Part shown: positions 1 to 64,000 of the stretch, in pieces
How positions within the stretch are numbered: position 1 is the first letter of the stretch
Layout: every line of letters begins with the position of its first letter
From: a methanogenic archaeon ISO4-H5
GTDB taxonomy: Archaea > Thermoplasmatota > Thermoplasmata > Methanomassiliicoccales > Methanomethylophilaceae
Assembly (NCBI GenBank): GCA_001560915.1
Contig: CP014214.1
Coordinates: 186,001 to 250,000, forward strand
DNA: 64,000 nucleotides
Direction of reading: 5' to 3'
Program-made: the position numbers and the translations under genes
The notes under the pieces: model-generated
The model's database searches: none
Told to the model about the DNA's origin: nothing
Seen by the model: the letters and a program-made list of their open reading frames with translations, nothing else

Positions 1-242
1 ACTCCTCCCGGTTTAAGCCAGGTGCCTATGTCCTTGCTGATTTCGTTGAAATCCGCAATCTTTCCGGTCTGTACGTAACCCATGATGATGATCACTGCTA
101 CGAAGATGAGGATGTACTCGATGATATCCCAGATGATCGACTTGAACATCCTGGCCTTGCTGTTGAGGTACTGTTTTTCCTCTTTGCTGAGGTTCATCCT
201 CTCTTCTTCGTAGTCGTAGTCTACACGAGGTTTCCTGCTCAT
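1..242 (-). CDS. Membrane-anchored protein of unknown function, 5' part only
   Basis: The reading frame starts with ATG at 242-240 and runs off the left edge, so only about 80 N-terminal residues are visible. They comprise a charged cytoplasmic stretch rich in Arg, Tyr and Glu (about residues 1-35), one strongly hydrophobic segment (about 40-58, IIEYILIFVAVIIIMGYV) and the start of a probable extracytoplasmic domain. Its ATG overlaps the TGA of the preceding gene (ATGA, 239-242), so the two are co-transcribed and probably translationally coupled. A cytoplasmic tail plus single membrane anchor would also suit an archaeal signal peptidase, but no catalytic Ser is in view, so no function is assigned. 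Confidence 0.7.
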   Translation of the reverse strand, partial: MSRKPRVDYDYEEERMNLSKEEKQYLNSKARMFKSIIWDIIEYILIFVAVIIIMGYVQTGKIADFNEISKDIGTWLKPGG

Positions 243-1126
243 GGGTCTACCCCCGCAGTGGTGTAGAGCGTGGTTATGAGTGCGATGAAGGCATCGGCGT
301 TTTCCTTGGTGATGGTGAACGAGTCCTCTCCGTGTTTGAGGGTGAGCCCGTCCTCTCCGACCGCTTCTGTCAGCAGGGCGACAGCGGACTTGTCTCCGGC
401 ACCGGCTGCATTGATGGTCAGACCGGTCTTTCCTCCGCCCTCATCGGTGATTTTCACACTGATGGATGCTCCGTTGGCATCGAGGGTGAAATCAGTCATT
501 CCGGATTCGGTAAGCTTCTCGGTGACTCCGTCGATGAGTTCATTCGCGGAACCGTCCATGACGACCTTCACCTTTGCGGAACGGTCTCCATCTCCGGCAC
601 CCTTCTCAGGCATACCGACACCCGTGGCCACGGTCATGGTCTGTTTGATGTTCATTCCGAGGTCGACAAGATACACTCCGTACCATTCCATGTACTTGAA
701 ACCGAATGAAAGAACAAGGGGAACGGTGATGTTTCCTTCCGCGTCTGTGCCGTTGACGGCATAGGCCAGGAGGGCATAGGTCGGTATGATCGACGTGGTA
801 TTGATCACCGTCGTATCTTTGGCCTTTATCGCACCTATATCGGCGTGGGCGATCTCTGTCCGCATGTTCTTCTCCCCGATGAAGACGTCGATGTAGACTC
901 CTTCGAGGTTTTGGGGGAGTTTCGTGGCGACAGCTCCGCTCACGGTTATTTTCATGTTCATTCCGTCGTCGATGGATTCGGTGTTCACTGCAAAATCATC
1001 AGTGACACTGAATAGATCATTCATGTTGTGCACATCGGTAGGCACTGCAGCGGCCACTGCGGTGTAGGTGAAGTACACAACGATCGCGACGACGGCAATT
1101 TGAGCAACCAATTTACCTGCGTTCAC
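239..1126 (-). CDS. Secreted or membrane-anchored protein of unknown function
   Basis: This 295-residue protein starts at GTG 1126-1124. Residues about 5-27 form a hydrophobic segment (LVAQIAVVAIVVYFTYTAVAAAV) that is a signal peptide or an N-terminal anchor. The remainder looks extracytoplasmic: it is beta-rich, Thr/Val/Gly/Asp-rich, almost without cysteine, and ends in a glycine-rich C-terminal third. I recognise no family. A TATA-like TATATAAC on the minus strand at 1157-1164 lies about 35 bases upstream and should give a short leader. It is the first gene of a pair with the truncated gene to its left, which is also membrane anchored, so both probably act at the cell envelope. Confidence 0.75.
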   Translation of the reverse strand: MNAGKLVAQIAVVAIVVYFTYTAVAAAVPTDVHNMNDLFSVTDDFAVNTESIDDGMNMKITVSGAVATKLPQNLEGVYIDVFIGEKNMRTEIAHADIGAIKAKDTTVINTTSIIPTYALLAYAVNGTDAEGNITVPLVLSFGFKYMEWYGVYLVDLGMNIKQTMTVATGVGMPEKGAGDGDRSAKVKVVMDGSANELIDGVTEKLTESGMTDFTLDANGASISVKITDEGGGKTGLTINAAGAGDKSAVALLTEAVGEDGLTLKHGEDSFTITKENADAFIALITTLYTTAGVDP

Positions 1127-1156
1127 GGGTAATCACGAATTTGTTATCAAATTGTA

Positions 1157-1166
1157 GTTATATAGT
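1157..1166 (-). promoter_or_regulatory. TATA box for the membrane-protein pair
   Basis: The minus strand reads ACTATATAAC here, about 35 bases before the GTG at 1126. The spacing fits an archaeal TATA box with a leader of roughly ten bases. Confidence 0.4.
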
Positions 1167-1182
1167 ATTGCGCGCACGCGCC

Positions 1183-1380
1183 TCAGAATATAATGCCCAA
1201 TGCGAGTATAACAGCGACCCCAATCAGTGCCGCCGCACTCCAGAACAGGTCCTTGTACTTCTCCTTGCGGATCACGGCCTGGTCCTTGTGATAGCATTCC
1301 ACCGAGCAGTAGGCCTGGTCGGAGGGGACGCAGTCGCCGCAGTAGCGGCAGTGGTCGTGGTCTGACACTTCAGGACACAT
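1183..1380 (-). CDS. DUF2116-type zinc-ribbon protein with C-terminal membrane helix
   Basis: A small protein of 65 residues when started at ATG 1380-1378. It carries a treble-clef/zinc-ribbon signature, HxHCRYCG followed by YCSVEC, then a basic linker and one C-terminal membrane helix (WSAAALIGVAVILALGIIF). This arrangement matches the DUF2116 family of archaeal membrane-tethered zinc ribbons, whose function is unknown. In-frame starts further upstream exist (ATG 1392 and 1413), but the only good TATA box (1402-1409) sits 22-31 bases before 1380, so a leaderless mRNA from 1380 fits best. It is transcribed divergently from the ubiquitin-like cassette and appears to share that TATA box, so a functional link is possible but unproven. 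Confidence 0.65.
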   Translation of the reverse strand: MCPEVSDHDHCRYCGDCVPSDQAYCSVECYHKDQAVIRKEKYKDLFWSAAALIGVAVILALGIIF

Positions 1381-1401
1381 GTAAAAATCCATGGCGGTTC
1401 C

Positions 1402-1410
1402 CTTATAAAT
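1402..1410. promoter_or_regulatory. Shared palindromic TATA box between divergent genes
   Basis: CTTATAAAT on the plus strand reads TTTATAAG on the minus strand. Toward the plus strand it lies about 31-39 bases from the E1 ATG at 1441. Toward the minus strand it lies 22-31 bases from the zinc-ribbon ATG at 1380. No second TATA-like sequence was seen in the 60-base gap, so one TATA box may drive both directions. Confidence 0.5.
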
Positions 1411-1440
1411 CATCTCTCCGAGTTTTCAACAGGTATCCGA

Positions 1441-2199
1441 ATGCCGAAAGACGAAAGGTTCGACCGCATGGAACGCACTGAGTGGATCGACATGTCCCGC
1501 ATCCACGGGACCCAGGTCTTCGTAGCTGGTGCGGGTGCCCTCGGCAACGAGGTCGTGAAGAACCTCGTCCTGGCGGGTTTCCGCGACATCACCGTGGCCG
1601 ACCCCGATACTGTGGAGAGGAGCAACCTCAGCCGCTGTGTCCTTTTCAGGGAGGAATCGGTAGGGAGGAACAAGGCGGAGGTCATCGCCGAGACCGCCGC
1701 CGAACTGTATCCCGGATGCAGGATAACACCCATTCCTGACGTCATGCAGAGAACTGATCTGTCCCGCTTCGGAGTCCTCATCGGATGCCTCGATAGCATA
1801 AGTGCCAGACTGCATCTGAACGCCCATGCGAGGTTCTTCGGAATACCCTATGTGGACGGTGCCACCGATGGTTTCCGCGGCAAGATGCAGACAGTCTTCC
1901 CGAAAGGGCCGTGTCTCGAGTGCGGGATGAACACCACGCATCTCGATGCGCTGCACAGGACCTTTTCGTGCATTCCGGGGGAGACTGTCAAGGACCCGGT
2001 TATCCTGTCCTCGGGAATCACGACTACTGCCGTTATTGCGGCCATGTGCGTGAGGGAGGTCTTGAAGATAGTGTGCGGAAGGGCCGATCTGTGTGTCCCG
2101 GGAGTGAGCTATTACGATGGAATCTCCGGGAGGACGGAGGTGCTGGAGACGGGATTCCGGAAGGGATGCCCGCATCATGAAGGAGAGATGAGTGAATGA
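1441..2199 (+). CDS. Ubiquitin-activating E1-like protein (ThiF/UBA3 type)
   Basis: The 252-residue protein is a ThiF/MoeB/E1 adenylation domain and should activate the ubiquitin-like protein encoded next. Visible features are the nucleotide loop GAGALG (30-35), D54/D56 with RSNLSR (60-65), GRNKAE with K78 (75-80) and a GCLDSISAR segment (115-123). The last resembles the GLDSIxAR of eukaryotic UBA3 and UBA2 more than the TDN motif of MoeB/ThiF. CLEC (158-161) with C243/H245/H246 could bind zinc. C177 in FSCIPGETV lies where the catalytic cysteine of UBA3 sits. There is no separate ubiquitin-fold domain, so it is a minimal E1. Its TGA overlaps the next ATG (2196-2199). A MoeB-like sulfur-transfer role is the alternative, but the E2 two genes on argues for a conjugation cascade. 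Confidence 0.88.
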   Translation: MPKDERFDRMERTEWIDMSRIHGTQVFVAGAGALGNEVVKNLVLAGFRDITVADPDTVERSNLSRCVLFREESVGRNKAEVIAETAAELYPGCRITPIPDVMQRTDLSRFGVLIGCLDSISARLHLNAHARFFGIPYVDGATDGFRGKMQTVFPKGPCLECGMNTTHLDALHRTFSCIPGETVKDPVILSSGITTTAVIAAMCVREVLKIVCGRADLCVPGVSYYDGISGRTEVLETGFRKGCPHHEGEMSE

Positions 2200-2429
2200 G
2201 AATCAGAATAGTGAATACGCTGGACGGTGGGGAGATAACCGCCGAGATGGAACCCGGGGATTCGGCCGGGGATGTGATCGTCTTCGCAGCTCAATACTGG
2301 AAGAAAGACCGCAGTGCGTTCATCATGAGGGTCGGCAACAGGCTGATCCCGGAGAGTGCCACGCTCAGTGAGGCAGGAGTCGCCGACGGAGACTCGGTCG
2401 AACTCGTACCCGATCCTCAGGGTGGATGA
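2196..2429 (+). CDS. Ubiquitin-like protein ending in Gly-Gly
   Basis: A 77-residue protein, against 76 for ubiquitin. It has the beta-grasp layout in ubiquitin order: MRIRIVNTLDGGEITAEM for the first hairpin, EPGDSAGDV before the helix, a GNRL turn with LSEAGVADGDSVELV for the last strands, and a tail that stops exactly after Gly-Gly (PQGG). Because nothing follows the Gly-Gly, it is made in mature form and needs no processing protease. It lies between the E1 (ATGA overlap) and the E2 (one base between TGA and ATG). Conjugation to protein through the terminal glycine is inferred from this context. A sulfur-carrier role like MoaD or ThiS is less likely because no pathway partner is nearby. 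Confidence 0.88.
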   Translation: MRIRIVNTLDGGEITAEMEPGDSAGDVIVFAAQYWKKDRSAFIMRVGNRLIPESATLSEAGVADGDSVELVPDPQGG

Positions 2430-2430
2430 A

Positions 2431-2874
2431 ATGGGCCTTCCGAGAGCACTGCTGCTGAAGCGTCTGAGGAACGAATTGACGATGCTGTCGGAGGAGCTGT
2501 GGATACCCGTACCCGAAATACCCAGTGAGGCGGAATTCCCGTTGGAGATCCGTCTCAGCGTGAAGGGGACCAAGGGTTATTCCGCACCCGGTGTCAAGGC
2601 TGAGGAGCAGGCGTTCACCCTCATCCTCGGGGACGATTTCCCTTACGAGCGTCCCAAGGTAAGGTGGGAATCAGCGATCTTTCATCCCAATATCATGTCC
2701 CCCGACGAAGGCGGATTGGTATGCGTGATGGCATTGGACCATTGGACGTTCGATTCCAATCTGCTGTCGTTCGTGTGTGCGCTCACCGATTTGATTAATA
2801 ATCCCAACCCTCATGATCCCCTGAGGACACCGACCTGCGCCAAGGCAGCGGAATGGTTCCTCGGGAACATGTGA
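2431..2874 (+). CDS. E2 ubiquitin-conjugating enzyme homologue (UBC fold)
   Basis: The 147-residue protein matches the UBC core of eukaryotic E2 enzymes closely. FPYERPKV (70-77) stands for the YPFKPPKV strand, HPN is intact at 85-87 (Asn87 would stabilise the oxyanion), the active-site Cys is C98 in GGLVC, W105 follows at the expected spacing, and DLINNPNPHDPL matches the conserved LL.DPNPDDPL segment. Bacterial CBASS and related E2s often lose HPN, so this is a full-motif E2. Translation starts at ATG 2431; GGTGG at 2421-2425 in the end of the previous gene serves as ribosome binding site. It should take the ubiquitin-like protein from the E1. No RING or HECT E3 is encoded next to it. Confidence 0.9.
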   Translation: MGLPRALLLKRLRNELTMLSEELWIPVPEIPSEAEFPLEIRLSVKGTKGYSAPGVKAEEQAFTLILGDDFPYERPKVRWESAIFHPNIMSPDEGGLVCVMALDHWTFDSNLLSFVCALTDLINNPNPHDPLRTPTCAKAAEWFLGNM

Positions 2875-2878
2875 AAGG

Positions 2879-3280
2879 ATGACCCAGACAGACAGCAGGC
2901 GTACGGTTCCGGGTGCGGAGCTCTTCTTCGGTGAGAGTGTCGCACAGTACCTGGCGGATCTCTCCGACGACGTATTCTCAGAGGAGGGCTATGCAGAGGG
3001 CCTGCTGCTGGGGCGCAGGTACCGCGATGACCTGGGGCAGTATGTCATAATCAGTGGTGTCACGCAGGACATGACTAATGTCAAAGATGCTGTGGGATGG
3101 TTCAAATCCTCTGAGTCCTGCGAAATAAATCAGCAGGATGTCGGCCGCATGGTCTCGCTTTTCGGGTACATCCGCATCTATGCCATAGCCGTGGATTATG
3201 CACAGGGTTCCATGGCGATGTATGCTGTGGAGAACGGGGCTGCCCGTAAAATCCCCTCGGCCATGGTCGAGAATCTGTGA
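2879..3280 (+). CDS. MPN/JAB-like protein lacking the JAMM metal ligands
   Basis: This 133-residue protein closes the ubiquitin-like cassette. GLLLG (41-45) followed by a strand, then GWFKSSE (73-79), a helix with D87 and further strands follows the order of JAB1/MPN deubiquitinases, where the corresponding segments are ExxGLLLG and GWxHSHP with a downstream Asp. The two metal-binding histidines are replaced by K76 and S78, and the catalytic Glu position is not conserved, so peptidase activity is unlikely. By analogy with MPN-minus subunits such as Rpn8 it may be a binding or scaffold protein. The family call rests on motif order and position after E1-UBL-E2 and is only moderately certain. 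It ends immediately against the convergent hxlB gene. Confidence 0.55.
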   Translation: MTQTDSRRTVPGAELFFGESVAQYLADLSDDVFSEEGYAEGLLLGRRYRDDLGQYVIISGVTQDMTNVKDAVGWFKSSESCEINQQDVGRMVSLFGYIRIYAIAVDYAQGSMAMYAVENGAARKIPSAMVENL

Positions 3281-3817
3281 TCAGACCCAGATAGCGTGGT
3301 TGTTACGCATATCCTTCTCGGAAAGGTCCAGACGTTTCATGAGTCCGGGCACAAGGGTATCGAAGAAAAGTAAGGTGGCATCCTCGAAGACAGTACCGAG
3401 AGGGGCCATCTCCCCCATCTCCTTGTTCTCATCAGGTTTCACGAGGATGACGCTGTCGGAGTTTTTGGCGAGATTGCTGTTCGCATCCGATGTGACGGAG
3501 ATCACATGGGAGCCTATGCGCCTGGCGATCTTGGCGGTGGTGACCACCGACATGGTGTTGCCGGTGTTGGAGATCAGGATGAGAAGATCGTCCTTCTTGA
3601 TGATAGGCGTGGTCATCTCTCCGACGAAGGAGACCTGAAGACCCAGCTGTACCAAACGGATGGCGAAGGTCTGTCCTACCAGTCCGGAACGTCCGACCCC
3701 GAAGATGAAAATGCTCTTAGCCGACAGTATGCGGGCCGTCAGGTCGGTGCGTTCTTTCTCGGAGATTCCTCCGAGGGCTTTCTTGCAGGCCTCGGTCAGG
3801 TAGGTGATGCCGTCCAA
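3281..3817 (-). CDS. hxlB: 6-phospho-3-hexuloisomerase (PHI)
   Basis: This 178-residue single SIS-domain protein interconverts hexulose 6-phosphate and fructose 6-phosphate. In archaea it works with hexulose-phosphate synthase for pentose synthesis or formaldehyde handling. The phosphosugar-binding motifs GVGRSGLVG (about 40-48) and ISNTGNT (about 82-88) are clear, and the C-terminus has the RNNHA element typical of PHI. The start is TTG at 3817-3815, with GTGAT just upstream inside the intergenic ATGA-like junction; no ATG lies near the N-terminus. It is the second gene of a two-gene operon, four bases after the TIM-barrel gene. No hexulose-phosphate synthase partner is visible in this window. 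Confidence 0.88.
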   Translation of the reverse strand: MDGITYLTEACKKALGGISEKERTDLTARILSAKSIFIFGVGRSGLVGQTFAIRLVQLGLQVSFVGEMTTPIIKKDDLLILISNTGNTMSVVTTAKIARRIGSHVISVTSDANSNLAKNSDSVILVKPDENKEMGEMAPLGTVFEDATLLFFDTLVPGLMKRLDLSEKDMRNNHAIWV

Positions 3818-3821
3818 TGGA

Positions 3822-4916
3822 TCACTCAGCCGCCGCAGGGGCTTCCGAGGCCTCGAGCTCCTGCTTTTTCTTGTCCTTGAGGAACTTGGCGGCCTTCTTG
3901 GAGAGCACCCTCTCGGTGAGGGTCCTCATGTAGACTGCGTCATGTTCCAGCAGGGGCGAGGAGGAGATGAGGGTCATATCGGGTTTGAGGTCCGCCAGTG
4001 CCTCGGCGAGCCTCTCGAACCTGAGCTCTCCCTTCTTCAGGGGGGTGAGCCATTTCTCGTTGCCGTCGGGAGTGAACTCCACGTTGGAGAAGGATGCGTA
4101 GACCCCGTCCTTGCTGTAGGGCACGAACTGGTTGATGAGGTCCACGAAGTCGGACGCGGTGTTCAGGGAACCCTTGGTCCTGGCCTGGTAGTGGGGGAAG
4201 TTGAGGACGGGTACGAGGCCCTCGAACTCGTCGCACAGGTCGAGGACCTGCTCGAGGGATCCGAAGACATCCTGCTGTCCGGTGACCTCGATTCCGAGGC
4301 GGGGCTTGAGTCCCATGTCATGCCACCACTCGGTGAGGGCGGCGATGTTGTTGTAGATGTTCTCGTCGGTCTGCTCCCTGCTCCTCTTCTTGTCGTCGTA
4401 GAGTCCGACGTTGGTGACCACGATGTCTCCGTCGAGGGCGTTGAGAATGACTCCCGCCTGCCTGAGAGTGTCGAAGTACTGTCCGGCGATGATAGCCTCC
4501 TCCTCGTTCTCGGAACCCATGTCGGATCCGAGGTCCATGTAGTAAGGGGTGTGGAGCGAGAGTTTCACATCGTGTCTCTTGGCCATGTTGCCGAGCGCAT
4601 ACAGGTCGTTGAAGCATGCGGCCACTCCGGCGGGCATGACGACCAGGTCGTCGGTCTCCTCGATGCACTCATCGGGGTCGTAGATGAGGTCCTCCCCTTC
4701 CCTGGAGATGGCTACGACGAACTCGGACTCGGGACCGAGTTCCTTGATGGACTTGCCGACTTCCTCGTCCTCGTCCGGGGGGCGGGGATAGGTCTTGGGC
4801 CTGACCATCTGGATTTCCAGTGCAGTGAGTGCGAGATTGTGAACATCCTCGATTCCGTCCTTCAGGGTGCGACCCTTGCAGGACAGCGGGATTCCGGCGG
4901 GACCGTATCTTATCAT
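3822..4916 (-). CDS. TIM-barrel protein of the AP-endonuclease 2/xylose-isomerase-like family
   Basis: A 364-residue protein when started at ATG 4916-4914, which has GTGAT five bases upstream; a TTG six bases earlier is possible. The sequence has the pattern of the xylose-isomerase-like TIM barrel related to endonuclease IV: SLHTPYYMDLGS (strand with metal-type His), HD and GIEVTG (Glu at the barrel end), NFPHYQARTKG and VEFTPDGN. Archaea commonly carry such proteins annotated as endonuclease IV or sugar-phosphate isomerase/epimerase. The co-transcribed hexuloisomerase gene slightly favours a sugar-phosphate role, but the substrate cannot be read from the sequence. The C-terminal tail is Lys/Ala/Glu-rich and probably disordered. 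Confidence 0.7.
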   Translation of the reverse strand: MIRYGPAGIPLSCKGRTLKDGIEDVHNLALTALEIQMVRPKTYPRPPDEDEEVGKSIKELGPESEFVVAISREGEDLIYDPDECIEETDDLVVMPAGVAACFNDLYALGNMAKRHDVKLSLHTPYYMDLGSDMGSENEEEAIIAGQYFDTLRQAGVILNALDGDIVVTNVGLYDDKKRSREQTDENIYNNIAALTEWWHDMGLKPRLGIEVTGQQDVFGSLEQVLDLCDEFEGLVPVLNFPHYQARTKGSLNTASDFVDLINQFVPYSKDGVYASFSNVEFTPDGNEKWLTPLKKGELRFERLAEALADLKPDMTLISSSPLLEHDAVYMRTLTERVLSKKAAKFLKDKKKQELEASEAPAAAE

Positions 4917-4952
4917 GGCCAATCACTAATGCCCCGACAACCGTGCCAATCG

Positions 4953-4962
4953 TTATAATCTT
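4953..4962 (-). promoter_or_regulatory. TATA-like box upstream of the TIM-barrel/hxlB operon
   Basis: The minus strand reads GATTATAACG about 37-46 bases before ATG 4916. This would give a leader of roughly 10-15 bases containing the GTGAT ribosome binding site. Confidence 0.35.
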
Positions 4963-5012
4963 TCGCCTGTTCTCCCATTTATATTAAGTAAAGAAAAGAG
5001 CAAGGGGGACAT

Positions 5013-5022
5013 AGTTTTATAA
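5013..5022 (+). promoter_or_regulatory. TATA box of the L18e operon
   Basis: TTTATAAATA lies 51-60 bases before the L18e ATG at 5073. It predicts a start near 5045 and a leader of about 30 bases. The gap 4917-5072 holds nothing else I can support. Confidence 0.55.
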
Positions 5023-5072
5023 ATAAGTCCCACATAGGCCCTTTCTACCGCAATGTCGGGAGAGTCAGAAAA

Positions 5073-5441
5073 ATGAGCAACAAATGCTTCAAGACTAACC
5101 CCCAGCTTGTTGCCTTGATCGCAGATCTTAAGGCCAAGACCAGGGAAGATCCGAAGGCTGCTATCTGGCGAGACATCGCGCTCAGGCTCGAGGCACCCAG
5201 CAGGGTGTGGGCCGAGGCGAACCTCAGCAAGATCGACAAATACGCCGCAGAGGGAGAGACCGTTATCGTTCCCGGTAAGGTCCTCGCCGCCGGCGATATC
5301 AGCAAGAAAGTGAACGTAGCCGCCTACAGCTTCAGTGCCAAGGCAGCTGCAGCAATCGTCGCCGCTGGCGGAAAGACCATGACTATCAGAGAGCTCATGG
5401 ACGAGAACCCCACCGGCTCCAAAGTAAGGATTATGGGATGA
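5073..5441 (+). CDS. rpl18e: Ribosomal protein L18e (eL18)
   Basis: This 122-residue large-subunit protein is the first gene of the conserved archaeal L18e-L13-S9-RpoN operon. The NPQLVALIADL start and the KVLAAGDISKKVNVAAYSFS segment are characteristic of eL18/uL15-family proteins. The length is normal for archaeal L18e. Its TGA overlaps an ATG at 5438, as is usual in this operon. Confidence 0.93.
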   Translation: MSNKCFKTNPQLVALIADLKAKTREDPKAAIWRDIALRLEAPSRVWAEANLSKIDKYAAEGETVIVPGKVLAAGDISKKVNVAAYSFSAKAAAAIVAAGGKTMTIRELMDENPTGSKVRIMG

Positions 5442-5446
5442 TTTCT

Positions 5447-5872
5447 ATGGTTACCGTTATCGATGGAAAAGGACTCATCTACGGAAGGCTCGCAAGCGAG
5501 GTCGCCACCATGATCCTTGACGGACAGGAAGTCGTCGTCCTCAACGCCGAGCAGATTATCGTCACCGGTGAGAGGAGCGAAGTTCTGGCCGACTTCAAGC
5601 ACAAGGTCGACGTCGGAGAAGTCACCAAGAGGAAAGGACCGTTCTACCCCCGCAGGGCAGACCTCCTGTTCAAGAGGTGCGTCAAGGGAATGATTCCCCG
5701 CTACACCACCACCGGAAGGGAAGCCTACAGGCAGCTCCACGTCTTCGTCGGAGCACCCAAGCAGTTCGAGACCGCCGAGAAGGTCAAGGTCGAGGCAGCT
5801 TGCAAGGTCCCCAACTGCAAATTCATAACCCTGGGCGAGATCTCCGAGTTCCTGGGTTCCAAAGTCAGGTGA
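5447..5872 (+). CDS. rpl13: Ribosomal protein L13 (uL13)
   Basis: The large-subunit protein uL13 has 141 residues from ATG 5447. TVIDGKGLIYGRLASEVA is the conserved N-terminus and IPRYTTTGREAYRQLHVFVG the conserved C-terminal half. ATG 5438 overlaps the previous stop and would add three residues, but family members begin just before TVIDG and a GGATGA lies at a good distance from 5447. It is transcribed with L18e and S9. Confidence 0.92.
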   Translation: MVTVIDGKGLIYGRLASEVATMILDGQEVVVLNAEQIIVTGERSEVLADFKHKVDVGEVTKRKGPFYPRRADLLFKRCVKGMIPRYTTTGREAYRQLHVFVGAPKQFETAEKVKVEAACKVPNCKFITLGEISEFLGSKVR

Positions 5873-5877
5873 TTTAA

Positions 5878-6276
5878 ATGGATGCAGTCAACACTAGTGG
5901 AAAAAGGAAGACCGCAATCGCCAGGGCCGTCGTGAAAGAGGGTACTGGAAAGGTCACCGTCAACAAGATCCCCCTCGCAATCTACACCCCCGAGCTCGCA
6001 AGGCTCAAGATCGAGGAGCCCCTCCAGCTCGTTCCTGAGAAGGCTTCCAAGGTCGACATCTCCGTCACCGTTCAGGGCGGAGGAGTCATGGGACAGGCAG
6101 CAGCCGTCAGGACCGCTGTCGCCAGGGGACTCGTGGACTACTACAAGGACGAAGAGCTCGAGGCTCTCTTCAGGGCATACGACAGGACCCTCATCATCAA
6201 CGATGACAGGAGGAAGCTCCCCAAGAAGCCCATGGGACCTGGCGCTCGCGCAAAGAAGCAGAAGTCCTACAGGTGA
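5878..6276 (+). CDS. rps9: Ribosomal protein S9 (uS9)
   Basis: This 132-residue small-subunit protein has the N-terminal SGKRKTAIARAVV motif, the VQGGGVMGQAAAVRTAVARGLV helix region and the basic C-terminus ending KKQKSYR, whose tail reaches the P-site tRNA. GGTGAT precedes the ATG by five bases. It is the third gene of the L18e operon. Confidence 0.94.
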   Translation: MDAVNTSGKRKTAIARAVVKEGTGKVTVNKIPLAIYTPELARLKIEEPLQLVPEKASKVDISVTVQGGGVMGQAAAVRTAVARGLVDYYKDEELEALFRAYDRTLIINDDRRKLPKKPMGPGARAKKQKSYR

Positions 6277-6285
6277 GTAGATATC

Positions 6286-6477
6286 ATGATAATACCGGTG
6301 AGATGCTTTACCTGCGGAAAAGTGGTCGGCTCTGCCTACCCTGAGTACGAGAAGCGCGTCAAGATGGGCGAGGACCCCAAGAAGATCCTCGACGATATGG
6401 GTTTCGAGAGATACTGCTGCCGCAGGATGATCGTGGCCCATGCCGATCTCATCGGCGAGATATCCCAGCTTGGATGA
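6286..6477 (+). CDS. rpoN: RNA polymerase subunit N (Rpo10)
   Basis: This 63-residue protein is the archaeal homologue of eukaryotic RPB10. Its atypical zinc site is intact: CFTCGK near the N-terminus and the vicinal pair YCCRRM at about 44-45. It has the standard length and follows S9 as in most archaea. The RpoK and S2 genes that often follow are absent here; a tRNA gene comes instead. Confidence 0.94.
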
Positions 6478-6534
6478 ACATCCAGCTGGCACACAACAAA
6501 CTATTTAACCTAAACCATTTATCCCCACTTACAC

Positions 6535-6610
6535 GGGCCCTTGGGGTAGCTTGGTATCCTTCATGCTTGGGGTGCATGTGACCCCGGTTCAAATCCGAGG
6601 GGGCCCACCA
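6535..6610 (+). tRNA. tRNA-Pro (anticodon GGG)
   Basis: A full cloverleaf can be drawn. The acceptor GGGCCCT pairs with the GGGGCCC before the discriminator A (6607). The anticodon stem is CATGC/GCATG with loop TTGGGGT, so the anticodon GGG is at 6569-6571. The T loop is TTCAAAT and the terminal CCA (6608-6610) is encoded. One C-A mismatch occurs in the T stem. The 3' end is copied in degenerate form at 7618-7642. Confidence 0.93.
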
Positions 6611-6870
6611 TTTATCTCTAAAATTCTGATTGTTGGCTCTTCTGTGGTTCAAATCCATTTAGCATTACAGTCTATGTGATCATCCGCTCGAAAAAGGAGA
6701 TGTCTATATTGCATAGATAATAGTACATTGTCCTGATAAGACCCGTAGGATTGGTCACCATAGGTAGGCCCTTAGCGCCTACGGGCGACGGATTCTTTTC
6801 TATATACAACCACGTAACAAAAAAGGAATATCTTTAAATTAAGGGATCAATAATCAATTATTGTGATAAG
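6611..6870. other. Non-coding stretch after tRNA-Pro with tRNA-like fragment and hairpins
   Basis: No gene is seen. GGTTCAAATCC at 6646-6656 repeats the T arm of the adjacent tRNA exactly, 60 bases downstream. At 6742-6785 two competing stems can form: CCCGTAGG (6742-6749) with CCTACGGG (6778-6785), or GTAGGC (6764-6769) with GCCTAC (6777-6782). AT-rich sequence at about 6826-6860 probably contains the promoter of the next gene. Confidence 0.5.
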
Positions 6871-7065
6871 ATGAGCATAGAGTCCGACTACTTCATGAGA
6901 ATGGATTCAAGCCCCTACAAAGGCGAATGGATTGCTATACACGGTGAGTCCGTGGTTGCACATTCTAAATCACTCAAGGAAGTCCATAAGCAGGCCTGTG
7001 CTCAGTATAACATGTCTTCTTTACTCTTCGTCCCGGTATTGGGCGATGAGACCTATCTCCTGTGA
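6871..7065 (+). CDS. DUF5678-type small protein
   Basis: A 64-residue protein with the signature of the archaeal DUF5678 family: YKGEWIAIHGESVVAHS in the middle, then a helix (LKEVHKQACAQY) and a short strand ending FVPVLGDE. The function of the family is unknown. Its TGA is four bases before the ATG of a retropepsin-like protease gene, a pairing that suggests one functional unit, perhaps a substrate or partner of the protease. It lies in an AT-richer accessory segment between two tRNA-Pro genes. Confidence 0.7.
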   Translation: MSIESDYFMRMDSSPYKGEWIAIHGESVVAHSKSLKEVHKQACAQYNMSSLLFVPVLGDETYLL

Positions 7066-7069
7066 TTCC

Positions 7070-7501
7070 ATGACATTGAATTACAGGTATCATCAGATAA
7101 GCACCAAGGGACGTCCGATGAGGAGGCCGATGATCGGTGTGTCGTTCTCCAACGGATCGAATGTGTTCAAAACCATGGCACTACTGGATTCGGGGGCCGA
7201 TGTCTCGGCAATCAGCAGTGATATCGCAGAACTAATTGGAATAGACACGGGCGGCCCCAGATCGGTCAGCCGTGGTGTTGCAGGAAAGGTGGAATCTGTC
7301 GAGAAGAGAATCAATATATCATTCGGTAAGGATCACGAGACGTATAAGTTCAACATCCCCGTCAAGATACTGTTCGTCGATGAATCGGACAGTCCGTCAT
7401 TCGTCCCGCTCTTAGGAAGAGATGGTTTCTTCAGTGAATTTAAGATCACTTTTGACGAGACCAATTCCAAGTTCTCTTTGAAAAGAAACGACAACCAGTG
7501 A
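7070..7501 (+). CDS. Retropepsin-like aspartyl protease
   Basis: The protein of 143 residues has a single pepsin-type half: ALLDSGADVSAIS carries the DSGA active-site motif found in retroviral and DUF-type prokaryotic aspartyl proteases, and PLLGRDGFF near the C-terminus matches the hydrophobic-Gly motif after the flap region. One catalytic Asp per chain means it should act as a homodimer. No membrane segment is present. The start is ATG 7070, four bases after the DUF5678 gene; upstream in-frame codons overlap that gene and look like read-back. The substrate is unknown. Confidence 0.78.
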   Translation: MTLNYRYHQISTKGRPMRRPMIGVSFSNGSNVFKTMALLDSGADVSAISSDIAELIGIDTGGPRSVSRGVAGKVESVEKRINISFGKDHETYKFNIPVKILFVDESDSPSFVPLLGRDGFFSEFKITFDETNSKFSLKRNDNQ

Positions 7502-7750
7502 ACCTGAACACATTCTTCTTTTACGGAAGAACGCCATTGATTAGGATGGATTTGACCAATTTCAATGCCCTGTTTTTAGGGGTCATTGACTTTTATTTTC
7601 CCGATCTGGCCTATCTTGGTCCAGATTCGAGGGGGCTCACCACCTTTTATTTTTCTACAGTGTTCTGGCACATGTATTTGATTCGGATTCTGAAGCATAC
7701 GCAGGGAATCCCGCCCGCAGGATATCCTGATCCTGCGCTATGGTTTTCTA
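7502..7750. other. Non-coding stretch with tRNA 3'-end copy
   Basis: No convincing gene is seen. An ORF can be read through it but is rich in Phe/Tyr, lacks family features and overlaps the next gene in another frame. It contains the degenerate tRNA-Pro 3' end (7618-7642) and an inverted repeat GCAGGAT (7717-7723) / ATCCTGC (7730-7736) just before the membrane-protein gene. Confidence 0.5.
7618..7642 (+). repeat. Degenerate copy of the tRNA-Pro(GGG) 3' end, possible att site
   Basis: These 25 bases match the tRNA 3' end at 6586-6610 at 21 positions, including the encoded CCA, and all four differences are transitions. The sequence before it does not resemble the rest of the tRNA, so only the 3' end is duplicated. 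Such partial copies are typical of tRNA-targeted integration. No integrase is present in between. Confidence 0.6.
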
Positions 7751-8434
7751 GTGGTTTACGATATTACCATGATGGTTTTGTCGGCAATCTGGGACAGACT
7801 CGACAGGGATCTTGTCATCCAAGAGGCGATGTACGGGTGCATAATGGCACTCACGCTCATGCTCACCGCCTACATTGGGATAATCCAGTATTCCGACCGT
7901 ATGCACCTTATCTATGCAATTCTCGGTATGGATGTGATATGGGCAATCATCGACATGTACATTTTCTACAGAGGAGACCTCATGTCGAGGAGGCGTTCCA
8001 TCCAACTTTATTGGGACATTCAGAACTGTTCCGACCGCGAGGCCAAGAAGAAAGCCCTCGATCCAGAGTTCTACGGTACGGTTTTCCAGGTCATCAGCAG
8101 CGAAGATCAGGATAAGATGAAAGATGTGTTCCTGGATGCCAAATTCGCAGGAAACGAGAACTTCCAAAAGACCAACAGACATTATCTATTCAATGCGGCG
8201 ACGACCTTCGTGTTCGCAGCCGTACCTGCAATCCCTCCGGTGTTGTGTCTCCAGTTCATCGACAAATTCTCTGTAGCGATCCTGAACGCGAGCGTCATAT
8301 CCTGTGTGCTCATATTCTTCGTCGGATACTTCATGGCACCTGGAGACAGTCTGAAATCCCGTCTGGCGACCGGTTTAACGACCGCAGGAATCAGTCTGTT
8401 CTTCACGGTCATCTGCGCATACTTCGGCGGATGA
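7751..8434 (+). CDS. Multi-pass membrane protein, VIT1/CCC1-like layout
   Basis: A 227-residue protein starting at GTG 7751; ATG 7769 or 7772 are alternatives. It has two membrane segments near the N-terminus (about 28-47 and 54-72), a charged cytoplasmic domain of about 75 residues (RRRSIQLYWDIQN to HYLF), and three C-terminal segments (about 146-165, 175-192 and 203-225). Two plus three helices around a soluble loop recall VIT1/CCC1 iron/manganese transporters, but the conserved metal-site Glu/Met pattern is not evident, so the family is a guess. It precedes the nitroreductase gene by 29 bases, on the same strand. Confidence 0.6.
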   Translation: MVYDITMMVLSAIWDRLDRDLVIQEAMYGCIMALTLMLTAYIGIIQYSDRMHLIYAILGMDVIWAIIDMYIFYRGDLMSRRRSIQLYWDIQNCSDREAKKKALDPEFYGTVFQVISSEDQDKMKDVFLDAKFAGNENFQKTNRHYLFNAATTFVFAAVPAIPPVLCLQFIDKFSVAILNASVISCVLIFFVGYFMAPGDSLKSRLATGLTTAGISLFFTVICAYFGG

Positions 8435-8463
8435 GTTATCAACCCCGATTGCGTTGCAGTCTC

Positions 8464-8991
8464 ATGGATTTCGAACAGCTGAGCAAAGAGAGGCAGAGCT
8501 GCCGCTCCTACGACGCCGACAGGCCCGTGGAGGACGAGAAGATCGACAAACTGGTGGCTGCTGCCAAGATTGCACCGTCTGCCATGAATGCCCAGCCTTA
8601 CGACATATGGGTGGTACGTTCTCCCGCCAAGGTACAGGCGATAAAGGACGCCAAATCGAGTTTCAACGGTTTCACGGACAACGTGAACACTTTCATCGTA
8701 TTCACCGATGCACCCTACACCAATCCCAAACTGGAAGGTCTCGCCGAGGATATGCAGATCGATTACCGTACGCAGGATATCGGGGAATCCATTGCCTATC
8801 TTACACTTCAAGCGAAGGATCTGGGTCTAGATACCTGCATCCTCGGGGGATTCAGGATCGACCAGGTCAAGAAAGCTCTCGGAACGGATGCCCACATCCA
8901 GATAATCGTCGCGGTGGGTTACGCTACCGAAGGATACAAAGTCCGTAATAAAGTCCGCAAAGCAGATTCAGAGAATGTGCACTTCATCTGA
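8464..8991 (+). CDS. Nitroreductase-family flavoprotein
   Basis: The 175-residue protein is an FMN-dependent nitroreductase-like enzyme. Family marks are the N-terminal RQSCRSYDADRPV (FMN phosphate-binding Arg/Ser), KIAPSAMNAQPYDIWVV (the APSAxNxQPW-type motif) and LGLDTCILGGF near the C-terminus. The start is ATG 8464; a longer ORF upstream overlaps the preceding gene and is not needed. Substrates of this family are broad (quinones, nitro compounds, flavins), so no reaction is assigned. The C-terminal GYATEGYKVRNKVRK is the usual ending. Confidence 0.85.
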   Translation: MDFEQLSKERQSCRSYDADRPVEDEKIDKLVAAAKIAPSAMNAQPYDIWVVRSPAKVQAIKDAKSSFNGFTDNVNTFIVFTDAPYTNPKLEGLAEDMQIDYRTQDIGESIAYLTLQAKDLGLDTCILGGFRIDQVKKALGTDAHIQIIVAVGYATEGYKVRNKVRKADSENVHFI

Positions 8992-8997
8992 GGAAGC

Positions 8998-9073
8998 TGG
9001 TGGGCCTGTCCGGATTTGAACCGGAGTCAATGGCTCCCAAAGCCACAAGTATACCAAGCTAGCCCACAGGCCC
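8998..9073 (-). tRNA. tRNA-Pro (anticodon UGG)
   Basis: On the minus strand the acceptor GGGCCTG (9073-9067) pairs with CAGGCCC, followed by A73 and an encoded CCA at 9000-8998. The anticodon loop TTTGGGA (9041-9035) gives anticodon TGG, and the T arm is CCGGTTCAAATCCGG. It lies 2.4 kb from tRNA-Pro(GGG) in the opposite direction, so two proline isoacceptors bracket the accessory segment. Confidence 0.95.
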
Positions 9074-9108
9074 ACAATCAGGATTAATCTCCGTAACTAT
9101 ATCAAAGT

Positions 9109-9666
9109 TCAGATGAGCTTTCTGGCTTTGAGCTCGTCGATGAGCAGTTTGGTGGCGTTGCCGCGGTGGGAGATGGCGTTCTTCTCCTCCACGGGGATCT
9201 CCGCGAAGGACCTGTCGCCGTCGGGGGTGAAGATGGGATCGTATCCGAATCCTCCGTCTCCTTTCTCCTCGAAGAGGATGTATCCGGGGCATGTGCCAGT
9301 AACGATGATTCTTTCCTCTCCGATCATGCAGCCGATGCAGCATTTGAAGACGGCGGTACGGTCTTCCACCCCTTCCATGAGCTTCAGGATACCCTTGTTC
9401 CCGACGGTTTTCTGACCGTAGGCGGAATAGACTCCGGGGAAGCCTTTCAGGGCGTTGACGAAGAGTCCCGAGTCGTCGATCATGAAATCCCTGAGACCAT
9501 CCCTGTAGAGTTCCTTCATACCCTTGTCGACGACCTCTTCGAGGTAGGCGGTCTGGACCTCGTCATATTCCCTGTTCACGTGGACCATCTCCACGCCGAA
9601 GTCGGAGAACTCTGCCTGGTATTCCTTGACCTTTCCGGGATTGTGGGTGACGACGTTGAGCTTCAT
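9109..9666 (-). CDS. rdgB: XTP/dITP diphosphatase (Ham1/RdgB family)
   Basis: This 185-residue enzyme hydrolyses ITP, dITP and XTP to monophosphates and so keeps deaminated purines out of nucleic acid. Family motifs are VVTHNPGKVKE at the N-terminus (substrate loop), FMIDDSGLFVNALKGFPGVYSA, and the C-terminal GDGGFGYDPIF and SHRGNA. The length is normal. Its ATG overlaps the stop of bud32 (ATGA, 9663-9666), so bud32 and rdgB form an operon, a pairing known in other archaea. Confidence 0.94.
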   Translation of the reverse strand: MKLNVVTHNPGKVKEYQAEFSDFGVEMVHVNREYDEVQTAYLEEVVDKGMKELYRDGLRDFMIDDSGLFVNALKGFPGVYSAYGQKTVGNKGILKLMEGVEDRTAVFKCCIGCMIGEERIIVTGTCPGYILFEEKGDGGFGYDPIFTPDGDRSFAEIPVEEKNAISHRGNATKLLIDELKARKLI

Positions 9667-10283
9667 GTGTATCTTCCTCTGTCTTTGATCTCCTGGACCT
9701 TATCCAGGACTTCCTGCGCACCGGTCTTCTCCTGACAGTACGCCTCGGTGATATATTCGTAAGCGTCCTTGATGTCAGGATGCGCCGAAGTGAAACCCCT
9801 CTCGAGCAGGCGCAGGTCTACGCCCATATCCTCCACGCCGATGAGCGAGGCACCCATGGAGAAGTCGATGATGCACAGTTCGCCTGCGGGGGTAAGTATC
9901 ATGTTCGAAGTGGTCAGATCACCGTGACAGATCTTCGAATTGTGGAGTCTGGCTATGTTGGTTCCGATGAGTCTGCAGATCCTTTCTGCCTCTTCAGGAT
10001 GTTCGTCGAGGTACTTCTTGACGGTGACTCCTTTCACGCGTTCCATGGTGATACTGCACTCCACCGTGTCGATATCGTAGATGATCGGCGTGCGTATGCC
10101 TGCGGCACGGGCCTCGCGGATGAGCCTTGCTTCTGAGCGGATGCGTTGGGTACGGATCCTCCTATCCAATTCGGGGACGCGGTACCCTTTGGGGGTGCGC
10201 ACTTTGGTGACGGCATCTCTGCCCAGATACGTGGAGAGGTAAACGCTTCCCTCCGCTCCTTTGGCTATCGCGGCGCCGTCCAT
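9663..10283 (-). CDS. bud32: KEOPS complex kinase/ATPase Bud32
   Basis: Bud32 is the small atypical kinase of the KEOPS complex, which makes N6-threonylcarbamoyladenosine in tRNA with Kae1. Motifs seen are KGAEGSVY (nucleotide loop), AVTKVR (catalytic Lys), HGDLTTSNMI (catalytic loop) and IDFSMG (DFG position). The length of about 206 residues fits a stand-alone Bud32, and kae1 is not in this window. I start at ATG 10283, about 25 bases behind a TATA-like TACTATTTTT; a GTG two codons earlier is the alternative. It diverges from radB across a short shared promoter region. Confidence 0.92.
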   Translation of the reverse strand: MDGAAIAKGAEGSVYLSTYLGRDAVTKVRTPKGYRVPELDRRIRTQRIRSEARLIREARAAGIRTPIIYDIDTVECSITMERVKGVTVKKYLDEHPEEAERICRLIGTNIARLHNSKICHGDLTTSNMILTPAGELCIIDFSMGASLIGVEDMGVDLRLLERGFTSAHPDIKDAYEYITEAYCQEKTGAQEVLDKVQEIKDRGRYT

Positions 10284-10345
10284 GGCCACGCATATGTGTC
10301 CCGACTAAAAATAGTATTATCAACGGACGTGGCATAACCCTTAAC

Positions 10346-11002
10346 GTGAACCGTATCCCGCTCGGCTGCAAATACGTTGATGCCCTCCTCGGAGGAGGGA
10401 TCGAAGCAGGCAGCGTCACGCTTTTCTACGGAGAGGCGGGGTGTGGGAAGTCCAACATCTGCATGCAGATGGCCCGCAACATCATCCAGAGCGGGAAGAA
10501 GGTGGCCTATGTGGACACCGAGGGTCTGTCCTACGAGCGTATCATGCAGATCTTCAAGGATGAGTCCCTGGTCAAGGATCTTCTGATCTTCCAGGTGCAC
10601 AGTTTCACAGAGCAGTCCAACCGTGTCGACCAGATTGCGAAGATTGCTAAGACCGGAGTTCTGGGTCTTATCGTCGTGGACTCGATGACGATGTTCTACC
10701 GTCTCAATTACGACAACATGGAGATGAGGAACGACTTCATCAGGCAGACCGAGGTGCTTCTCAATCTGGCCCGCGATTACGAGGTCCCTATTCTCATCAC
10801 CTCGCAGGTGTACACCAATATCACCACAGGCGCCATAGAATTCCTGGGCGGACATGCCATGCATCATAATGCCAAGACCATCATCCGTCTCGACATGCGC
10901 GGCAACGGTCTCCGCAACGCCGTGATAATAAAACACCGCAGCCTCCCCGAGGGAAGGTCTGCGATGTTCCGGATCACCGCCGACGGGGTCGGTGACCCGT
11001 AA
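10346..11002 (+). CDS. radB: DNA repair and recombination protein RadB
   Basis: RadB is the archaeal RecA/RadA paralogue that assists homologous recombination. The 218-residue protein consists of the ATPase core only: Walker A GEAGCGKSN (about 29-37), VAYVDTEG, and Walker B-type LGLIVVDSMT, with the QVYTN segment further on. No helix-hairpin-helix N-terminal domain is present, which separates RadB from RadA. Translation starts at GTG 10346, as no ATG is available near the conserved RIPLG start. Confidence 0.93.
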   Translation: MNRIPLGCKYVDALLGGGIEAGSVTLFYGEAGCGKSNICMQMARNIIQSGKKVAYVDTEGLSYERIMQIFKDESLVKDLLIFQVHSFTEQSNRVDQIAKIAKTGVLGLIVVDSMTMFYRLNYDNMEMRNDFIRQTEVLLNLARDYEVPILITSQVYTNITTGAIEFLGGHAMHHNAKTIIRLDMRGNGLRNAVIIKHRSLPEGRSAMFRITADGVGDP

Positions 11003-11020
11003 GTGGTTTTTTCTTGACTT

Positions 11021-12004
11021 TCAGACGTCCCTGTTGATGGCGTAATCCGCAAGTGCCAGCATGAACTCCTTGTCCTCGCTCTCGGGGAGGATGGAGAGGT
11101 ATGCCTTGGCGGATGCGATCTTGTCCTCGGCGGCCTTCTTGTTGTAGTCGATGGCACCGATGTCCTTCATGATCTGCATTCCCTCGCGGACCTCTTCCTC
11201 GGTGGCGTCCATGTTGCCGAGGATGGATTTGAACTTGGCGAGCTTGGCTTCGTCCTTGAGGTGCTCCAGGGTGTAGGTGACCATGAGAGTGCACTTTCCC
11301 TTGCGGAGGTCGTTTCCGACGGACTTACCGGTTTTGGAGGAATCTCCTGCGATACCGAGGTAGTCGTCGAACATCTGGAATCCGAGTCCCATGTCGAGTG
11401 CGTATTTGTTGATAGCCTCTACGACCTCGGGTTTGGCGTTTCCGCAGAGTGCTCCTCCCGCAGCGGCCGCTGCGAACAGCACGCTGGTCTTCAGGAAGAT
11501 GGTCTCGGTGTACCTGGCCTCAGAGACAAGTTGGTGCTCGTTCTCGATGTCGAACTGCTGGCCCCTTGCAAGGTCCCAGACAGCCTTGGAGACGAACTGG
11601 AGGATGCCCCTCATGTTGTCGCTGGGGATGTCCAGGTCTGCGATGATCTGATAGGCTTTGGCGAAGAGGGCGTCACCGGCCAGGATGGCAGTGGGCATGT
11701 CGTATCCGACGTGGATGGTCTTCATTCCCCTCCTCATCTCGTCCCCGTCCATGTAGTCGTCGTGGATCAGGGTGAAGTTGTGGATGTACTCGATGGCGAC
11801 AGCCAGGGGGACGGCCTTGGATTTGTCCCCTCCGACCGCACCGCAGGCGGCCATGACGATGGCGGGTCTCATCCTCTTTCCTCCGGCGTACGGGTACTGC
11901 CTGGAGGCCTCGATGAGCCTCATGGGCTCCTCATCGGGGATGTAGTGTTTGATAGCGGAGTCGAGCTCTGCGGAAGTCTTCTTCAGATACTGTTTTGCGT
12001 CCAT
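11021..12004 (-). CDS. idsA: Geranylgeranyl/polyprenyl diphosphate synthase
   Basis: This enzyme condenses IPP with allylic diphosphates to make the C15-C20 precursors of archaeal ether lipids. The 327-residue protein has GGKRMRP for IPP binding, the first Asp-rich motif in IHDDYMDGD, and the second in FQMFDDYLG. The start is ATG 12004, with a strong GGAGGGATTGAA in front; six more codons upstream would overlap further with IDI-2. It is the last gene of the ipk-fni-idsA operon and overlaps the end of fni by 22 bases. Confidence 0.93.
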   Translation of the reverse strand: MDAKQYLKKTSAELDSAIKHYIPDEEPMRLIEASRQYPYAGGKRMRPAIVMAACGAVGGDKSKAVPLAVAIEYIHNFTLIHDDYMDGDEMRRGMKTIHVGYDMPTAILAGDALFAKAYQIIADLDIPSDNMRGILQFVSKAVWDLARGQQFDIENEHQLVSEARYTETIFLKTSVLFAAAAAGGALCGNAKPEVVEAINKYALDMGLGFQMFDDYLGIAGDSSKTGKSVGNDLRKGKCTLMVTYTLEHLKDEAKLAKFKSILGNMDATEEEVREGMQIMKDIGAIDYNKKAAEDKIASAKAYLSILPESEDKEFMLALADYAINRDV

Positions 12005-13065
12005 TTCAATCCCTCCAACCATTCTCTGGTTTCGCCAAGGACCACATACCTCGCCTTGGAGAGCTGTTCGATGTTGGCGGAACCGGTGAGCATCATGGCT
12101 ACCTTGAGTTCCTCCTTGATCAAGAGAAGTTTGTTCTTCACCGCTTCGGCGGATTCCGTGGCCTCCTTCAGGACGGCCTTGGCAGCGCCGGCGGCGGTGG
12201 CACCCATGGCGATGGCGGCGGCCACATGGGCACCGTCGAGTATGCCTCCGGATGCGATGAGCGGTAGTTTGCCTGCTTTTGCTTCCTGCAGGGCGACAGG
12301 TGCGGGTATTCCCCAGTCGAAGAAGGTGTTGCCGATCTCGGCGTGCATGTCGTCACCCTGGTCCTCCGCACGGTACATCTCCACGGCGGAGAAGCTGGTT
12401 CCTCCCATGCCCGCGACGTCGATTCCCTGGACTCCGATGCCCTTGAGTCTCTCGGCGGTGAAAGCATCGATGCCGGCACCCGTCTCCTTGACGATGATGG
12501 GGTACTGCCTCGCCAGGTCGCGGATGGCGTCCCTGACACCTTTTCCGTTGCAGTCGCCCTCGGGCTGCACGACCTCCTGGAGGAAGTTCAGGTGGATTGC
12601 GACATAATCTGCGTCGATGAGCTCCTTGGCCTGTCCCACCATCTCGGCGGAGAACATGTCCTTGCTTTTCTGTTTGACGAGCTGCGGTGCACCGACGTTG
12701 CCGATGACCAGGGGAACGTCGTAATCCTTGATGATGCTGTACGATTCCGGGTCAACTCCCGTGACACCGGCCCTTTCGCTGCCCACACCCATACCGATGC
12801 CCAGCTCTGCGCAGGCCTCGGCGATGTTGGCGTTGATCTTCTTCGCCCCGGAGAATCCGCCTGTGATGGCGGTGACGATGAACGGGAACTCCAGTTTCCT
12901 TCCGAGGACCTCGGCGGACATGTCGATCTCATCCATGTCGATCTCGGGCATTGCGTTGTGTACGAGCCTAACATCGTCCCAGTAGCAGTGGTCGGGAGCG
13001 ATCCTCTCCTCCACGCAGATCTTGATATGGTCGGCTTTCCTGCTTCTGATAGGTTCTCCTGTCAT
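11983..13065 (-). CDS. fni: Type 2 isopentenyl-diphosphate delta-isomerase
   Basis: This FMN- and NADPH-dependent TIM-barrel enzyme interconverts IPP and DMAPP. In the 360 residues one sees RKADHIKIC at the N-terminus, [48 protein letters not shown] and the phosphate-binding IASGGI near the C-terminus. Start ATG 13065 overlaps the ipk stop (ATGA) and has GGAGG upstream. It stands between ipk and idsA, so the operon covers the end of the archaeal mevalonate route through chain elongation. Confidence 0.95.
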
Positions 13066-13841
13066 TCCAGGCCTCCTTTTGCGATTGTGCATGTGACTGT
13101 CTCGCCCTTCAGCAGCGAGTACAGGCGGTTGGGGGCGTTGCCGTTGACCAGGTAGCATTTCCTGCTGCCGTCGGTCATGCGGAGCATGGCCTCCATCTTG
13201 TTGCGCACCCCACCTGTGACGTCATCCACGTTGGAATCGGTGGCGATACTCGCCATCTTCTCCTTGGTGACGGTGCCGATCATGCGTGCGGCCTTGTCTG
13301 TCTTGGGGTTGCGGTCGTAGAGTCCGTCGATGTCCGATACGAACACGACTTTCTCGGGATTGTACATCCAGCACAGGAGCTCCATAACCTGGTCGCCAGA
13401 AACTATGCAGAAACGGGTCTTCCTGTCGGTAATCACATCTCCGAACATGACAGGCATGATCCCGAGGTCGGTGAGCCTCCTGAGGGGCTCCTCGTTGTCG
13501 ACCACCAGTTTGCCTCCGTCCGCGACGAAACAGGATCCGATGGGCACCGATACGGCGGGGATATTCTTGGCGAGGAGTTCCTCCACGACCATGGAGCTGA
13601 GTTCCCTGGTGTCGCACATGACCCTTGCCATGGCGGGAATCTGGGAATCGTTCTCGTAACCCTTCTGAAGGTTGTATTGTTTGGAGACCACGTGTCCGAA
13701 AGAACCTGCTCCGTGGACGATGATGACCTCCTGTCCGGAGCGTTTGATTTCGTCAGCCAGTCTGGCGACGGTCTCCTTGTTGAATTTGCGATACTCGGCC
13801 TTGTCGGTAATTACGCTTCCGCCGAATTTTATGAGTATCAT
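13062..13841 (-). CDS. ipk: Isopentenyl phosphate kinase
   Basis: IPK phosphorylates isopentenyl phosphate to IPP, the last step of the archaeal mevalonate pathway variants. The 259-residue amino-acid-kinase fold has [11 protein letters not shown] at the N-terminus and VHGAGSFGH, in which H50 corresponds to the catalytic His of Thermoplasma [16 protein letters not shown] and [15 protein letters not shown] follow for nucleotide binding. It is the first gene of the operon; a TATATCATA-type TATA box lies at about 13862-13872, under 30 bases before the ATG, so the mRNA is nearly leaderless. Confidence 0.94.
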
Positions 13842-14277
13842 CGTACGAACAATCGCGCGATATGATATAATAGTGCCGTCAACTCAATTCGTCAATCGAC
13901 GAACACAATTCACATGGATTTATGGCGAAGCCCACCAGAGAGAAGTGAAAAAGTGGTTGACAGCGTGGATGCTTTCCCGTGCACTTGCGCAACACAGTAC
14001 GCGACATCTACGCGGGAGGGCTTAACTGCCGGGTTCGAAATGGGACCGGGTGAACCCCTCCGCTATGGCCGTCAGACCAAAACATTGCAGACGTACATCC
14101 TATATAAACAATTCGGATGACTCCGAATTCCGGGGACAAACCGATTATAATCCGTTTTGGACGGGTTCTTAACAAATGTGAGATGAAATTGTTTTGTGAT
14201 AAACAATTGTCATTTTTCGAAGTTTCGAATCATGGTACTGTATTAAATAGTATAGCAAATTAGCCCACCTGTTTACT
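13842..14277. promoter_or_regulatory. Intergenic region with operator-like repeats before the efflux gene
   Basis: No gene is supported; short ORFs here lack family features. Near the left end is the ipk promoter. Near the right end, before the transporter, stand an inverted repeat AATTGTTT (14187-14194) / AAACAATT (14201-14208), and two TTCGAA hexamers two bases apart (14216-14229). An AT-rich TATA candidate ATTAAATAG lies at about 14241-14250, some 30 bases before the ATG. The repeats sit just upstream of the basal promoter, where an activator or repressor would bind. Confidence 0.45.
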
Positions 14278-15909
14278 ATGGCAGTCGAACAAGTTACATA
14301 CAAAAACATCGACCCGAGGACTCGTAAATCGATCATGATCGGGCTTTGTCTTGCCATGCTCTGCGCTTGTTTCGACGGTACCATTATCGGCACCTGTGGA
14401 ACCAAGATTGCAAACGAGTTGAATGGCAACGGTCTTTTCACATGGATGGTAACAGGATATCTTCTCTGTGAGTGTATCACCATCCCTATCGCAGGAAAAC
14501 TCTCCGACCTTTACGGAAGGAAACCCCTGTTCTTGATCGGTCTCGCACTCTTCGTCGGCGGATCCATAGTGGCAGGAATGTCCACCAATATGGAGATGCT
14601 CGTCATTTGCCGTGGAGTCCAGGGACTTGGAGGAGGTATCCTCATCCCCGTCGCTACCGCAGCAATTGCCGACCTTTACGCTCCTGAGGTCAGGGCCAAG
14701 ATGCAGGGAATGCTTGCTGCAATCTTCGGTATCGGTTCCGGTATCGGCCCCATAATCGGAGGATTCATCACCGAGAACATCGACTGGCGCTGGTGCTTCT
14801 ACATCAACGTCCCTCTCGCTGCAATCTCCTTCATCTTGACGATTAAGAAGTTCCCCGCACCCGTCATCCCCAACAAACCCGTCATTGATTACAAGGGAAT
14901 CGTTGCACTGACCGCTCTCCTCACCGCCCTCATCGTGCTCTTCGAGTGCGGAGGAAACGAGTTCGCATGGATGAGCGTCACCACCTTCGCGCTCATCGCT
15001 GTGTTCGCAGTCTGTGCCTTCCTCTTCGTCATGATTGAGAAGAGGGCAGTTGAGCCTATCTTGTCCCCCAAGCTTCTGAAGAACCGCACCGTCATGGCCG
15101 GAGGAATGTATATGCTGATCTTCGGAATCGGAATGATGGGTGCCATGACCTTCGGAGGATACTTCGGAACCTTCATCCTCTTCGAGCTCGACACCCTCAC
15201 CGCCAGTTACTACACCCTGTTCCTGGTGGCAGGTATCATGCTTACCTCCATGATCTCCGGAGGAGCCTGTGAGAGGACCGGTTACAGGCCCTGGCTGGTC
15301 GCCGGACCCATCATCGTGTTCATCGGACTGTACCTGTTCTCCACTCTCCAGGTGGACAGTGTCGCGTTCAGCTTCACCAAGGAGTACCACTATGAGATCC
15401 TCGGTAAGCCCCTCACCATGTTCTGCGTCGCGCAGTTCGTCCTCGGTGTCGGTCTCGGATGCATGATGACCCCTGTCATGGCAGCCGTCCAGAACAGCTC
15501 CGACCCTAAGGAAATCGGAATGAACACCTCCGCCGTTAACTTGCTGAGGTCCATCGGTACCGCTCTCGGAACCGCCATCTTCACCATGCTGATCAACTCC
15601 CAGTACGTGAACAATCTTGGTAACCTCGCAGGACAGCCTTACGTTACCGACAAGGCGACTGAGTTCATCCAGCCCATGCTCGCATATCTGATGGGTGGAT
15701 TTGTGGAGCCTGCCAACCAGGTCCTCCAGGCCTTCATCAAGTCCGTCGACTTCGGTTTCATCGCAGGCGGATGCATCATCCTCTGTGCAGCGGTCATCGG
15801 ACTCCTGATCAAGGCGAAAACCACCACCCAGCTCCTGGCAGAGGCCGCGGCCGGGCACTCGAACAAGACCGAGGCTCAGACCGAGGACTCCACCGAGGAG
15901 CAGCAGTAA
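14278..15909 (+). CDS. MFS multidrug efflux transporter, DHA2 (14-TM) family
   Basis: The 543-residue protein is an EmrB/QacA-like drug:H+ antiporter. MLCACFDGTIIGT in helix 1 matches the LDxTIVN-type motif of the DHA2 family, GKLSDLYGRKPLFL is motif A between helices 2 and 3, RGVQGLGGG is motif B, and GIGSGIGPIIGG is motif C. About 14 hydrophobic segments can be counted, with a charged Glu/Thr-rich C-terminal tail. It stands alone with possible operator repeats upstream and a hairpin terminator downstream. The substrate cannot be read from sequence. Confidence 0.9.
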   Translation: MAVEQVTYKNIDPRTRKSIMIGLCLAMLCACFDGTIIGTCGTKIANELNGNGLFTWMVTGYLLCECITIPIAGKLSDLYGRKPLFLIGLALFVGGSIVAGMSTNMEMLVICRGVQGLGGGILIPVATAAIADLYAPEVRAKMQGMLAAIFGIGSGIGPIIGGFITENIDWRWCFYINVPLAAISFILTIKKFPAPVIPNKPVIDYKGIVALTALLTALIVLFECGGNEFAWMSVTTFALIAVFAVCAFLFVMIEKRAVEPILSPKLLKNRTVMAGGMYMLIFGIGMMGAMTFGGYFGTFILFELDTLTASYYTLFLVAGIMLTSMISGGACERTGYRPWLVAGPIIVFIGLYLFSTLQVDSVAFSFTKEYHYEILGKPLTMFCVAQFVLGVGLGCMMTPVMAAVQNSSDPKEIGMNTSAVNLLRSIGTALGTAIFTMLINSQYVNNLGNLAGQPYVTDKATEFIQPMLAYLMGGFVEPANQVLQAFIKSVDFGFIAGGCIILCAAVIGLLIKAKTTTQLLAEAAAGHSNKTEAQTEDSTEEQQ

Positions 15910-15917
15910 ACTCATTC

Positions 15918-15932
15918 GGGGGCTCAGCCCCC
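15918..15932 (+). terminator. Hairpin terminator of the efflux gene
   Basis: GGGGGCTCAGCCCCC forms a stem of GGGGGC/GCCCCC type immediately after the TAA and is followed by a T-rich run (15940-15946). Confidence 0.6.
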
Positions 15933-15976
15933 ATTCCAATTTTTAATAGAGCCAGCAGCTCGAAAAATAAGTGATT

Positions 15977-15990
15977 GGCCCCGAAGGGCC
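15977..15990 (-). terminator. Hairpin terminator downstream of hypC
   Basis: GGCCC-CGAA-GGGCC forms a perfect five-base-pair stem. On the minus strand it follows the hypC stop and is followed by CACTTATTTTTCG, so it suits termination of the aNAC-hypC operon. Confidence 0.55.
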
Positions 15991-16000
15991 GTATGAAAAA

Positions 16001-16240
16001 TCAGTTGGGGTTTTTGATCTCGGCGGTACCGCTGTCGACGAACTCGTTCCAGAGTTTGAGGGTCTCGAGAGCCTCTTCCTCGTCCATGAGTTCGATGGCG
16101 AAACCGGCGTGGACGACCGCCCACATTCCGACCTTGGCGTCGACCATGGCGACGTTGGCGGTCTTCATGGCGCCTCCGAAGTCGATATCGGCCTGGTCGC
16201 CTTCGATCTTGACAATCTTTCCGGGTATGGCTAGACACAT
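16001..16240 (-). CDS. hypC: Hydrogenase maturation chaperone HypC
   Basis: HypC carries the iron-cyano-carbonyl group with HypD and chaperones the large subunit of [NiFe]-hydrogenases. The 79-residue protein begins MCLAIPGKI, in which the N-terminal Cys2 is the functional ligand, and has the GDQADIDFGGA and VGMWAVVHAGFAIELMDEEEA strands of the family. It follows the aNAC gene after four bases. Methanogens of this order depend on [NiFe]-hydrogenases, which suits its presence; no other hyp gene is in the window. Confidence 0.94.
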   Translation of the reverse strand: MCLAIPGKIVKIEGDQADIDFGGAMKTANVAMVDAKVGMWAVVHAGFAIELMDEEEALETLKLWNEFVDSGTAEIKNPN

Positions 16241-16244
16241 GTTA

Positions 16245-16613
16245 TCACTCGGACATCAGTTTGATGATTGCTTCGGCAGGCTGTCCGTCGCAGGCCTCGA
16301 GAGCGGAGATCGCGGTCTCCCTGTCGCAGTTGGTCTGGGACATGACGAGTTCGATATCCTCTGCGGGGAACACGGGTCCGCTGGAGCTTCCTGCGGAACC
16401 GGCAGCCATGACGGTCTCGACTCCGGATACCTGGTAGCTTTTGGATCCCTTCATGTCGATGCATACGACTTCCGCGGGGCTGAGGACGATGTCCTGATCC
16501 CTGGTCCTGATGATGACCTCCACGACGTTCTCTATGTTGGTCTGTTTGATTCCCATTGAGCGCATGGTGCGCTGCATCTGACGAGGGTTCACTCCCCTCA
16601 TTCCGCCTGCCAT
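16245..16613 (-). CDS. nac: Nascent polypeptide-associated complex protein (aNAC)
   Basis: The 122-residue archaeal NAC binds nascent chains at the ribosome as a homodimer. The N-terminal NPRQMQRTMRSMGIKQ segment is the ribosome-binding region, followed by the NAC barrel (VVEVIIRTRDQDIVL to SYQVSG). A C-terminal UBA domain follows (IELVMSQTNCDRETAISALEACDG, about 88-118). The length is typical. It heads a two-gene operon with hypC. Confidence 0.94.
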   Translation of the reverse strand: MAGGMRGVNPRQMQRTMRSMGIKQTNIENVVEVIIRTRDQDIVLSPAEVVCIDMKGSKSYQVSGVETVMAAGSAGSSSGPVFPAEDIELVMSQTNCDRETAISALEACDGQPAEAIIKLMSE

Positions 16614-16697
16614 ATGATTCTCCGTATGACATCCCTTTTATAAAAATTGGCCAGAATCCGTGCTAGTTTTTTTATCGGGGCATCGATATCGGCTCGC

Positions 16698-17216
16698 ATG
16701 GTTGAAGAAGACGTGCAGGTATCCCCGGAAAATAGGGACCTGGATGAGTACAGGATGCTGAATCCTGTAGCAAAAAACGCGATGTATTTTGCCAACGCAA
16801 TCAAGATTCTGATCATGGCTGCGATATACATCGGTATTTTCGAGGGACTCAGAAAGGTTGGCGAACTCCCGTCCTGGCTCTTCTACGTCATCACTCCCGT
16901 CTTCGCAGTGATAATCATCTACTGGCTCATAGCCCCCGGCATCTTCTACCGTCATTACCGCTACCGTATGGATGAGGATTGCATCGAGGTCCGCAAGGGA
17001 GTGATATTCCATTCGCATTCTCTGGTCCCTGTGGAGAGGATCCATCAGGTGCAGGTCAGCAAGGGCCCCATCCTCAGGAAGTTCGGCCTTGCCGATGTAA
17101 CGATGACCACGGCCGGCGGAACTGCTGATATGCAGTATCTCGATGATGAAATCGCCGAGTATGTTGCCGAGCACCTCAACCAGAAGATCATCCAGATGCT
17201 GAAGGCCAGGGAATGA
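16698..17216 (+). CDS. Membrane protein with bacterial PH domain (YdbS-like)
   Basis: The protein of 172 residues has two N-terminal membrane helices (about 31-50 and 60-80), then a bPH2/DUF304 domain: YRYRMDEDCIEVRKGVIFHSHSLVPVERIHQVQV and FGLADVTMTTAGG are the family hallmarks. The start is ATG 16698, about 30 bases behind a TTTTTTATC TATA candidate; the earlier in-frame start lies upstream of that promoter. It overlaps the next gene by ATGA (17213-17216). Bacterial YdbS/YdbT pairs have the same layout, and their function is still poorly defined. Confidence 0.8.
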   Translation: MVEEDVQVSPENRDLDEYRMLNPVAKNAMYFANAIKILIMAAIYIGIFEGLRKVGELPSWLFYVITPVFAVIIIYWLIAPGIFYRHYRYRMDEDCIEVRKGVIFHSHSLVPVERIHQVQVSKGPILRKFGLADVTMTTAGGTADMQYLDDEIAEYVAEHLNQKIIQMLKARE

Positions 17217-18661
17217 CCGAAGAACAGCCCTTCCTCCGCAACCACTGGTCGTACGTCGCCAGCAACGTGTTCCGCACGATCCTGATTTTCGGTTTCATGA
17301 TACTCATCTGGTGGAGCAACTCCGACGGGCAGGCTGACATGAGGTACTATCTAGCCGTCGTTCTCATCATGTTCGTATTCGCCGTAGCGGTGAATATAAT
17401 CTATTGGCTGAAGACCAAGTATTACTTCCTGGAGGACGAGATCGTGGTTATGAGGACCACGATATTCCGTTCGGAGACCCGTATCCAGTATGACAGGCTG
17501 GCATCGGTCAACGTCGAGAGGGATATAATCTGCCGTATACTCAACGCCACCAAGCTTTCGTTCAATCTCAATTCCAGTATGAACGTGACCAAGGCCGAGG
17601 CATACATAGTTCTGAAAAAGGATGAGGCCGACCGTCTCCGCGAGAGCCTGAACAGCCGCATGTTCGATACGGTGAAGACCGTGAAGGATGAGACCGACGA
17701 ATCTCAGGAGGAGGCAATATCCTTGGTGGATGTGAGCACCTGGGACATCTTCCTGCATGCTTTCATCGGCATGTCCACCTACCAGCTTCTGTTCGGAATC
17801 GTGATGGCATTATACAGTATCCTCTCGTTCTATTTCGGGGACGGAGTGACAATCTTCCCGATCATCCTCTTCCTGGTGGAATTCCTCATGCCTGCCTTCG
17901 CAGCCTTCTTCAGATATTACAACTACAGCATCGTGAGGCAGGGGGAGACAGTCACAGTATCCTCGGGATTCTTCAGTACCCGTACCGACTGTTTCAAGCT
18001 CAACAAGGTGAACTTCGTCAAGATCCGCGAACCGCTCCTGTGCAGGATCCTCGGGAAATCCATTTTGGAGGCTGAGGTCGTCGGTACCTCCAACAAAAAC
18101 GGCATGCCCCTGCTCTGCCCCCTGAAGGACAGGGACGTGGCTTACAGTCTCTTCAAGGACCTGCTCCCGGAGTTCGTCTGCGACGAGCAGATGTCCGTGC
18201 AGTCCCGTGTCTCCATGGTCGGTCTCGGATTCTGGGTCTTCCTGTCGGTTGCGGCCATCGCGACGTTCGCATACCTGCTGGTGCCTGAGATTCCTTCCGG
18301 ATTCGGAATGTTCCTCAACGCCTGCGTAGTGTTCCTTTACATGCTCTGTATCGGATGGTTCGTACTCGCCTACCGCAACCGCAGCATCGCCATGAACGAA
18401 TCCATAGTATTGGTCGTGACCGGTTCCTTCGACAGGGTCTCCAATTACATCCTGTTCGACAAGGTACAGTTCGCCAATGTGTACTCTACCCCCATCCAGA
18501 GGAGGTACGGGGCCGCCAGGTGTAGGATCAACATGCTCTCCACCGCCGGTGCCACCGCGGTCGTTACGGGAGTCTTCGACGCGGAGTCTCTGGAAAGAGT
18601 GTCCGATACTGTTATGGAGAGGATCAGGGACGGAAGGTACGACTTCCGCAGGTTCCAGTGA
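17213..18661 (+). CDS. Large membrane protein with repeated bacterial PH domains (YdbT-like)
   Basis: This 482-residue partner of the preceding protein contains three copies of the pattern of two membrane helices followed by a bPH2 domain. The PH segments are at about 70-130 (YYFLEDEIVVMRTTIFRSE), 235-300 (RQGETVTVSSGFFSTRTDCFKLNKVNFVKI) and 395-480. I count about six to eight membrane segments. The pair is translationally coupled. A role in membrane protein or lipid homeostasis is only an inference from bacterial YdbS/YdbT. A strong hairpin follows the stop. Confidence 0.8.
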   Translation: MTEEQPFLRNHWSYVASNVFRTILIFGFMILIWWSNSDGQADMRYYLAVVLIMFVFAVAVNIIYWLKTKYYFLEDEIVVMRTTIFRSETRIQYDRLASVNVERDIICRILNATKLSFNLNSSMNVTKAEAYIVLKKDEADRLRESLNSRMFDTVKTVKDETDESQEEAISLVDVSTWDIFLHAFIGMSTYQLLFGIVMALYSILSFYFGDGVTIFPIILFLVEFLMPAFAAFFRYYNYSIVRQGETVTVSSGFFSTRTDCFKLNKVNFVKIREPLLCRILGKSILEAEVVGTSNKNGMPLLCPLKDRDVAYSLFKDLLPEFVCDEQMSVQSRVSMVGLGFWVFLSVAAIATFAYLLVPEIPSGFGMFLNACVVFLYMLCIGWFVLAYRNRSIAMNESIVLVVTGSFDRVSNYILFDKVQFANVYSTPIQRRYGAARCRINMLSTAGATAVVTGVFDAESLERVSDTVMERIRDGRYDFRRFQ

Positions 18662-18667
18662 GAAAGG

Positions 18668-18686
18668 TGCGGGGGTTACCCCCGCA
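18668..18686. terminator. Bidirectional hairpin terminator between convergent genes
   Basis: TGCGGGGG-TTA-CCCCCGCA is a perfect eight-base-pair stem with a three-base loop. It lies in the 32-base gap between the PH-domain gene and the convergent alaX gene and could serve both. Confidence 0.6.
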
Positions 18687-18693
18687 GGTGAAT

Positions 18694-19884
18694 TCAAAGA
18701 AGGTTCTTTACAGACTCGACGAGGGTCTTGTAGACCTCATCGGCCTGAGACGTATCCTGGACTCCGCCCTGTGCGAAGTCCGGTTTGCCGCCGCCCCTGC
18801 CGCCGAACTTTCCGAGGACCTCGGGGAGCAGCTTCTTGCAGTCCACCTTGGGGCTGCCCGATGCGATCATGACCGATACCGTATCAGCGACGGAGACGAA
18901 TGCGACCACTCCGCCCTTGGACTTGAATCCCTCGGCCGCGTCGGTGAGTACCTTTCTGTCCGCACCGCTGAATTTGCCGAGGTAGACATCGGTACCGTTC
19001 ACGTTCTCGGGTTTCAGCTCCTTGAGCTGCTGTTTCACCATGGCCTTGCTTGCTTCAGCCGCAAGTGCCAGATCGTGTTTCATGTTGGCTACGCTGCGAA
19101 CGATGTCCTCCGCTTTGCTGTTGGCCTCGTCGATGACCTGCAGACAGATATTCGCCAGTTTCCTGGCGGAGTCCTGGGCTGCGTTTCCGACCTTGAAGTG
19201 TATGGCGATTCCGTCCTTTCCGGCAGAGACTTTCCTGTCTACGAACAGCATACCCAGCTCGGAAGTCTCGACCACATGGATACCGCTGCATGCGGAATAA
19301 TCGATGTCTCCGATGGAGACCACGGTAATCTCCTCATTCTCATCGATACGGTCGAGTTTGATCCTTACCTTTTCGAGGTCTGGGTCATCCCTTGCTACGA
19401 CGGCCTTGCGGACGGGTAGGTTGTCGCGGATGGCCTGGTTGGCGAAGTCGAGGGCTTTGCCGATGGTCTCCCAATCCATGTCGTGGTTGACGATAACGTA
19501 CTTCTCGTCGGGGCCGATGTAGATCTTGGTGATGGCGAGTTCGGGGTCCTGCCTGTGCAGGGCGCAGAAGAGGAGGTGCTCTCCGGTGTGACCCATCATC
19601 AGGTCGTAACGGCGTTCCCAATCGATCTCGCCCCAAATCCTCATGCCGGGTTTGAGGTCGTGTCCGGGGACCACATGGACGATCTCCTTGCCTTTGTAGT
19701 GGACGTCGGTGACACGGAATCCGTTGATGGTACCTGTGTCGCAGACCTGACCTCCCCCTCCTGGGTAGAATGCGGTACAGTCCAAAACGATCGAGTCTCC
19801 GTCGACCGCTACGATCCCTGCTTCGAAGACGGACATATATCCGTCGTTCCTGAACACCTCGTCAGCCATATCTCTGACATTCAC
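18694..19884 (-). CDS. alaX: Alanyl-tRNA editing protein AlaX-L
   Basis: This 396-residue trans-editing enzyme hydrolyses Ser-tRNA-Ala and Gly-tRNA-Ala. It resembles the editing half of AlaRS. A YPGGGGQ glycine-rich loop is near residue 40. Zinc ligands appear in GHTGEH and in CSGIH, giving the HxxxH and CxxxH pairs. A C-terminal DHHA1-like domain has the GRGGGKPDFAQGG motif. The DHHA1 domain makes it the long AlaX type. It is divergent from the Lrp-type regulator and ends against a shared terminator. Confidence 0.92.
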   Translation of the reverse strand: MNVRDMADEVFRNDGYMSVFEAGIVAVDGDSIVLDCTAFYPGGGGQVCDTGTINGFRVTDVHYKGKEIVHVVPGHDLKPGMRIWGEIDWERRYDLMMGHTGEHLLFCALHRQDPELAITKIYIGPDEKYVIVNHDMDWETIGKALDFANQAIRDNLPVRKAVVARDDPDLEKVRIKLDRIDENEEITVVSIGDIDYSACSGIHVVETSELGMLFVDRKVSAGKDGIAIHFKVGNAAQDSARKLANICLQVIDEANSKAEDIVRSVANMKHDLALAAEASKAMVKQQLKELKPENVNGTDVYLGKFSGADRKVLTDAAEGFKSKGGVVAFVSVADTVSVMIASGSPKVDCKKLLPEVLGKFGGRGGGKPDFAQGGVQDTSQADEVYKTLVESVKNLL

Positions 19885-20002
19885 GCCCTTATATTTTAAT
19901 GGTTTTTTTCGTCACTTGAGCGAAAAAATAGTTTATGAGTCGACAAATGTACGTTGATATTATAAACAGTTAACACTATTAGGTTCAAAAGAAGGTTACC
20001 GC

Positions 20003-20479
20003 ATGGGCGACTTAAAAGAGTTTGACGAACTCGACAGGCGTATCATCGAGATGTTGTGCAATTCCAGCCAGGGATCATACAGACAGCTTGCTAAGCAGCT
20101 GGGCGTACACCCCACCACTCTCATCCAGAGGGTCAAGAACCTCGAGAGCAAGGGTGTCGTCAAGGGATACCGTGCCAAGATCGATTATGTTGCCATGGGA
20201 TATGATTACACCGGACTCGTCCACATCTATTCAGACTCCGTCGTCGAGGTGGAGAAGAATCTGGTCGAGATTCCTGAGGTCGTAGCCGTCTATGATGTCA
20301 CAGGAGAGGCCGACATCGTGGTCCTGGTCACCTGTCTCAACAGGGATGACTTCTCCGCAGTTGTGAAGAGAATCAACTCCCTCGACGGTGTCGCCAGGAC
20401 CAACACTTCCGTGGTGCTGAACGTCGTCAAGTCCGAGAACGAGTTCGTTCCCGAGCTGTTCGGCCCTGCCAAGAAGTGA
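20003..20479 (+). CDS. Lrp/AsnC-family transcriptional regulator
   Basis: The 158-residue protein has an N-terminal winged helix (LDRRIIEMLCNSSQGSYRQLAKQLGVHPTTLI in part, about 9-60) and a C-terminal RAM/ligand-binding domain (VHIYSDSVVEVEKNLVEIPEVVAVYDVTGEADIVVLV in part). DVTGEADIV is the usual signature strand of the RAM domain. Such regulators form octamers and respond to amino acids; the effector here is unknown. TATTATAAAC at about 19957-19966 is a likely TATA box, and the 118-base divergent region before alaX could hold its own operator. Confidence 0.9.
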   Translation: MGDLKEFDELDRRIIEMLCNSSQGSYRQLAKQLGVHPTTLIQRVKNLESKGVVKGYRAKIDYVAMGYDYTGLVHIYSDSVVEVEKNLVEIPEVVAVYDVTGEADIVVLVTCLNRDDFSAVVKRINSLDGVARTNTSVVLNVVKSENEFVPELFGPAKK

Positions 20480-20497
20480 TTCGGCACATCTTTCTAG

Positions 20498-20512
20498 ACG
20501 CGCCTGCGGGCG
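20498..20512 (+). terminator. Hairpin after the Lrp-type gene
   Basis: GCGCC-TGC-GGGCGC forms a short GC-rich stem 20 bases after the stop, followed by ATGTATTATTTATAG, which is also the probable promoter of aspS. Confidence 0.4.
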
Positions 20513-20570
20513 CATGTATTATTTATAGCGTTGGTATAGCGCGATGCATTGATTAGATTGGGGTACCTCA

Positions 20571-22388
20571 ATGAGAAGAACTAACACTTGCGGAGAACTC
20601 AGGTCCTCCGATATCGGAAAACAGGTCTGTCTTGAAGGCTGGGTAAGGTTTTCGAGGGACCACGGAGGAGTCGCTTTCATCGATCTGGCCGACAGGTACG
20701 GAATCACCCAGGTCGTTTTCGACCCTGAGGATCTTCCCGCCGGAACCGACAGGAAGGAGATCGAGAACGTCATGCCCACCTTCTCCCGTGAGTCCTGCGT
20801 CCTCATCGAGGGAACCGTCAGGAAGAGGGTCGAGGGAACCGCTGTCGAGAGCAACCCCACCGGAGAGATCGAGGTCCTCATCACCAAAGCCGAGCTCCTC
20901 GCCAAATCCAAGCTGCCTCCTTTCGAGATCGGAGACCAGAAGGAAGGGGTCCTTCCCGACGAGGACACCCGTATGAAATACAGGTACCTCGACCTCAGGA
21001 GGACCGAGATGATCAGGAGCATGCAGTTCAGGAGCAAGCTCGTCCACCTTGCCAGGGTCTACCTGGAGAGCCAGGGATTCCTGGAGATCGAGACTCCCAT
21101 GCTCGGAAGGTCTACCCCCGAGGGAGCCAGGGACTACATCATCCCCTCCCGTGTCCACCCCGGTACCTTCTACGCCCTGCCCCAGTCCCCCCAGCAGTTC
21201 AAGCAGATGCTCATGGTCGGCGGCATGGACAGGTACTACCAGGTCGCCAGGTGCTTCCGTGACGAGGACTCCCGTAAGGACAGGCAGCCCGAGTTCACCC
21301 AGCTCGACCTCGAGATGTCCTTCGTCGACAGCAAGGACATCCAGGACCTCATCGAGGGAATGGTCGCCCACATCTGGAAGGGCCTTTACGGCACCGACCT
21401 CAAGACCCCCTTCCCCCACATCGGCTACCGCGACGCCATGGAGAGGTTCGGATCCGACAAGCCCGACATGAGGTACGGACTCGAGTGGGTTAAGCTCACC
21501 GACGTCGTCAAGGACGTTCCCTACAAGATCTTCCAGAGCATCCTCTCCGAAGGAGGAATCGTGGCCGGAATCTGTGTCAAGAAGGAGTACGGAGAGGTCG
21601 GCAGGAACGAGGTCGACAGGTACATCCAGTACGCCAAGAAGGTCGGACTCGGAGGACTCACCTGGATGAGGTGCGAGAACGGCGTCCTCACCAGCAACAT
21701 CACCAAGTACTTCACCCCCGAGATCCTCGAGAACATCAAGAAGACCCTCGGAGCTGAGGAAGGAGACCTGGTGTTCCTCATCGCAGGACCCTGGAAGGCT
21801 ACCTACGAGGGCGGAGGATTCCTCAGGAAGAAGATTGCAGAGGACCTCCATATGGTCCCCGACAACGAGTTCATGTTCTTCTGGATGGACCAGAACCCCC
21901 TCTTCGAGATCGACCCCGTCTCCGGCAAGTACGATGCGTTCCACCACCCGTTCGTCCTGCCCCTCGGGGACATCGACGATCCCAAGTGCGGCGGAGCCAG
22001 CTTCGACCTCTGTCTGAACGGCAACGAGCTCGGATCCGGTTCCGAGCGTATCCACACCGCTGAGATGCAGAGGGCCGTCTTCCACAAGCTCGGTCTCACC
22101 GACGAGCAGATCGAGGCCAAGTTCGACTACTTCGTGGAGGCACTTTCCTACGGTGCACCCCCTCACGGAGGAATCGCCATCGGTATCGACAGGCTGTGCG
22201 CCATCCTGCTCAACAAGGACACCATCAGAGAGGTCATCGCCTTCCCCAAGAACAAGAAGGCCGTGTCCCTGCTCGACGGTTCCCCCTCGCCCGTGGACGA
22301 TGACAAGCTCCAGGAGCTGCAGATCATCTCCCTGGCAGGAGACTTCGACATCTCCGATGCCGAAGAATTCAACCCCGACGCGGAGTGA
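20571..22388 (+). CDS. aspS: Aspartyl-tRNA synthetase, bacterial type, probably non-discriminating
   Basis: The enzyme charges tRNA-Asp and, if non-discriminating, tRNA-Asn with Asp. At 605 residues, with a GAD insertion between class II motifs 2 and 3, it is the bacterial AspRS form; archaeal AspRS has about 430-450 residues. Motif 2 (RYYQVARCFRDEDSRKDRQPEFTQ in part) and motif 3 (GIAIGIDRL) are intact. His31 in RDHGG equals the His31 of Pseudomonas AspRS that allows tRNA-Asn charging, where E. coli has Leu. A Gly (G89) stands at the second known discriminator site. The gatCAB operon lies just downstream on the other strand, which supports transamidation. It looks like an ancient transfer from bacteria. 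Confidence 0.93.
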   Translation: MRRTNTCGELRSSDIGKQVCLEGWVRFSRDHGGVAFIDLADRYGITQVVFDPEDLPAGTDRKEIENVMPTFSRESCVLIEGTVRKRVEGTAVESNPTGEIEVLITKAELLAKSKLPPFEIGDQKEGVLPDEDTRMKYRYLDLRRTEMIRSMQFRSKLVHLARVYLESQGFLEIETPMLGRSTPEGARDYIIPSRVHPGTFYALPQSPQQFKQMLMVGGMDRYYQVARCFRDEDSRKDRQPEFTQLDLEMSFVDSKDIQDLIEGMVAHIWKGLYGTDLKTPFPHIGYRDAMERFGSDKPDMRYGLEWVKLTDVVKDVPYKIFQSILSEGGIVAGICVKKEYGEVGRNEVDRYIQYAKKVGLGGLTWMRCENGVLTSNITKYFTPEILENIKKTLGAEEGDLVFLIAGPWKATYEGGGFLRKKIAEDLHMVPDNEFMFFWMDQNPLFEIDPVSGKYDAFHHPFVLPLGDIDDPKCGGASFDLCLNGNELGSGSERIHTAEMQRAVFHKLGLTDEQIEAKFDYFVEALSYGAPPHGGIAIGIDRLCAILLNKDTIREVIAFPKNKKAVSLLDGSPSPVDDDKLQELQIISLAGDFDISDAEEFNPDAE

Positions 22389-22401
22389 GAAAACCATTAA
22401 A

Positions 22402-22428
22402 GACCTGGACGCCGAGCGCGTCTGGGTC
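22402..22428 (+). terminator. Hairpin terminator after aspS
   Basis: GACC-(2)-GACGC, loop CGAGC, GCGTC-(2)-GGTC forms an interrupted stem 14 bases after the aspS stop and is followed by ATTACCTTTTAT. Confidence 0.45.
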
Positions 22429-22493
22429 ATTACCTTTTATCAATTGGGAAGAATGAGAAAGACCCGATGCATCGCTGCACCGGGAATGGAGTT

Positions 22494-23834
22494 TTACTGG
22501 AGACGCGCTTCGATAAGTCTCTTGGCGGTCTCGACGACATCGGCTGAGGAGTACTGTCCTCCGGTGTTCTTCTTCACGTAACCGATGACGCTGTTGGCGG
22601 CCTTGGTGTTTCCTTTGCCGTAATCCTCGACGATCTTGGGGTTGGCGTCAAGGAACTCGGTGATGAGGGTCTCAAGACCTGCGGAGCTCTCCGCGGCGGC
22701 CTCTGCAGATTCTCCGGTCATGAGGGCCTTGATCTCGATGCCGCATTCGCTGTCGTTGATGGTGCCGGCAACGAATTTGCCGATGATCTCGAGGATACCG
22801 TCGGTGTTGCCTTCCCTCTCCTCGAATCTCTTCCAGTTGGATGTCACGGGGCCTGCGACCCACTTGACAGCGACATCCTTGCCGTACTTCCCGGCGACGG
22901 TCTCGAAGAACTGTGCCAGATCGGCGGAAGTGGAGACCAGCTGCTTAGCCATCTTCTGGTCGATGCCGTACTGGTCCGCGATCCGGGGGATCATCTTGGC
23001 AGGTGCTTCCTTGATGGTGATGGAATCCGCCAGTGCCTTGATGTGGAAGATTCCGAGGTCGGGCTCGTCGATGTAACCGTAGTCCGCTTCGAACTCCTTC
23101 TTCCTGGCGCCGTATGTGACTCCCCTGCTTTCGTCGAAGTTCATGGTGGCACGTTCGATCTTGCCTCCGGCCTTGAGAATCTTGATCTGCCTGATCATCT
23201 CGTAGGTCAGGGCGGTCTCGACGTTCTTCAGACCGGTGACGTTCTTGATCTCGCACCTCTCCTTTCCGACCGAAATGTTGCAGTCGCAGCGGATACTCCT
23301 CTCGGAGTTCTCTCCCAGGTCGAGGGTGTACTTGATGTCCCCGATCAGCTGTGCCAGGAATGCCCTCGCCTCGGCGGGGGTGGCAAGGTCGGGTTCGGTG
23401 ACAATCTCCGCCAGGGGGATACCGGATCTGTTGTAATCGACCAGGGCATGCATGTCGGAGGTCCTCTTGGTCTTTCCAGGGTCCTCCTCGAGATGGATCC
23501 TTGTGATTCTGATGGGTTTGCCGTTGAGATACACCACTCCGCCCACTCCGATAGGGTGGTCGTATTGGGTTATCTGAACGCTTTTACTCATGTCGGGGTA
23601 GAAGTAGGTCTTCCTGGAGAACCAGGTGGTGTCGGCCACTTTGCATCCGAGCATCTTGGCGAGCTTGATTCCGCAGACCAGGACCTCCCTGTTGAGGACA
23701 GGCCTGGATCCCGGCATACCGAGGCAGGTGGGGCACACGTGGGTGTTGGGTGCCGGAGCATCGGTGGTGGGGCAGGAGCAGAACATCTTCGATTTGGTGG
23801 GGAGCTGCACGTGGATCTCCAATCCGATCTTCAC
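22494..23834 (-). CDS. gatB: Asp/Glu-tRNA amidotransferase subunit B
   Basis: GatB binds the mischarged tRNA and phosphorylates the side-chain carboxylate. The 446-residue protein begins VKIGLEIHVQL at GTG 23834 with GGAGGTGA upstream; longer ORF starts reach into gatA. Cysteines in MFCSCPT and HVCPTCLGMPG form the zinc site. RKTYFYPDMSKSVQITQY and LEEDPGK are kinase-site motifs. The C-terminal YqeY/tail domain is complete. GTGA overlap joins it to gatA. The stop is TAA, which is rare in this window. Confidence 0.96.
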   Translation of the reverse strand: MKIGLEIHVQLPTKSKMFCSCPTTDAPAPNTHVCPTCLGMPGSRPVLNREVLVCGIKLAKMLGCKVADTTWFSRKTYFYPDMSKSVQITQYDHPIGVGGVVYLNGKPIRITRIHLEEDPGKTKRTSDMHALVDYNRSGIPLAEIVTEPDLATPAEARAFLAQLIGDIKYTLDLGENSERSIRCDCNISVGKERCEIKNVTGLKNVETALTYEMIRQIKILKAGGKIERATMNFDESRGVTYGARKKEFEADYGYIDEPDLGIFHIKALADSITIKEAPAKMIPRIADQYGIDQKMAKQLVSTSADLAQFFETVAGKYGKDVAVKWVAGPVTSNWKRFEEREGNTDGILEIIGKFVAGTINDSECGIEIKALMTGESAEAAAESSAGLETLITEFLDANPKIVEDYGKGNTKAANSVIGYVKKNTGGQYSSADVVETAKRLIEARLQ

Positions 23835-25159
23835 AGGCTCACCTCCGCTTTCCTGACCTCGAACTGTTTGTCCCATTCCTCCGCCATGGTGAGGAGCACA
23901 TCCTCGTTCCAGTGGTCGGATACGAACTGCATTCCGATGGGCATGCCGTCCGCGTTGTATCCGCAGGGACAGTTGAGATGGGGTGTTCCCGCCAGGTTGG
24001 CGGGGACGGTAAGGAAGTCCGCCTTGTACGACTCGACGGGAGTCATCCTGGAGATGTCGTCGAATTTGGGGGACACGAAAGGCATGGTGGGGGTGAGGAC
24101 CGCATCATGGTTCTGGAACATCTTCTTGTATGCATCGATGACGACCAGTCTGACCTGCAGAGCCTTGGCGTAGTATCTGTCCCTGAATCCTTCCATCCTG
24201 GTGTAGGTTCCGAGCAGAATCCTCCTCTTGGCCTCGTCGCCGAAGTACTCGGTCCTGAACGAGGTGAAGTAATCGTCGAATCCGAGGGTAAGGTCGCCCT
24301 CCTGCTGTCCGTACCTCATACCGACGTACCTGGCGAGGTTGGTGGAGGCCTCGGAGGTGGCGAGGATGTAGTAGGCGGGCATGGCGTATTTGAGCTCGGG
24401 CATGTCTACGTATTCCACGTCGATTCCCATGCTCTTCAGGTCCTCGAGGGCTTTGTTGAATGCTTCGAGGACATCCTTGGCGATGCCTTCCACGGCCTCC
24501 CTGGGGACGGCCACGGATTTCATCTTTTTGTGGGTGATCTTGAGCTCGGGCTGTACGCAGGAGGTGGGGTCCTCCTTATCCTTCCCGGCGATGATGGGGA
24601 GGTAATTGGTCATCTGTTTGGGGTCCACTGACAGTATTCCGATCTTGTCGAGGGAGTTCCCGTAGTCGATGAGTCCGTACCTGGAGACACGTCCGTAGCT
24701 GGGAACGATACCGTAGGTTCCGCAGAAACTGGCGGGGCAGCAGATGGATCCTCCGGTGGATACTCCGAGGGAGATGTGGTCGTCGAGGACGGCTGCGGCG
24801 CAGGCCGAACCTCCCGAAGAACCGCCGCAGGACCTGGAGAGGTCGAAGGGGTTCCTGGGGATGCCGAATCCGGAGTTCGTCGAGAAGGTACCGAATCCGA
24901 ACTCGTCCATGTTGGTCTTCCCGACGAGTTTTCCTCCGGCTGCTTTCAGCTTGGCGATGGATGTCGCATCGAATATCGGATGGTATCCGCCGAGGATGCG
25001 GGAGCCGGCGCAGGTCTCGTACTCCTCGGATGTGAGGTTGTCCTTGGCGGAGAACAGGAATTTGGCATCCCCGAGCTCTCCGTCACGGCAGAAATCGTTG
25101 AACATCTGGTATTTCTCGTTCAACTTGGATAGTTTCGAAAGGGTGTCAGCGTCGCTCAT
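23831..25159 (-). CDS. gatA: Asp/Glu-tRNA amidotransferase subunit A (amidase)
   Basis: GatA releases ammonia from Gln or Asn for the GatB reaction. The amidase-signature triad is visible as K39 (FSAKDN), S114 (CGGSSGG) and S138 (TGGSI). The 442-residue protein is about 40 residues shorter at the N-terminus than bacterial GatA, whose Lys is near position 79, and there is no in-frame extension because gatC overlaps here. It is the middle gene of the gatC-gatA-gatB operon. Confidence 0.95.
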   Translation of the reverse strand: MSDADTLSKLSKLNEKYQMFNDFCRDGELGDAKFLFSAKDNLTSEEYETCAGSRILGGYHPIFDATSIAKLKAAGGKLVGKTNMDEFGFGTFSTNSGFGIPRNPFDLSRSCGGSSGGSACAAAVLDDHISLGVSTGGSICCPASFCGTYGIVPSYGRVSRYGLIDYGNSLDKIGILSVDPKQMTNYLPIIAGKDKEDPTSCVQPELKITHKKMKSVAVPREAVEGIAKDVLEAFNKALEDLKSMGIDVEYVDMPELKYAMPAYYILATSEASTNLARYVGMRYGQQEGDLTLGFDDYFTSFRTEYFGDEAKRRILLGTYTRMEGFRDRYYAKALQVRLVVIDAYKKMFQNHDAVLTPTMPFVSPKFDDISRMTPVESYKADFLTVPANLAGTPHLNCPCGYNADGMPIGMQFVSDHWNEDVLLTMAEEWDKQFEVRKAEVSL

Positions 25160-25428
25160 ACCAGCTTGGGCCCCCTGATGTAGTTCTCGTAGGTCTTCAT
25201 GTCAGCAAGCAGCTTCTCGGATTCGAACTTCTCCTCGGGCACATCGTCTCTGAGGACATCGGCCACTTCCACGGGATTGATTCCGTTGCCTTCGTGGTTG
25301 GGAGCCTCATCCAGGATTGCGAAGTATTCCAGGATGTCTCCGAGGTCCTTGCTGTATTTCTCCAATTCTTCGTCGGTGAGCCGGATATGAGCGGCTTTCG
25401 CGACTCTCGCCACAATATCTTTGTCCAT
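25156..25428 (-). CDS. gatC: Asp/Glu-tRNA amidotransferase subunit C
   Basis: GatC is the 90-residue belt protein that holds GatA and GatB together. VAKAAHIRLTDEELEKYSKDLGDILEYFAILDEA (in part) and the NPVEVADVLRDDVPEE motif are diagnostic. It is the first gene of the operon, and its TGA overlaps the gatA ATG. With the non-discriminating-type AspRS nearby, the complex most likely makes Asn-tRNA-Asn; archaea use GatDE for Gln-tRNA. Confidence 0.95.
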   Translation of the reverse strand: MDKDIVARVAKAAHIRLTDEELEKYSKDLGDILEYFAILDEAPNHEGNGINPVEVADVLRDDVPEEKFESEKLLADMKTYENYIRGPKLV

Positions 25429-25555
25429 TTGGAAGACCTAAACCGATTAAACGCCCTCTTTATTTATATTATATGAAAGAGAACCCTTCCCAGACAGCGG
25501 AACGTCCCTGTCCGTCCTGAATTCTCTTTATATATAGCATTTCGATTCGTACCGC

Positions 25556-26101
25556 ATGGCAGACGAGATCGAAGCCACCGGCTATCAGAGGGACGCAGCG
25601 GCTCAGAAGAAGTTCGATGCGGCCATGAAACCCATGGACATGGGCGACTTCAAGAAGGCATATTCCGCATTCAAGAAGTACGTCGAGGAATTCCCCGATG
25701 ATGCTGAGGGCTGGTACTGTAAGGCCGAGTGCGGCAACTATGCATCCGGAATGTTCGGAGCCAAGGTGAAGGATGAGGAAATAATCGAGGCCTACACCAA
25801 AGCGATGGAACTCGACGACTCCAACGCACAGTATTTCCAGGCCTACGGTCTGTTCTGCATCTCCATCGGAAAGTACGAGGAGGCCGAGACCGCCTACAAC
25901 GAGGCAGCCCAGATCGACGAATCCCTGGCACCTTCCCTGTACTCCGAGTTCGCAATCGAGTACTACAATCACATCCTCGGCAGCTACGGCGAGATCCTCG
26001 ACGATCCCAAAGCCCGTGCAAAATACGCCAAGAAGGCCCTCGAGTACATGCTCAAGGCTCTCGACATGTCCGAGGACGAGGCCAAGAGCCTCCTTCAGTA
26101 A
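25556..26101 (+). CDS. TPR-repeat protein
   Basis: A soluble 181-residue protein made of tetratricopeptide repeats. Three to four helical hairpins can be seen (for example DFKKAYSAFKKYVEEFPDDAEGWYCKAE in part, and YEEAETAYNEAAQIDESLAPSLYSE in part). It has no enzymatic domain or membrane segment and presumably mediates protein contacts. It stands alone: a TTTATATATAG TATA box lies at about 25529-25539 and a hairpin terminator follows. The stop is TAA. Confidence 0.8.
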   Translation: MADEIEATGYQRDAAAQKKFDAAMKPMDMGDFKKAYSAFKKYVEEFPDDAEGWYCKAECGNYASGMFGAKVKDEEIIEAYTKAMELDDSNAQYFQAYGLFCISIGKYEEAETAYNEAAQIDESLAPSLYSEFAIEYYNHILGSYGEILDDPKARAKYAKKALEYMLKALDMSEDEAKSLLQ

Positions 26102-26110
26102 ACCATTCCC

Positions 26111-26124
26111 GGGGCTTCGGCCCC
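26111..26124 (+). terminator. Hairpin terminator of the TPR gene
   Basis: GGGGC-TTCG-GCCCC is a five-base-pair stem with a stable UUCG loop, followed by ATATTTTTCATT. Confidence 0.65.
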
Positions 26125-26321
26125 ATATTTTTCATTCATTGTTCGTTAGACATATGTCTAATTACCGTCATGTTATACGTCAAATACATCTACAAAACAG
26201 TCATTTTGACGGTTTTTAAATGTAAATTATCGTTTTTATCCACTCGTTTAATGGATACATTAAAATACATTTGTATATTTGTTCGCTTAAAGGCATAATG
26301 TCTGTACAAATGGTGAGTGAT
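26125..26321. promoter_or_regulatory. AT-rich regulatory region upstream of amt-glnK
   Basis: The region contains a perfect 16-base palindrome TTAGACATATGTCTAA (26146-26161). CCGTCA (26165-26170) is inverted as TGACGG (26206-26211). A second palindrome ATACATTTGTAT (26265-26276) overlaps the likely core promoter. The known NrpR operators of other methanogens (GGAA-N6-TTCC or GGTA-N6-TACC) were not seen. A nitrogen-responsive regulator binding here is inference from the genes downstream. Confidence 0.45.
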
Positions 26322-27632
26322 ATGGGTAGAACAGCGAGAATAACAGCAGGAATTCTGAGTATAACTGTACTATCGGTTATACTGATGTCCGTTATGCCAT
26401 CCGCGGACGCCGCATTCACCGGAAGCGAACCGGCATCCAGCGGAGACACTGCTTGGATCCTTATCTGCACAATATTGGTGTCGATGATGCTTCCCGGTGT
26501 GGCGTTCTTCTACGGAGGCATGCTGAGGAAGCAGAGCATGACCTCGATCATGGCTCAGACCCTGATCGCCGCAGGTATCATGACCCTCTCATGGGTGATC
26601 CTCGGATACTCGCTCGCATTCGGTTCTTCGGGAGGCATCATAGGCAATCTCGACTTCGTATTCATGAACGGATTGGACGAGGGTCAGAGCGATTACTCGG
26701 CTATGGAATTTGCATTGTTCCAGATGATGTTCGCAGTGCTGACCTCGGCCATCATCCTGGGAGCTTGTGCGGAGCGCGTGAGGTTCGTTGCCATCGCATG
26801 GTTCCTGCTGTTCTGGGGCCTCCTGGTGTATGTCCCGATGGCACACTGGGTATGGAGCGGGGGTTTCGAGAGCATCGGACTGACCGTACTGGATTTCGCA
26901 GGCGGAGACGTGGTCCACATCTGTGCCGCAGTGAGCGGTCTCGCATTGGTGATGTTCGTCGGCAACAGGAAGGACAGTATCCGCAGGTCGCGGGCGCACA
27001 GCGTACCCCTGACATTCCTGGGGGCGATGATGCTGTGGGTCGGATGGTTCGGTTTCAACGGAGGTTCCGGAATATTCGCCAACGGTCAGGCCGTACACGC
27101 AATCTTCGTGTCACAGCTGGCGGCAGCAGCTGCTATGATCGCATGGGCCGTGTGCCAGTATATGGTGGTGGGACGCGTAGGCGTGCTGGGTCTTATTGCG
27201 GGAGCGGTATCCGGATTGGTTGCGATCACACCCGGTGCGGGTTACGTAGGAACTCCTGAAGCGTTTGTTATCGGTCTTGTGGGCGGAGTCCTGTGTTTCT
27301 GGTCCGTGAGGATCATCCGCGCCAGGTTCTCGTTGGATGATGCCCTCGATGTCTTCGGAGTCCACGGGGTGGGCGGAATATGGGGCGGAATCGCCGTGGG
27401 GCTGTTTGCCGAGAGCAAGTACACCGGAGGGACGGTAGGATTGCTTTTCGGCAGTACCGATCTGTTCGTTGGACAGCTCTGTGCGATTGCTATCACCATA
27501 GTCTTCTGTTTTGCAGTTTCGTACATGCTGGCACTGCTGTTATCGAAGGTTATGCCGTTACGCATTCCCGCCGAGGAGGAGAGCATCGGACAGGATGTCG
27601 TCGAGCATGGGGAGCCCGCATATTTCAGCTGA
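26322..27632 (+). CDS. amt: Ammonium transporter Amt
   Basis: This transporter imports ammonium under nitrogen limitation. I start at ATG 26322, which has GGTGA at the right distance and begins a signal sequence (ITAGILSITVLSVILMSVMPSADAA). Family motifs are PGVAFFYGGMLR, GACAERVRF, PMAHWVWSGG, DFAGGDVVHICAAVSGL (with the first pore His region), MMLWVGWFGFNGGS and DVFGVHGVGGIWGGIAVGLF (second pore His). About 11 membrane helices follow the signal peptide. glnK follows after six bases, the usual pair, so transport should be gated by the PII protein. Confidence 0.95.
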   Translation: MGRTARITAGILSITVLSVILMSVMPSADAAFTGSEPASSGDTAWILICTILVSMMLPGVAFFYGGMLRKQSMTSIMAQTLIAAGIMTLSWVILGYSLAFGSSGGIIGNLDFVFMNGLDEGQSDYSAMEFALFQMMFAVLTSAIILGACAERVRFVAIAWFLLFWGLLVYVPMAHWVWSGGFESIGLTVLDFAGGDVVHICAAVSGLALVMFVGNRKDSIRRSRAHSVPLTFLGAMMLWVGWFGFNGGSGIFANGQAVHAIFVSQLAAAAAMIAWAVCQYMVVGRVGVLGLIAGAVSGLVAITPGAGYVGTPEAFVIGLVGGVLCFWSVRIIRARFSLDDALDVFGVHGVGGIWGGIAVGLFAESKYTGGTVGLLFGSTDLFVGQLCAIAITIVFCFAVSYMLALLLSKVMPLRIPAEEESIGQDVVEHGEPAYFS

Positions 27633-27638
27633 GGTGAG

Positions 27639-27983
27639 ATGATGAAGATGGTGATAGCGATATTCCGTCCGGAGAAGTGCGAAGAGGTGAAGGAAGCCCT
27701 GAAGGAGGTGGGAATCATCGGGATGACCTTCACCCGCGTTACCGGCAGAGGCCAGCAGGCCGGAGTGAGGTTCACTAGCAGGGTCGGAGATTTCGTGGTG
27801 GACGAGATTGAGAAGATGAAGGTAGAGATCGTTCTGGAAGACGACAGCGACGTGAATCTTGCGGTGGATACCGTTCGCAGAGCCGCATGGACCGGGCATC
27901 CCGGGGACGGCAGGGTGTTCGTGATCCCGGTGGAGAACTCGTACAAGATAAGCGACTACCTGGATGACCAGTCGAATCACTGA
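27639..27983 (+). CDS. glnK: PII signal-transduction protein (GlnK)
   Basis: The trimeric PII protein senses 2-oxoglutarate and ATP/ADP and blocks Amt when nitrogen is plentiful. MVIAIFRPEKCEEVKEALKE is the typical start, GRGQQAG opens the T loop, KVEIVL and TGHPGDGRVFVIPVE are the nucleotide-site strands. The T loop has the normal length, but Ser replaces the Tyr51 that is uridylylated in enterobacteria, and the usual TExYRGAEY sequence is changed throughout. GAGGTGAG precedes the ATG. Its end overlaps the convergent nitrilase gene by seven bases. Confidence 0.92.
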   Translation: MMKMVIAIFRPEKCEEVKEALKEVGIIGMTFTRVTGRGQQAGVRFTSRVGDFVVDEIEKMKVEIVLEDDSDVNLAVDTVRRAAWTGHPGDGRVFVIPVENSYKISDYLDDQSNH

Positions 27984-28777
27984 TAAAGTTCGGGGCGGCG
28001 GCGGTCCAGGAAGTACAGGCTGTGCATATCCCTGTTGCCGGATGTGCGCAGCTCATCCTGCCGTTTGCCGTCCAGATCACACATGAGGAGGCATTCGCCG
28101 CTGTAATCCTCTGCCAGGAGGTCTCCGTTGATATCCATCACGCAGGAGCCTCCTCCGAAGACCGTACCGAGTCCGTTGTCTCCTGCCTGATTGCAGGCCG
28201 CCACGAAAACAGTGTTGTCATACGCCCTTGCGGGCAGGATCTTGTTCCAGGTCATTCTCCTGCGCCCGGCTTCCAGACCGGATGCATGGGGCATCAGGAT
28301 GATGTCCGCACCCTTGAGAGCCAATGTACCGGATATCTCTGGAAAGTGGGATTCGAGGCATAGCTGAATCCCGAGGGTGGCTTTCGATGTCCTGAATACG
28401 GGCAGGCCGTCACCGGGTTTCGCGAACTCCTTTTCCTTTAGACCCAGATGTGTCTTTTTGTAAGTCCCGAGGAGTTTTCCTTTCTCCGTCACGGCCTGAG
28501 CGATACCCTTCTCGGAATCCGCATATCCGAACACGGTACAGAGGCCGAGATCCTTGGAGGCATCCACTATCCTCCCGATTGCAGGCGAATCCTCTCCGAG
28601 ACAGTAATCGAAACTGTGGGGCATGGAATAACCGGTAAGACACATCTCCGGGAAACAGACGAGATCAGCTTCGGATTCCGCCGCCTTCTCCATGAAAGAA
28701 ATCATAGTGCCAGCATTGCGTTCTACTTCCCCTACACGGGAGTTTATGCAGGCCATGGCGAGGCGGATTCTATCCAT
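27977..28777 (-). CDS. Carbon-nitrogen hydrolase (nitrilase superfamily)
   Basis: The 266-residue enzyme should hydrolyse a non-peptide C-N bond such as an amide. The Glu-Lys-Cys triad is visible: Glu in CFPEMCLTGY, Lys in YKKTHLG and Cys in GIQLCLESHFPE. The HFPE after the Cys and the RARAYDN segment place it in the amidase-type branches (omega-amidase, carbamoylase and similar) rather than in true nitrilases. The substrate is unknown. It is convergent with glnK, and no operon partner is seen upstream. Confidence 0.88.
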   Translation of the reverse strand: MDRIRLAMACINSRVGEVERNAGTMISFMEKAAESEADLVCFPEMCLTGYSMPHSFDYCLGEDSPAIGRIVDASKDLGLCTVFGYADSEKGIAQAVTEKGKLLGTYKKTHLGLKEKEFAKPGDGLPVFRTSKATLGIQLCLESHFPEISGTLALKGADIILMPHASGLEAGRRRMTWNKILPARAYDNTVFVAACNQAGDNGLGTVFGGGSCVMDINGDLLAEDYSGECLLMCDLDGKRQDELRTSGNRDMHSLYFLDRRRPELYQ

Positions 28778-28845
28778 GGGGAAGTATTCAAGCGATGGTA
28801 TATAGCACCCATGCCACTCTTAAGCGACTTAGTTTTCTGATTGGA

Positions 28846-29007
28846 TTATGTTAAGATCTCCCTTAACACCCCATATCCCAAAAACAACATACACAGGAAA
28901 ACTATCCATTTTAAGTCGCTTCCATCCCATATTAAGATTATGCCCGCGAGGATTACAATGGTTAGAAGAACAACAATGCTGATTGCTGATTCTTTGATGT
29001 TTCCCAT
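28846..29007 (-). CDS. Small two-helix membrane protein, 53 residues
   Basis: The minus strand has an ATG at 29007-29005 and TAA at 28848-28846. The product starts MGNIKESA, has two hydrophobic segments (about 8-27, SIVVLLTIVILAGIILIW, and 33-46, WIVFLCMLFLGYG) split by the short polar loop DGSDLK, and ends REILT. The even hydrophobic pattern and the absence of rare codon clusters suggest a real gene, but there is no recognised family, and the ribosome binding site is weak. A TATA-like AATAAAC lies upstream. It is separated from the initiator tRNA by about 120 bases. Confidence 0.5.
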   Translation of the reverse strand: MGNIKESAISIVVLLTIVILAGIILIWDGSDLKWIVFLCMLFLGYGVLREILT

Positions 29008-29127
29008 AGTATCGGTATCTACGAATCAGTTTATTCTTTATCCCCTTTTTTGATTCTTCGGATGCAGAAAAACGCCGAAACTGTTAGAAATTCGAGCATT
29101 GCGCGCTCAATTTTAATGTAATAAGAG

Positions 29128-29205
29128 TGGTAGCGAGGGGACGATTTGAACGTCTGATCTCCGGGTTATGAGCCCGACGGGATATCCTGGCTACCCTACC
29201 TCGCT
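29128..29205 (-). tRNA. Initiator tRNA-Met (anticodon CAU)
   Basis: The acceptor AGCGAGG pairs with CCTCGCT, so the first pair is A1-U72, a mark of archaeal/eukaryotic initiators. Three G-C pairs (GGG/CCC) flank the anticodon loop CTCATAA, and the anticodon CAT is at 29170-29168 read on the minus strand. CCA is encoded (29130-29128). Confidence 0.96.
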
Positions 29206-29261
29206 ATAATTGCCCTACGCAGGATATAATATTTAATTCCTACGTAGGGAAGGGGTTTATC

Positions 29262-29594
29262 TTAGAAGAATTTCTTCAGGAACATAAGGTCCTGAATCTT
29301 TCCTTTGATGGTGATTTTCTTGGTGAGGTACGCCCTCATGGGCCTGAGTTCCTTGTCCAGGAGCTTCTGGAGGTTCTCAGGGGTGCTGGTGATGACGACG
29401 TCCGCCTCGTTGAGGGCGGTGCAGCTGAAATCGAAGATCTCAGCGTTCTCCAGCTTGAAGGAGTATTTCTCGGTGTCGAGGTCTATGTTGACGGTCTTGG
29501 TGAGGTGTTTTACTTCATCCCTCATCTTTTCGTCTTCGGCCATTTTCTTGTTGAACTTGTCAATGAGGCCTCTGAGCTGCTCTTCCATGGTCAT
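29262..29594 (-). CDS. SCP2 sterol-binding-domain protein
   Basis: This 110-residue stand-alone SCP2-like domain probably binds a lipid or other hydrophobic ligand. VNIDLDTEKYSFKLENAEIFDF is the central sheet, ADVVITSTPENLQKLLDKELRPMRAYLTKKITIKG (in part) the conserved C-terminal half. Such single-domain archaeal proteins have no assigned ligand. It is transcribed after rnhB with a four-base gap; GGTGATAAC precedes the ATG. The stop is TAA. Confidence 0.85.
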   Translation of the reverse strand: MTMEEQLRGLIDKFNKKMAEDEKMRDEVKHLTKTVNIDLDTEKYSFKLENAEIFDFSCTALNEADVVITSTPENLQKLLDKELRPMRAYLTKKITIKGKIQDLMFLKKFF

Positions 29595-29598
29595 GTTA

Positions 29599-30243
29599 TC
29601 ACCAGTCGCTGATCCTGGTCATGTGTCTTGCGGATATCATCTTTTTGACAGGTTCCCAGGATGTGCGGGTATGTGGTGGGGCACAACCGTTATCCTTAAT
29701 CCATTTTTCTATGAATGCGACCGTAACGGCATCGCTCGGATAGCCGGATCCGACCGGGCAGCCGAATTCCTTCTGGATGTCTTCGATCATCCTGTCGCGG
29801 GTGACCTTGGCCATGATAGATGCGGCAGATACCACCGGATACAGGTCATCAGCCTTGTGGGCGGCAATAACGTCGCCACCCTCCAGTTTCGCCTTCATGA
29901 TGTTGGCGAAACGGTTGGTATCCACATCAGGACAGTCGGCGTAGATGGTCTCCGAGGGGTATTTCGATACGGCCTCCACGAACACGTCCAATTCGATCAT
30001 ATTCAGACTCTGGGTCTTCATGCGGAGATCAATCTGTTCGGCCGATATGGGCACAGTGCACCAATGCGGAACCGAGGCCGCGATCTCGTCGTACATGCGG
30101 TCGCGTGCCGAGGGGGTGAGTTTCTTGGAGTCCTTCACGCCTATCCCCTTCAGGACGGATTCGTCGTCACACCATACTGCTCCGACCACGAGCGGGCCCA
30201 GCATGGGGCCTCTTCCCGCTTCGTCCACGCCGCATTGCATCAT
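29599..30243 (-). CDS. rnhB: Ribonuclease HII
   Basis: RNase HII cuts the RNA strand of RNA-DNA hybrids and removes single ribonucleotides. The 214-residue protein starts MQCGVDEAGRGPMLGPLVVGAV; the GVDEAGRG motif carries the first Asp-Glu pair, YADCPDVD the third acidic residue, and AASIMAKVTRDRMI the last conserved Asp. The length is normal for archaeal RnhB. It is divergent from mptA across about 100 bases that hold both promoters. Confidence 0.94.
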   Translation of the reverse strand: MMQCGVDEAGRGPMLGPLVVGAVWCDDESVLKGIGVKDSKKLTPSARDRMYDEIAASVPHWCTVPISAEQIDLRMKTQSLNMIELDVFVEAVSKYPSETIYADCPDVDTNRFANIMKAKLEGGDVIAAHKADDLYPVVSAASIMAKVTRDRMIEDIQKEFGCPVGSGYPSDAVTVAFIEKWIKDNGCAPPHTRTSWEPVKKMISARHMTRISDW

Positions 30244-30346
30244 GCATGATGCATCGCTTCGTAGCTCAAATACTTGCAGGGTCTGACTATTACCCGAAAT
30301 GTGGTTGACGTAGATATTTTAAGTAATGCTAAGTTTACACGTCCTC

Positions 30347-31252
30347 ATGGCATTGAAGTGTGACGTACAGTACGGAAAGGGTTCTTCCGGATTCAAACTC
30401 ACCAAGGTCGGTGTGTCCAAGGTCCGCAAACCTGTCCTCATCGGCAGGCCCGGGTTCACCAGTCCCCTGAACAGCGTTGTTAACTGCACCATCGACATTT
30501 TCGTCGATCTCCCTGCGACCCAGAGGGGTTCCCATCTCTCCAGGAACGTAGAGGTGCTCCGTGAGATCGCGGACGAGAGCGTCAAGCAGCCCGTCACTGG
30601 TCTCGAAGACATGGCTGTCAGCATGGTGAAGAAGCTCCTCGTCAAGCACGAGTATGCAGTCAACGCGTATGTCGACATCACCGGAGAATACTTCAAGGCC
30701 AACAAGACCCCTTCCGGCAGAGACACCCTCGAGTACTACACCCTTCACGCAAAGGCTCACGGAGTCCGCGACGGCGAGATCCGCAAGACCATCGGTGTAG
30801 ATGCCTGCGGAATGACCGCCTGTCCCTGCGCCCAGGAGACTGTCGGCGAGCTGCTCAACGTCACTGACCCAGGATTCCCCATGATGTCCCACAACCAGAG
30901 GAACATCTGCTCCATCTACATGACCACCGGGCTCGGAAGTGTCATCGAGGCCGATGACCTCATCGAACTCGCGGAGAAGGCCGTGTCCACCCCCACCTTC
31001 GAGCTCCTTAAGAGGGAGGACGAGGGAAGGGTCGTCATCAATGCCCACACCAAGACCTGTTTCGTGGAGGATGTCGTCAGGAACGGACTCACCCTCGTCA
31101 CCGAGAAGTACTCCAATCTGCCCGATGACACCGAGGTAGTCGTCAAGAGCGATTCGGAAGAATCCATCCACAAACACAATGCCTATGCCGAGAGGACCGC
31201 AACCCTCGGTGAGCTCAGGGAAGAGCTCGCACAGAAAATCAAGATGCAGTGA
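30347..31252 (+). CDS. mptA: GTP cyclohydrolase MptA (FolE2 family)
   Basis: MptA converts GTP to 7,8-dihydroneopterin 2',3'-cyclic phosphate, the first step of (tetrahydro)methanopterin synthesis. The 301-residue protein carries FolE2 landmarks: CDVQYGKGSSGFKLTKVGVSKVRKPV (in part) at the N-terminus, DLPATQRGSHLSRNVEV with metal-site residues, and VDACGMTACPCAQE with conserved cysteines. The start is ATG 30347, which lies about 30 bases behind TATTTTAAG; an ATG 21 bases earlier would sit too close to that promoter. The gene supports a methanogenic or methanopterin-using archaeon. Confidence 0.94.
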   Translation: MALKCDVQYGKGSSGFKLTKVGVSKVRKPVLIGRPGFTSPLNSVVNCTIDIFVDLPATQRGSHLSRNVEVLREIADESVKQPVTGLEDMAVSMVKKLLVKHEYAVNAYVDITGEYFKANKTPSGRDTLEYYTLHAKAHGVRDGEIRKTIGVDACGMTACPCAQETVGELLNVTDPGFPMMSHNQRNICSIYMTTGLGSVIEADDLIELAEKAVSTPTFELLKREDEGRVVINAHTKTCFVEDVVRNGLTLVTEKYSNLPDDTEVVVKSDSEESIHKHNAYAERTATLGELREELAQKIKMQ

Positions 31253-31260
31253 AGGCGGGA

Positions 31261-31278
31261 GAGGGGTTAATCCCCCTC
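31261..31278. terminator. Hairpin between convergent genes
   Basis: GAGGGG-TTAAT-CCCCCTC can form a stem of six base pairs. It overlaps the last codons of the downstream minus-strand gene and follows the mptA stop by eight bases. Confidence 0.45.
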
Positions 31279-32053
31279 ACTCGTCCTTCCACTTGCTCAG
31301 TTTCTTTTCAAGAATTCCGATGTCCTCGAGGGTGACTCCTTCGGGACATGCGAGGCCGTCGAGGTAACCGGTCCAGTAGACCACTACCCCGGGACCGAAA
31401 AGCTCGGTATACGGGATGAGCTGTTTATTGGAGTTTATCTTGAACTCGGCGGCGTCTCCGAACGAGGCCTTGCTCTCGATCCAGTAGATCTTCTTGCCGC
31501 AGAAGTCCATCGGCTCGGCCAGGAGGCAGTCGGGGGTCTTGGAGCCCTGGCTTCCGTCCTCCCTGCGCTCGTCCTCCTCGGTCATGTAATCGATGCCCTG
31601 GGCATCGAGCCATTTCCAGAGGAGTCCCTCTCCCCATTTGCCGCGCTCCTTGCTCTTCTCGTTGCCTTCCAGCGAGTACACGAGGTCCTTCGCGGAAGCC
31701 TTGCGGAGCTCGTCGGCGGTGACCTCGCTGTCAAGCAGCGAGGGGTCGCGCACATATTCCCAGAAGATCTTCTTGCTGGTGCCGTCCTCCTGGAAGATGA
31801 GCATGGCGGTGAGGATCGGAGGGAAGCCGTAATCGTCCGCGATCTGGCAGATCGACCTTCCCTTCTTCCACATCCTCAGCATCTTGGGAGCGTTCTTCTT
31901 GACGATGTGGTACTTCTTCTTGACGTTCCTGTTGACCTTCTGGTTGTAAAGGGTCTCCAGGAGACGCTGGTCGTAACCCTCCTCGCGGAACGCGTCGATG
32001 TCTTCGGGTCTGTTGAGGCCGTAGTAGAGCCTCTTGTACTCTCCGGGGTCCAT
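31277..32053 (-). CDS. TPD-motif (CDIN1/C15orf41-like) putative nuclease
   Basis: The 258-residue protein has an N-terminal helical part (about 1-100, with a CQIADDYGFPP segment like a helix-turn-helix) and a C-terminal domain with the KTPDCLL motif that names the TPD family. WIESKASFGD follows with Glu and Lys at PD-(D/E)xK spacing, then VVYWTGYLDG. Human CDIN1/C15orf41 has the same TPD domain and is regarded as a Holliday-junction-type or restriction-fold nuclease. Activity here is inferred. It lies four bases downstream of the CoA-disulfide-reductase-like gene, in the same operon. Confidence 0.82.
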   Translation of the reverse strand: MDPGEYKRLYYGLNRPEDIDAFREEGYDQRLLETLYNQKVNRNVKKKYHIVKKNAPKMLRMWKKGRSICQIADDYGFPPILTAMLIFQEDGTSKKIFWEYVRDPSLLDSEVTADELRKASAKDLVYSLEGNEKSKERGKWGEGLLWKWLDAQGIDYMTEEDERREDGSQGSKTPDCLLAEPMDFCGKKIYWIESKASFGDAAEFKINSNKQLIPYTELFGPGVVVYWTGYLDGLACPEGVTLEDIGILEKKLSKWKDE

Positions 32054-32057
32054 CGGA

Positions 32058-33422
32058 TCACAGGTTCTTCACGAGGTCCTCCACCGCCGCGAAGACGACG
32101 TCTCTGACCTGGGAGGTGGGAGGGCAGTATGCGTTCTCGGAGCGTACGAGGAACTCCTCTGCGGTGACACCGCTGAGGATGGCGGAGGTCAGCCAGTCGA
32201 TGCGTCCGGTGGCTTCCTCTCCGGCGATGATCTGGGCACCGATGAGGCGGTGGGTCCTCTTGTCGGCGAGGACTTTGACGATAAGCTCCTTGGCGCCGGG
32301 GTAGTACCTGGCGCGGGTAAGTCCTTTGGCCTTTCCTGCGACGGCCTCGACGCCGTACCAGGAGGCAAGACCCAGGGACATGCCGGTTCCTGCGATCTGC
32401 TTCTCGCCGATGACACTGACCCAGGGGCTGGCGACGGGGCCGAACTCGAGTTTGGCTCCCGCTGCGTTGGCTCCGGCGACTCTTCCTTCCTTGACGGCCG
32501 AGGATCCGAGCTGGCTCATGGTGGGTCCGGGGTATACGGCGGACTGGCACTGCAGGACGTCTCCGCAGACGAAGATGTCGGGGCAGAGCCTTCCCCTCTT
32601 GTAAGCCTGGAGGGTGGGTGCCGCACAGAGTGCTCCGAGCTGTCCGATGTCGAGACCGAGTTCCTTGGCGATGTCGGTGTTGGCCCTGACGCCGGTGGCG
32701 AAGATGACCATGTCGCAGGGGACCTCGGTTCCGCCGGCGTTGACGGCTTCGACCTTGTCATTTCCGATGACACCCTGCACAGGGGTCTTCATCATGAATT
32801 TGACGCCTTTGGTCTCGAGGTAGGCCTGCATGGGCTCGGCCATGTCCTTGTCGGCGATCCTGGGGATGACCTGGTCCATCATCTCGATGACGGTGACATC
32901 CTTTCCGATGTTGACGAGTGCCAGTGCGAGCTCGAGTCCGATGACTCCCGCTCCGGCGATTGCGACCTTCTGGGACTTCTTCAGGTAGGCTTCGATCTCC
33001 TGTCCGCCCTTGACGGTCCTGACGGTGAAAACTCCGGGGAGCTGAGTTCCCTCGATCGGGGGGATGAAGACCTTTCCTCCGGTGGCGAGCACGAGGGAGT
33101 CGTACTCATAGGTCTTGCCGCCGGCGGTGACGGTCCTGACCGCGGGAGCTCCGCGGGGGGTGTCGTTGACGACTGATTCGACCTTGGTCTCGGTGATGAC
33201 CTTGATGTTCCTCTCCTTGGCGTACCAGGCGGGGTCGTGCATGATCATTTCGTTCCAGGTGGATTTCCCTTCGAGGACCCAGGGGATCATGCAGGGCGAG
33301 TAGGCCACGTCCCTGTCCTCGGTGAAGACGGTGATGTCCGCCTCGGGGTCTGCGGCCCTGGCGGCCGAAGCTGCCGACATTCCAGCGGCTCCGGAACCGA
33401 TGATGACGATTTTCTTCGACAT
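32058..33422 (-). CDS. FAD-dependent CoA-disulfide reductase/NADH oxidase-like protein
   Basis: The 454-residue flavoprotein belongs to the group of NAD(P)H:CoA-disulfide reductases, NADH oxidases and peroxidases. IVIIGSGAAGMSAA binds FAD, AYSPCMIP carries the redox Cys (C44), VAIAGAGVIGLELA binds NAD(P)H, VNAGGTEVPCDMVIFATGVRANT is the second FAD segment, and a C-terminal dimerisation domain completes it. There is no rhodanese domain. Its role is probably thiol or oxygen defence. It heads an operon with the TPD-family gene. Confidence 0.9.
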   Translation of the reverse strand: MSKKIVIIGSGAAGMSAASAARAADPEADITVFTEDRDVAYSPCMIPWVLEGKSTWNEMIMHDPAWYAKERNIKVITETKVESVVNDTPRGAPAVRTVTAGGKTYEYDSLVLATGGKVFIPPIEGTQLPGVFTVRTVKGGQEIEAYLKKSQKVAIAGAGVIGLELALALVNIGKDVTVIEMMDQVIPRIADKDMAEPMQAYLETKGVKFMMKTPVQGVIGNDKVEAVNAGGTEVPCDMVIFATGVRANTDIAKELGLDIGQLGALCAAPTLQAYKRGRLCPDIFVCGDVLQCQSAVYPGPTMSQLGSSAVKEGRVAGANAAGAKLEFGPVASPWVSVIGEKQIAGTGMSLGLASWYGVEAVAGKAKGLTRARYYPGAKELIVKVLADKRTHRLIGAQIIAGEEATGRIDWLTSAILSGVTAEEFLVRSENAYCPPTSQVRDVVFAAVEDLVKNL

Positions 33423-34170
33423 GTTTATTCTGTATGGCGGTAGTGACGGCTTTTATTAAAACTTGAGTTTGACATTTATGGAGGAAACTCCGACAGATTT
33501 TGGGAATAAACACGGTTTTCGGATGGGTCGGTCTCGTTCTCAGTTATCATTTTCGGGAGGTCCCCGAGGCGTTCATTGACGGTATCCGGGCTGATTCAAG
33601 TTAAGTGAGAACGGAATGCCTGTCAAAAGCACCAAAAACGATGGGAATTTTCTCCGTAACGGGCCTGATTTCAACTGTCTGGGTATGCTGAAATAATAAG
33701 TGAGAACGAGGCGGGTTTCAGGTGAATGGATAATACTGAAATAACGGCGAGACCGCCCGTACGGAGAAGAGTCCGGTCGTGCAGATTCTCGGCCCGACGG
33801 ACGGAAGAGAAGAGAGGGTACTTCTCAGGATGGGCAAAAAATGACAAAAACAGGAAAATCCCTTCACTTTATTTCATTAAAAGTCGGAATTGCGTGAGTG
33901 AAGAGTAATCTCAATTCTCGGATTTAACAGATTCTGAAGAAAGCGTCCGCTGCACGATATGAATCAGAAGAGGTTTTCCTGAGTCTGAAATGTCACGGAA
34001 CGGTCATTTTATTCTACGGGCTGCCCAGTTGGCAGCTCTTACGGGCGCCGGCCATACAGCTGTACTTCCGTAATTTTCGGCTACGGTCGGTTTCCCGATC
34101 AAAAGTGAGACTGCGGATTATGTATCAGCTGCTGTTCCGCGGTGGATTCCAGATTGAAGAGCTGAGTTCT
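33423..34170. other. Long non-coding stretch with repeated motifs beside an IS110 element
   Basis: No gene is supported in these 748 bases. TAAGTGAGAACG occurs at 33602-33613 and, extended to TAAGTGAGAACGAG, at 33697-33710. An inverted near-copy is at 33533-33546 (CTCGTTCTCAGTTA). The right part is adjacent to the recombinase stop and may contain the end of the insertion element and remains of its non-coding RNA. Confidence 0.5.
33533..33710. repeat. Inverted and direct repeats of TAAnTGAGAACG
   Basis: The left copy (33533-33546, inverted) and right copy (33697-33710) differ at one base out of 14, and similarity continues for several bases outside. A third, direct copy of the 12-base core is at 33602-33613. 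This could be the ends of a small remnant element. Confidence 0.45.
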
Positions 34171-35237
34171 TCAGACCTCCTTTCCGTCCGATAATCCGTT
34201 CAGAACCGAGAACAGGCGGTGTGCCATTTTGTTGGTGCACGCCATGTAGGCCTTCTTGGTGGGGAACCCACGGCCTTTCAGACGATCGTACATCTGAGAG
34301 ACCATGGATTCCCGGTCTTTATCAAACTGAATGTGAAGCATGGTAGCCCTCAGCAGCAGGTGCCTAGCCGCGGCGTCACCACGGCGGGTTATCTTGCAGT
34401 GAGGGGATGATTCGGCTGATTCTCTCTGTCCTGGCACTATTCCGAAATATGCTGCGAATTGATTGGGCGTCCTGAATCTTTTGACGTCGATTATCATGGA
34501 ACAGAGGTATGCCGAGACCACAGGTCCGAATCCCTTGATGCTCTTCATGGATTCGTACATCGGTTCGCCGGAAAACTCTTCCTCGATATCTTCCAGGACC
34601 TTGTCCATACGTTTCCGACAGTCCTTCGCACGTGTAATCAGCAGAAGCAACGGTTTATCCGCACACTGTGAAAGAGAAGCGAGCGATGTCGCGGATGCGA
34701 TATCGTTCGTCACTCTCCCCGGTTTCAGATTCTTCAGGAGGATATAGGACCTCAACTGTCTGCGGGTATCGGAGAGGATATTCGACTCGGTCATGTAATT
34801 CCTGCATATCAGCCTGCGGTTCATCCATACAGAGTCCACCATCAGGCACTCGGCAAACCGTGTTTCGCCGAGTGTGCGTCTCCTCATATAATTCGCAAGT
34901 TTCCTGGCATCGTTAGCATCCGTCTTCTGCTTGGATTGGTTGATCTCATAAAGATCGACCGGGAGTGCCACTATCACAGTGCACCCCATGTTCGTAGGGT
35001 CCAATAGAGTACATTGGTAAACCCTGTGTTCTCTATCAAGATACCATGTTCAGTATCCCTGACAAAGTTCGCAAGATCTGATAAGGATTCGTAATCGTTC
35101 CGGAATTTTCCGAAACGGATATTGAATTCCTCACAGTATTCCAATTCTTCACTTTCGGTGTCGAAAGTGGGCATTGCGTAGGCGGAAATCGTCTTGGAAT
35201 GGACATCCGCACCGATGTTTATGGTCATGTTATTCAC
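34171..35237 (-). pseudogene. IS110-family transposase/recombinase, frameshifted
   Basis: Two reading frames together give one IS110 recombinase. The N-terminal part (35237-34974) starts MTINIGADVHSK with the first Asp of the DEDD RuvC-like domain and ends at a stop after YWTLRTWGAL. The rest (about 35004-34171) continues in another frame with MGCTVIVALPVDLYE, KQKTDANDARKLA and a C-terminal Transposase_20 domain (SIKGFGPVVSAYLCSMI, FAAYFGIVPGQRES). The frames overlap, and a single-base change near 34990-35000 would restore one protein. No slippery heptamer was seen, so I treat it as a broken copy. Confidence 0.82.
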
Positions 35238-35445
35238 TCCATAACCACAACCCCGACGTATTGGCCAGCAAGAGTATTATATGCGATTTGGCCTATGTTC
35301 AGACGGCCTTTGCGTCTGGATTGTTGTGGTAAACTACCTAACGCAAGGCCGACTTTTAATGAGTGGGTCAGTTTCGGTCACTTTCGGTATTTTCGGCGAC
35401 CTCCCCCTCTTAACTTTATATAGCCGACATCACGTGATTTCACGC
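35238..35445. other. Non-coding stretch between IS110 and tnpB with hairpin and promoter
   Basis: CAGACG-GCCTTTG-CGTCTG at 35300-35318 is a perfect hairpin. It lies upstream of the IS110 recombinase start, where the bridge RNA of IS110-group elements is encoded, and also upstream of tnpB, where an IS605-type left end would be. ACTTTATATAG at about 35413-35424 is the likely tnpB TATA box. Confidence 0.45.
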
Positions 35446-36660
35446 ATGAAGACGCTGAAGGTACGCATCGAACCGAATTCCGCTCAGAGGAAGGTGATTG
35501 ATCACAATATCGAGGCGAACCGCTATGTCTTCAACACTTTGGTCACTGCCTGCAGACAGGTGTACAATAAGACCGACAAACTGCCTTCGGTGTTCGACCT
35601 GAACAAGCTCACCACCAGGATGAGGAACAATTCGCCATTCCTCCGGGAAGCGTTGGCCATGACATTCACCGCGACCTCCGTACAGGTTGCTCAGGCCTGC
35701 AAGAAAACTTTGGATACCCACAAGAGAGAAGGCGGGACGCTGACCTTCGAACCTTACATGTTCAGGATGCGCGGCGACCACTTCCCCAGATTCCGTACTG
35801 GAGGGGGTTCGGGATCATACACCTACCCTGTGTACAAAAGGGATTTCTCGATAGTTACCGAGAAGCGCAACGGGAAGAAGAGACGTCTTCTCAGATTCGG
35901 GAAGGTCCCCGGGCTCATCAGGTGCTATAACCAGGGGACAAGGATCGACGGGAAGATCAAGACCTGTACGATCAAACGGAAGGACATGGGCAGCCACTAC
36001 GAGTACTACGCCTGCATAACATATGAGGAGACTCCCCAATCCTACGTGGATCCTCTCAAGGGTCCCGTAGGCGTGGATATCGGCATCTCCAACATAGCGG
36101 CCCTTTCGGACGGTACCAGGTTCCCGAACGACCGCGTCTTCGCCAAGATGTCGAAGAAGGTCGCCAAGATACAAAGGCAGATGAGCCGTGCCCTGTACGG
36201 CTCCGAGCATTACAATAAGTTACAAACCAAATTAAATCACACATACGGGAAGATAGAGAACCACAGGAAGAACAACATAGAGAACATCTCGGCGTACATC
36301 GTGAAGAACCACGATTTCATCGGGATGGAGAATCTGTCGGTCAAGGCCCTGCGCAATAAATCGAAGAACAGGTTCATGACCAACGGATACAACGACGCAT
36401 CATTGGGAGCACTAATCAGAAGGATAAAGGACAAGGCTTCAAGCGCCGGTCGCGAGATAGTCCCGGTGCCTCCCAAGGATACGTCGCAGCTGTGCTCGAA
36501 ATGCGGAAGCATGGTGAAGAAGGGTCTCAGTGTGAGGATACATGTATGTCCTCACTGCGGGTATACGGAGGACCGGGATGTGAACGCATCCCGGAATGTA
36601 TTCCAACGTGCCCTCAGGCTGAAGATCCAAGGGATGGGCCGGTCATCCCTGTCCCGGTAA
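35446..36660 (+). CDS. tnpB: TnpB (IS200/IS605-family OrfB), RNA-guided nuclease
   Basis: This 404-residue TnpB appears intact. All RuvC acidic residues are seen: D211 in GVDIGISNIA, E295 in FIGMENLSVKA and D378 in DRDVNAS. The zinc finger is complete (C350, C353, C368, C371). The N-terminal wedge/helical part starts MKTLKVRIEP. TnpB proteins cut DNA next to a short TAM under guidance of an omega RNA transcribed over the tnpB 3' end. There is no tnpA nearby, so the copy is an orphan and not mobile by itself. The start ATG 35446 is about 25-30 bases behind a TATA box. Confidence 0.92.
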   Translation: MKTLKVRIEPNSAQRKVIDHNIEANRYVFNTLVTACRQVYNKTDKLPSVFDLNKLTTRMRNNSPFLREALAMTFTATSVQVAQACKKTLDTHKREGGTLTFEPYMFRMRGDHFPRFRTGGGSGSYTYPVYKRDFSIVTEKRNGKKRRLLRFGKVPGLIRCYNQGTRIDGKIKTCTIKRKDMGSHYEYYACITYEETPQSYVDPLKGPVGVDIGISNIAALSDGTRFPNDRVFAKMSKKVAKIQRQMSRALYGSEHYNKLQTKLNHTYGKIENHRKNNIENISAYIVKNHDFIGMENLSVKALRNKSKNRFMTNGYNDASLGALIRRIKDKASSAGREIVPVPPKDTSQLCSKCGSMVKKGLSVRIHVCPHCGYTEDRDVNASRNVFQRALRLKIQGMGRSSLSR

Positions 36661-36770
36661 GGGACAGAATAGCCGGGCGCCCCAAGGTGCACCGGCACAG
36701 TAGTGCGACAGTCATCTTGTTGATAACTGTCGAACTCGGTTAAAAGTTGCGCGCCCGCGCCCGTCCGGGA
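36661..36770 (+). ncRNA. Putative omega RNA 3' part / right end of the tnpB element
   Basis: Directly after the tnpB stop lies a GC-rich, foldable stretch. CGACAGT (36706-36712) pairs with ACTGTCG (36726-36732), and CCGGGCGCCCC/GGTGCACCGG (36674-36695) can form another imperfect stem. Omega RNAs of TnpB elements end in exactly this position, with the guide beyond the element end. The boundary cannot be set by eye. Confidence 0.35.
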
Positions 36771-36804
36771 TAGGTTTTTAACGCACCCGTACGTGGGGGA
36801 GCTG

Positions 36805-37803
36805 ATGAAAGGAAAGAGAATGCCCAACGAGCTCGAGGCATCGTGGGTAGAGAAGGACATGGCGGGCGGGGAGATAGTCAACGCCCTGGTGCTCATCATG
36901 CGCACCAACGGATGCTGTTGGGCCAAGAGCGGCAGCGGGGGATGCACCATGTGCGGATACCGCACCGCATCTCTGAATGGAGTGACCGAGGCCGACCTCA
37001 ACGCACAGATAGACCAGGCCCTTGCCAAGTACAAGGGCGAACCCTTCGTGAAAATCTACACCTCCGGGAGCTTCTTCGACCCCGAGGAGATTCCCGTGCC
37101 CGTCAGGGAGCGCGTGTTCCGCGAATTCGCGGGATGCAGGAGACTCCTTGTGGAGAGCCGTCCGGAGTTCATAACCGATGAGCTGGTGGCATCCCTCCCG
37201 AAGAACATTACGGTAGCTCTGGGTCTTGAGTCCTCCAACGAGGAGATCCTCAGGACCAGCATCAACAAGGGCTTTACCGCGGCACAGAGCAAAGCGGCTG
37301 GGGAGAGGCTCAAGTTGGCCGGTCTCATGGTGAGGACCTACCTGCTCCTGAAGCCCCCGTTCATGTCCGAGAAGGCCGGTATGGATGATGTCATCTCCTC
37401 CGTACGCTTCGCGGGTCCGTTCTCCGACGAGATCTCCATCAATCCCCTCAACATCCAGCACGGGACCTACGTCGAGAGGCTGTGGAAGAGAGGGGACTTC
37501 AGACCCCCGTGGATATGGTCTCTGATGGAGGTAATGAAGAAGGTGTCTGGCACAGTGGATTCCCGTATCATATCTTCCCCTTCCGGAGGAGGCTCGCAGA
37601 GGGGCGTCCACAACTGCGGTAAATGCGATGCGGAGGCGCTTGCCGCCGTGGAGCGCTTCTCCTTCAGCCAGAACCCCTCCGACCTGAACGTCGCATGCGA
37701 ATGTAGAAAAACCTGGGAGCAATACCTGGACGCAGAAAGGTATCTGGGAACCGCTGCCGATATCGGCAGGGCGTTCGACAGCGACCTCACCATCAGGATG
37801 TGA
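36805..37803 (+). CDS. Archaeosine synthesis radical SAM protein RaSEA
   Basis: RaSEA acts with ArcS to convert the lysine adduct of preQ0 in tRNA position 15 into archaeosine. The 332-residue protein has the radical SAM cluster in CCWAKSGSGGCTMCGY, with cysteines spaced as in this family rather than CxxxCxxC. KIYTSGSFFDPEE and LGLESSNEEIL are SAM-site motifs, and cysteine-rich C-terminal segments follow (HNCGKCD, ACECRKTW). The start is ATG 36805 with GGGGGAG upstream; GTG 36793 is possible. ArcS is not in the window. The DUF-type small protein follows after four bases. Confidence 0.85.
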   Translation: MKGKRMPNELEASWVEKDMAGGEIVNALVLIMRTNGCCWAKSGSGGCTMCGYRTASLNGVTEADLNAQIDQALAKYKGEPFVKIYTSGSFFDPEEIPVPVRERVFREFAGCRRLLVESRPEFITDELVASLPKNITVALGLESSNEEILRTSINKGFTAAQSKAAGERLKLAGLMVRTYLLLKPPFMSEKAGMDDVISSVRFAGPFSDEISINPLNIQHGTYVERLWKRGDFRPPWIWSLMEVMKKVSGTVDSRIISSPSGGGSQRGVHNCGKCDAEALAAVERFSFSQNPSDLNVACECRKTWEQYLDAERYLGTAADIGRAFDSDLTIRM

Positions 37804-37807
37804 CACC

Positions 37808-38152
37808 ATGGCAGGAGAAATGACCGAGTTCGATATCAAAAGGGGATTCTACGACAAGATCGAGGGTGCAAAACTGGGCGCACTCATGAAGGAAGTCTTC
37901 GGCAATGTGTCCGAAGAGAACGGCTGTTTCGTATCCTCCTACGGTGTCATGGCTAGGATCGAGGCCAAGGTGATCTCGAAGACCCAGATGGGACTCCTGA
38001 CCATCAATGTCGAGGACACCAAGTCCCTTTCCGACGAGGAGATCCTCAACTCCAAGAGGATGCTCAACAAGTTCCTCGAGGAATCCACCGGTTTCACCGC
38101 TAAACAGCGTATGGACCGTGCGAAGAAGAAGGCTAAAGAAGGCAAGCTCTGA
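37808..38152 (+). CDS. Conserved small protein, possibly DUF5611
   Basis: A soluble alpha/beta protein of 114 residues with no membrane segment or catalytic motif. MARIEAKVISKTQMGLLTINVEDTK suggests a sheet, and the C-terminus is a long basic helix (AKQRMDRAKKKAKEGKL) that could bind RNA. I recall similar proteins named DUF5611 in Thermoplasmata but cannot verify this. It follows RaSEA by four bases and is probably co-transcribed. Confidence 0.6.
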   Translation: MAGEMTEFDIKRGFYDKIEGAKLGALMKEVFGNVSEENGCFVSSYGVMARIEAKVISKTQMGLLTINVEDTKSLSDEEILNSKRMLNKFLEESTGFTAKQRMDRAKKKAKEGKL

Positions 38153-38202
38153 GATCGGCAAACCTTCCCAAACCTTTTCCGCAAAAACTCCTTCCCCACG
38201 CC

Positions 38203-38441
38203 CTTATAATAATAAGGAACGCGTAGGGATGTTTTATATATAACATCGGCTTACGAAGGCTTAGATTGGACATACTCTATGTCCGACCAGACGTATCGGG
38301 CAATGCATCGCAACCCATGCTTGATCCCCGGCCTCCGAGGCCTTTTGGGGACAAATAAGGCGTCACGGTCGGTTCATGAAGGCGTTCGTCTGAAATATAG
38401 CGCGAGGTTAGCGAAGAGACCCTCGCAGGTATGTGTAAAAT
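38203..38441 (+). promoter_or_regulatory. Promoter and long structured leader of the ribosomal operon
   Basis: CCTTATAATAATAAGG (about 38203-38218) is a palindrome of unknown role. TTTATATATAA (about 38233-38243) is the probable TATA box, giving a start near 38265 and a leader of about 175 bases. In it, CCCC-GGCCT-CCG-AGGCC-TTTT-GGGG (38326-38350) forms a strong bulged hairpin. Leaders this long are rare in this window. Binding by a ribosomal protein for feedback control is inference. Confidence 0.5.
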
Positions 38442-39437
38442 ATGCCGCAAAGAAGACGCCCAAAGAAGGGATCCAGGGCATTCGGCCCTAGGAAGAGAGC
38501 AAAATCGCAGACGCCCAGGTTAGACTCCTGGCCCGAGATCCAGGGAACCCCTAAGATTCAGGGATTCGCCGGATACAAGGCAGGAATGACCCACGCGTTT
38601 GTCGTAGACAAGAGAGCAAAGAGCACCACCTCCGGTATGGAAGTCCAGACTCCCGTCACCGTTGTCGAGGTGCCTCCCATGAAGATCGCAGCAGTCAGGT
38701 TCTACGAGTCCGACATCCTCGGCCTCAGGACCGCCGGCGAAGTCTGGGCCGCTGACGTCGACCCCCTGCTTGACAGGAGGGTAAACGTCCCCAAGAGGGC
38801 AGCACCCGACTTCTCCAGGTTCGACAACATCGACGTCGACGACGTCCGTGTTCTCGCATACACTCAGCCCAAGCTCGTGAGCGGAGTCCCCAAGAAGGTC
38901 CCCGACCTCATGGAGCTCAGGATCGGCGGAGGTTCTATCAGCGAGAGGATCGAGTACGCCAAGACCATTCTCGGAACCGAGGTCACCGTTACCGACTTCG
39001 CCCCCGAGGGAGCAATCATCGATGTTATCGCCATCACCAAAGGAAAAGGATTCCAGGGAGCCACCAAGAGGTGGGGTATCAAGCTGCTTTCCCACAGGAA
39101 CAGCAAGCACCGCCGCGGAATCGGTAACCTTGGTCCCAAGAGGCCTGGATACGTAAGGTCCACCGTGCCTCTCCCCGGACAGATGGGATACCACCAGAGG
39201 ACCGAGCTCAACAAGAAGATCATCAAGGTCGGAACCGACGGAAAGGAAGTCAGCCCCAAGGGCGGCTTCATGAACTACGGAGAGGTCAGGAACACCTACG
39301 TCCTCATCAAAGGATCTGTTCCCGGACCCACCAAGAGGCTCATCAGGTTCAGGGACGCAGCAAGGCTGCCCAAGAAGGCAGACACCGGCGCCGCTGAGGT
39401 CACCTACGTCTCGACCGAATCCAAGCAGGGAGCATGA
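38442..39437 (+). CDS. rpl3: Ribosomal protein L3 (uL3)
   Basis: uL3 is 331 residues, the normal archaeal length, and begins with the basic extension MPQRRRPKKGSRAFGPRKRA (in part). AGYKAGMTHAF is the conserved N-terminal loop, and RGIGNLGPKRPGYVRSTVPLPGQMGYHQRTE (in part) contains the loop that reaches the peptidyl-transferase centre. It is the first gene of the S10-type cluster. Confidence 0.96.
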   Translation: MPQRRRPKKGSRAFGPRKRAKSQTPRLDSWPEIQGTPKIQGFAGYKAGMTHAFVVDKRAKSTTSGMEVQTPVTVVEVPPMKIAAVRFYESDILGLRTAGEVWAADVDPLLDRRVNVPKRAAPDFSRFDNIDVDDVRVLAYTQPKLVSGVPKKVPDLMELRIGGGSISERIEYAKTILGTEVTVTDFAPEGAIIDVIAITKGKGFQGATKRWGIKLLSHRNSKHRRGIGNLGPKRPGYVRSTVPLPGQMGYHQRTELNKKIIKVGTDGKEVSPKGGFMNYGEVRNTYVLIKGSVPGPTKRLIRFRDAARLPKKADTGAAEVTYVSTESKQGA

Positions 39438-39442
39438 TTAAA

Positions 39443-40219
39443 ATGACCACAACCAACGTTTATTCCGTTAAGGGAGAGGTCTCTGGCACCATCGAGGTCC
39501 CCGCAGCATTCAACACCGAGTACAGGCCCGACATCATCAAGAAGGCCATCCTCGCCGCAGCCGCCAACAAGAGGCAGGCATACGGACCCAACCCCCTCTC
39601 CGGTATGAGGCACTCTGTCAGCACCTGGGGTAAGGGACGCGGTGTCGCACGTGTACAGCGTCTCCACGATGGAAGGAGAGCAACCCAGTCCCCTAACAAC
39701 GTCACCGGAAGGAGGGCACACCCCCCGAAGGTCGAGAAAATCTGGGAACAGAAAGTCAACAAGAAGGAACTGAGGATCGCCCGCCTCTCCGCACTCGCTG
39801 CAACCGCATGCGCAGACTGCGTCAAGGCCCGCGGACACAAGTTCGACGACAAGGTCACCTTCCCTGTCGTTGTCGACGACGCCCTCAACGACGTCAAGAC
39901 CGCAGCAGAGGTCATGGCCCTCTTCGACGCAATCGGAATCGGATACGATGTCGAGCGCGCAAAGGAAGGAACCAAGATCCGCGCAGGAAAGGGAAAGATG
40001 AGGAACAGGAAGTACAGGACCCCTGTATCTGTTCTTATTGTAGTATCTGATAAAGACAGGACCGCAGCCGTATTCAAGGGCGCCAACAACCTCCCCGGTG
40101 TCGAAGTCGAGGAGATCAGCACCCTGAACACCAGCCTGCTCGCTCCCGGAGGAGACGCAGGAAGGCTCACTGTCTACACCAAATCTGCTATCGCAAAGAT
40201 CGGAGAGTGGACCGAATGA
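39443..40219 (+). CDS. rpl4: Ribosomal protein L4 (uL4)
   Basis: uL4 has 258 residues from ATG 39443. GGGAG ten bases upstream supports this start; ATG 39434, which overlaps the L3 stop, is the alternative. GPNPLSGMRHSVSTWGKGRGVARVQ is the tunnel-lining loop and RNRKYRTPVSVLIVV the conserved C-terminal strand. In several bacteria L4 controls this operon. Confidence 0.95.
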   Translation: MTTTNVYSVKGEVSGTIEVPAAFNTEYRPDIIKKAILAAAANKRQAYGPNPLSGMRHSVSTWGKGRGVARVQRLHDGRRATQSPNNVTGRRAHPPKVEKIWEQKVNKKELRIARLSALAATACADCVKARGHKFDDKVTFPVVVDDALNDVKTAAEVMALFDAIGIGYDVERAKEGTKIRAGKGKMRNRKYRTPVSVLIVVSDKDRTAAVFKGANNLPGVEVEEISTLNTSLLAPGGDAGRLTVYTKSAIAKIGEWTE

Positions 40220-40497
40220 AGCAGAGCGACATTCTCGTAAGGCCGTACGTCACTGAGAAAGCCCTCAACCTCATGGGCGGAACCGCTGCCCAGGGCTACG
40301 AGGACGGTAACAAGATCGAGTTCATCGTCAACAGGGACGCAGACAAGGCAGACATCAAGGCCGCCTTCGAAGAGCGCTTCGAAGTCAAGGTCGAGCGTGT
40401 CTGGACCAGAATCCAGAAAGACGGCAAGCACGCCATCATCAAACTCGCAGAGGGATACTCTGCAGAGGACGTGGGCATGAGGGTCGGAGTATTCTGA
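40216..40497 (+). CDS. rpl23: Ribosomal protein L23 (uL23)
   Basis: uL23 has 93 residues from ATG 40216, which overlaps the L4 stop. VRPYVTEKALNLM and IEFIVNRDADKADIKAAFEERF are diagnostic. It forms part of the tunnel exit where SRP and the translocon dock. Confidence 0.95.
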   Translation: MKQSDILVRPYVTEKALNLMGGTAAQGYEDGNKIEFIVNRDADKADIKAAFEERFEVKVERVWTRIQKDGKHAIIKLAEGYSAEDVGMRVGVF

Positions 40498-40506
40498 GGT
40501 GAAAAT

Positions 40507-41202
40507 ATGGGAAAAAGATTGATACCGCAGAGGAGGGCCCGCGGAGGCTCTCACTACCGCTCCCCGTCCCACAGGCACGTGGATGACATCAGGATTCCCC
40601 ACTACGAAGCGGAAGGAACCATCAAGGACCTGATCCAGGCACCCGGAAGGACTTCCCCTCTCGCAGTCATCGACTTCGAGGGAAAGAAGAGCTACCAGCT
40701 CGCAGTAGAGGGTACCAGGGTAGGTCAGAAGATCTCCCTCGGCGGAGACGTTGTACAGGCAGGAAACATCCTGGCCCTCGCCAACATCCCCGAAGGAACT
40801 CTCGTCCACAACGTCGAGGGACAGCCCGGAGACGGAGGAAAATTCGTCAAGACCGCAGGAACTTCCGCTCTCGTCGTGAGCAGGGGTAAGGTCGTAGTCC
40901 TTACCATGCCCTCCGGTGAGCTCAAGGAGTTCAATCCCAACTGCCGCGCCGTCATCGGTGTCGTCGCAGGAGGAGGAAGGATCGACAAGCCCCTCGGAAA
41001 GGCAGGAAAGAACTACCTGACCCTGAGGTCCAGGTCCGTCGCAAACAAGAAGACCAAGGGAGTTGCAATGAACGCAGTCGACCACCCCAATGGAGGAGGA
41101 AGCCACCCGCACGTCGGTGGACCCAACTGCCATGGAAGGAACGCACCTCCGGGACAGAAAGCCGGATTCATTGCGCCTAAGAAGAAAGTTAAGAGGAAGT
41201 GA
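40507..41202 (+). CDS. rpl2: Ribosomal protein L2 (uL2)
   Basis: uL2 has 231 residues. IPQRRARGGSHYRSPSHRH is the basic start, and the universally conserved C-terminal HPNGGGSHPHVGGPNCHGRNAPPG (in part) contains the His that lies near the peptidyl-transferase centre. GGTGAAAAT precedes the ATG. Confidence 0.96.
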   Translation: MGKRLIPQRRARGGSHYRSPSHRHVDDIRIPHYEAEGTIKDLIQAPGRTSPLAVIDFEGKKSYQLAVEGTRVGQKISLGGDVVQAGNILALANIPEGTLVHNVEGQPGDGGKFVKTAGTSALVVSRGKVVVLTMPSGELKEFNPNCRAVIGVVAGGGRIDKPLGKAGKNYLTLRSRSVANKKTKGVAMNAVDHPNGGGSHPHVGGPNCHGRNAPPGQKAGFIAPKKKVKRK

Positions 41203-41207
41203 GCTCA

Positions 41208-41672
41208 ATGGCAAAGAAAATTATGGGATCCGCAAAAGCTTCCAGGAGAAAATCCAGGAAGAAGGCATCCGCAATCCAGGCTAGGAGGAAGAAGGAGTTC
41301 ATGTTCCGTGGATACAACATGGAACAGCTCCGTGCTATGCCTTTCGACGAAGTCCTCGAGCTCCTGCCCTCCAGGTCCAGGAGGACCTACCTCCGCGGAC
41401 TGAACTACGAGCAGCAGCTCGTCTACGACAAACTGAACGCTGACGAATTCGAGGGAGTCATCAGGACCCACCGCAGGGACCTCCCCATCCTCCCCAAGTT
41501 CGTCGGAAAGACTGTGGCGATCTACAACGGAAAGGAATTCGTCGAGGTCGAGATCAAACCCGAGATGATCGGATGTTTCCTCGGCGAGTTCGTCATGAAC
41601 AGGAAAGAACCCGCTCACTCCGGACCCGGAGTCGGTGCTACCAGGTCTTCGAAGTTCATGCCGCTTAAGTGA
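41208..41672 (+). CDS. rps19: Ribosomal protein S19 (uS19)
   Basis: uS19 has 154 residues from ATG 41208 (five bases after the L2 stop). The lysine/arginine-rich N-terminus is followed by FMFRGYNMEQL, LPILPKFVGKTVAIYNGKEFVEVEI and GEFVMNRKEPAHSGPG, which are conserved in archaeal and eukaryotic S19. Confidence 0.95.
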   Translation: MAKKIMGSAKASRRKSRKKASAIQARRKKEFMFRGYNMEQLRAMPFDEVLELLPSRSRRTYLRGLNYEQQLVYDKLNADEFEGVIRTHRRDLPILPKFVGKTVAIYNGKEFVEVEIKPEMIGCFLGEFVMNRKEPAHSGPGVGATRSSKFMPLK

Positions 41673-41683
41673 GGTGTTTGGAT

Positions 41684-42139
41684 ATGGCTATCAACAAAGG
41701 TTACACCACTGTTTCTGACCCCGACACCTCTGCCAAGGCACTGACCAAGGAGCAGCCCATCTCCCCCAAGTTCGCACGCGAAGTCGCATGCGCAGTCAAG
41801 GGAATGACTGTCCCCCAGGCCCAGGCCTTCCTTGAGAGCGTCATCGCAAAAGAGACCCCTGTCAAGCTCAGGAGGTACAACAAGCGCGTCTCCCACAAAC
41901 AGGGAGTCGGCCCCGGAAGGTACCCCGTCAAAGTCTCCAAGGCCATCCTTGCCACCCTCAACAGTGCGGTGGCAAACGCTGACTACAAGGGACTCGACTC
42001 CGCGAGCATGGTGATCACCACCATCACCACCTCCAGGGGACAGGTCATTCCCGGTCACATGCCCAGGGCACAGGGACGTGCCACTGAGTGGAACCAGGAC
42101 ACCGTAAACATCGAAATCATCATCTCGGAGGTTGAGTGA
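41684..42139 (+). CDS. rpl22: Ribosomal protein L22 (uL22)
   Basis: uL22 has 151 residues from ATG 41684, which has GAGGTG at good distance. AINKGYTTV, VAKETPVKLRRYNKRVSHKQG-like and GRYPVKVSKAILATLNSAVANA segments match the archaeal family; its beta-hairpin lines the exit tunnel. Confidence 0.95.
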   Translation: MAINKGYTTVSDPDTSAKALTKEQPISPKFAREVACAVKGMTVPQAQAFLESVIAKETPVKLRRYNKRVSHKQGVGPGRYPVKVSKAILATLNSAVANADYKGLDSASMVITTITTSRGQVIPGHMPRAQGRATEWNQDTVNIEIIISEVE

Positions 42140-42140
42140 A

Positions 42141-42803
42141 ATGGCATCGGAGAGAAAATTCGTTGCAGAGAACGTCCGCAGGGTCCTGCTCAAGGAGTAC
42201 CTCATGAAAGAGGTCTCCCGCGCTGGATTCGGAGGACTCGAGGTCCAGAGGACTCCTCTCGGAACCCGCGTACTCCTGACCACCGAGAGGCCCGGACTCG
42301 TCATCGGACGCCGCGGTCAGACCATCAAAAACCTGACCACCGTCATCGAGGAGCGCTTCGGCTTCGAGAACCCCCAGATCGAGGTTCAGGAAGTCAAGGA
42401 TGTCTCCCTGAACGCACAGATCATGGCTGAGAAGCTCGCCTTCTCCCTCGAGAGGGGCTGGCACTTCCGCAGGGCCGGACACGCAACCCTCAGGAGGGTT
42501 ATGGACGCCGGTGCCCGCGGATGCTACATCATCCTCGCCGGAAAGCTGAGCGGACAGAGGCACAGGACCGAGAAGTTCAAAGAGGGATCCATCAAATACT
42601 GTGGAGACCCCAAGATCCAGTTCGTCAAGCACGGATTCGCCGTAGCCACCCTCAAGATGGGTGTCATCGGTGTCACCGTCGAGATCATGGAAGGCGAATC
42701 CAAGCTGCCCGCCGAGATCAAGGTTGTCGGCAAGGACGTCGCCGCTGAGAAGTTCCCCGACCTCTTCAAGGTCGAGGCAGCTTCCCAGGTCAAGGAGGAG
42801 TGA
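42141..42803 (+). CDS. rps3: Ribosomal protein S3 (uS3)
   Basis: uS3 has 220 residues from ATG 42141. The KH domain is clear (GLVIGRRGQTIKNLTTVIEE), followed by LAFSLERGWHFRRAGHATLRRVMDAGARG (in part). It lies at the mRNA entry channel. Confidence 0.95.
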   Translation: MASERKFVAENVRRVLLKEYLMKEVSRAGFGGLEVQRTPLGTRVLLTTERPGLVIGRRGQTIKNLTTVIEERFGFENPQIEVQEVKDVSLNAQIMAEKLAFSLERGWHFRRAGHATLRRVMDAGARGCYIILAGKLSGQRHRTEKFKEGSIKYCGDPKIQFVKHGFAVATLKMGVIGVTVEIMEGESKLPAEIKVVGKDVAAEKFPDLFKVEAASQVKEE

Positions 42804-42805
42804 AG

Positions 42806-43009
42806 ATGGCAGCACTGAAAATCGCTGACATCAGGAACATGTCCGCCGAGGAGCGCAACGAGAAGCTCAAAGAGCTTCGCAACGAGCTCATGCACGAGAG
42901 GGGAGTCTCCGCAATGGGAGGCGCTCCCTCGAGCCCCGGCATCATCCGCTCCATCAGGACCAGCATCGCCCGCATTCTGACCGTACAGAAGGAGGAGGAG
43001 AAGCTCTGA
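42806..43009 (+). CDS. rpl29: Ribosomal protein L29 (uL29)
   Basis: uL29 has 67 residues from ATG 42806, with GGAGTGA in front. IADIRNMSAEERNEKLKELRNELMHERG and IRTSIARILTVQ are the two helices. The last base of its TGA is shared with the next ATG. Confidence 0.95.
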   Translation: MAALKIADIRNMSAEERNEKLKELRNELMHERGVSAMGGAPSSPGIIRSIRTSIARILTVQKEEEKL

Positions 43010-43308
43010 TGTCTGAGATCTGCCCTAAATGCGGCCTGCCGAAAGAACTGTGCATGTGCGAGGAGATCGCACGTGAGCAGCAGAGCGTTAGGATCTCTAT
43101 CGACAGCCGCAGATACGGAAAGACCGTAACCGTCATCGATGGTATCGACGGGAACGACATCGACATCGCTGACCTCGCAAAGACTCTCAAGAGCAGATGC
43201 GCGGCCGGCGGTACCTGCAAGGATGGACGCATCGAACTCCAGGGCGATCACAAGAAAAAAGTGAAAGCCGTCCTGGAAGAGATCGGATTCCGTACCGAAG
43301 TAAGGTAA
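43009..43308 (+). CDS. Translation initiation factor aIF1 (SUI1)
   Basis: aIF1 monitors start-codon fidelity on the small subunit. The 99-residue protein has an N-terminal zinc finger (CPKCGLPKELCMC) and the SUI1 core RRYGKTVTVIDGID, SRCAAGGTCKDGRIELQGDH. Its location between L29 and Rpp29 is typical of archaea. The stop is TAA. Confidence 0.94.
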   Translation: MSEICPKCGLPKELCMCEEIAREQQSVRISIDSRRYGKTVTVIDGIDGNDIDIADLAKTLKSRCAAGGTCKDGRIELQGDHKKKVKAVLEEIGFRTEVR

Positions 43309-43313
43309 GCGAG

Positions 43314-43568
43314 ATGAACAAGAGCGATATCATGAGATCTGAACTCATAGGCCTCGACGTGCTTGTGCTGTCAGCGCCGTTCTCCGGAATCTCCGGCAGA
43401 GTGGTCGACGAAACCAAGAACACGTTCACCATAGAATCGGCCGGAACTGAGAGAATGGTCCCTAAGTCGGGGAATGAGTTCAGGTTCACGTATCACAATG
43501 AGCAGATAGACATTGAAGGAAGCAAGATCCTTCACCGACCTGAGAACAGAATGAAAAAGGTTAGGTGA
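43314..43568 (+). CDS. rnp1: RNase P protein component 1 (Rpp29/Pop4)
   Basis: Rpp29 is a protein subunit of RNase P, which trims tRNA 5' ends. The 84-residue protein has the Sm-like barrel of the family: ELIGLDVLVLSAP, GRVVDETKNTFTIESAGTERMVPK and NEFRF. It sits, as usual, before S17 in the ribosomal cluster. Confidence 0.93.
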   Translation: MNKSDIMRSELIGLDVLVLSAPFSGISGRVVDETKNTFTIESAGTERMVPKSGNEFRFTYHNEQIDIEGSKILHRPENRMKKVR

Positions 43569-43575
43569 GAATACT

Positions 43576-43908
43576 ATGACAGCAAACGTTAGAAACATCG
43601 GAATCGAGGTTGCCGCTCCCGAGGGCGAGTGCAGCGACCCCAACTGCCCCTTCCACGGAACCCTTTCCGTCAGGGGACAGATCATCGACGGAGTCGTAGA
43701 CGCAGTCAAGATGAACAAGACCGTCATCGTCAAACGCGACTACCTCCAGTTTGTGAACAAATACGAAAGGTACCAGAAGAGGTCCGCCAGGTATGCAGCA
43801 CACGCCGCACCCTGCCTCAACCTCAAGGTTGGCGACTCCGTGAAGATCATGGAGTGCAGGCCCCTCTCCAAGACCGTTGCCTTCGTGGTCATCGAGAAGA
43901 AGGAGTGA
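43576..43908 (+). CDS. rps17: Ribosomal protein S17 (uS17)
   Basis: uS17 has 110 residues, the longer archaeal form. CSDPNCPFHGTLSVRGQIIDGVV is the archaeal N-terminal signature and KYERYQKRSARYAAHAAPCLNLKVGDSV-like sequence the OB fold. GGTGAGAAT precedes the ATG. Confidence 0.95.
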   Translation: MTANVRNIGIEVAAPEGECSDPNCPFHGTLSVRGQIIDGVVDAVKMNKTVIVKRDYLQFVNKYERYQKRSARYAAHAAPCLNLKVGDSVKIMECRPLSKTVAFVVIEKKE

Positions 43909-43914
43909 GCAGAG

Positions 43915-44313
43915 ATGAAGGGAATCGCAGGAACTCAGACCCGCGGACTCCAGCAGCAGTCCGAGCTCACCGTCATCGACAACACCGGTGCCAAGGTGAT
44001 CGAGATCATCACCGTCCCCGGTTACCACGGAGTAGCAAGGAGGAGCCCCAAGGCAGCAGTCGGTGACATGGTCATCGCCTCTGTCAAGAAGGGAACCCCC
44101 GCCATGAGGAGGCAGATCGTCTTCGCAGTCATCGTCCGCCAGAGGAGGCCCTTCAGGCGCCCCGACGGAACCATGGTGTTCTTCGAGGACAACGCCGCAG
44201 TCATCGTGACTGACACCGGAGAGACCAAGGGTACCGACATCAAAGGCCCTGTTGCAAGGGAAGCAGCCGACAGGTGGCCCAGGATTGCCGCCACCGCCAG
44301 CACTATTGTTTGA
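43915..44313 (+). CDS. rpl14: Ribosomal protein L14 (uL14)
   Basis: uL14 has 132 residues. TVIDNTGAKVIEIITVPGYHG and FEDNAAVIVTDTGETKGTDIKGPVAREAADRWP-type motifs are diagnostic. It lies in the intersubunit face where IF6 binds. Confidence 0.95.
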   Translation: MKGIAGTQTRGLQQQSELTVIDNTGAKVIEIITVPGYHGVARRSPKAAVGDMVIASVKKGTPAMRRQIVFAVIVRQRRPFRRPDGTMVFFEDNAAVIVTDTGETKGTDIKGPVAREAADRWPRIAATASTIV

Positions 44314-44323
44314 GGTGAGATGA

Positions 44324-44698
44324 ATGGTAAGCAGCAAAGCAAGGGTACAGAGGAAAGCTCAGGCTAACGCCTCTGCCCACGTAAAGAGAAAGATGCTCTC
44401 CGCACACCTCAGCAAGGAACTTGCAGAGAAATACGGAAAGCGCACCGCCAGGGTCTGCGCAGGCGACACCGTCGCCGTCCTCCGCGGTGAAGAGAACATC
44501 CGCGGAACCGAAGGCAAGGTCATCGAGGTCTTCACCAAGACCGGCCGTGTCTCCATCGACGGAGTAACCATCAAACAGGCAGACGGAACTGCCGTGGCGC
44601 GCCCCATCCACGCGTCGAACCTCGTGATCACCAAACTGAATCTCGAGGATCCCCTCAGGGCTGAAGCCCTCGGAAAGAAGAAGGAGGCTGCAGAATGA
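44324..44698 (+). CDS. rpl24: Ribosomal protein L24 (uL24)
   Basis: uL24 has 124 residues with the KOW motif in VCAGDTVAVLRGEENIRGTEGKVIEVF and the archaeal-type basic N-terminus. Its stop overlaps the S4e ATG (44695-44698). Confidence 0.94.
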   Translation: MVSSKARVQRKAQANASAHVKRKMLSAHLSKELAEKYGKRTARVCAGDTVAVLRGEENIRGTEGKVIEVFTKTGRVSIDGVTIKQADGTAVARPIHASNLVITKLNLEDPLRAEALGKKKEAAE

Positions 44699-45396
44699 GC
44701 GACCACATGAAGAGACTTGCCATGCCCAAGACATGGCCTATCCCTAAGAAGGTCCACCTGTGGGCAACCAAACAGAGCGCAGGAGCACACTCCGTCGACT
44801 CTTCCATGCCCGCAGCTATGATCCTCAGGGACATACTGAAAGTCTGTGACACCGCCAAAGAAGCAAAGAAGATCATTGCCGCCCGTGACCTCATCGTCAA
44901 CGGAAAGGCAATCAAAGACGCCAAGGCACCCGTCGGACTGATGGATGTCGTCTCCCTCCCCAAGAGCGGAGCCAACTACCGTGTCCTTCTGACCAGCAAG
45001 GGAAAGCTGACCCTCGTCCCCATCAACGCGGACGAGGCCAGGTGGATTCTCTGCAGGATCGAGAACAAGACCAAGGTAGCAGGCGGAAAGATTCAGCTCA
45101 ACCTGTCCGGCGGAAGGAACATCCTCGTCGACGAGAACAAGTACAGCACCGGTGACAGCGTGAAGCTCTGCCTCGAGAACAACAAGATTGTCGCAGACTA
45201 CCCCCTCGCCGAGAACGCAGTCGTGCTCGTCATCTCCGGACGCCACATCGGCGCCATCGAGACCGTCGACAAGTACACCGTCGTCAACAGGCCCACCGAG
45301 AACACCATCACCTTCAAGGACAACACCGAGACCGTGAAGAAGAACGTCTTCGTCATCGGCAGCGGCAAGTCTGAGCTCCCGGAGGTCTCTGAATGA
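44695..45396 (+). CDS. rps4e: Ribosomal protein S4e (eS4)
   Basis: eS4 has 233 residues. MKRLAMPKTWPIPKK starts the protein, an S4-type RNA-binding domain follows (IIAARDLIVNGKAIKDAKAPVGLMDVVSLP), and a C-terminal KOW-like part contains FVIGSGKSE. Its TGA overlaps the L5 ATG. Confidence 0.95.
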   Translation: MSDHMKRLAMPKTWPIPKKVHLWATKQSAGAHSVDSSMPAAMILRDILKVCDTAKEAKKIIAARDLIVNGKAIKDAKAPVGLMDVVSLPKSGANYRVLLTSKGKLTLVPINADEARWILCRIENKTKVAGGKIQLNLSGGRNILVDENKYSTGDSVKLCLENNKIVADYPLAENAVVLVISGRHIGAIETVDKYTVVNRPTENTITFKDNTETVKKNVFVIGSGKSELPEVSE

Positions 45397-45911
45397 GCGA
45401 GAACCCCATGAGGGCACTCCGTGTCGAGAAGGTCACCGTCAATATCGGTGTCGGCGAGGCAGGAGAGAAGCTCGTAAAGGCACAGAAGGTCCTTGAGATG
45501 GTCACCAACCAGAAATCTGTCCAGACCGTCTCCAAGACCGTCAACAGGGATCTCGGAATCCGTGTCGGAATGCCCCTCGGATGCAAGGTCACCCTCCGCG
45601 GAGAGGAGGCCGAGAACTTCCTCAGGAAGGCACTCAGCATCAGGGAGAACAAGGTCTATGTCTACTCCTTCGACAAGGAGGGTAACATGTCCTTCGGTAT
45701 CTCCGATTACACCGACTTCGAAGGTATGAAATACGACCCTGAAATCGGTATCTTCGGAATGGACGTCAACGTCGTCATCCGCAGGGTTGGCGGCTGCCGT
45801 GTCGAGAGGAGGGCCCTCCTCAGCAGGAGGATCCCCAAGGAGCACCGCGTCCAGAGGGACGAAGCAATCCAGTTCGTGAAAGACAAATTCAGCGTAGAGG
45901 TGGTTGAGTGA
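45393..45911 (+). CDS. rpl5: Ribosomal protein L5 (uL5)
   Basis: uL5 has 172 residues. [39 protein letters not shown] and [24 protein letters not shown] are conserved. It binds 5S rRNA. Its stop overlaps the GTG start of S14. Confidence 0.95.
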
Positions 45912-46054
45912 AACCTAAGAAACAGTTCGGAAGGCAGGTCGGCTGCGACCGCTGTGGCCGCAGGCGCGGTATTATTAGGAAGTACGGAATGCACCTTTGC
46001 CGCCAGTGCTTCAGGGACATGGCCCCAGAGCTGGGCTTCAAGAAATATTCGTGA
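45908..46054 (+). CDS. rps14: Ribosomal protein S14, zinc-binding type (uS14)
   Basis: The 48-residue protein is encoded from GTG 45908 to TGA 46054, with GTGA overlap with L5. It has all four zinc ligands (CDRCGRRR and CRQCF) and ends ELGFKKYS, the normal C-terminus of archaeal S14. GTG is the only start compatible with the conserved N-terminal KPKKQFG. Confidence 0.94.
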
Positions 46055-46065
46055 GGTGAACAGAA

Positions 46066-46455
46066 ATGCAGAGCGATCCACTTAACGACGCAATGTGCGT
46101 GATCAAAAACGCTTCCCTCAACGGAAAGGCGGAATGCGAAATCGCACCCTCGTCCAAACTTATCGGCCGTGTGCTCAAAGTAATGCAGGACTACGGATAC
46201 ATCAACCAGTTCGAGTACATCGAGGATGGAAAAGCTGGAAAATTCCGCGTCCTTCTCAAAGGAGCAATCAACGACTGCGGCGTCATCAAGCCCAGGTACT
46301 CCGTTAAGGTCACTGACATCGAGAAATACGAGGCTAGGTACCTTCCTGCCCAGGATTTCGGTGTACTGATCTTCACCACTACCGACGGTGTCGTCGCACA
46401 GGCCCGTGCCAAAGAACTTGGCATCGGCGGAAAACTACTTGCCTACGTGTACTGA
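46066..46455 (+). CDS. rps8: Ribosomal protein S8 (uS8)
   Basis: uS8 has 129 residues. [23 protein letters not shown] opens the protein, and [37 protein letters not shown] (in part) is the conserved rRNA-binding C-terminus. GAGGTGA lies 14 bases before the ATG. Confidence 0.95.
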
Positions 46456-46465
46456 GGAATGAACA

Positions 46466-47023
46466 ATGACATTTGCAGGGATAATCGAAAGCCGCATCGC
46501 CATACCCGATGGGGTCACCGTCACTATGGACGGGAACACCTTCAAGGTCAAAGGGCCTAAAGGTGAATTGAGCAGAAACTTCTCGCACCCCCGCGTGAAT
46601 GTAGTCGTCGCTGACGGCGAGGTAGTCGTCAGCTGCGAATACCCGAGAATCAAAGACAAAGCCATGGTTGGTACCTTCCACGCTCATGTGAGGAACATGA
46701 TCAGGGGAGTCACCGAGGGCTACACCTACCAGTTGAAGATCGTCTTCAACCACTTCCCCCTTAAGGTTGCAGTCAACAAGAAGGAGAAGAGGGTCGAGGT
46801 CAACAACTACATGGGAGGCCACGCCACCCGTTACGCCAACATCATCGGAGACGTCGACGTCAAGATCGCCGGATCCGATGTCACTGTCACCGGTATCAAC
46901 ATAGAGGATGTCGGACAGACCGCGGCCAACATCGAGCGCTCCACTATGAGGGGCGGATTCGATAAGAGGGTATTCGAGGATGGAATTTACATCGTCCACA
47001 AATCTCACAAGGTGAAAGAATGA
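46466..47023 (+). CDS. rpl6: Ribosomal protein L6 (uL6)
   Basis: uL6 has 185 residues with the two repeated folds; VTVMDG-like start DGVTVTMDGNTFKVKGPKGELSRNFSHP (in part) and VEVNNYMGGHATRYANIIGDV are conserved. Its stop overlaps the L32e ATG. Confidence 0.95.
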   Translation: MTFAGIIESRIAIPDGVTVTMDGNTFKVKGPKGELSRNFSHPRVNVVVADGEVVVSCEYPRIKDKAMVGTFHAHVRNMIRGVTEGYTYQLKIVFNHFPLKVAVNKKEKRVEVNNYMGGHATRYANIIGDVDVKIAGSDVTVTGINIEDVGQTAANIERSTMRGGFDKRVFEDGIYIVHKSHKVKE

Positions 47024-47706
47024 GCGTTAAAGAGTTCAAGGACCTTCCCGGCTTCAAGGATGCCAACGTCGCAGAGCTTGAATCCATCGGAATCACCTCT
47101 GTCGAGCAGCTGAAGGACGCTGTAAACGACGAGGAGAAGTCCAAGCAGATCATCAAGACTCTCTCCGGTGTCGGACCCAAGACCGTAGAGAACTGGAAGG
47201 ATGCATTCGACTCCAAGGAGGCCGCCAAGGCAGCCAAGACCGATGCACCCAAGGCTGAGGTCGTAGAGGCCGGCGCATACACCGTCGAGCCCAAACCCGA
47301 GCTCAGCGAAGAGCAGATCGATGCACTCGCCAAGAGGGCTGTCATTTCCGGCAACCGTCCCGCCTTCAAGAGGCAGGAGTGGTTCAGGTACCAGAAGCTC
47401 GGCGAGGCATGGAGGAAGCCCAGGGGAATCCACTCCAAGATGAGGAGGGGAATGAAGAGGAGGCCCCCGATGGTCGAGATCGGATACGGCGGACCCGCCC
47501 TTGTTAGGGGACTCCACCCGTCCGGATTCGAGGAAGTCATGGTCTACAACATCGACGGACTCGAGAACATCGACCCCAAGACCCAGGCAGCCCGTATCGG
47601 CGGAACTGTCGGAGTCAAGAAGAGAATCGCTATCGAGAACAGGGCAAAGGAGCTCGGAATCCGTGTGCTCAACAAGATGCCTACCACTGACAAGAGGAGG
47701 GCCTGA
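47020..47706 (+). CDS. rpl32e: Ribosomal protein L32e (eL32) with helix-hairpin-helix extension
   Basis: The core eL32 domain starts near residue 107 (RPAFKRQEWFRYQKLGEAWRKPRG in part, KRRPPMVEIGYG). Before it lie about 100 extra residues with two helix-hairpin-helix-like units, LPGFKDANVAELESIGITSVEQL and LSGVGPKTVENW, and a charged Ala/Lys/Glu linker. At 228 residues it is much longer than the common 130-residue form; a comparable extension exists in haloarchaeal L32e. Confidence 0.93.
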   Translation: MSVKEFKDLPGFKDANVAELESIGITSVEQLKDAVNDEEKSKQIIKTLSGVGPKTVENWKDAFDSKEAAKAAKTDAPKAEVVEAGAYTVEPKPELSEEQIDALAKRAVISGNRPAFKRQEWFRYQKLGEAWRKPRGIHSKMRRGMKRRPPMVEIGYGGPALVRGLHPSGFEEVMVYNIDGLENIDPKTQAARIGGTVGVKKRIAIENRAKELGIRVLNKMPTTDKRRA

Positions 47707-47708
47707 AC

Positions 47709-48170
47709 ATGTCCGACCTTAAGAACCAGAGGAGGCTTGCAGCCGAGATCCTTAAGTGCGGTGAGAACAGGGTCTGGATCGACCCCACCAAAGAGGATGA
47801 GGTCCAGGACTGCATCACCCGCGGAGACATCCGCAACGCCATCGAGTCTGGCATGATCAAGGCCAAACCCAAGGCGGGCACGTCCAAAGGTAGGATAAGA
47901 TACGCAGCCAAACAGAAAGCCAGCGGTAAGCGCAAGGGACCTGGAAGCAGGAAAGGAACAGCAAACGCACGCGTTCCGTCCAAGCGCGCATGGATCGCAA
48001 CCATCAGGCCTATTCGTGACGAGCTCAAGCAGCTCCGCGAGTCCGGCAAGATCTCGCCCTCCGTGTACAGGCTGTACTACAGGAAGGCCAAGGGAGGAGT
48101 CTACACTTCCCGCAGGAACCTGAAGCAGCACATGATCGCCGATGGCAACCTGAAAGAGGAGGAGATCTGA
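47709..48170 (+). CDS. rpl19e: Ribosomal protein L19e (eL19)
   Basis: eL19 has 153 residues. NQRRLAAEILKCGENRVWIDP is the conserved start, and the basic helix GKRKGPGSRKGTANARVPSK follows. The last base of the TGA is the first of the L18 ATG. Confidence 0.95.
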   Translation: MSDLKNQRRLAAEILKCGENRVWIDPTKEDEVQDCITRGDIRNAIESGMIKAKPKAGTSKGRIRYAAKQKASGKRKGPGSRKGTANARVPSKRAWIATIRPIRDELKQLRESGKISPSVYRLYYRKAKGGVYTSRRNLKQHMIADGNLKEEEI

Positions 48171-48670
48171 TGGCTACAGGACCTAGATACAAAGTTGCGT
48201 TCCGCAGAAGAAGAGAAAGCCGCACTAACTACTACACCAGGAAGAAGCTCCTTGCGAGCCACGAGACCAGGGCAGTCGTTAGAAGGTCCAACAAGAACAT
48301 CACCGTCCAGTTCGTGGACTTCACCATGAACGGAGACGTTGTCGTCGCAGCAGCTGACACCAAGGAATTCGCCAAGATGGGCTGGGAGCACTCCTGCTCC
48401 TCCGTCCCCGCGGCATACCTTGTCGGCTATGCGGCTGGCCTCAGGGCCAAGAAGGAAGAGATCGAGTACGCAGTGCTCGACCTCGGTATGCAGAACCCCC
48501 AGCACGGCGGAGTCCTCTTCGCTGTCGCCAAGGGAATGATCGATGCCGGACTGGAGGTCCCCTGCAGCGAGGACGTGCTCCCCGATGAGGACAGGATCAA
48601 CGGAAAACACATCGACGACAAGATCGAGGCTGACATTAGCAGCATGAAACAGAAACTGGAGGCTGAGTGA
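48170..48670 (+). CDS. rpl18: Ribosomal protein L18 (uL18)
   Basis: uL18 has 166 residues and binds 5S rRNA with L5. GPRYKVAFRRRRESRTNYYTRKKLL (in part) is the typical archaeal start; VPAAYLVGYAAGLRAKK and LDLGMQNPQHGGVLFAVAKG follow. Confidence 0.95.
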   Translation: MATGPRYKVAFRRRRESRTNYYTRKKLLASHETRAVVRRSNKNITVQFVDFTMNGDVVVAAADTKEFAKMGWEHSCSSVPAAYLVGYAAGLRAKKEEIEYAVLDLGMQNPQHGGVLFAVAKGMIDAGLEVPCSEDVLPDEDRINGKHIDDKIEADISSMKQKLEAE

Positions 48671-48671
48671 A

Positions 48672-49352
48672 ATGGTTGACTGGGTACCTAAAACTAGGCT
48701 CGGACACATGGTCCTCAACGGAGAAGTCACCACGATGAGCGAAGCTCTGGCAACCAAACTGCCTCTGCGTGAGCCCGAGATCGTCGACATTCTCCTGCCT
48801 GACCTGCAGGATGAGGTCATCGACCTGAACATGGTTCAGAGGATGACCGACTCCGGAAGGAGGGTCAGGTTCGCAGTGACCTGCATCGTTGGAAACGGAG
48901 ACGGATTCATCGGTGTAGGCCGTGCAAAGGGTAAGGAAGTCGGACCTACCATCAAGAAAGCTATCGACAACGCAAAGCTCAACATCATCGAGATCAAGAG
49001 GGGCTGCGGTTCCTGGGAGTGCGGATGTGGCTCTGTCCACTCTCTGCCTTTCGAGGTAATCGGACGCTCCGGATCCGTCACCGTCTACCTCCGTCCCGCA
49101 CCCCGCGGTATCGGACTGGCAGTCGGAGATGTCGCCAAGAGCCTGCTCACCCTCGCCGGTGTCCACGACTCCTGGGGATTTGCCCGCGGTAACACCAAGA
49201 CCAAGGTCAACTACTGTGTCGCAACCTTCGACGCACTCAGGCAGACCGCAGTCGTCAGGGTGACCGACGAGCAGGCCGAGAAGCTGAACATCGTCGCCGG
49301 ACCTATCGGACTCAAAGAGACCGAGACCGACGTTGACAACATGGAGGAGTGA
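48672..49352 (+). CDS. rps5: Ribosomal protein S5 (uS5)
   Basis: uS5 has 226 residues. The double-stranded RNA-binding part RVRFAVTCIVGNGDGFIGVGRAKGKEVGP (in part) and the C-terminal GLAVGDVAKSLLTLAGVHDSWGFARGNT are conserved. Confidence 0.95.
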   Translation: MVDWVPKTRLGHMVLNGEVTTMSEALATKLPLREPEIVDILLPDLQDEVIDLNMVQRMTDSGRRVRFAVTCIVGNGDGFIGVGRAKGKEVGPTIKKAIDNAKLNIIEIKRGCGSWECGCGSVHSLPFEVIGRSGSVTVYLRPAPRGIGLAVGDVAKSLLTLAGVHDSWGFARGNTKTKVNYCVATFDALRQTAVVRVTDEQAEKLNIVAGPIGLKETETDVDNMEE

Positions 49353-49354
49353 AG

Positions 49355-49822
49355 ATGGCAGCATACGTCGTAATCCGCGTGCTGGGACAGGCTGATGTCA
49401 ACTACAACATTCAGCACACCATGCACCTCCTCGGACTCAACAGGGTCAACCACGCAACCGTGGTCCCCGTCAACGATGCCTACAAAGGAATGCTCCAGGT
49501 CGTCAAGGACTATTGCACCTTCGGTCTGATTGACGAGGAAACCCTCGCCGCCATGATCAAGGCCCGCGGTAAGGTCGTCGGAGACGCACCCGTCACCGAC
49601 GAGTACGTCAAGGAGCACACCGAGTTCGCAACCATCGACGACCTGGCCAAGGCCATCGTCGCCGGCGAGTACAAGATCAAGGACGTCGAGGGCATGAAGC
49701 CCGTCTTCCGTCTCCACCCCCCTATCAAAGGATACGAGGGTAACAAGCACGCCTTCGCAGAGGGCGGAGCTCTCGGAAACAGGAAGGAGAAGATCAACGA
49801 CCTCGTCATGAGGATGCTCTGA
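49355..49822 (+). CDS. rpl30: Ribosomal protein L30 (uL30)
   Basis: uL30 has 155 residues from ATG 49355, with GGAGTGA upstream. YVVIRVLGQADVNYNIQHTMHLLGLNRVNHA (in part) is the core, and the longer archaeal/eukaryotic-type C-terminus ends FAEGGALGNRKEKINDLVMRML (in part). Confidence 0.95.
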   Translation: MAAYVVIRVLGQADVNYNIQHTMHLLGLNRVNHATVVPVNDAYKGMLQVVKDYCTFGLIDEETLAAMIKARGKVVGDAPVTDEYVKEHTEFATIDDLAKAIVAGEYKIKDVEGMKPVFRLHPPIKGYEGNKHAFAEGGALGNRKEKINDLVMRML

Positions 49823-49832
49823 GGTGTCATAA

Positions 49833-50255
49833 ATGCCTAGCAGAACCAAGAAATTCAGGGGTTCCAGGACTCACGGACGCGGAAAGAAATCCGGACGTGG
49901 AGCAGGTATCATCGGAGGCCGCGGTAAAGCAGGTCTCGGAAAGACCGGCAAGATCTGGATGCTCAAATACGACAGGAACCACTACGGACGCCACGGCTTC
50001 AAGAGGCCCCAGTGCGTCGTGAAGGCCAACAGCACCATCAACGTTGCTGAGCTCCAGAAGAGCATGGACCGCTTCGTGGCCATGGGCTTCGCCAAGCAGG
50101 ACGGGGACAAGTACTCCGTCAACCTGACCGATGCCGGCATCGACAAGCTTCTCGGAAGCGGAAACGTCGATGTTGCCATCGATGTCATCGTTGCCGAAGC
50201 TTCCGCCAAAGCCAAAGAGAAGATCGAGGCAGCCGGCGGATCCGTCGCTGAGTGA
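49833..50255 (+). CDS. rpl15: Ribosomal protein L15 (uL15)
   Basis: uL15 has 140 residues. The glycine/arginine-rich N-terminus (RKFRGSRTHGRGKKSGRGAG-like) and KPQ-type GKIWMLKYDRNHYGRHGF segments match archaeal L15. GAGGTGT precedes the ATG by several bases, and secY follows. Confidence 0.94.
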   Translation: MPSRTKKFRGSRTHGRGKKSGRGAGIIGGRGKAGLGKTGKIWMLKYDRNHYGRHGFKRPQCVVKANSTINVAELQKSMDRFVAMGFAKQDGDKYSVNLTDAGIDKLLGSGNVDVAIDVIVAEASAKAKEKIEAAGGSVAE

Positions 50256-50275
50256 TTCCATCAGGAGTAGTTCAA

Positions 50276-51814
50276 ATGGATGATGCAAAACCGAGCCTGT
50301 TGTACAAGGTGAAACCTATAGGCGACAGGCTCCCCGCAGTCAAGCGTCCCGAAGGGCACGTGCACTTCAGGACCAAGATCATGTGGGTCGCGGTCATCCT
50401 GATCCTGTACTTCGTGATGTCCAACGTGTATATCTGGGGACTCGACCAGTCGGGCTCCCTGGATATGTTCGCGCAGTACAGGACCATCATGGCCGGGGCA
50501 TCCGGTACGATCCTCCAGTTAGGTATTGGACCGATCGTCACCGCGTCCATCATCATGCAGCTGTTCGTCGGTGCGAAGATCATCAAACTTGATCTGAGCA
50601 ATAAGAAGGACAAGGCCTGCTATCAATCGGTGATGAAGGTCCTGGTCCTGGTGATGATCCTCGTCGAGGCTCTTCCCCAGGTCTACGGATATCTCGTTCC
50701 CTCCGATGCGTTCGTATCGCAGTTCGGTAACGGGGGATCCAAGGCCCTGATCATCCTTCAGCTCTTCATCGGTTCCTATCTGGTGTTCCTCTTCGATGAG
50801 GTTATCTCCAAATGGGGTATCGGCAGCGGTATCTCCCTGTTCATCGCGGCAGGTGTGGCACAGGCTGTCTTCACCGGTGCGCTGAACTGGTATCCGATTC
50901 AGCTCGGAACCGAATACTCGCTGAGCAACCCGCCTGCGGGAACCATCCCTAAGGCAATCTATATCCTCACCCACACCAGCTCCGGTGAGATGGCGTCGGG
51001 AGGATACGAGATGATCCTGTTGGGTTCGCCCAACCCGCTCATCGCGCTCATAGGAACGGTTGTGATCTTCCTGGTGGTCGTCTATCTGGAATCCAGCCGT
51101 ATCGAACTGCCTCTATCCCACGGTAACGCCAGGGGAGCCAGGGGCAGATATCCGATCAAACTGATGTACGCGAGCAACATCCCCGTCATCCTGATGTCAG
51201 CCCTGCTGGCCAACATCAGCATGGTGTGCCTGCTCCTGTACACCAACGACTTCCTTAGTTCCATCCCCCTCATCGGAGGAAACGGAGCGATAGGAACGTA
51301 CGAGACCGGAAGCACCACCGCCTCGGGAGGTATCGCATGGTATCTTTCGACGCCGCAGGGTCTGACAGATTGGCTGATGCCCATCCTCAACCCAGCGTCG
51401 TACGGTAACGGACACAGCGTGATACAGAACGTGTGCCATGTGCTGATCTATCTGACCGTGATGGTCATCGGATCGATCATGTTCGCCAAGTTCTGGGTCG
51501 AGACCACTAACCTGGGTGCGGAGTCCGTGGCCAAGAACATCATGAGAAGTGGAATGCAGATTCCCGGATTCAGGAGGGACCCCCGTGTCCTGACCAAGGT
51601 CCTGGAGAGATACATTCCCACGATCACAGTGCTCTCGGGAGCATTGATCGGTCTGCTCGCAGCTGTGGCAGATATGATCGGAACCACCGGAAACGCATCC
51701 GGTACCGGTCTGTTGCTGACGGTAGGAATCATCATACGCTTCTACGAAGCGCTCGGACGTGAACAGATGATGGAGATGAACCCCATGATGAGGGGATTCT
51801 TCGGTGGTGAATGA
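50276..51814 (+). CDS. secY: Protein translocase subunit SecY (Sec61 alpha)
   Basis: SecY forms the membrane channel for protein export and insertion. The 512-residue protein has ten membrane segments with the plug region after helix 1 and conserved loops (GIGPIVTASIIMQLFVGAKII, KWGIGSGISLFIAAGVAQ, AESVAKNIMRSGMQIPGFRRDPRV in part). The start is ATG 50276, with GGAG upstream; 24 bases earlier a second start overlaps the L15 stop. It closes the ribosomal cluster as usual. Confidence 0.96.
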   Translation: MDDAKPSLLYKVKPIGDRLPAVKRPEGHVHFRTKIMWVAVILILYFVMSNVYIWGLDQSGSLDMFAQYRTIMAGASGTILQLGIGPIVTASIIMQLFVGAKIIKLDLSNKKDKACYQSVMKVLVLVMILVEALPQVYGYLVPSDAFVSQFGNGGSKALIILQLFIGSYLVFLFDEVISKWGIGSGISLFIAAGVAQAVFTGALNWYPIQLGTEYSLSNPPAGTIPKAIYILTHTSSGEMASGGYEMILLGSPNPLIALIGTVVIFLVVVYLESSRIELPLSHGNARGARGRYPIKLMYASNIPVILMSALLANISMVCLLLYTNDFLSSIPLIGGNGAIGTYETGSTTASGGIAWYLSTPQGLTDWLMPILNPASYGNGHSVIQNVCHVLIYLTVMVIGSIMFAKFWVETTNLGAESVAKNIMRSGMQIPGFRRDPRVLTKVLERYIPTITVLSGALIGLLAAVADMIGTTGNASGTGLLLTVGIIIRFYEALGREQMMEMNPMMRGFFGGE

Positions 51815-51816
51815 TA

Positions 51817-52509
51817 ATGGCAAATCCAGGCAGCCCTGAACAGATGAGGCAGCAGCAACAGCAGAACATGCAGCCGATGCCCAAAGGTACCATGATCGGT
51901 ATGCTCGGGGTCCTCGTCATCATGATGGTCGTCATGATGTGGAGGGTCCAGATCGGCGAGGCGCTCAACTACGTGTTCAAATACATCGACTTCGGCGGCC
52001 AGTACCCCGTACTGACCCTGATGGTCGCAGGTATCATCATGATCACGCTGAGTACCGTCGTCAGGGGATTCCTGTCCGACCCTGTCGCACAGGCCAAGAC
52101 CCAGCATATCCAGAGCGAGTACAACGCAGAGATGCGCACGGCCCGTACCGAGAACAATCTGTACAAGCTGAAGAAGCTGCAGGAAATGCAGCCTCAGATG
52201 ATGGCTGCCTCCATGGAGCAGAGCACCAAGATGATGAAGCTCATGCCTCTTACCATGGTCTTCGTCATCCCTATCTACGCGTGGATCTTCTACTTCGTGA
52301 CCTTCACGATGCACGGAGACACCACTCCCCTGATCATATCCATGCCCTGGGGAACCGCGAACCTGATGGACAACGTGATGGGCTTCATGCCTCTGTGGAT
52401 CGTCATCTACACCCTCATCAGCCTTCCTATCGGACAGCTGGAGAACAAGCTCATCAACCACATACTGTTCAAGAAACGTCTTAAAGCCCTCAACGCAGGT
52501 GAAGCATGA
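51817..52509 (+). CDS. EMC3/TMCO1-like membrane insertase (DUF106)
   Basis: The 230-residue protein belongs to the YidC/Oxa1/Get1/EMC3 superfamily branch found in archaea as DUF106. It has a Gln/Met-rich cytosolic N-terminus, a first membrane helix (about 27-44), a second (about 65-85), a long charged coiled-coil (about 100-145, with YKLKKLQEMQPQMMAASMEQ in part), and further helices at about 150-170 and 195-215. Such proteins assist SecYEG-independent or co-translational insertion; position right after secY agrees. GGTGGTGA gives good spacing for ATG 51817, and ATG 51811 overlaps the secY stop. Confidence 0.88.
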   Translation: MANPGSPEQMRQQQQQNMQPMPKGTMIGMLGVLVIMMVVMMWRVQIGEALNYVFKYIDFGGQYPVLTLMVAGIIMITLSTVVRGFLSDPVAQAKTQHIQSEYNAEMRTARTENNLYKLKKLQEMQPQMMAASMEQSTKMMKLMPLTMVFVIPIYAWIFYFVTFTMHGDTTPLIISMPWGTANLMDNVMGFMPLWIVIYTLISLPIGQLENKLINHILFKKRLKALNAGEA

Positions 52510-54023
52510 GAATAACCATCAGTGGTCCTCCCGGTTCCGGGAAGACCACTGTCTGTGGCAAACTGTCTGAGGCCCTCGGCCTCAAGGCCGTCGTCTTCGG
52601 TCAGGTCTTTAGGCAGCTTGCCGCAGAGAAGGGCCTCACCCTCGTCGAGCTCGGGAAGCTCGCCGAGCAAGATCCTCAGATCGACGCCGACATCGACGCC
52701 AAGATCGTGGAGACTGCCCGCAGCAGTCCCGACATAATTCTGGAATCCCGTCTGTCCGCATACATGCTGACCAGGAACGGGATCCCCGCCCTCCGCGTAT
52801 TTTTGGAGGCCAGCCCCGAGGTCCGTTTCGCAAGGATCGGAATCCGCGAGGAGCAAGAACTACAGCACGCCATCGAGGAGACCAATGCCCGCCAGGCATC
52901 CGAGGCCAAGCGCTACAAGATGTACTACGGCATAGACATCACCGATCTCAGCGTCTACGACCTCATCATCAACACGGACAACCTGACTCCCGATGAGGTC
53001 CTCCAGAAGATCCTGGACGCCGTACGCGTCCGAACAATGCTGGTCAAGGACCCCAATGCAATCCCTGACAGGTGGGGCAAACGTCCCTCCGACCGTACCG
53101 TAGGAGAACTCCTGCAGGGCGGAGTAATCGCTCTCGACAAGCCTTCGGGACCTACGTCCCATCAGGCCACCGCATGGGCCCGCGACGCGCTCCATCTCGA
53201 TAAGATCGGACACGGAGGAACTCTCGACCCCTATGTCAGCGGAGTGCTCCCGATCTGTACCGGTAAGGCCGTCCGTCTGACCGATATCGTCCTGTCCTCC
53301 GACAAGGAGTATGTCTGCCTCATGAGACTCCACGCCGACCGTTCCGAAGAACGCATCAGGGAGGTTATGGGCAGGTTCGTGGGCAAGATATACCAGCTCC
53401 CGCCGGTCAGGTCGGCCGTCAAGAGGCAGATCCGTATCCGTACTATCAAGGAGCTGGAGATCCTCGACATCCGCGGAAGGGATGTGCTGTTCCGCATCTC
53501 CTGCGACGCAGGCACCTATGTCAGGACCCTCTGCATCGATATCGGGGAGATGCTCCTGTGCGGTGCTTCCATGACCGAGCTCAGACGCACCCGTTCCGGC
53601 AAGATGAAGGAGTCCCAGGCTGCGACGCTTCAGGACCTGGCCGATGCGTACATCTTCTGGCAGCAGGAAGGCCGCGGAGAATGGCTCAGAAGCCTCATCA
53701 GGCCCATGGAGGTACTGGCGGACCCTCTGCCCAAGATCATCGTCAAAGCGACCGCTGTGGACGCTGTATGCCACGGTGCCGACCTTTCCGTCCGCGGAGT
53801 GCACATGCTCGATCCCGAGATCCGCAAGAACGCTCTGGTGGCCATGATGACCGCCCGCGGGGAGCTTGTCGCCATCGGGAAGATGATGATGTCCTCCGAC
53901 AAACTGATGGCCGCTGATGCCGGTGTCGCTGTCAAGACCGTCCGTGTGTTCATGGAACCCGGCCACTATCCCAGGATGTGGAAATACTCCACCGACCTGG
54001 AGGGTTATTCGCCCGCCGAATGA
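52506..54023 (+). CDS. Fusion of cytidylate kinase and pseudouridine synthase Cbf5
   Basis: One 505-residue frame joins two enzymes. Residues 1 to about 178 are an archaeal-type CMP kinase: P-loop GPPGSGKTT (7-15), a LESRLSAYMLTR segment and an adenine-lid part. From about 185 on it is Cbf5/TruB, the catalytic subunit of H/ACA RNPs and tRNA U55 modification: GVIALDKPSGPTSHQ, GHGGTLDPYVSGVLP with catalytic D241, YQLPPVRSAVKRQIRIR, CDAGTYVRTLCIDIG and a C-terminal PUA domain. In many archaea cmk and cbf5 are neighbours with L14e between; here L14e is absent and the genes are merged. ATGA overlap joins it to the insertase gene. Confidence 0.93.
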   Translation: MRITISGPPGSGKTTVCGKLSEALGLKAVVFGQVFRQLAAEKGLTLVELGKLAEQDPQIDADIDAKIVETARSSPDIILESRLSAYMLTRNGIPALRVFLEASPEVRFARIGIREEQELQHAIEETNARQASEAKRYKMYYGIDITDLSVYDLIINTDNLTPDEVLQKILDAVRVRTMLVKDPNAIPDRWGKRPSDRTVGELLQGGVIALDKPSGPTSHQATAWARDALHLDKIGHGGTLDPYVSGVLPICTGKAVRLTDIVLSSDKEYVCLMRLHADRSEERIREVMGRFVGKIYQLPPVRSAVKRQIRIRTIKELEILDIRGRDVLFRISCDAGTYVRTLCIDIGEMLLCGASMTELRRTRSGKMKESQAATLQDLADAYIFWQQEGRGEWLRSLIRPMEVLADPLPKIIVKATAVDAVCHGADLSVRGVHMLDPEIRKNALVAMMTARGELVAIGKMMMSSDKLMAADAGVAVKTVRVFMEPGHYPRMWKYSTDLEGYSPAE

Positions 54024-54035
54024 AGAACAAAGAAC

Positions 54036-54059
54036 TTTTTTATCCCCTATGTGATAGGG
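54036..54059 (+). promoter_or_regulatory. TATA box and small hairpin before the unknown gene pair
   Basis: TTTTTTATC (about 54036-54044) is a TATA candidate 20-27 bases before ATG 54063. CCCTAT-GTG-ATAGGG (54045-54059) is a perfect six-base-pair inverted repeat between it and the start codon, where an operator could act. Confidence 0.35.
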
Positions 54060-54062
54060 TAG

Positions 54063-54413
54063 ATGATGGGAATCTTTTCGAAAGAGGAAGTGTTGTTTGA
54101 GAAGGAGAATTTCCGTATCGGAGAGTTCGATCCTACGAACTCCACGGGAACCTGTTACTTCAACATAATGAAATTTCCTTTTGACGTGAAGAAGAATCGT
54201 ATGGTCCGCGTGCATGTGACCTCCGAACTCCCCATTGACGTGGCCGTTGCCACTCAGGACAACGGCGGTCTCTTGGGAGAGGTAGGCGGTACCACCGATG
54301 TAACGCTCGGGCCATTCAGCACAAAGAACTGTACCGATATGTGCGTGTTCCTGGGTATCACCCCCGGGGACAAATCCACCGTTTCGGTCAAGGTTTGGTC
54401 TGACAGTAAATGA
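54063..54413 (+). CDS. Small soluble protein of unknown function
   Basis: A protein of 116 residues predicted to be mostly beta strand, without membrane segment, with FRIGEFDPTNSTGTCYFNI, VRVHVTSELPIDVAVATQDNGG and a C-terminal VSVKVWSDS strand. The pattern looks like a small beta sandwich, but I recognise no family. Start may be ATG 54063 or the adjacent ATG 54066. It overlaps the following membrane-protein gene by ATGA, so the two probably function together. Confidence 0.7.
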   Translation: MMGIFSKEEVLFEKENFRIGEFDPTNSTGTCYFNIMKFPFDVKKNRMVRVHVTSELPIDVAVATQDNGGLLGEVGGTTDVTLGPFSTKNCTDMCVFLGITPGDKSTVSVKVWSDSK

Positions 54414-55537
54414 TGCACTTGGAAGAAGGGGAAAAACACAGTTTCTGGGCTGAGAGCCTGCCGGCCGGACTGTCAGTCGTAAGGCAGTTCGACAAGATCG
54501 TTCTCGCGCTTTGGTTAATCTGTATTGTAGGCTACTGCGTAGCCGTGGCACTGTTGAACGATCGTACCGTCCTGGGTCATGTGATAACAGCACAGGCGCT
54601 TCTGGCCTGCATCGCCCTGCCTTTCGTCATGGTGGGTCTGCTGTACATCATCGACAGGCGTAACATTGCGTCACTGGTCATCACAGTCGTATTGGCTGCA
54701 GCGACGTTCGCACTCACCAGGCAGCTGACATACATCCTGGTCATCGTGTACCTGTTCATCGGTGCCCTGGGAGTGGCATGCGTGGTCGACGCCATCCAGA
54801 GGGTGATCTTCTACAAGGTCGTGGGCCATATCAGGTATGCCAACGTCAAAGAGCATCTGACCCCCGGCGACAGGGTCTTCTCCTTCCTGTTCAACATCCC
54901 TCCGGACCTGGATACCAGGAACATTGCCATCAACCCCAAATCCGTGGGCACCAAGTTCCCCTGGAAGGATATGGGCAGTACCGTGGTACTCTCCCTCATC
55001 GTGGGAATGTTCTTTTGGATCTATCTCTCCATGAACCCCGCCTTCCTTAATCTGGAGTACACTGCTAACATTCCTATCTTCATCTTCGGCATCACTCTCT
55101 ACGTACCTATCCTGATCCTGCCCTTCTCGGTGTTCAAATCCCTGGATGTCAAGATCGGTACCAACTACCGTGATTTCAAGCTCTACAACGGTGTCACCGC
55201 CACCATTTACAGGATGGCCGTCCCCGTCTTCGCCGCGCTCCTCCTGGTTCTGAGGGCGGTATTCGAGCAGGACAATCCTGTCGAGGTGCTGCTGTACATC
55301 GGTTTCAGTGCCGTCATCATTCTTTTCGTCGTATTCCTGACTTCCATCATCTACTACTACGCCATGGAAGCCACGACCTCTGCGGACATCGCCAAGAAGT
55401 GGAAGATCTTCATCCCCGTCCCTCTCCTCCTCAGTCTTCACGAGGATACCGTCATCAGGAAGAAGTACCCCGGTACGCCTGTGAGGGACGAGAACGACAT
55501 GTCCGATATCAATCTGGCACTCGACAAGCGCAACTGA
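54410..55537 (+). CDS. Multi-pass membrane protein of unknown function
   Basis: The 375-residue protein has about eight membrane segments: three or four in the first 150 residues (KIVLALWLICIVGYCVAVALL, LLACIALPFVMVGLLYII, IASLVITVVLAAATF, LVIVYLFIGALGVACVV), a soluble domain of about 60 residues (VKEHLTPGDRVF to KFPWKDMG), then segments at about 190-210, 222-240, 270-285 and 300-320. The cytosolic C-terminus is charged. No family is recognised. It is coupled to the small beta-rich protein. Confidence 0.72.
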   Translation: MMHLEEGEKHSFWAESLPAGLSVVRQFDKIVLALWLICIVGYCVAVALLNDRTVLGHVITAQALLACIALPFVMVGLLYIIDRRNIASLVITVVLAAATFALTRQLTYILVIVYLFIGALGVACVVDAIQRVIFYKVVGHIRYANVKEHLTPGDRVFSFLFNIPPDLDTRNIAINPKSVGTKFPWKDMGSTVVLSLIVGMFFWIYLSMNPAFLNLEYTANIPIFIFGITLYVPILILPFSVFKSLDVKIGTNYRDFKLYNGVTATIYRMAVPVFAALLLVLRAVFEQDNPVEVLLYIGFSAVIILFVVFLTSIIYYYAMEATTSADIAKKWKIFIPVPLLLSLHEDTVIRKKYPGTPVRDENDMSDINLALDKRN

Positions 55538-55544
55538 AAAATTG

Positions 55545-55574
55545 TGAGGAATGTGCCTGCTGGCACATTCCTCA
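55545..55574. terminator. Strong bidirectional hairpin terminator
   Basis: TGAGGAATGTGCC (55545-55557) and GGCACATTCCTCA (55562-55574) form a perfect 13-base-pair stem with loop TGCT. It lies eight bases after one stop and eight bases before the stop of the convergent gene. Confidence 0.75.
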
Positions 55575-55581
55575 TGCGGAC

Positions 55582-56028
55582 TCAGTCGTAGTACTGGCCG
55601 CTGGTGTTAGGATTGGCCCTTCCGGGGCTGCTCCAGTTCTTGAAGATGGGTTTGAAAAGCTCCACGGAGGACATTCCGGGAGTCTTGCGGAGTCCGATGA
55701 GTTCGGGTTCCTTGTTGTTGTTGATGATGATCTTGTACTTCTGCTCGACACCGTTGGCACTGATGGGGGCCTGATTGTTCTTGACGATGGCGGCCATGGT
55801 CTGCTCGGCCATGAACTGGATGTCCTCAGGGGTGTACTCATCGGGGACGGTCAGCATGAAGCAGTTCTCCTCCGTCTCGCCGTTGATCATGAATCCGACA
55901 TCGGTCTTGTCCAGGAGTTTCCTGTACTTGTCACCGGTCTCGTCGGCGGGGGACAGCTCTGCCAGCCTCTTCTTGAACTTGTAGGTGATATCCAGATAGA
56001 TGGCTTCCTCACCAAGTATGTTCCACAT
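55582..56028 (-). CDS. Conserved small protein of unknown function
   Basis: A soluble protein of 148 residues without recognisable family. It starts MWNILGEEAIYLDITYKFKKRL, contains DVGFMINGETEENCFMLTVPDEYTP, a helix IQFMAEQTMAAIVKNN, a strand KYKIIINNNKEPELIGLRK and a polar, Asn/Pro-rich tail ending in tyrosines. The mix of strands and helices suggests one alpha/beta domain. It stands alone between trpS (divergent) and the unknown membrane pair (convergent). Confidence 0.65.
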   Translation of the reverse strand: MWNILGEEAIYLDITYKFKKRLAELSPADETGDKYRKLLDKTDVGFMINGETEENCFMLTVPDEYTPEDIQFMAEQTMAAIVKNNQAPISANGVEQKYKIIINNNKEPELIGLRKTPGMSSVELFKPIFKNWSSPGRANPNTSGQYYD

Positions 56029-56099
56029 ACCTACTGCATAGGTAATCGCCTTAATAGTTGTTCGTTAAACGGGGGTTCTGGGTCTACCCCAACTTTAAA

Positions 56100-56109
56100 G
56101 TATTTTATA
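56100..56109 (+). promoter_or_regulatory. TATA box of trpS-pheS
   Basis: GTATTTTATA runs up to the end of this span, about 20-25 bases before ATG 56124. The tight spacing implies a leaderless or nearly leaderless trpS mRNA and argues against the longer ORF starts. Confidence 0.45.
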
Positions 56110-56123
56110 ACTATGAGCGCACA

Positions 56124-57245
56124 ATGGCAGAGGATTTCAAGGTCACCCCTTGGGAAGTGACCGGAGACATAGACTACGACGTTCTGATGAAGAAGTTCGG
56201 AACGACCCCCATCAGCAAGGACCTGATGGACAGGATCTCCCGTTATGGGGAACCCCATTACATGATGAGGCGCGGAATATTCTACTGCCACCGCGACCTC
56301 GGTCTGCTGCTCGACGATTACGACAAGGGTAACAAGTTCTATCTCTACACCGGCAGGGGACCTTCGGGAAACACCCATCTGGGTCATGTCATGCCCTGGA
56401 TCTTCAACAAGTGGGTGCAGGATACCTTCAAGTGCGATATGCTCTTCCAGATGACCGATGATGAGAAGTTCCTGTTCAAGGACCTAACTCTGCACGACAC
56501 CCGCAACATGGCTTACGAGAACGCTCTGGACTTCGTGGCCCTGGGATTCGATCCCGAGAAGACGAAGATCATCGTGGACACGGAGAACATCAAGACACTG
56601 TATCCTCTGGCACTCCGTGTCGCCAAGAAGGTCACGTTCTCCACCGCCAAGGCCGTGTTCGGTTTCGACGGCGAATCCAACATCGGAAGGATCTTCTTCA
56701 CCACCCTGGAATCCGCCCCCGCGTTCATCCCCTCGGAGATCGAGGGCAAGCCCACCCGCGTGGTCATTCCCTGCGGAATCGACCAGGACCCCCACTTCAG
56801 GGTCACCCGCGATGTGGCACAGGGACTCGGCTACCACAAGCCGTCCATGATCTACTGCAAGATGTGCCCCGGCCTCAACGGCGGGGACAAGATGTCCTCT
56901 TCGGACGAGAACGCCACCATCTACACCACCGACACCCCCAAACAGGTCAAGAAGAAGGTCGGAAGGGCGTTCACCGGAGGGTGCGTCAGCGTGGAGGAGC
57001 AGAGGGAGAAGGGAGGAAATCCCGATGTCTGCGCTGTCTTCAAGTACAATTTCTATCTCTTCGAGCACGACGATGCCAAGCTCAACGAGCTGGCTGACAA
57101 ATGCCGTCGCGGAGAGATCCTCTGCGGTGAGTGCAAGGTCGCCCTCACCAGCAAGATAAACGTCTTCCTCGAGAATCATCAGGCCAAGAGGGAAGAGGCC
57201 AAAGAGATAGTCAAGCAGATGACCTTCGAAGGTTTCAAATGGTGA
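56124..57245 (+). CDS. trpS: Tryptophanyl-tRNA synthetase
   Basis: TrpRS is a class I synthetase; this one has 373 residues and is of the archaeal/eukaryotic type. TGRGPSGNTHLGHVMPW contains the HIGH-type motif and GDKMSSSDEN the KMSKS motif. FQMTDDEKFLFK and CGIDQDPHFRVTRDVA are typical of the archaeal form. Start ATG 56124 is chosen from the promoter position. It is co-transcribed with pheS. Confidence 0.95.
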   Translation: MAEDFKVTPWEVTGDIDYDVLMKKFGTTPISKDLMDRISRYGEPHYMMRRGIFYCHRDLGLLLDDYDKGNKFYLYTGRGPSGNTHLGHVMPWIFNKWVQDTFKCDMLFQMTDDEKFLFKDLTLHDTRNMAYENALDFVALGFDPEKTKIIVDTENIKTLYPLALRVAKKVTFSTAKAVFGFDGESNIGRIFFTTLESAPAFIPSEIEGKPTRVVIPCGIDQDPHFRVTRDVAQGLGYHKPSMIYCKMCPGLNGGDKMSSSDENATIYTTDTPKQVKKKVGRAFTGGCVSVEEQREKGGNPDVCAVFKYNFYLFEHDDAKLNELADKCRRGEILCGECKVALTSKINVFLENHQAKREEAKEIVKQMTFEGFKW

Positions 57246-57250
57246 GTACG

Positions 57251-58768
57251 ATGGATATGAAGGAGTTACTCGAAGGACTTAGCTACAACGAGAAAAGACT
57301 GCTGCTGGCACTTGATCAGAACGGGGGCCGCGGAAGCCCTGCGGACATGATCGAGAAGGGCGGTTTCGGCCTGGAGGTCGAGGTCATGGGTTCCGCCTCA
57401 TGGCTCGCATCCAAGGGCCTCGCCGAGATCAGCGAGGACAGCACCAAGTACTTCGAACTCACCGACGTGGAGGAATCCAAAAAGGGTCTTCCCGAGAGGA
57501 GGGCACTCACCGCCATCGACTCCAACGGCGGCAGCATGGCCCTTTCCGCCCTGGCCGGTGCCATGCCCGGAGAGGATAACATCGCCGTCGGTTGGCTGAT
57601 GAGGAAGAAGCTCGCCACCATGCAGGAAGTCTCCGGAGAAAAGGGCCTGGTGCTTACCGACCTCGGAAAACAGACCATCGGCAAGCAAATGCCTGACGAG
57701 GAGCTCATCGCACGCATGATCGGGGCTCCCGTAGAGGAGAAGGATGCTGATGCAAAGGTCATCAAGGACCTCAAGGGCCGCAAGGGAATGATCAAGGAGA
57801 CCATCGTCACCAAGAGGGAGATCACCCTCACCGCCGACGGTGTGTCCGCCGCCCGTTCCGGAATCGAGATCAAAGAAGAACTCACAGAGGTCACCGACGA
57901 GGTAATCCAGAGCGGCAAATGGAAGGACGTGGAGTTCAGGAAGTATGATGTGCAGACCTTCGCTCCCGCAGCGTACCCTGCCAAGAAGAACCCCCTGACC
58001 AGGCTCGGCAACGAGGTTCGCAGGCTGTTCACCGATATGGGATTCACCGAGATGTCCTCCGAGTACGTGCAGAACGCATTCTGGAACATGGACACCCTCT
58101 TCATCCCCCAGGATCACCCTGCCAGGGATATGCAGGATACCTTCTTCCTCGACAACCCCGAGACTATCCCTCTGGATGACAGGGAACTCGTCGCCAAGAT
58201 CAAGGCCATCCACGAGAACGGAGGAGACACCGGTTCCACCGGCTGGGGAGGCACCTGGTCGGAGGAGAAGGCCTCCCAGGCACTCCTGAGGACTCACTCC
58301 ACGGTCAGCAGTATCAGATACATCGCAGAGCATCCCGACGCACCTCAGAAGGCATTCTCCATCTCCAGGATTTTCAGGAAGGAGTCCATCGACGCCACCC
58401 ACCTGCCCGAGTTCAGTCAGATCGAGGGTATCGTCATCGATGAGAACGCCAACCTAGACATGCTCATATCGCTCATCCGCGAGTTCTACGCCAGGATGGG
58501 ATTCGACAAGATCAACGTCCGCCCCAGTTACTTCCCGTACACCGAACCCTCCCTCGAGCTCGAGGTCTTCTTCAACGGCAAGTGGCTCGAACTGGGCGGT
58601 GCCGGAGTGTTCAGGCCCGAGGTGCTCGCACCTTTCGGAGTCAAGACCCCTGTCCTTGCATGGGGATTCGGATTCGAGAGGCTGGCGATGCTCAAGTGGA
58701 ACATCACCGACATCAGGGATCTTTACATCTCCGATCTCGACTCTCTCAAGAAGAACACCATCTACTGA
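57251..58768 (+). CDS. pheS: Phenylalanyl-tRNA synthetase alpha subunit
   Basis: The 505-residue archaeal PheRS alpha has N-terminal winged-helix domains (about 1-150, LSYNEKRLLLALDQNGG and LTAIDSNGGSMALSALAG) and the class II catalytic core. Motif 2 is in RIFRKESIDATHLPEFSQIEG, and motif 3 in WGFGFERLAMLKWNI. GGTGA, part of the trpS stop region, precedes ATG 57251 at good distance. The beta subunit is not in the window. Confidence 0.95.
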   Translation: MDMKELLEGLSYNEKRLLLALDQNGGRGSPADMIEKGGFGLEVEVMGSASWLASKGLAEISEDSTKYFELTDVEESKKGLPERRALTAIDSNGGSMALSALAGAMPGEDNIAVGWLMRKKLATMQEVSGEKGLVLTDLGKQTIGKQMPDEELIARMIGAPVEEKDADAKVIKDLKGRKGMIKETIVTKREITLTADGVSAARSGIEIKEELTEVTDEVIQSGKWKDVEFRKYDVQTFAPAAYPAKKNPLTRLGNEVRRLFTDMGFTEMSSEYVQNAFWNMDTLFIPQDHPARDMQDTFFLDNPETIPLDDRELVAKIKAIHENGGDTGSTGWGGTWSEEKASQALLRTHSTVSSIRYIAEHPDAPQKAFSISRIFRKESIDATHLPEFSQIEGIVIDENANLDMLISLIREFYARMGFDKINVRPSYFPYTEPSLELEVFFNGKWLELGGAGVFRPEVLAPFGVKTPVLAWGFGFERLAMLKWNITDIRDLYISDLDSLKKNTIY

Positions 58769-58770
58769 TT

Positions 58771-60003
58771 TCAGGTGAAAGAGACAGCAGTGCCAGGCTT
58801 GGCAATCTCGTCGGCTAGGAACTGCAGTTCGTGCTTCTTGTAATCGGGAGCGGCAGCCTTTGCTTTTCCCAACAGAGCTACCGCTGAATCCCTGTCGCCT
58901 TTGCTGTATGCTATTTCCGCACGGGCTCTGAGAACCTCGTCGAGATAGGTGACGTCGCCGATCCTTTCCATAGCTTCTATCGCGTCTATGACGATGGATT
59001 CGGCAGTCTCCGTATCGCCCATGCACAGCAGAGCCTTCGCCAGCAGCATGGCGGCTGCGGGATGGCGGGTCTGAGCGTAGACGTTGTCCGCACAGTTGGC
59101 TGCGTCCTCGTATTCCTTGTTCAGTATGTCGATCTGTGCCTGGGTGAGTTCCGCCATAGGCGAGCCCAGTTTGCGGAGGTCTTTATAGCAGGCTTTCAGG
59201 GCATCTACGGATTTACAGGCGAATGCGGTCTGACTCCTCATCCACAGGATGGTATCGTTACCGGGGTTCTCCTGGTTGATGATGCCGAGACTTCTGAGGA
59301 GGTCCTCATTGGGGTTGGAGGTCAGCTCATACTGATGAGCCCGGGCGAACTTGCCTGCCTCGGCGGTCCTGCCGGCTTCCACTAGATGATACAGTCTTTC
59401 CTGCAATGCGCCTTTCTCCAGCCAGTAATCGGCGGCCCAGCTGTGCCATCCGCGGACGGTATCCATGGAGACTTTGTCCAGGTATCTCAGTGCAGTCTCG
59501 CGGGGGATGCTGGCCATCCCGGCCGCATCCGTCGGGAGTACGCCGGTCGGGGTGGGAGGGAAGGTGTCACGGGGTATCGGCACCCTAAGAACGCACACCT
59601 TTCCGAAGACATTTCTGTCCGCTTCCGAGAGGGAGTTCCATTTGGTCTCTGGGTCGCAGCGCCTCATGTCGAGGAGCACATCGATATCGATGCCTTCCTG
59701 GATGAGCCTTCCTTTGGACTCCTCAGCCCTGGTCAGACCCTCCTTGGTGATGCTGTACACCAGCCTCTTGCTGCGGGCACCTTTCTGATGTGCCAGCCAG
59801 TTCATTACCAACCCTGTCTCACCGAGTTTCTTCAGGTCGATGGAGGCATGGGCGCGGGTGATTCCGACGACCATGGCGATACCGTCCTGAGTCAGGTCGA
59901 AGGGGACGTTGTAGATCTGCCCGGGGAGGACGTTGCTGAATCTCGCCAGATGGAGGAGGATGCGCTCCTTCACAGTGACATCCTTGATGGTGAACGTTGC
60001 CAT
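58771..60003 (-). CDS. Winged-helix protein with TPR-like C-terminus
   Basis: The 410-residue protein begins with a MarR/HTH-type winged helix (about 5-90: ERILLHLARFSN, QDGIAMVVGITRAHASIDLKKLGETGLV in part, KRLVYSITKEGL). A middle linker carries Pro-rich sequence (PRDTFPPTPTGVLPT). The C-terminal half is helical and TPR-like (about 180-400: DKVSMDTVRGWHSWAADYWLEKG, AAMLLAKALLCMGDTETAESIVIDA, and so on). I take it to be a transcriptional regulator using TPRs for protein contacts, as found in several Thermoplasmata; the target is unknown. The start is ATG 60003, and the longer ORF upstream overlaps dtd2. Confidence 0.78.
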   Translation of the reverse strand: MATFTIKDVTVKERILLHLARFSNVLPGQIYNVPFDLTQDGIAMVVGITRAHASIDLKKLGETGLVMNWLAHQKGARSKRLVYSITKEGLTRAEESKGRLIQEGIDIDVLLDMRRCDPETKWNSLSEADRNVFGKVCVLRVPIPRDTFPPTPTGVLPTDAAGMASIPRETALRYLDKVSMDTVRGWHSWAADYWLEKGALQERLYHLVEAGRTAEAGKFARAHQYELTSNPNEDLLRSLGIINQENPGNDTILWMRSQTAFACKSVDALKACYKDLRKLGSPMAELTQAQIDILNKEYEDAANCADNVYAQTRHPAAAMLLAKALLCMGDTETAESIVIDAIEAMERIGDVTYLDEVLRARAEIAYSKGDRDSAVALLGKAKAAAPDYKKHELQFLADEIAKPGTAVSFT

Positions 60004-60072
60004 GGTTTTTTCACCGATAGTTATAATAAAAAGTAGACGGGTCGCATTTTTACATTCATCAAGGGTTGTAAC

Positions 60073-60918
60073 ATGCGCAGACTGATAGTTCGGTACGAGA
60101 AGGACATAGCTTCCGTGAACATGGTGGACAGGTTCATACAGGGAGGACAATGGTCCGAGGCAGGTACCGACCGGGAGGGGCGCAGATACATCACAGACGG
60201 GGACGACACAGTGGTCTATCTCCAGCACCAGCACATCCGGTCCGAGCATCTGGACCGTGACGCGAAGGAAGCAGGTTTTGCATTCGATGTGATAGTGTTC
60301 CCTTCTGTCCACAGCGCCCAGAGCGGCATCCCCGCGCTGACCGTTCATCCTATCGGCAACTATCACGAGGCTGAGCACGGCGGAGAGGAGGGAAAGCTCG
60401 TCCCTGCCTGTCCCGCGGTCATGACTGACATGCTGCGTGCCATCAAGGCCGAGTGCAACATCCCCGAGTACAGCATATGTTTCGAGGTTACTCATCACGG
60501 CCCCTATCTCGAGACCCCCACCATGTTCCTGGAGATTGGCAGCGACGAGAGCTGCTGGGGCAGGAGCGATGCGGCGGACATCCAGTCGAGAGTGCTCGCC
60601 AAGGTCAGGGAGAAGAACGATTATGTCAATGTGATTGGTATCGGAGGAGGCCATTATGCTCCGAGATTCACCGAGCTGGCACTATCGAGCAAGGTCAATT
60701 TCGGACACATGCTGCCCAACTATCAGATGGAGGGCAGGAGCGACGAGGATGTGGCCGCCTCGATCAGAAAAGCGACCGAGGCGAGCCGTACTGAATGTGT
60801 TTTCATCCACCGTAAATCCATGAAGGGCTCGCAGGCCACGCATCTCCGCGAGATGGCGGAATCCCTGGGCTGCGAGGTCATGAGATCCGAGGATTTCGAG
60901 CCGCTCACTGGGAATTGA
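60073..60918 (+). CDS. dtd2: D-aminoacyl-tRNA deacylase DTD2 (archaeal/plant type)
   Basis: DTD2 (DtdA, GEK1-like) removes D-amino acids and aldehyde-modified residues from tRNA. The 281-residue protein has VVYLQHQHIRSEHLD-like sequence, FPSVHSAQSGIPALTVHPIGNY, FEVTHHGPYLETPTMFLEIGSDE and GIGGGHYAPRFTE, with the conserved His residues of the metal site. The length is normal. It diverges from the winged-helix/TPR gene and overlaps the convergent UMP-kinase gene by 14 bases. Confidence 0.93.
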   Translation: MRRLIVRYEKDIASVNMVDRFIQGGQWSEAGTDREGRRYITDGDDTVVYLQHQHIRSEHLDRDAKEAGFAFDVIVFPSVHSAQSGIPALTVHPIGNYHEAEHGGEEGKLVPACPAVMTDMLRAIKAECNIPEYSICFEVTHHGPYLETPTMFLEIGSDESCWGRSDAADIQSRVLAKVREKNDYVNVIGIGGGHYAPRFTELALSSKVNFGHMLPNYQMEGRSDEDVAASIRKATEASRTECVFIHRKSMKGSQATHLREMAESLGCEVMRSEDFEPLTGN

Positions 60919-61594
60919 TGTAGGTTCCGGAGAAGGGCTGGCCGAGGATAGCTTTCTCGAGCTCTGCCAGGTTCCTTCCGTCTACCATCTGGATATCGAT
61001 CTTTTCCTTCTTGGCGATCTGCACTCCGAGAGGGTCGAACACACTGGATTTGCCGGCTCCGTGGTCCTTGTAGACCAGGGCGTCGAGCTCGTCGATGGTG
61101 AGTTTGTCGTATCTTACTGCATCAGGGTTCTTGCGGGGATCGTCCGAGTATACCGCGTCGACGGAGGTCGCGTTGATCACACGCTTCGCACCGAGTTCGC
61201 AGGCCAGCATGGTGGCGACCGCGTCGGTGGTGTGACCGGGTTCGGTACCGCCCATGACCACGATTCCGCCCTGTCTGAACTTGTCCGCGGCGGTCTTCAC
61301 ATCGAGGGGGATGTCCACCGAGGACTTGTCTCCAAGCGCAAGTGCCAGAAGTCCCGCGTTGAGCCTGGTGCAGCCGATGCCGAGCATGTCGAGGTCATAC
61401 TCCTTACCGCCGAGTTCCCTGCCGGTGACGGTGTAGTACCTGGCGATTTTTCCTCCTCCGCAGACTACGCATACACGTACTTTTTCGGAGGCTTTTTTCA
61501 GCATTTCGGCGAGTTTTCCAATATAAACCGAATCGTTCTGGTCCGGAATGAGGATGGAACCGCCGATGGAGATGACGACAATATCCTGGCTCAT
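60905..61594 (-). CDS. pyrH: UMP kinase
   Basis: The 229-residue amino-acid-kinase-fold enzyme makes UDP from UMP. ISIGGSILIP (phosphate loop), VCGGGKIARYYT, MGGTEPGHTTDAVA, INATSVDAVYSDDPRKNPDA and the C-terminal VDGRN are diagnostic for archaeal PyrH. The start is ATG 61594 rather than GTG 61603, by family comparison. It is convergent with dtd2 and divergent from prf1. Confidence 0.94.
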   Translation of the reverse strand: MSQDIVVISIGGSILIPDQNDSVYIGKLAEMLKKASEKVRVCVVCGGGKIARYYTVTGRELGGKEYDLDMLGIGCTRLNAGLLALALGDKSSVDIPLDVKTAADKFRQGGIVVMGGTEPGHTTDAVATMLACELGAKRVINATSVDAVYSDDPRKNPDAVRYDKLTIDELDALVYKDHGAGKSSVFDPLGVQIAKKEKIDIQMVDGRNLAELEKAILGQPFSGTYINSQ

Positions 61595-61654
61595 GTGTAA
61601 CACTTTTTATAGGGATGTAGGTTAGGGATAAAATCATTGCCGAAGGTATGAACA

Positions 61655-62890
61655 ATGTCAACCGACAATTCAGCAAACAGGGCCCGTTACGATTTTAAAA
61701 AGGCCATGGAAGAGATCAAAAACTATCGAGGCAGAGGCACCGAACTCATTTCGGTGTACGTTCCGCCCGGCAAGCTAATTTCGGATGCCATGGCCTATCT
61801 CAGAGACGAGGAGGGCCAGGCCCAGAACATCAAATCGAAGACCACTCTCAAGAACGTCACCAGCGCCATCGACTCCATCATGGCCCGTCTTAAGACGTAT
61901 AACAAGGTCCCCGAGAGGGGAATCGTCATCTTCTGCGGAGAGGTCCCCCGCGCCGGAGACCAGACCAAGATGGTCCAGTACGTCATCGATCCCCCGGAAG
62001 CCATCACCGCCTTCCTCTACCGCTGCGACTCCGCATTCTTCACGGAGCCCCTCGACGGTATGCTGGTGGACAAGAAGTTCTACGGACTGCTGGTCATGGA
62101 CAGGAAAGAGGCCACCATCGGTATGCTGGCCGGAACCAAGATCCAGGTGCTCAAGCACTTCGAGTCCATGGTCCCCTCGAAGCACCACCAGGGAGGTCAG
62201 TCGTCCGTCCGTTTCGAGAGGCTTATCGAGATTGCCGCTCACGAGTTCTTCAAGAAGATCGCAGACAACTGCACCACTTGCTTCCTGGACAACCTGATGG
62301 ACCTGGAGGGTATCATCATCGGAGGACACTCCCCCACCAAGGATTTCTTCTACAACGAGCAGTACCTTCACCACGAGCTCCAGAAGAAGGTCATCAAGCC
62401 CCTCATCGATACAGGTTACACCGACGAATCCGGACTGAAGGAGCTCGTCGACAACGCACAGGGCTCCATCGCCGACCAGCAGCTTTCCCAGGAGAGGGAG
62501 ATGATGCAGAGGCTGTTCCGCGAGATCAGGAAGACCGAGGGCGGACTCGACGCCTACGGAGAGGACGATGTGCGCCACTGCGCCGAGATGGGTGCGGTCG
62601 ACACCTTCCTCATCTCCAGCCAGCTCAGGAAGTACCGCTGCAACTGCCAGTGCAGTTCCGGACACACTTTCGACATCACCATCGACGATCCCGAAGCACC
62701 CCTGAAATGTCCCCAGTGCGGGGCCAACGCCAAGGTGCTCGACAGCAAGGACCTTATCGACGACTTCTTCGAGATGGCCGACACCTACAATTCGAACATG
62801 CAGCTGATCACCCCCGATTCCGAGGAGGGAGGAATGCTCCTGAAGGCTTTCGGAGGAATCGCAGCGCTTCTCAGGTACAGACTGGAGTGA
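61655..62890 (+). CDS. prf1: Peptide chain release factor aRF1
   Basis: aRF1 recognises stop codons and triggers peptide release; it has 411 residues. NIKS (58-61) and YxCxxxF (Y122-F128) are the codon-recognition motifs, GGQ is at 180-182, and the C-terminal domain contains a zinc-like cysteine set (CNCQCSSG and CPQCG). All motifs are canonical, although the genome seems to avoid TAG as a stop. The ATG 61655 lies shortly after a TATA-type region shared with pyrH. Confidence 0.95.
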   Translation: MSTDNSANRARYDFKKAMEEIKNYRGRGTELISVYVPPGKLISDAMAYLRDEEGQAQNIKSKTTLKNVTSAIDSIMARLKTYNKVPERGIVIFCGEVPRAGDQTKMVQYVIDPPEAITAFLYRCDSAFFTEPLDGMLVDKKFYGLLVMDRKEATIGMLAGTKIQVLKHFESMVPSKHHQGGQSSVRFERLIEIAAHEFFKKIADNCTTCFLDNLMDLEGIIIGGHSPTKDFFYNEQYLHHELQKKVIKPLIDTGYTDESGLKELVDNAQGSIADQQLSQEREMMQRLFREIRKTEGGLDAYGEDDVRHCAEMGAVDTFLISSQLRKYRCNCQCSSGHTFDITIDDPEAPLKCPQCGANAKVLDSKDLIDDFFEMADTYNSNMQLITPDSEEGGMLLKAFGGIAALLRYRLE

Positions 62891-62894
62891 TAGA

Positions 62895-64000
62895 ATGATC
62901 GTAATGGAGAAGTTCGTCGCGGAATGCGAGGATGCTGTCGTCAAGGCACTGGCAGCCATGGGTGCCCCTTCCGACCTGAAACTGGTCAAGGAGTTCCCCG
63001 AAACTGCCGATCTGGCTATACCCTGTTTCACTTTCGCAAAACCCCTCAAGATGGCCCCTGTCGTCATCGCGGAGAAGATTGCCTCGGAGATTAAGGCCCC
63101 CTGCGGTCTCATCGCCGGGGTCACCCCCCTCAACGGATACCTGAACTTCACGGTGGACACCACCGCCCTCGTCACCGACCTCCTCACCGAGGTAGCGGAG
63201 CAGGGTGATTCCTTCGGCAAAGGCAAGCCCACCGGCATCAGGGTCAATGTCGAGCACACTTCCACCAACCCCACCGGACCCGTTCACGTGGGACGTGCAA
63301 GGAACCCCATCATCGGAGACACCCTCGCACGCTGCCTGAGGATGCGCGGACACGACGTCACCACCGAATACTACGTAAATGACGTAGGAAAGCAGGTCGT
63401 CATGATGTCCTGGGGAGTCGCCAACGTGACCCCCGAGGAGGTCCAGAAGGAGATCGAGGAGACCGAGAAGGCCGACGACCGTGACAAGGTGGACCACAGG
63501 CTGGTCTACAACTACAGGGTCGCCACCAAGAAGATCCACGAGGTTCCCGAGATGGAGGCCGAGATCGCCAGTCTCCTGGAGAGGTTCGAGGCCGGTGACC
63601 AGGAGGTCATCGACTACGTGAAGAAAGTGGCGGAGACCATGCTGGGAGGAATCAACGAGACCCTCGCATCCATGAACGTCACCCTCGACAGGTACACCTG
63701 GGAATCCAAGTTCATCGCCAACGGCGCAGCCAAGGAGATCGTCTCCAAGTTGCAGAACACCCCCTATTCCGGAAAGACTGATGACGGTGCGTCCTACGTC
63801 GACCTCAAGGACTTCGGAATCCACGGAAAGAACACCAAGTTCACCTTCACCCGTTCCGACGGAACCACCCTTTACACCACCAGGGACCTTGCCTACCACA
63901 TGGACAAGTTCTCCCGTGCCGACAGGGTCATCGACGTCCTCGGAGAGGACCAGAAGCTGGGGTCCCAGCAGCTGTGTTCCGCACTCCAGATCATGGGCGT
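62895..64000 (+). CDS. argS: Arginyl-tRNA synthetase, 5' part
   Basis: This class I synthetase runs off the right edge, leaving 368 residues visible. The N-terminal additional domain is present (MAPVVIAEKIASEI, NGYLNFTVDT), followed by NVEHTSTNPTGPVHVGRARN, with HVGR in place of HIGH, and YYVNDVGKQV, all typical of ArgRS. LYTTRDLAYHMDKF with GEDQKLGSQQL precedes the KMSKS region, which is beyond the window. It follows prf1 by four bases and is co-transcribed. Confidence 0.95.
   Translation, partial: MIVMEKFVAECEDAVVKALAAMGAPSDLKLVKEFPETADLAIPCFTFAKPLKMAPVVIAEKIASEIKAPCGLIAGVTPLNGYLNFTVDTTALVTDLLTEVAEQGDSFGKGKPTGIRVNVEHTSTNPTGPVHVGRARNPIIGDTLARCLRMRGHDVTTEYYVNDVGKQVVMMSWGVANVTPEEVQKEIEETEKADDRDKVDHRLVYNYRVATKKIHEVPEMEAEIASLLERFEAGDQEVIDYVKKVAETMLGGINETLASMNVTLDRYTWESKFIANGAAKEIVSKLQNTPYSGKTDDGASYVDLKDFGIHGKNTKFTFTRSDGTTLYTTRDLAYHMDKFSRADRVIDVLGEDQKLGSQQLCSALQIMG

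Follow-up and report, generated by a model that had tools for sequence, protein, structure and literature searches.

Organization of the locus

The window analysed here is a stretch of 64,000 nucleotides of the methanogenic archaeon ISO4-H5, a rumen isolate. It spans bases 186001-250000 of the genome, a single contig of 1,937,883 bases that is estimated to be 99.9% complete. At window positions 1441-3280 lie four close-packed genes, all on the forward strand and in the order E1, UBL, E2, MPN. The first (1441..2199) encodes an E1-like UBL-activating enzyme of 252 aa with a Pfam ThiF match of 6.8e-45; the second (2196..2429) a ubiquitin-like modifier (UBL) of 77 aa whose C terminus, PDPQGG, carries no pro-peptide; the third (2431..2874) an E2 UBL-conjugating enzyme of 147 aa; and the fourth (2879..3280) a protein of 133 aa, a descendant of Rpn11/CSN5-like JAMM peptidases that is termed here a pseudo-JAMM (MPN-minus) protein. 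The E1 and UBL genes share an ATGA overlap, and gaps of 1 base and 4 bases separate UBL from E2 and E2 from MPN, respectively. An alternative upstream GTG start for the E2 gene, at 2356, falls within the UBL gene. All four open reading frames were confirmed at this position, in line with the original prediction of a string of overlapping or abutting E1, UBL, E2 and MPN genes.

The cassette is followed on the opposite strand by a convergent gene for a SIS-domain protein (3281..3817, minus strand; Pfam SIS, 1.4e-16). This gene forms a conserved right boundary, adjoining nearly all cassettes as well as degenerate and empty sites, and it was used as the anchor for locating the latter. In many relatives, as in the window, the cassette also adjoins a xylose-isomerase-like gene and the series rpL18e-L13-S9-rpoN. 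On the left, the neighbourhood tables place a gene for a divergent DUF2116 treble-clef membrane protein (1183..1413, minus strand; Pfam, 3.9e-8), which is a conserved neighbour in part of the family. It was considered as a possible E3 and rejected, because its adjacency is limited to that part of the family and because it persists where the E1 and E2 genes have been lost; it probably lies outside the conjugation system.

The activating enzyme, modifier and conjugating enzyme

The best PDB matches of the E1 are yeast Uba1 (1.3e-29), UBA3 (2e-26) and UBA2 (1e-25), all far exceeding the 6e-14 obtained for ThiF/MoeB, in agreement with the earlier description of this protein as UBA3-like. Its best NCBIfam matches, ThiF and UbaA, are both sub-threshold (NF047750 for UbaA, 80 bits against a cut-off of 450). 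The protein consists of a ThiF adenylation domain and has neither a separate large Cys domain nor a UFD domain. In an alignment of homologues across the phylum, C177 is kept in 103 of 105 sequences, making it the candidate thioester cysteine of the predicted catalysis; conserved alongside it is a C158/C161/C243/H246 tetrad that looks like the zinc site of E1 enzymes and may bind zinc. Elsewhere the genome carries three further ThiF genes, one of them a ThiS-ThiF fusion adjoining a thiazole-synthase-like gene. A TGA that had been flagged in the ThiF gene at 447 kb is the ordinary stop codon of that gene.

The UBL falls under the Pfam cut-off (ubiquitin, 0.021), and its assignment draws on structure prediction. 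Its AlphaFold (AF2) model has a pLDDT of 92.9 and matches ubiquitin (2e-7) and the Caldiarchaeum ubiquitin (6e-7) in Foldseek searches, with TM scores of about 0.81-0.90 to both; its 50 best PDB matches are all to ubiquitin or close relatives, and none to MoaD or ThiS. A structural check for a beta-grasp fold had been proposed with the original prediction of a 77-residue modifier ending in Gly-Gly, and the length, the terminus and the ubiquitin-like model all agree with that prediction. Residues P72, D73, P74, G76 and G77 are invariant in 116/116 homologues, a count for which PDPxGG was itself a selection criterion. The UBLs of the order Methanomassiliicoccales either end at GG or bear a tail of 1-10 residues; since the window UBL already ends at GG, it would need no trimming. 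The last Lys or Arg of this UBL is R49, far enough from the C terminus that trypsin would leave no Gly-Gly stub on a modified lysine.

The E2 passes the Pfam UQ_con cut-off (1.5e-12) and matches Ubc13 in the PDB at 2.9e-9, and a profile of its family hits eukaryotic E2s at 5e-15. The HPN motif (residues 85-87), C98 and W105, all named in the original description of a full-motif E2, proved invariant in the alignment across the phylum, and a separate count of homologues found C98 in 124 of 125. The PDB scores of the E1, the fold of the UBL and the motifs of the E2 support the earlier reading of a protein-modification cassette closer to eukaryotic E1, E2 and ubiquitin than to MoeB/MoaD. A genome-wide search for RING E3 proteins with the zf-RING_2 family (PF13639), the sole family searched, gave a best E value of 0.17, below the cut-off; no RING gene occurs among the cassette genes and no RING pattern was seen in the related loci scanned. 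With no E3 apparent in these searches, the E2 is likely to work on its own.

The fourth gene encodes an MPN fold that has lost its JAMM residues

Pfam offers no credible match for the fourth protein, and searches with its sequence alone return nothing significant. Its AF2 model (pLDDT 90) adopts an MPN fold, with BRCC36/KIAA0157, Rpn8/Mov34 and CsRpn11 as the best Foldseek matches and a Foldseek probability of 1.00 to Rpn8, Rpn11 and BRCC36, and a profile built only from intact JAMM proteins retrieves it at an E value of 9.7e-12. The protein was examined for the active JAMM metal motif, a glutamate together with H-x-H-x(7-10)-S-x2-D. The motif is no longer present in it, and the cassette therefore encodes no catalytic Rpn11/JAMM protein: the E, H, H and S have given way to Y38, K76, S78 and N84, leaving D87 as the sole survivor of the five, and alignment shows that roughly 30 residues preceding the active-site motif are deleted. 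The earlier label of an MPN-like protein therefore stands as regards the fold, but a catalytic reading of it does not, as the active site is dead. The gene nevertheless remains under purifying selection, with a dN/dS of 0.088 between the window and RUG13270 and of 0.14-0.24 in wider pairs.

The intact JAMM proteins of the relatives match Rpn11 (1e-24), CsRpn11 (5e-20) and CSN5 (9e-19) clearly better than they match BRCC36 and AMSH. The motif is intact in 86 cassettes of the order and lost in eight, comprising every one of the seven genomes in the window's genus (g1) that carry the cassette, and G066, a metagenome-assembled genome (MAG) of Candidatus Methanoplasma. The UBL ends at GG in 7/7 readable dead-JAMM genomes; among the genomes with an active JAMM it is tailed in 56/85 and ends at GG in 29/85, so that loss of the tail is also seen without death of the peptidase in these 29. 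In a tree of flanking genes, G066 is nested in a clade that otherwise has an intact JAMM and a UBL tail, and the death of the JAMM and the loss of the tail have therefore coincided at least twice, the link between them resting on two independent events. In Caldiarchaeum, trimming of pro-ubiquitin by Rpn11 has been tested experimentally (PMC5654768). The simplest reading, modelled on that case, is that death of the peptidase becomes possible only once the UBL is produced in mature form. A separate small JAMM-like gene is found elsewhere in the genome (L216, 1181-1573; AHSHPG...ASEDD; Prok-JAB, 4e-5), and its product might strip conjugates or serve other UBLs.

Stepwise decay of the cassette in relatives

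Twelve genomes lacking the E2 were searched by means of the SIS anchor, and ten sites could be read. In three genomes of the window's genus (G034, G039 and G043), a ThiF remnant and the pseudo-MPN gene are kept and the UBL and E2 are undetectable. The E1 remnants of these three genomes lack the C177 segment and have a partly eroded ATP site; the absence of this segment from E1s left without UBL and E2 supports C177 as the transfer cysteine. A fourth member of the genus, G035, has kept the pseudo-MPN and, doubtfully, a remnant of the UBL (E 0.12). In four genomes of genus g9, a UBL without GG is present (E 1e-6 to 8e-14), E1 and E2 are absent, and an MPN remnant is tentatively and weakly recognisable (E 1e-4 to 0.05). 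In G010 a UBL without GG alone remains, and G016 has no cassette gene left. The g9 MPN remnant shows a dN/dS of 0.11 between G072 and G077, with selection weaker or uncertain in certain other remnants.

Several genomes of the window's genus have lost UBL and E2, which indicates that the system can be done without and could be heading for loss in this genus. Taken further, these sites could mean that the window cassette is itself a decaying relic, in which conjugation became useless once the peptidase was lost and is now disappearing from the genus. G034, G035, G039 and G043, at least, have lost the UBL and/or the E2 while keeping a pseudo-E1 and/or a pseudo-MPN, and the remains in g9 fit the same picture. 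This explanation is nonetheless unlikely for the window, since purifying selection acts on E1, UBL, E2 and MPN alike in the window genome and those close to it (dN/dS about 0.09-0.4), and of their catalytic motifs the JAMM motif alone is no longer intact.

A different outcome of the same decay may be proposed tentatively. Archaeal pseudo-MPN proteins might have arisen repeatedly from an Rpn11-like peptidase and become non-catalytic UBL partners, with the pair of UBL and pseudo-MPN outliving E1 and E2 in g9 and perhaps in G035. The absence of the GG end from the g9 UBLs would then mark the conversion of a covalent tag system into a non-covalent UBL-MPN module. We regard this as possible, if somewhat speculative.

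Distribution and inheritance

Of 147 genomes of the order Methanomassiliicoccales, 96 have an E2 (PF00179), and these represent 28 of 30 genera; most of the relatives are MAGs. None of 14 control genomes has one. In a sample of 390 genomes of the phylum Thermoplasmatota, 83 have an E2, other classes included. Leaving aside loci cut by contig ends, the order E1-UBL-E2-JAMM followed by the convergent SIS gene is found in nearly all of the loci compared (95 loci of the order plus the window). In the wider phylum, most E2 loci have a matching UBL (..PDPEGG) and a JAMM gene, and many also have an E1. A scan of named genomes returned 336 relatives of the E2; the best 80 belong to Thermoplasmata/Methanomassiliicoccales or to otherwise unclassified euryarchaeal or archaeal records, and 64 of these 80 have all four genes on the fetched stretch. 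The distances between cassette proteins track those of the flanking housekeeping genes (Mantel r 0.79-0.85, with 0/999 permutations as high). A combined tree of E1, E2 and JAMM does not recover the order as a single clade with respect to the other Thermoplasmatota. The cassette is an old feature of the whole order and a mainly vertically inherited chromosomal core system, not a defence island.

This distribution bears on the earlier suggestion that the cassette may be a defence module, that is, an anti-phage system akin to Bil or type II CBASS, in which the UBL is placed on phage or effector proteins. The four-gene make-up does resemble that of Bil, and the E1 generically matches the PADLOC E1-E2 and BilD profiles, the latter at only 3e-5; however, none of the PADLOC profiles hits E2, UBL or MPN at E<=1, and no E2 match occurs in 50,697 phage and 72,556 plasmid records. 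With a single conserved core locus beside the ribosomal genes, mainly vertical inheritance and no effector gene, a role in defence appears very unlikely, and the suggestion is not sustained.

It is also highly improbable that the UBL and E1 form a sulfur carrier or cofactor system of the MoaD/ThiS/Urm1 type to which E2 and MPN are mere accessories. E1s of the ThiF family do serve such systems, and the sub-threshold NCBIfam matches point the same way, but the genome's three other ThiF genes include a ThiS-ThiF fusion, an E2 with HPN and Cys is syntenic across the order, and both the ubiquitin-type matches of the UBL model and the Uba1/UBA3/UBA2 scores of the E1 favour conjugation. An error of sequencing or assembly is almost certainly not the cause of the missing JAMM residues: although most relatives are metagenome assemblies, the window genome is a nearly complete single contig, the loss recurs in open reading frames of eight genomes from two lineages, selection can be measured within the genus, and the aligned members of the genus share the deletion preceding the motif.

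Relationship to known systems

Ubiquitin operons encoding a RING E3 and Rpn11 have been characterised in Caldiarchaeum, and Asgard operons have been reported (PMC5654768, PMC6043591). The present cassette resembles them in forming an operon of eukaryote-like UBL, E1 and E2 genes with an Rpn11-like JAMM gene nearby. The fold predicted for the window UBL matches CsUb, the JAMM proteins of the order match CsRpn11 as noted above, and many UBLs of the order share with CsUb a short tail after GG. The window cassette has the predicted Gly-Gly ubiquitin fold, an E1 adenylation domain with its putative active cysteine, and an E2 with HPN and the expected cysteine; it contains neither a small RING E3 nor a catalytic Rpn11/JAMM protein, the latter being present in the 86 relatives. 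The cassette further differs from these operons in that the JAMM gene is the last of the same gene string and the E1 is small; the window cassette is set apart further by an inactive JAMM and a UBL without a pro-peptide.

JAMM genes within Ub-E1-E2 operons that lack a RING E3 were described as 'JAMM-3' by Fuchs et al. in 2018 (PMC6043591), and an Rpn11 ortholog was named in Methanomassiliicoccus luminyensis by Fort et al. in 2015 (PMC4453063). Both are very likely members of the same gene family as the cassette JAMMs, being closer to Rpn11/CSN5 and operonic with Ub, E1 and E2 without an E3. In contrast to the present work, the main texts of these papers, supplementary figures aside, do not attribute the whole operon to Methanomassiliicoccales and say nothing of pseudo-JAMMs in it, of tail loss or of decay in steps. 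Grau-Bove et al. placed euryarchaeal components in one marine group II genome only (PMC4327156), and the ISO4-H5 genome paper does not mention ubiquitin (PMC5011839). The original prediction knew of no such cassette described from Methanomassiliicoccales; this holds for the full cassette in the literature searched, but both the Rpn11 ortholog and the Ub-E1-E2-JAMM operons had already been noted. In the searchable literature, which leaves aside subscription papers and the supplementary figures of PMC5654768 (Cluster III) and PMC6043591, no description was found of the full cassette in this order or of the pseudo-JAMM variant. What appears to be new is accordingly the order-wide distribution and the pseudo-JAMM variant, archaeal Ub-E1-E2-JAMM operons being known.

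The likeness to Bil and type II CBASS lies in gene types and compactness; in profile searches against the Bil genes only the E1 responded, to BilD, the other proteins giving nothing at E<=1, and unlike those systems the cassette sits in a core rather than a defence context. With the haloarchaeal SAMP/UbaA/JAMM1 system the cassette shares archaeal UBL conjugation with an E1 and a JAMM protein. SAMP conjugation, however, proceeds from the E1 without an E2, whereas here an E2 is encoded beside the E1 and UBL, and both the UBL and the E1 are nearer to ubiquitin and Uba1.

Rpn8, CSN6, eIF3f and KIAA0157/Abraxas are eukaryotic MPN folds that lack the JAMM residues and are kept under selection. The window protein resembles them in having an MPN fold without JAMM residues that is retained by selection, and KIAA0157-BRCC36 complexes and Rpn8/Mov34 are among its top Foldseek matches. 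It differs in its independent origin from the only JAMM of the operon and in having no active JAMM partner there.

Proposed function

Gene content, folds, motif conservation, synteny, the loss of JAMM residues and purifying selection together suggest that the cassette probably encodes a functional UBL conjugation system that operates without an E3 and whose dedicated peptidase is now a pseudo-enzyme. From these observations we infer its catalysis, targets, the role of the partner protein and the fate of the conjugates. By analogy with known E1 and E2 biochemistry, the E1 would adenylate the C-terminal Gly77 of the UBL, which would form a thioester on C177 of the E1 and then be transferred to C98 of the E2. 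The E2, with its intact HPN motif, would attach the UBL directly to lysines of cellular proteins through an isopeptide bond. In most relatives, the adjacent Rpn11/CSN5-like JAMM would trim the tail of the UBL precursor where one is present and remove conjugates.

In the window's genus, where the UBL is made ending at GG, trimming would be superfluous, and the JAMM has lost its active site. The pseudo-JAMM may have been retained in a structural role or to bind the UBL, much like Rpn8, CSN6 and KIAA0157, and most likely binds the UBL or the enzymes without cutting. Conjugates might be removed by another enzyme, such as the product of the separate small JAMM-like gene, or end at the 20S proteasome; the genome encodes two proteasome subunits, and conjugates could therefore feed the proteasome.

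Discussion of archaeal E1-Ub-E2 systems has centred on Asgard archaea and Caldiarchaeum, both of which are hard to grow. The cassette described here is found across an order of methanogens, some of them cultured, and reaches through the Thermoplasmatota, which opens archaeal UBL tagging to tests in a native host. The set of genomes with intact, peptidase-dead, E1 plus MPN, and UBL plus MPN loci constitutes a natural experiment on the loss of parts from conjugation systems, and it bears on the possible origin of pseudo-MPN proteins such as Rpn8 from an active deubiquitinase.

A second conserved cysteine and genes outside the cassette

Along the E2 sequence a second cysteine, C136 (window 2836-2838), lies far from the catalytic C98 and is equally conserved, being retained in 124 of the 125 homologues aligned. 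It sits within TPTCAKAAEW in the window E2, the homologue consensus being TDSCTxAAEYF, and to our knowledge no role has been described for it. Transcribed divergently from E1 is a gene for a small treble-clef membrane protein, DUF2116 (window 1183-1413), which is retained at this site even in genomes that have lost E1 and E2 there. Elsewhere in the same genome, a 130-aa JAMM-like protein with the motifs AHSHPG and ASEDD (1181-1573 of locus L216; about 136.7-137.1 kb on contig C1 of G000) scores slightly under the Pfam cut-off for Prok-JAB and is a candidate alternative deconjugase.

Related systems in Thermoplasmatota

In other families of the class Thermoplasmata, the UBL forms the C-terminal domain of a larger protein of 356–377 aa (L147 5811-6881 and L149 5917-7050, each in that locus's own coordinates); the L147 protein carries zinc ribbons and a DUF835 domain followed by the UBL. 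This arrangement suggests that the tag is present as a fusion there. Two genomes, G151 (L160/L161) and G162 (L163/L166), each possess two diverged UBL-E2 copies at separate loci, with an intact JAMM at one copy and none detected at the other in the locus scan. Differing E2/E1/JAMM clusters were also observed in other Thermoplasmatota (loci L157, L158, L162, L164, L165 and L176; L169 and L174). One type has an E2 resembling HPNIAL...DNVCFDIIDPRRVG and a JAMM with HTHPGHxLFLSxxD, and in another the UBL C terminus reads LDIIGG. These clusters appear to represent distinct lines of E1-E2-JAMM cassettes within one phylum.
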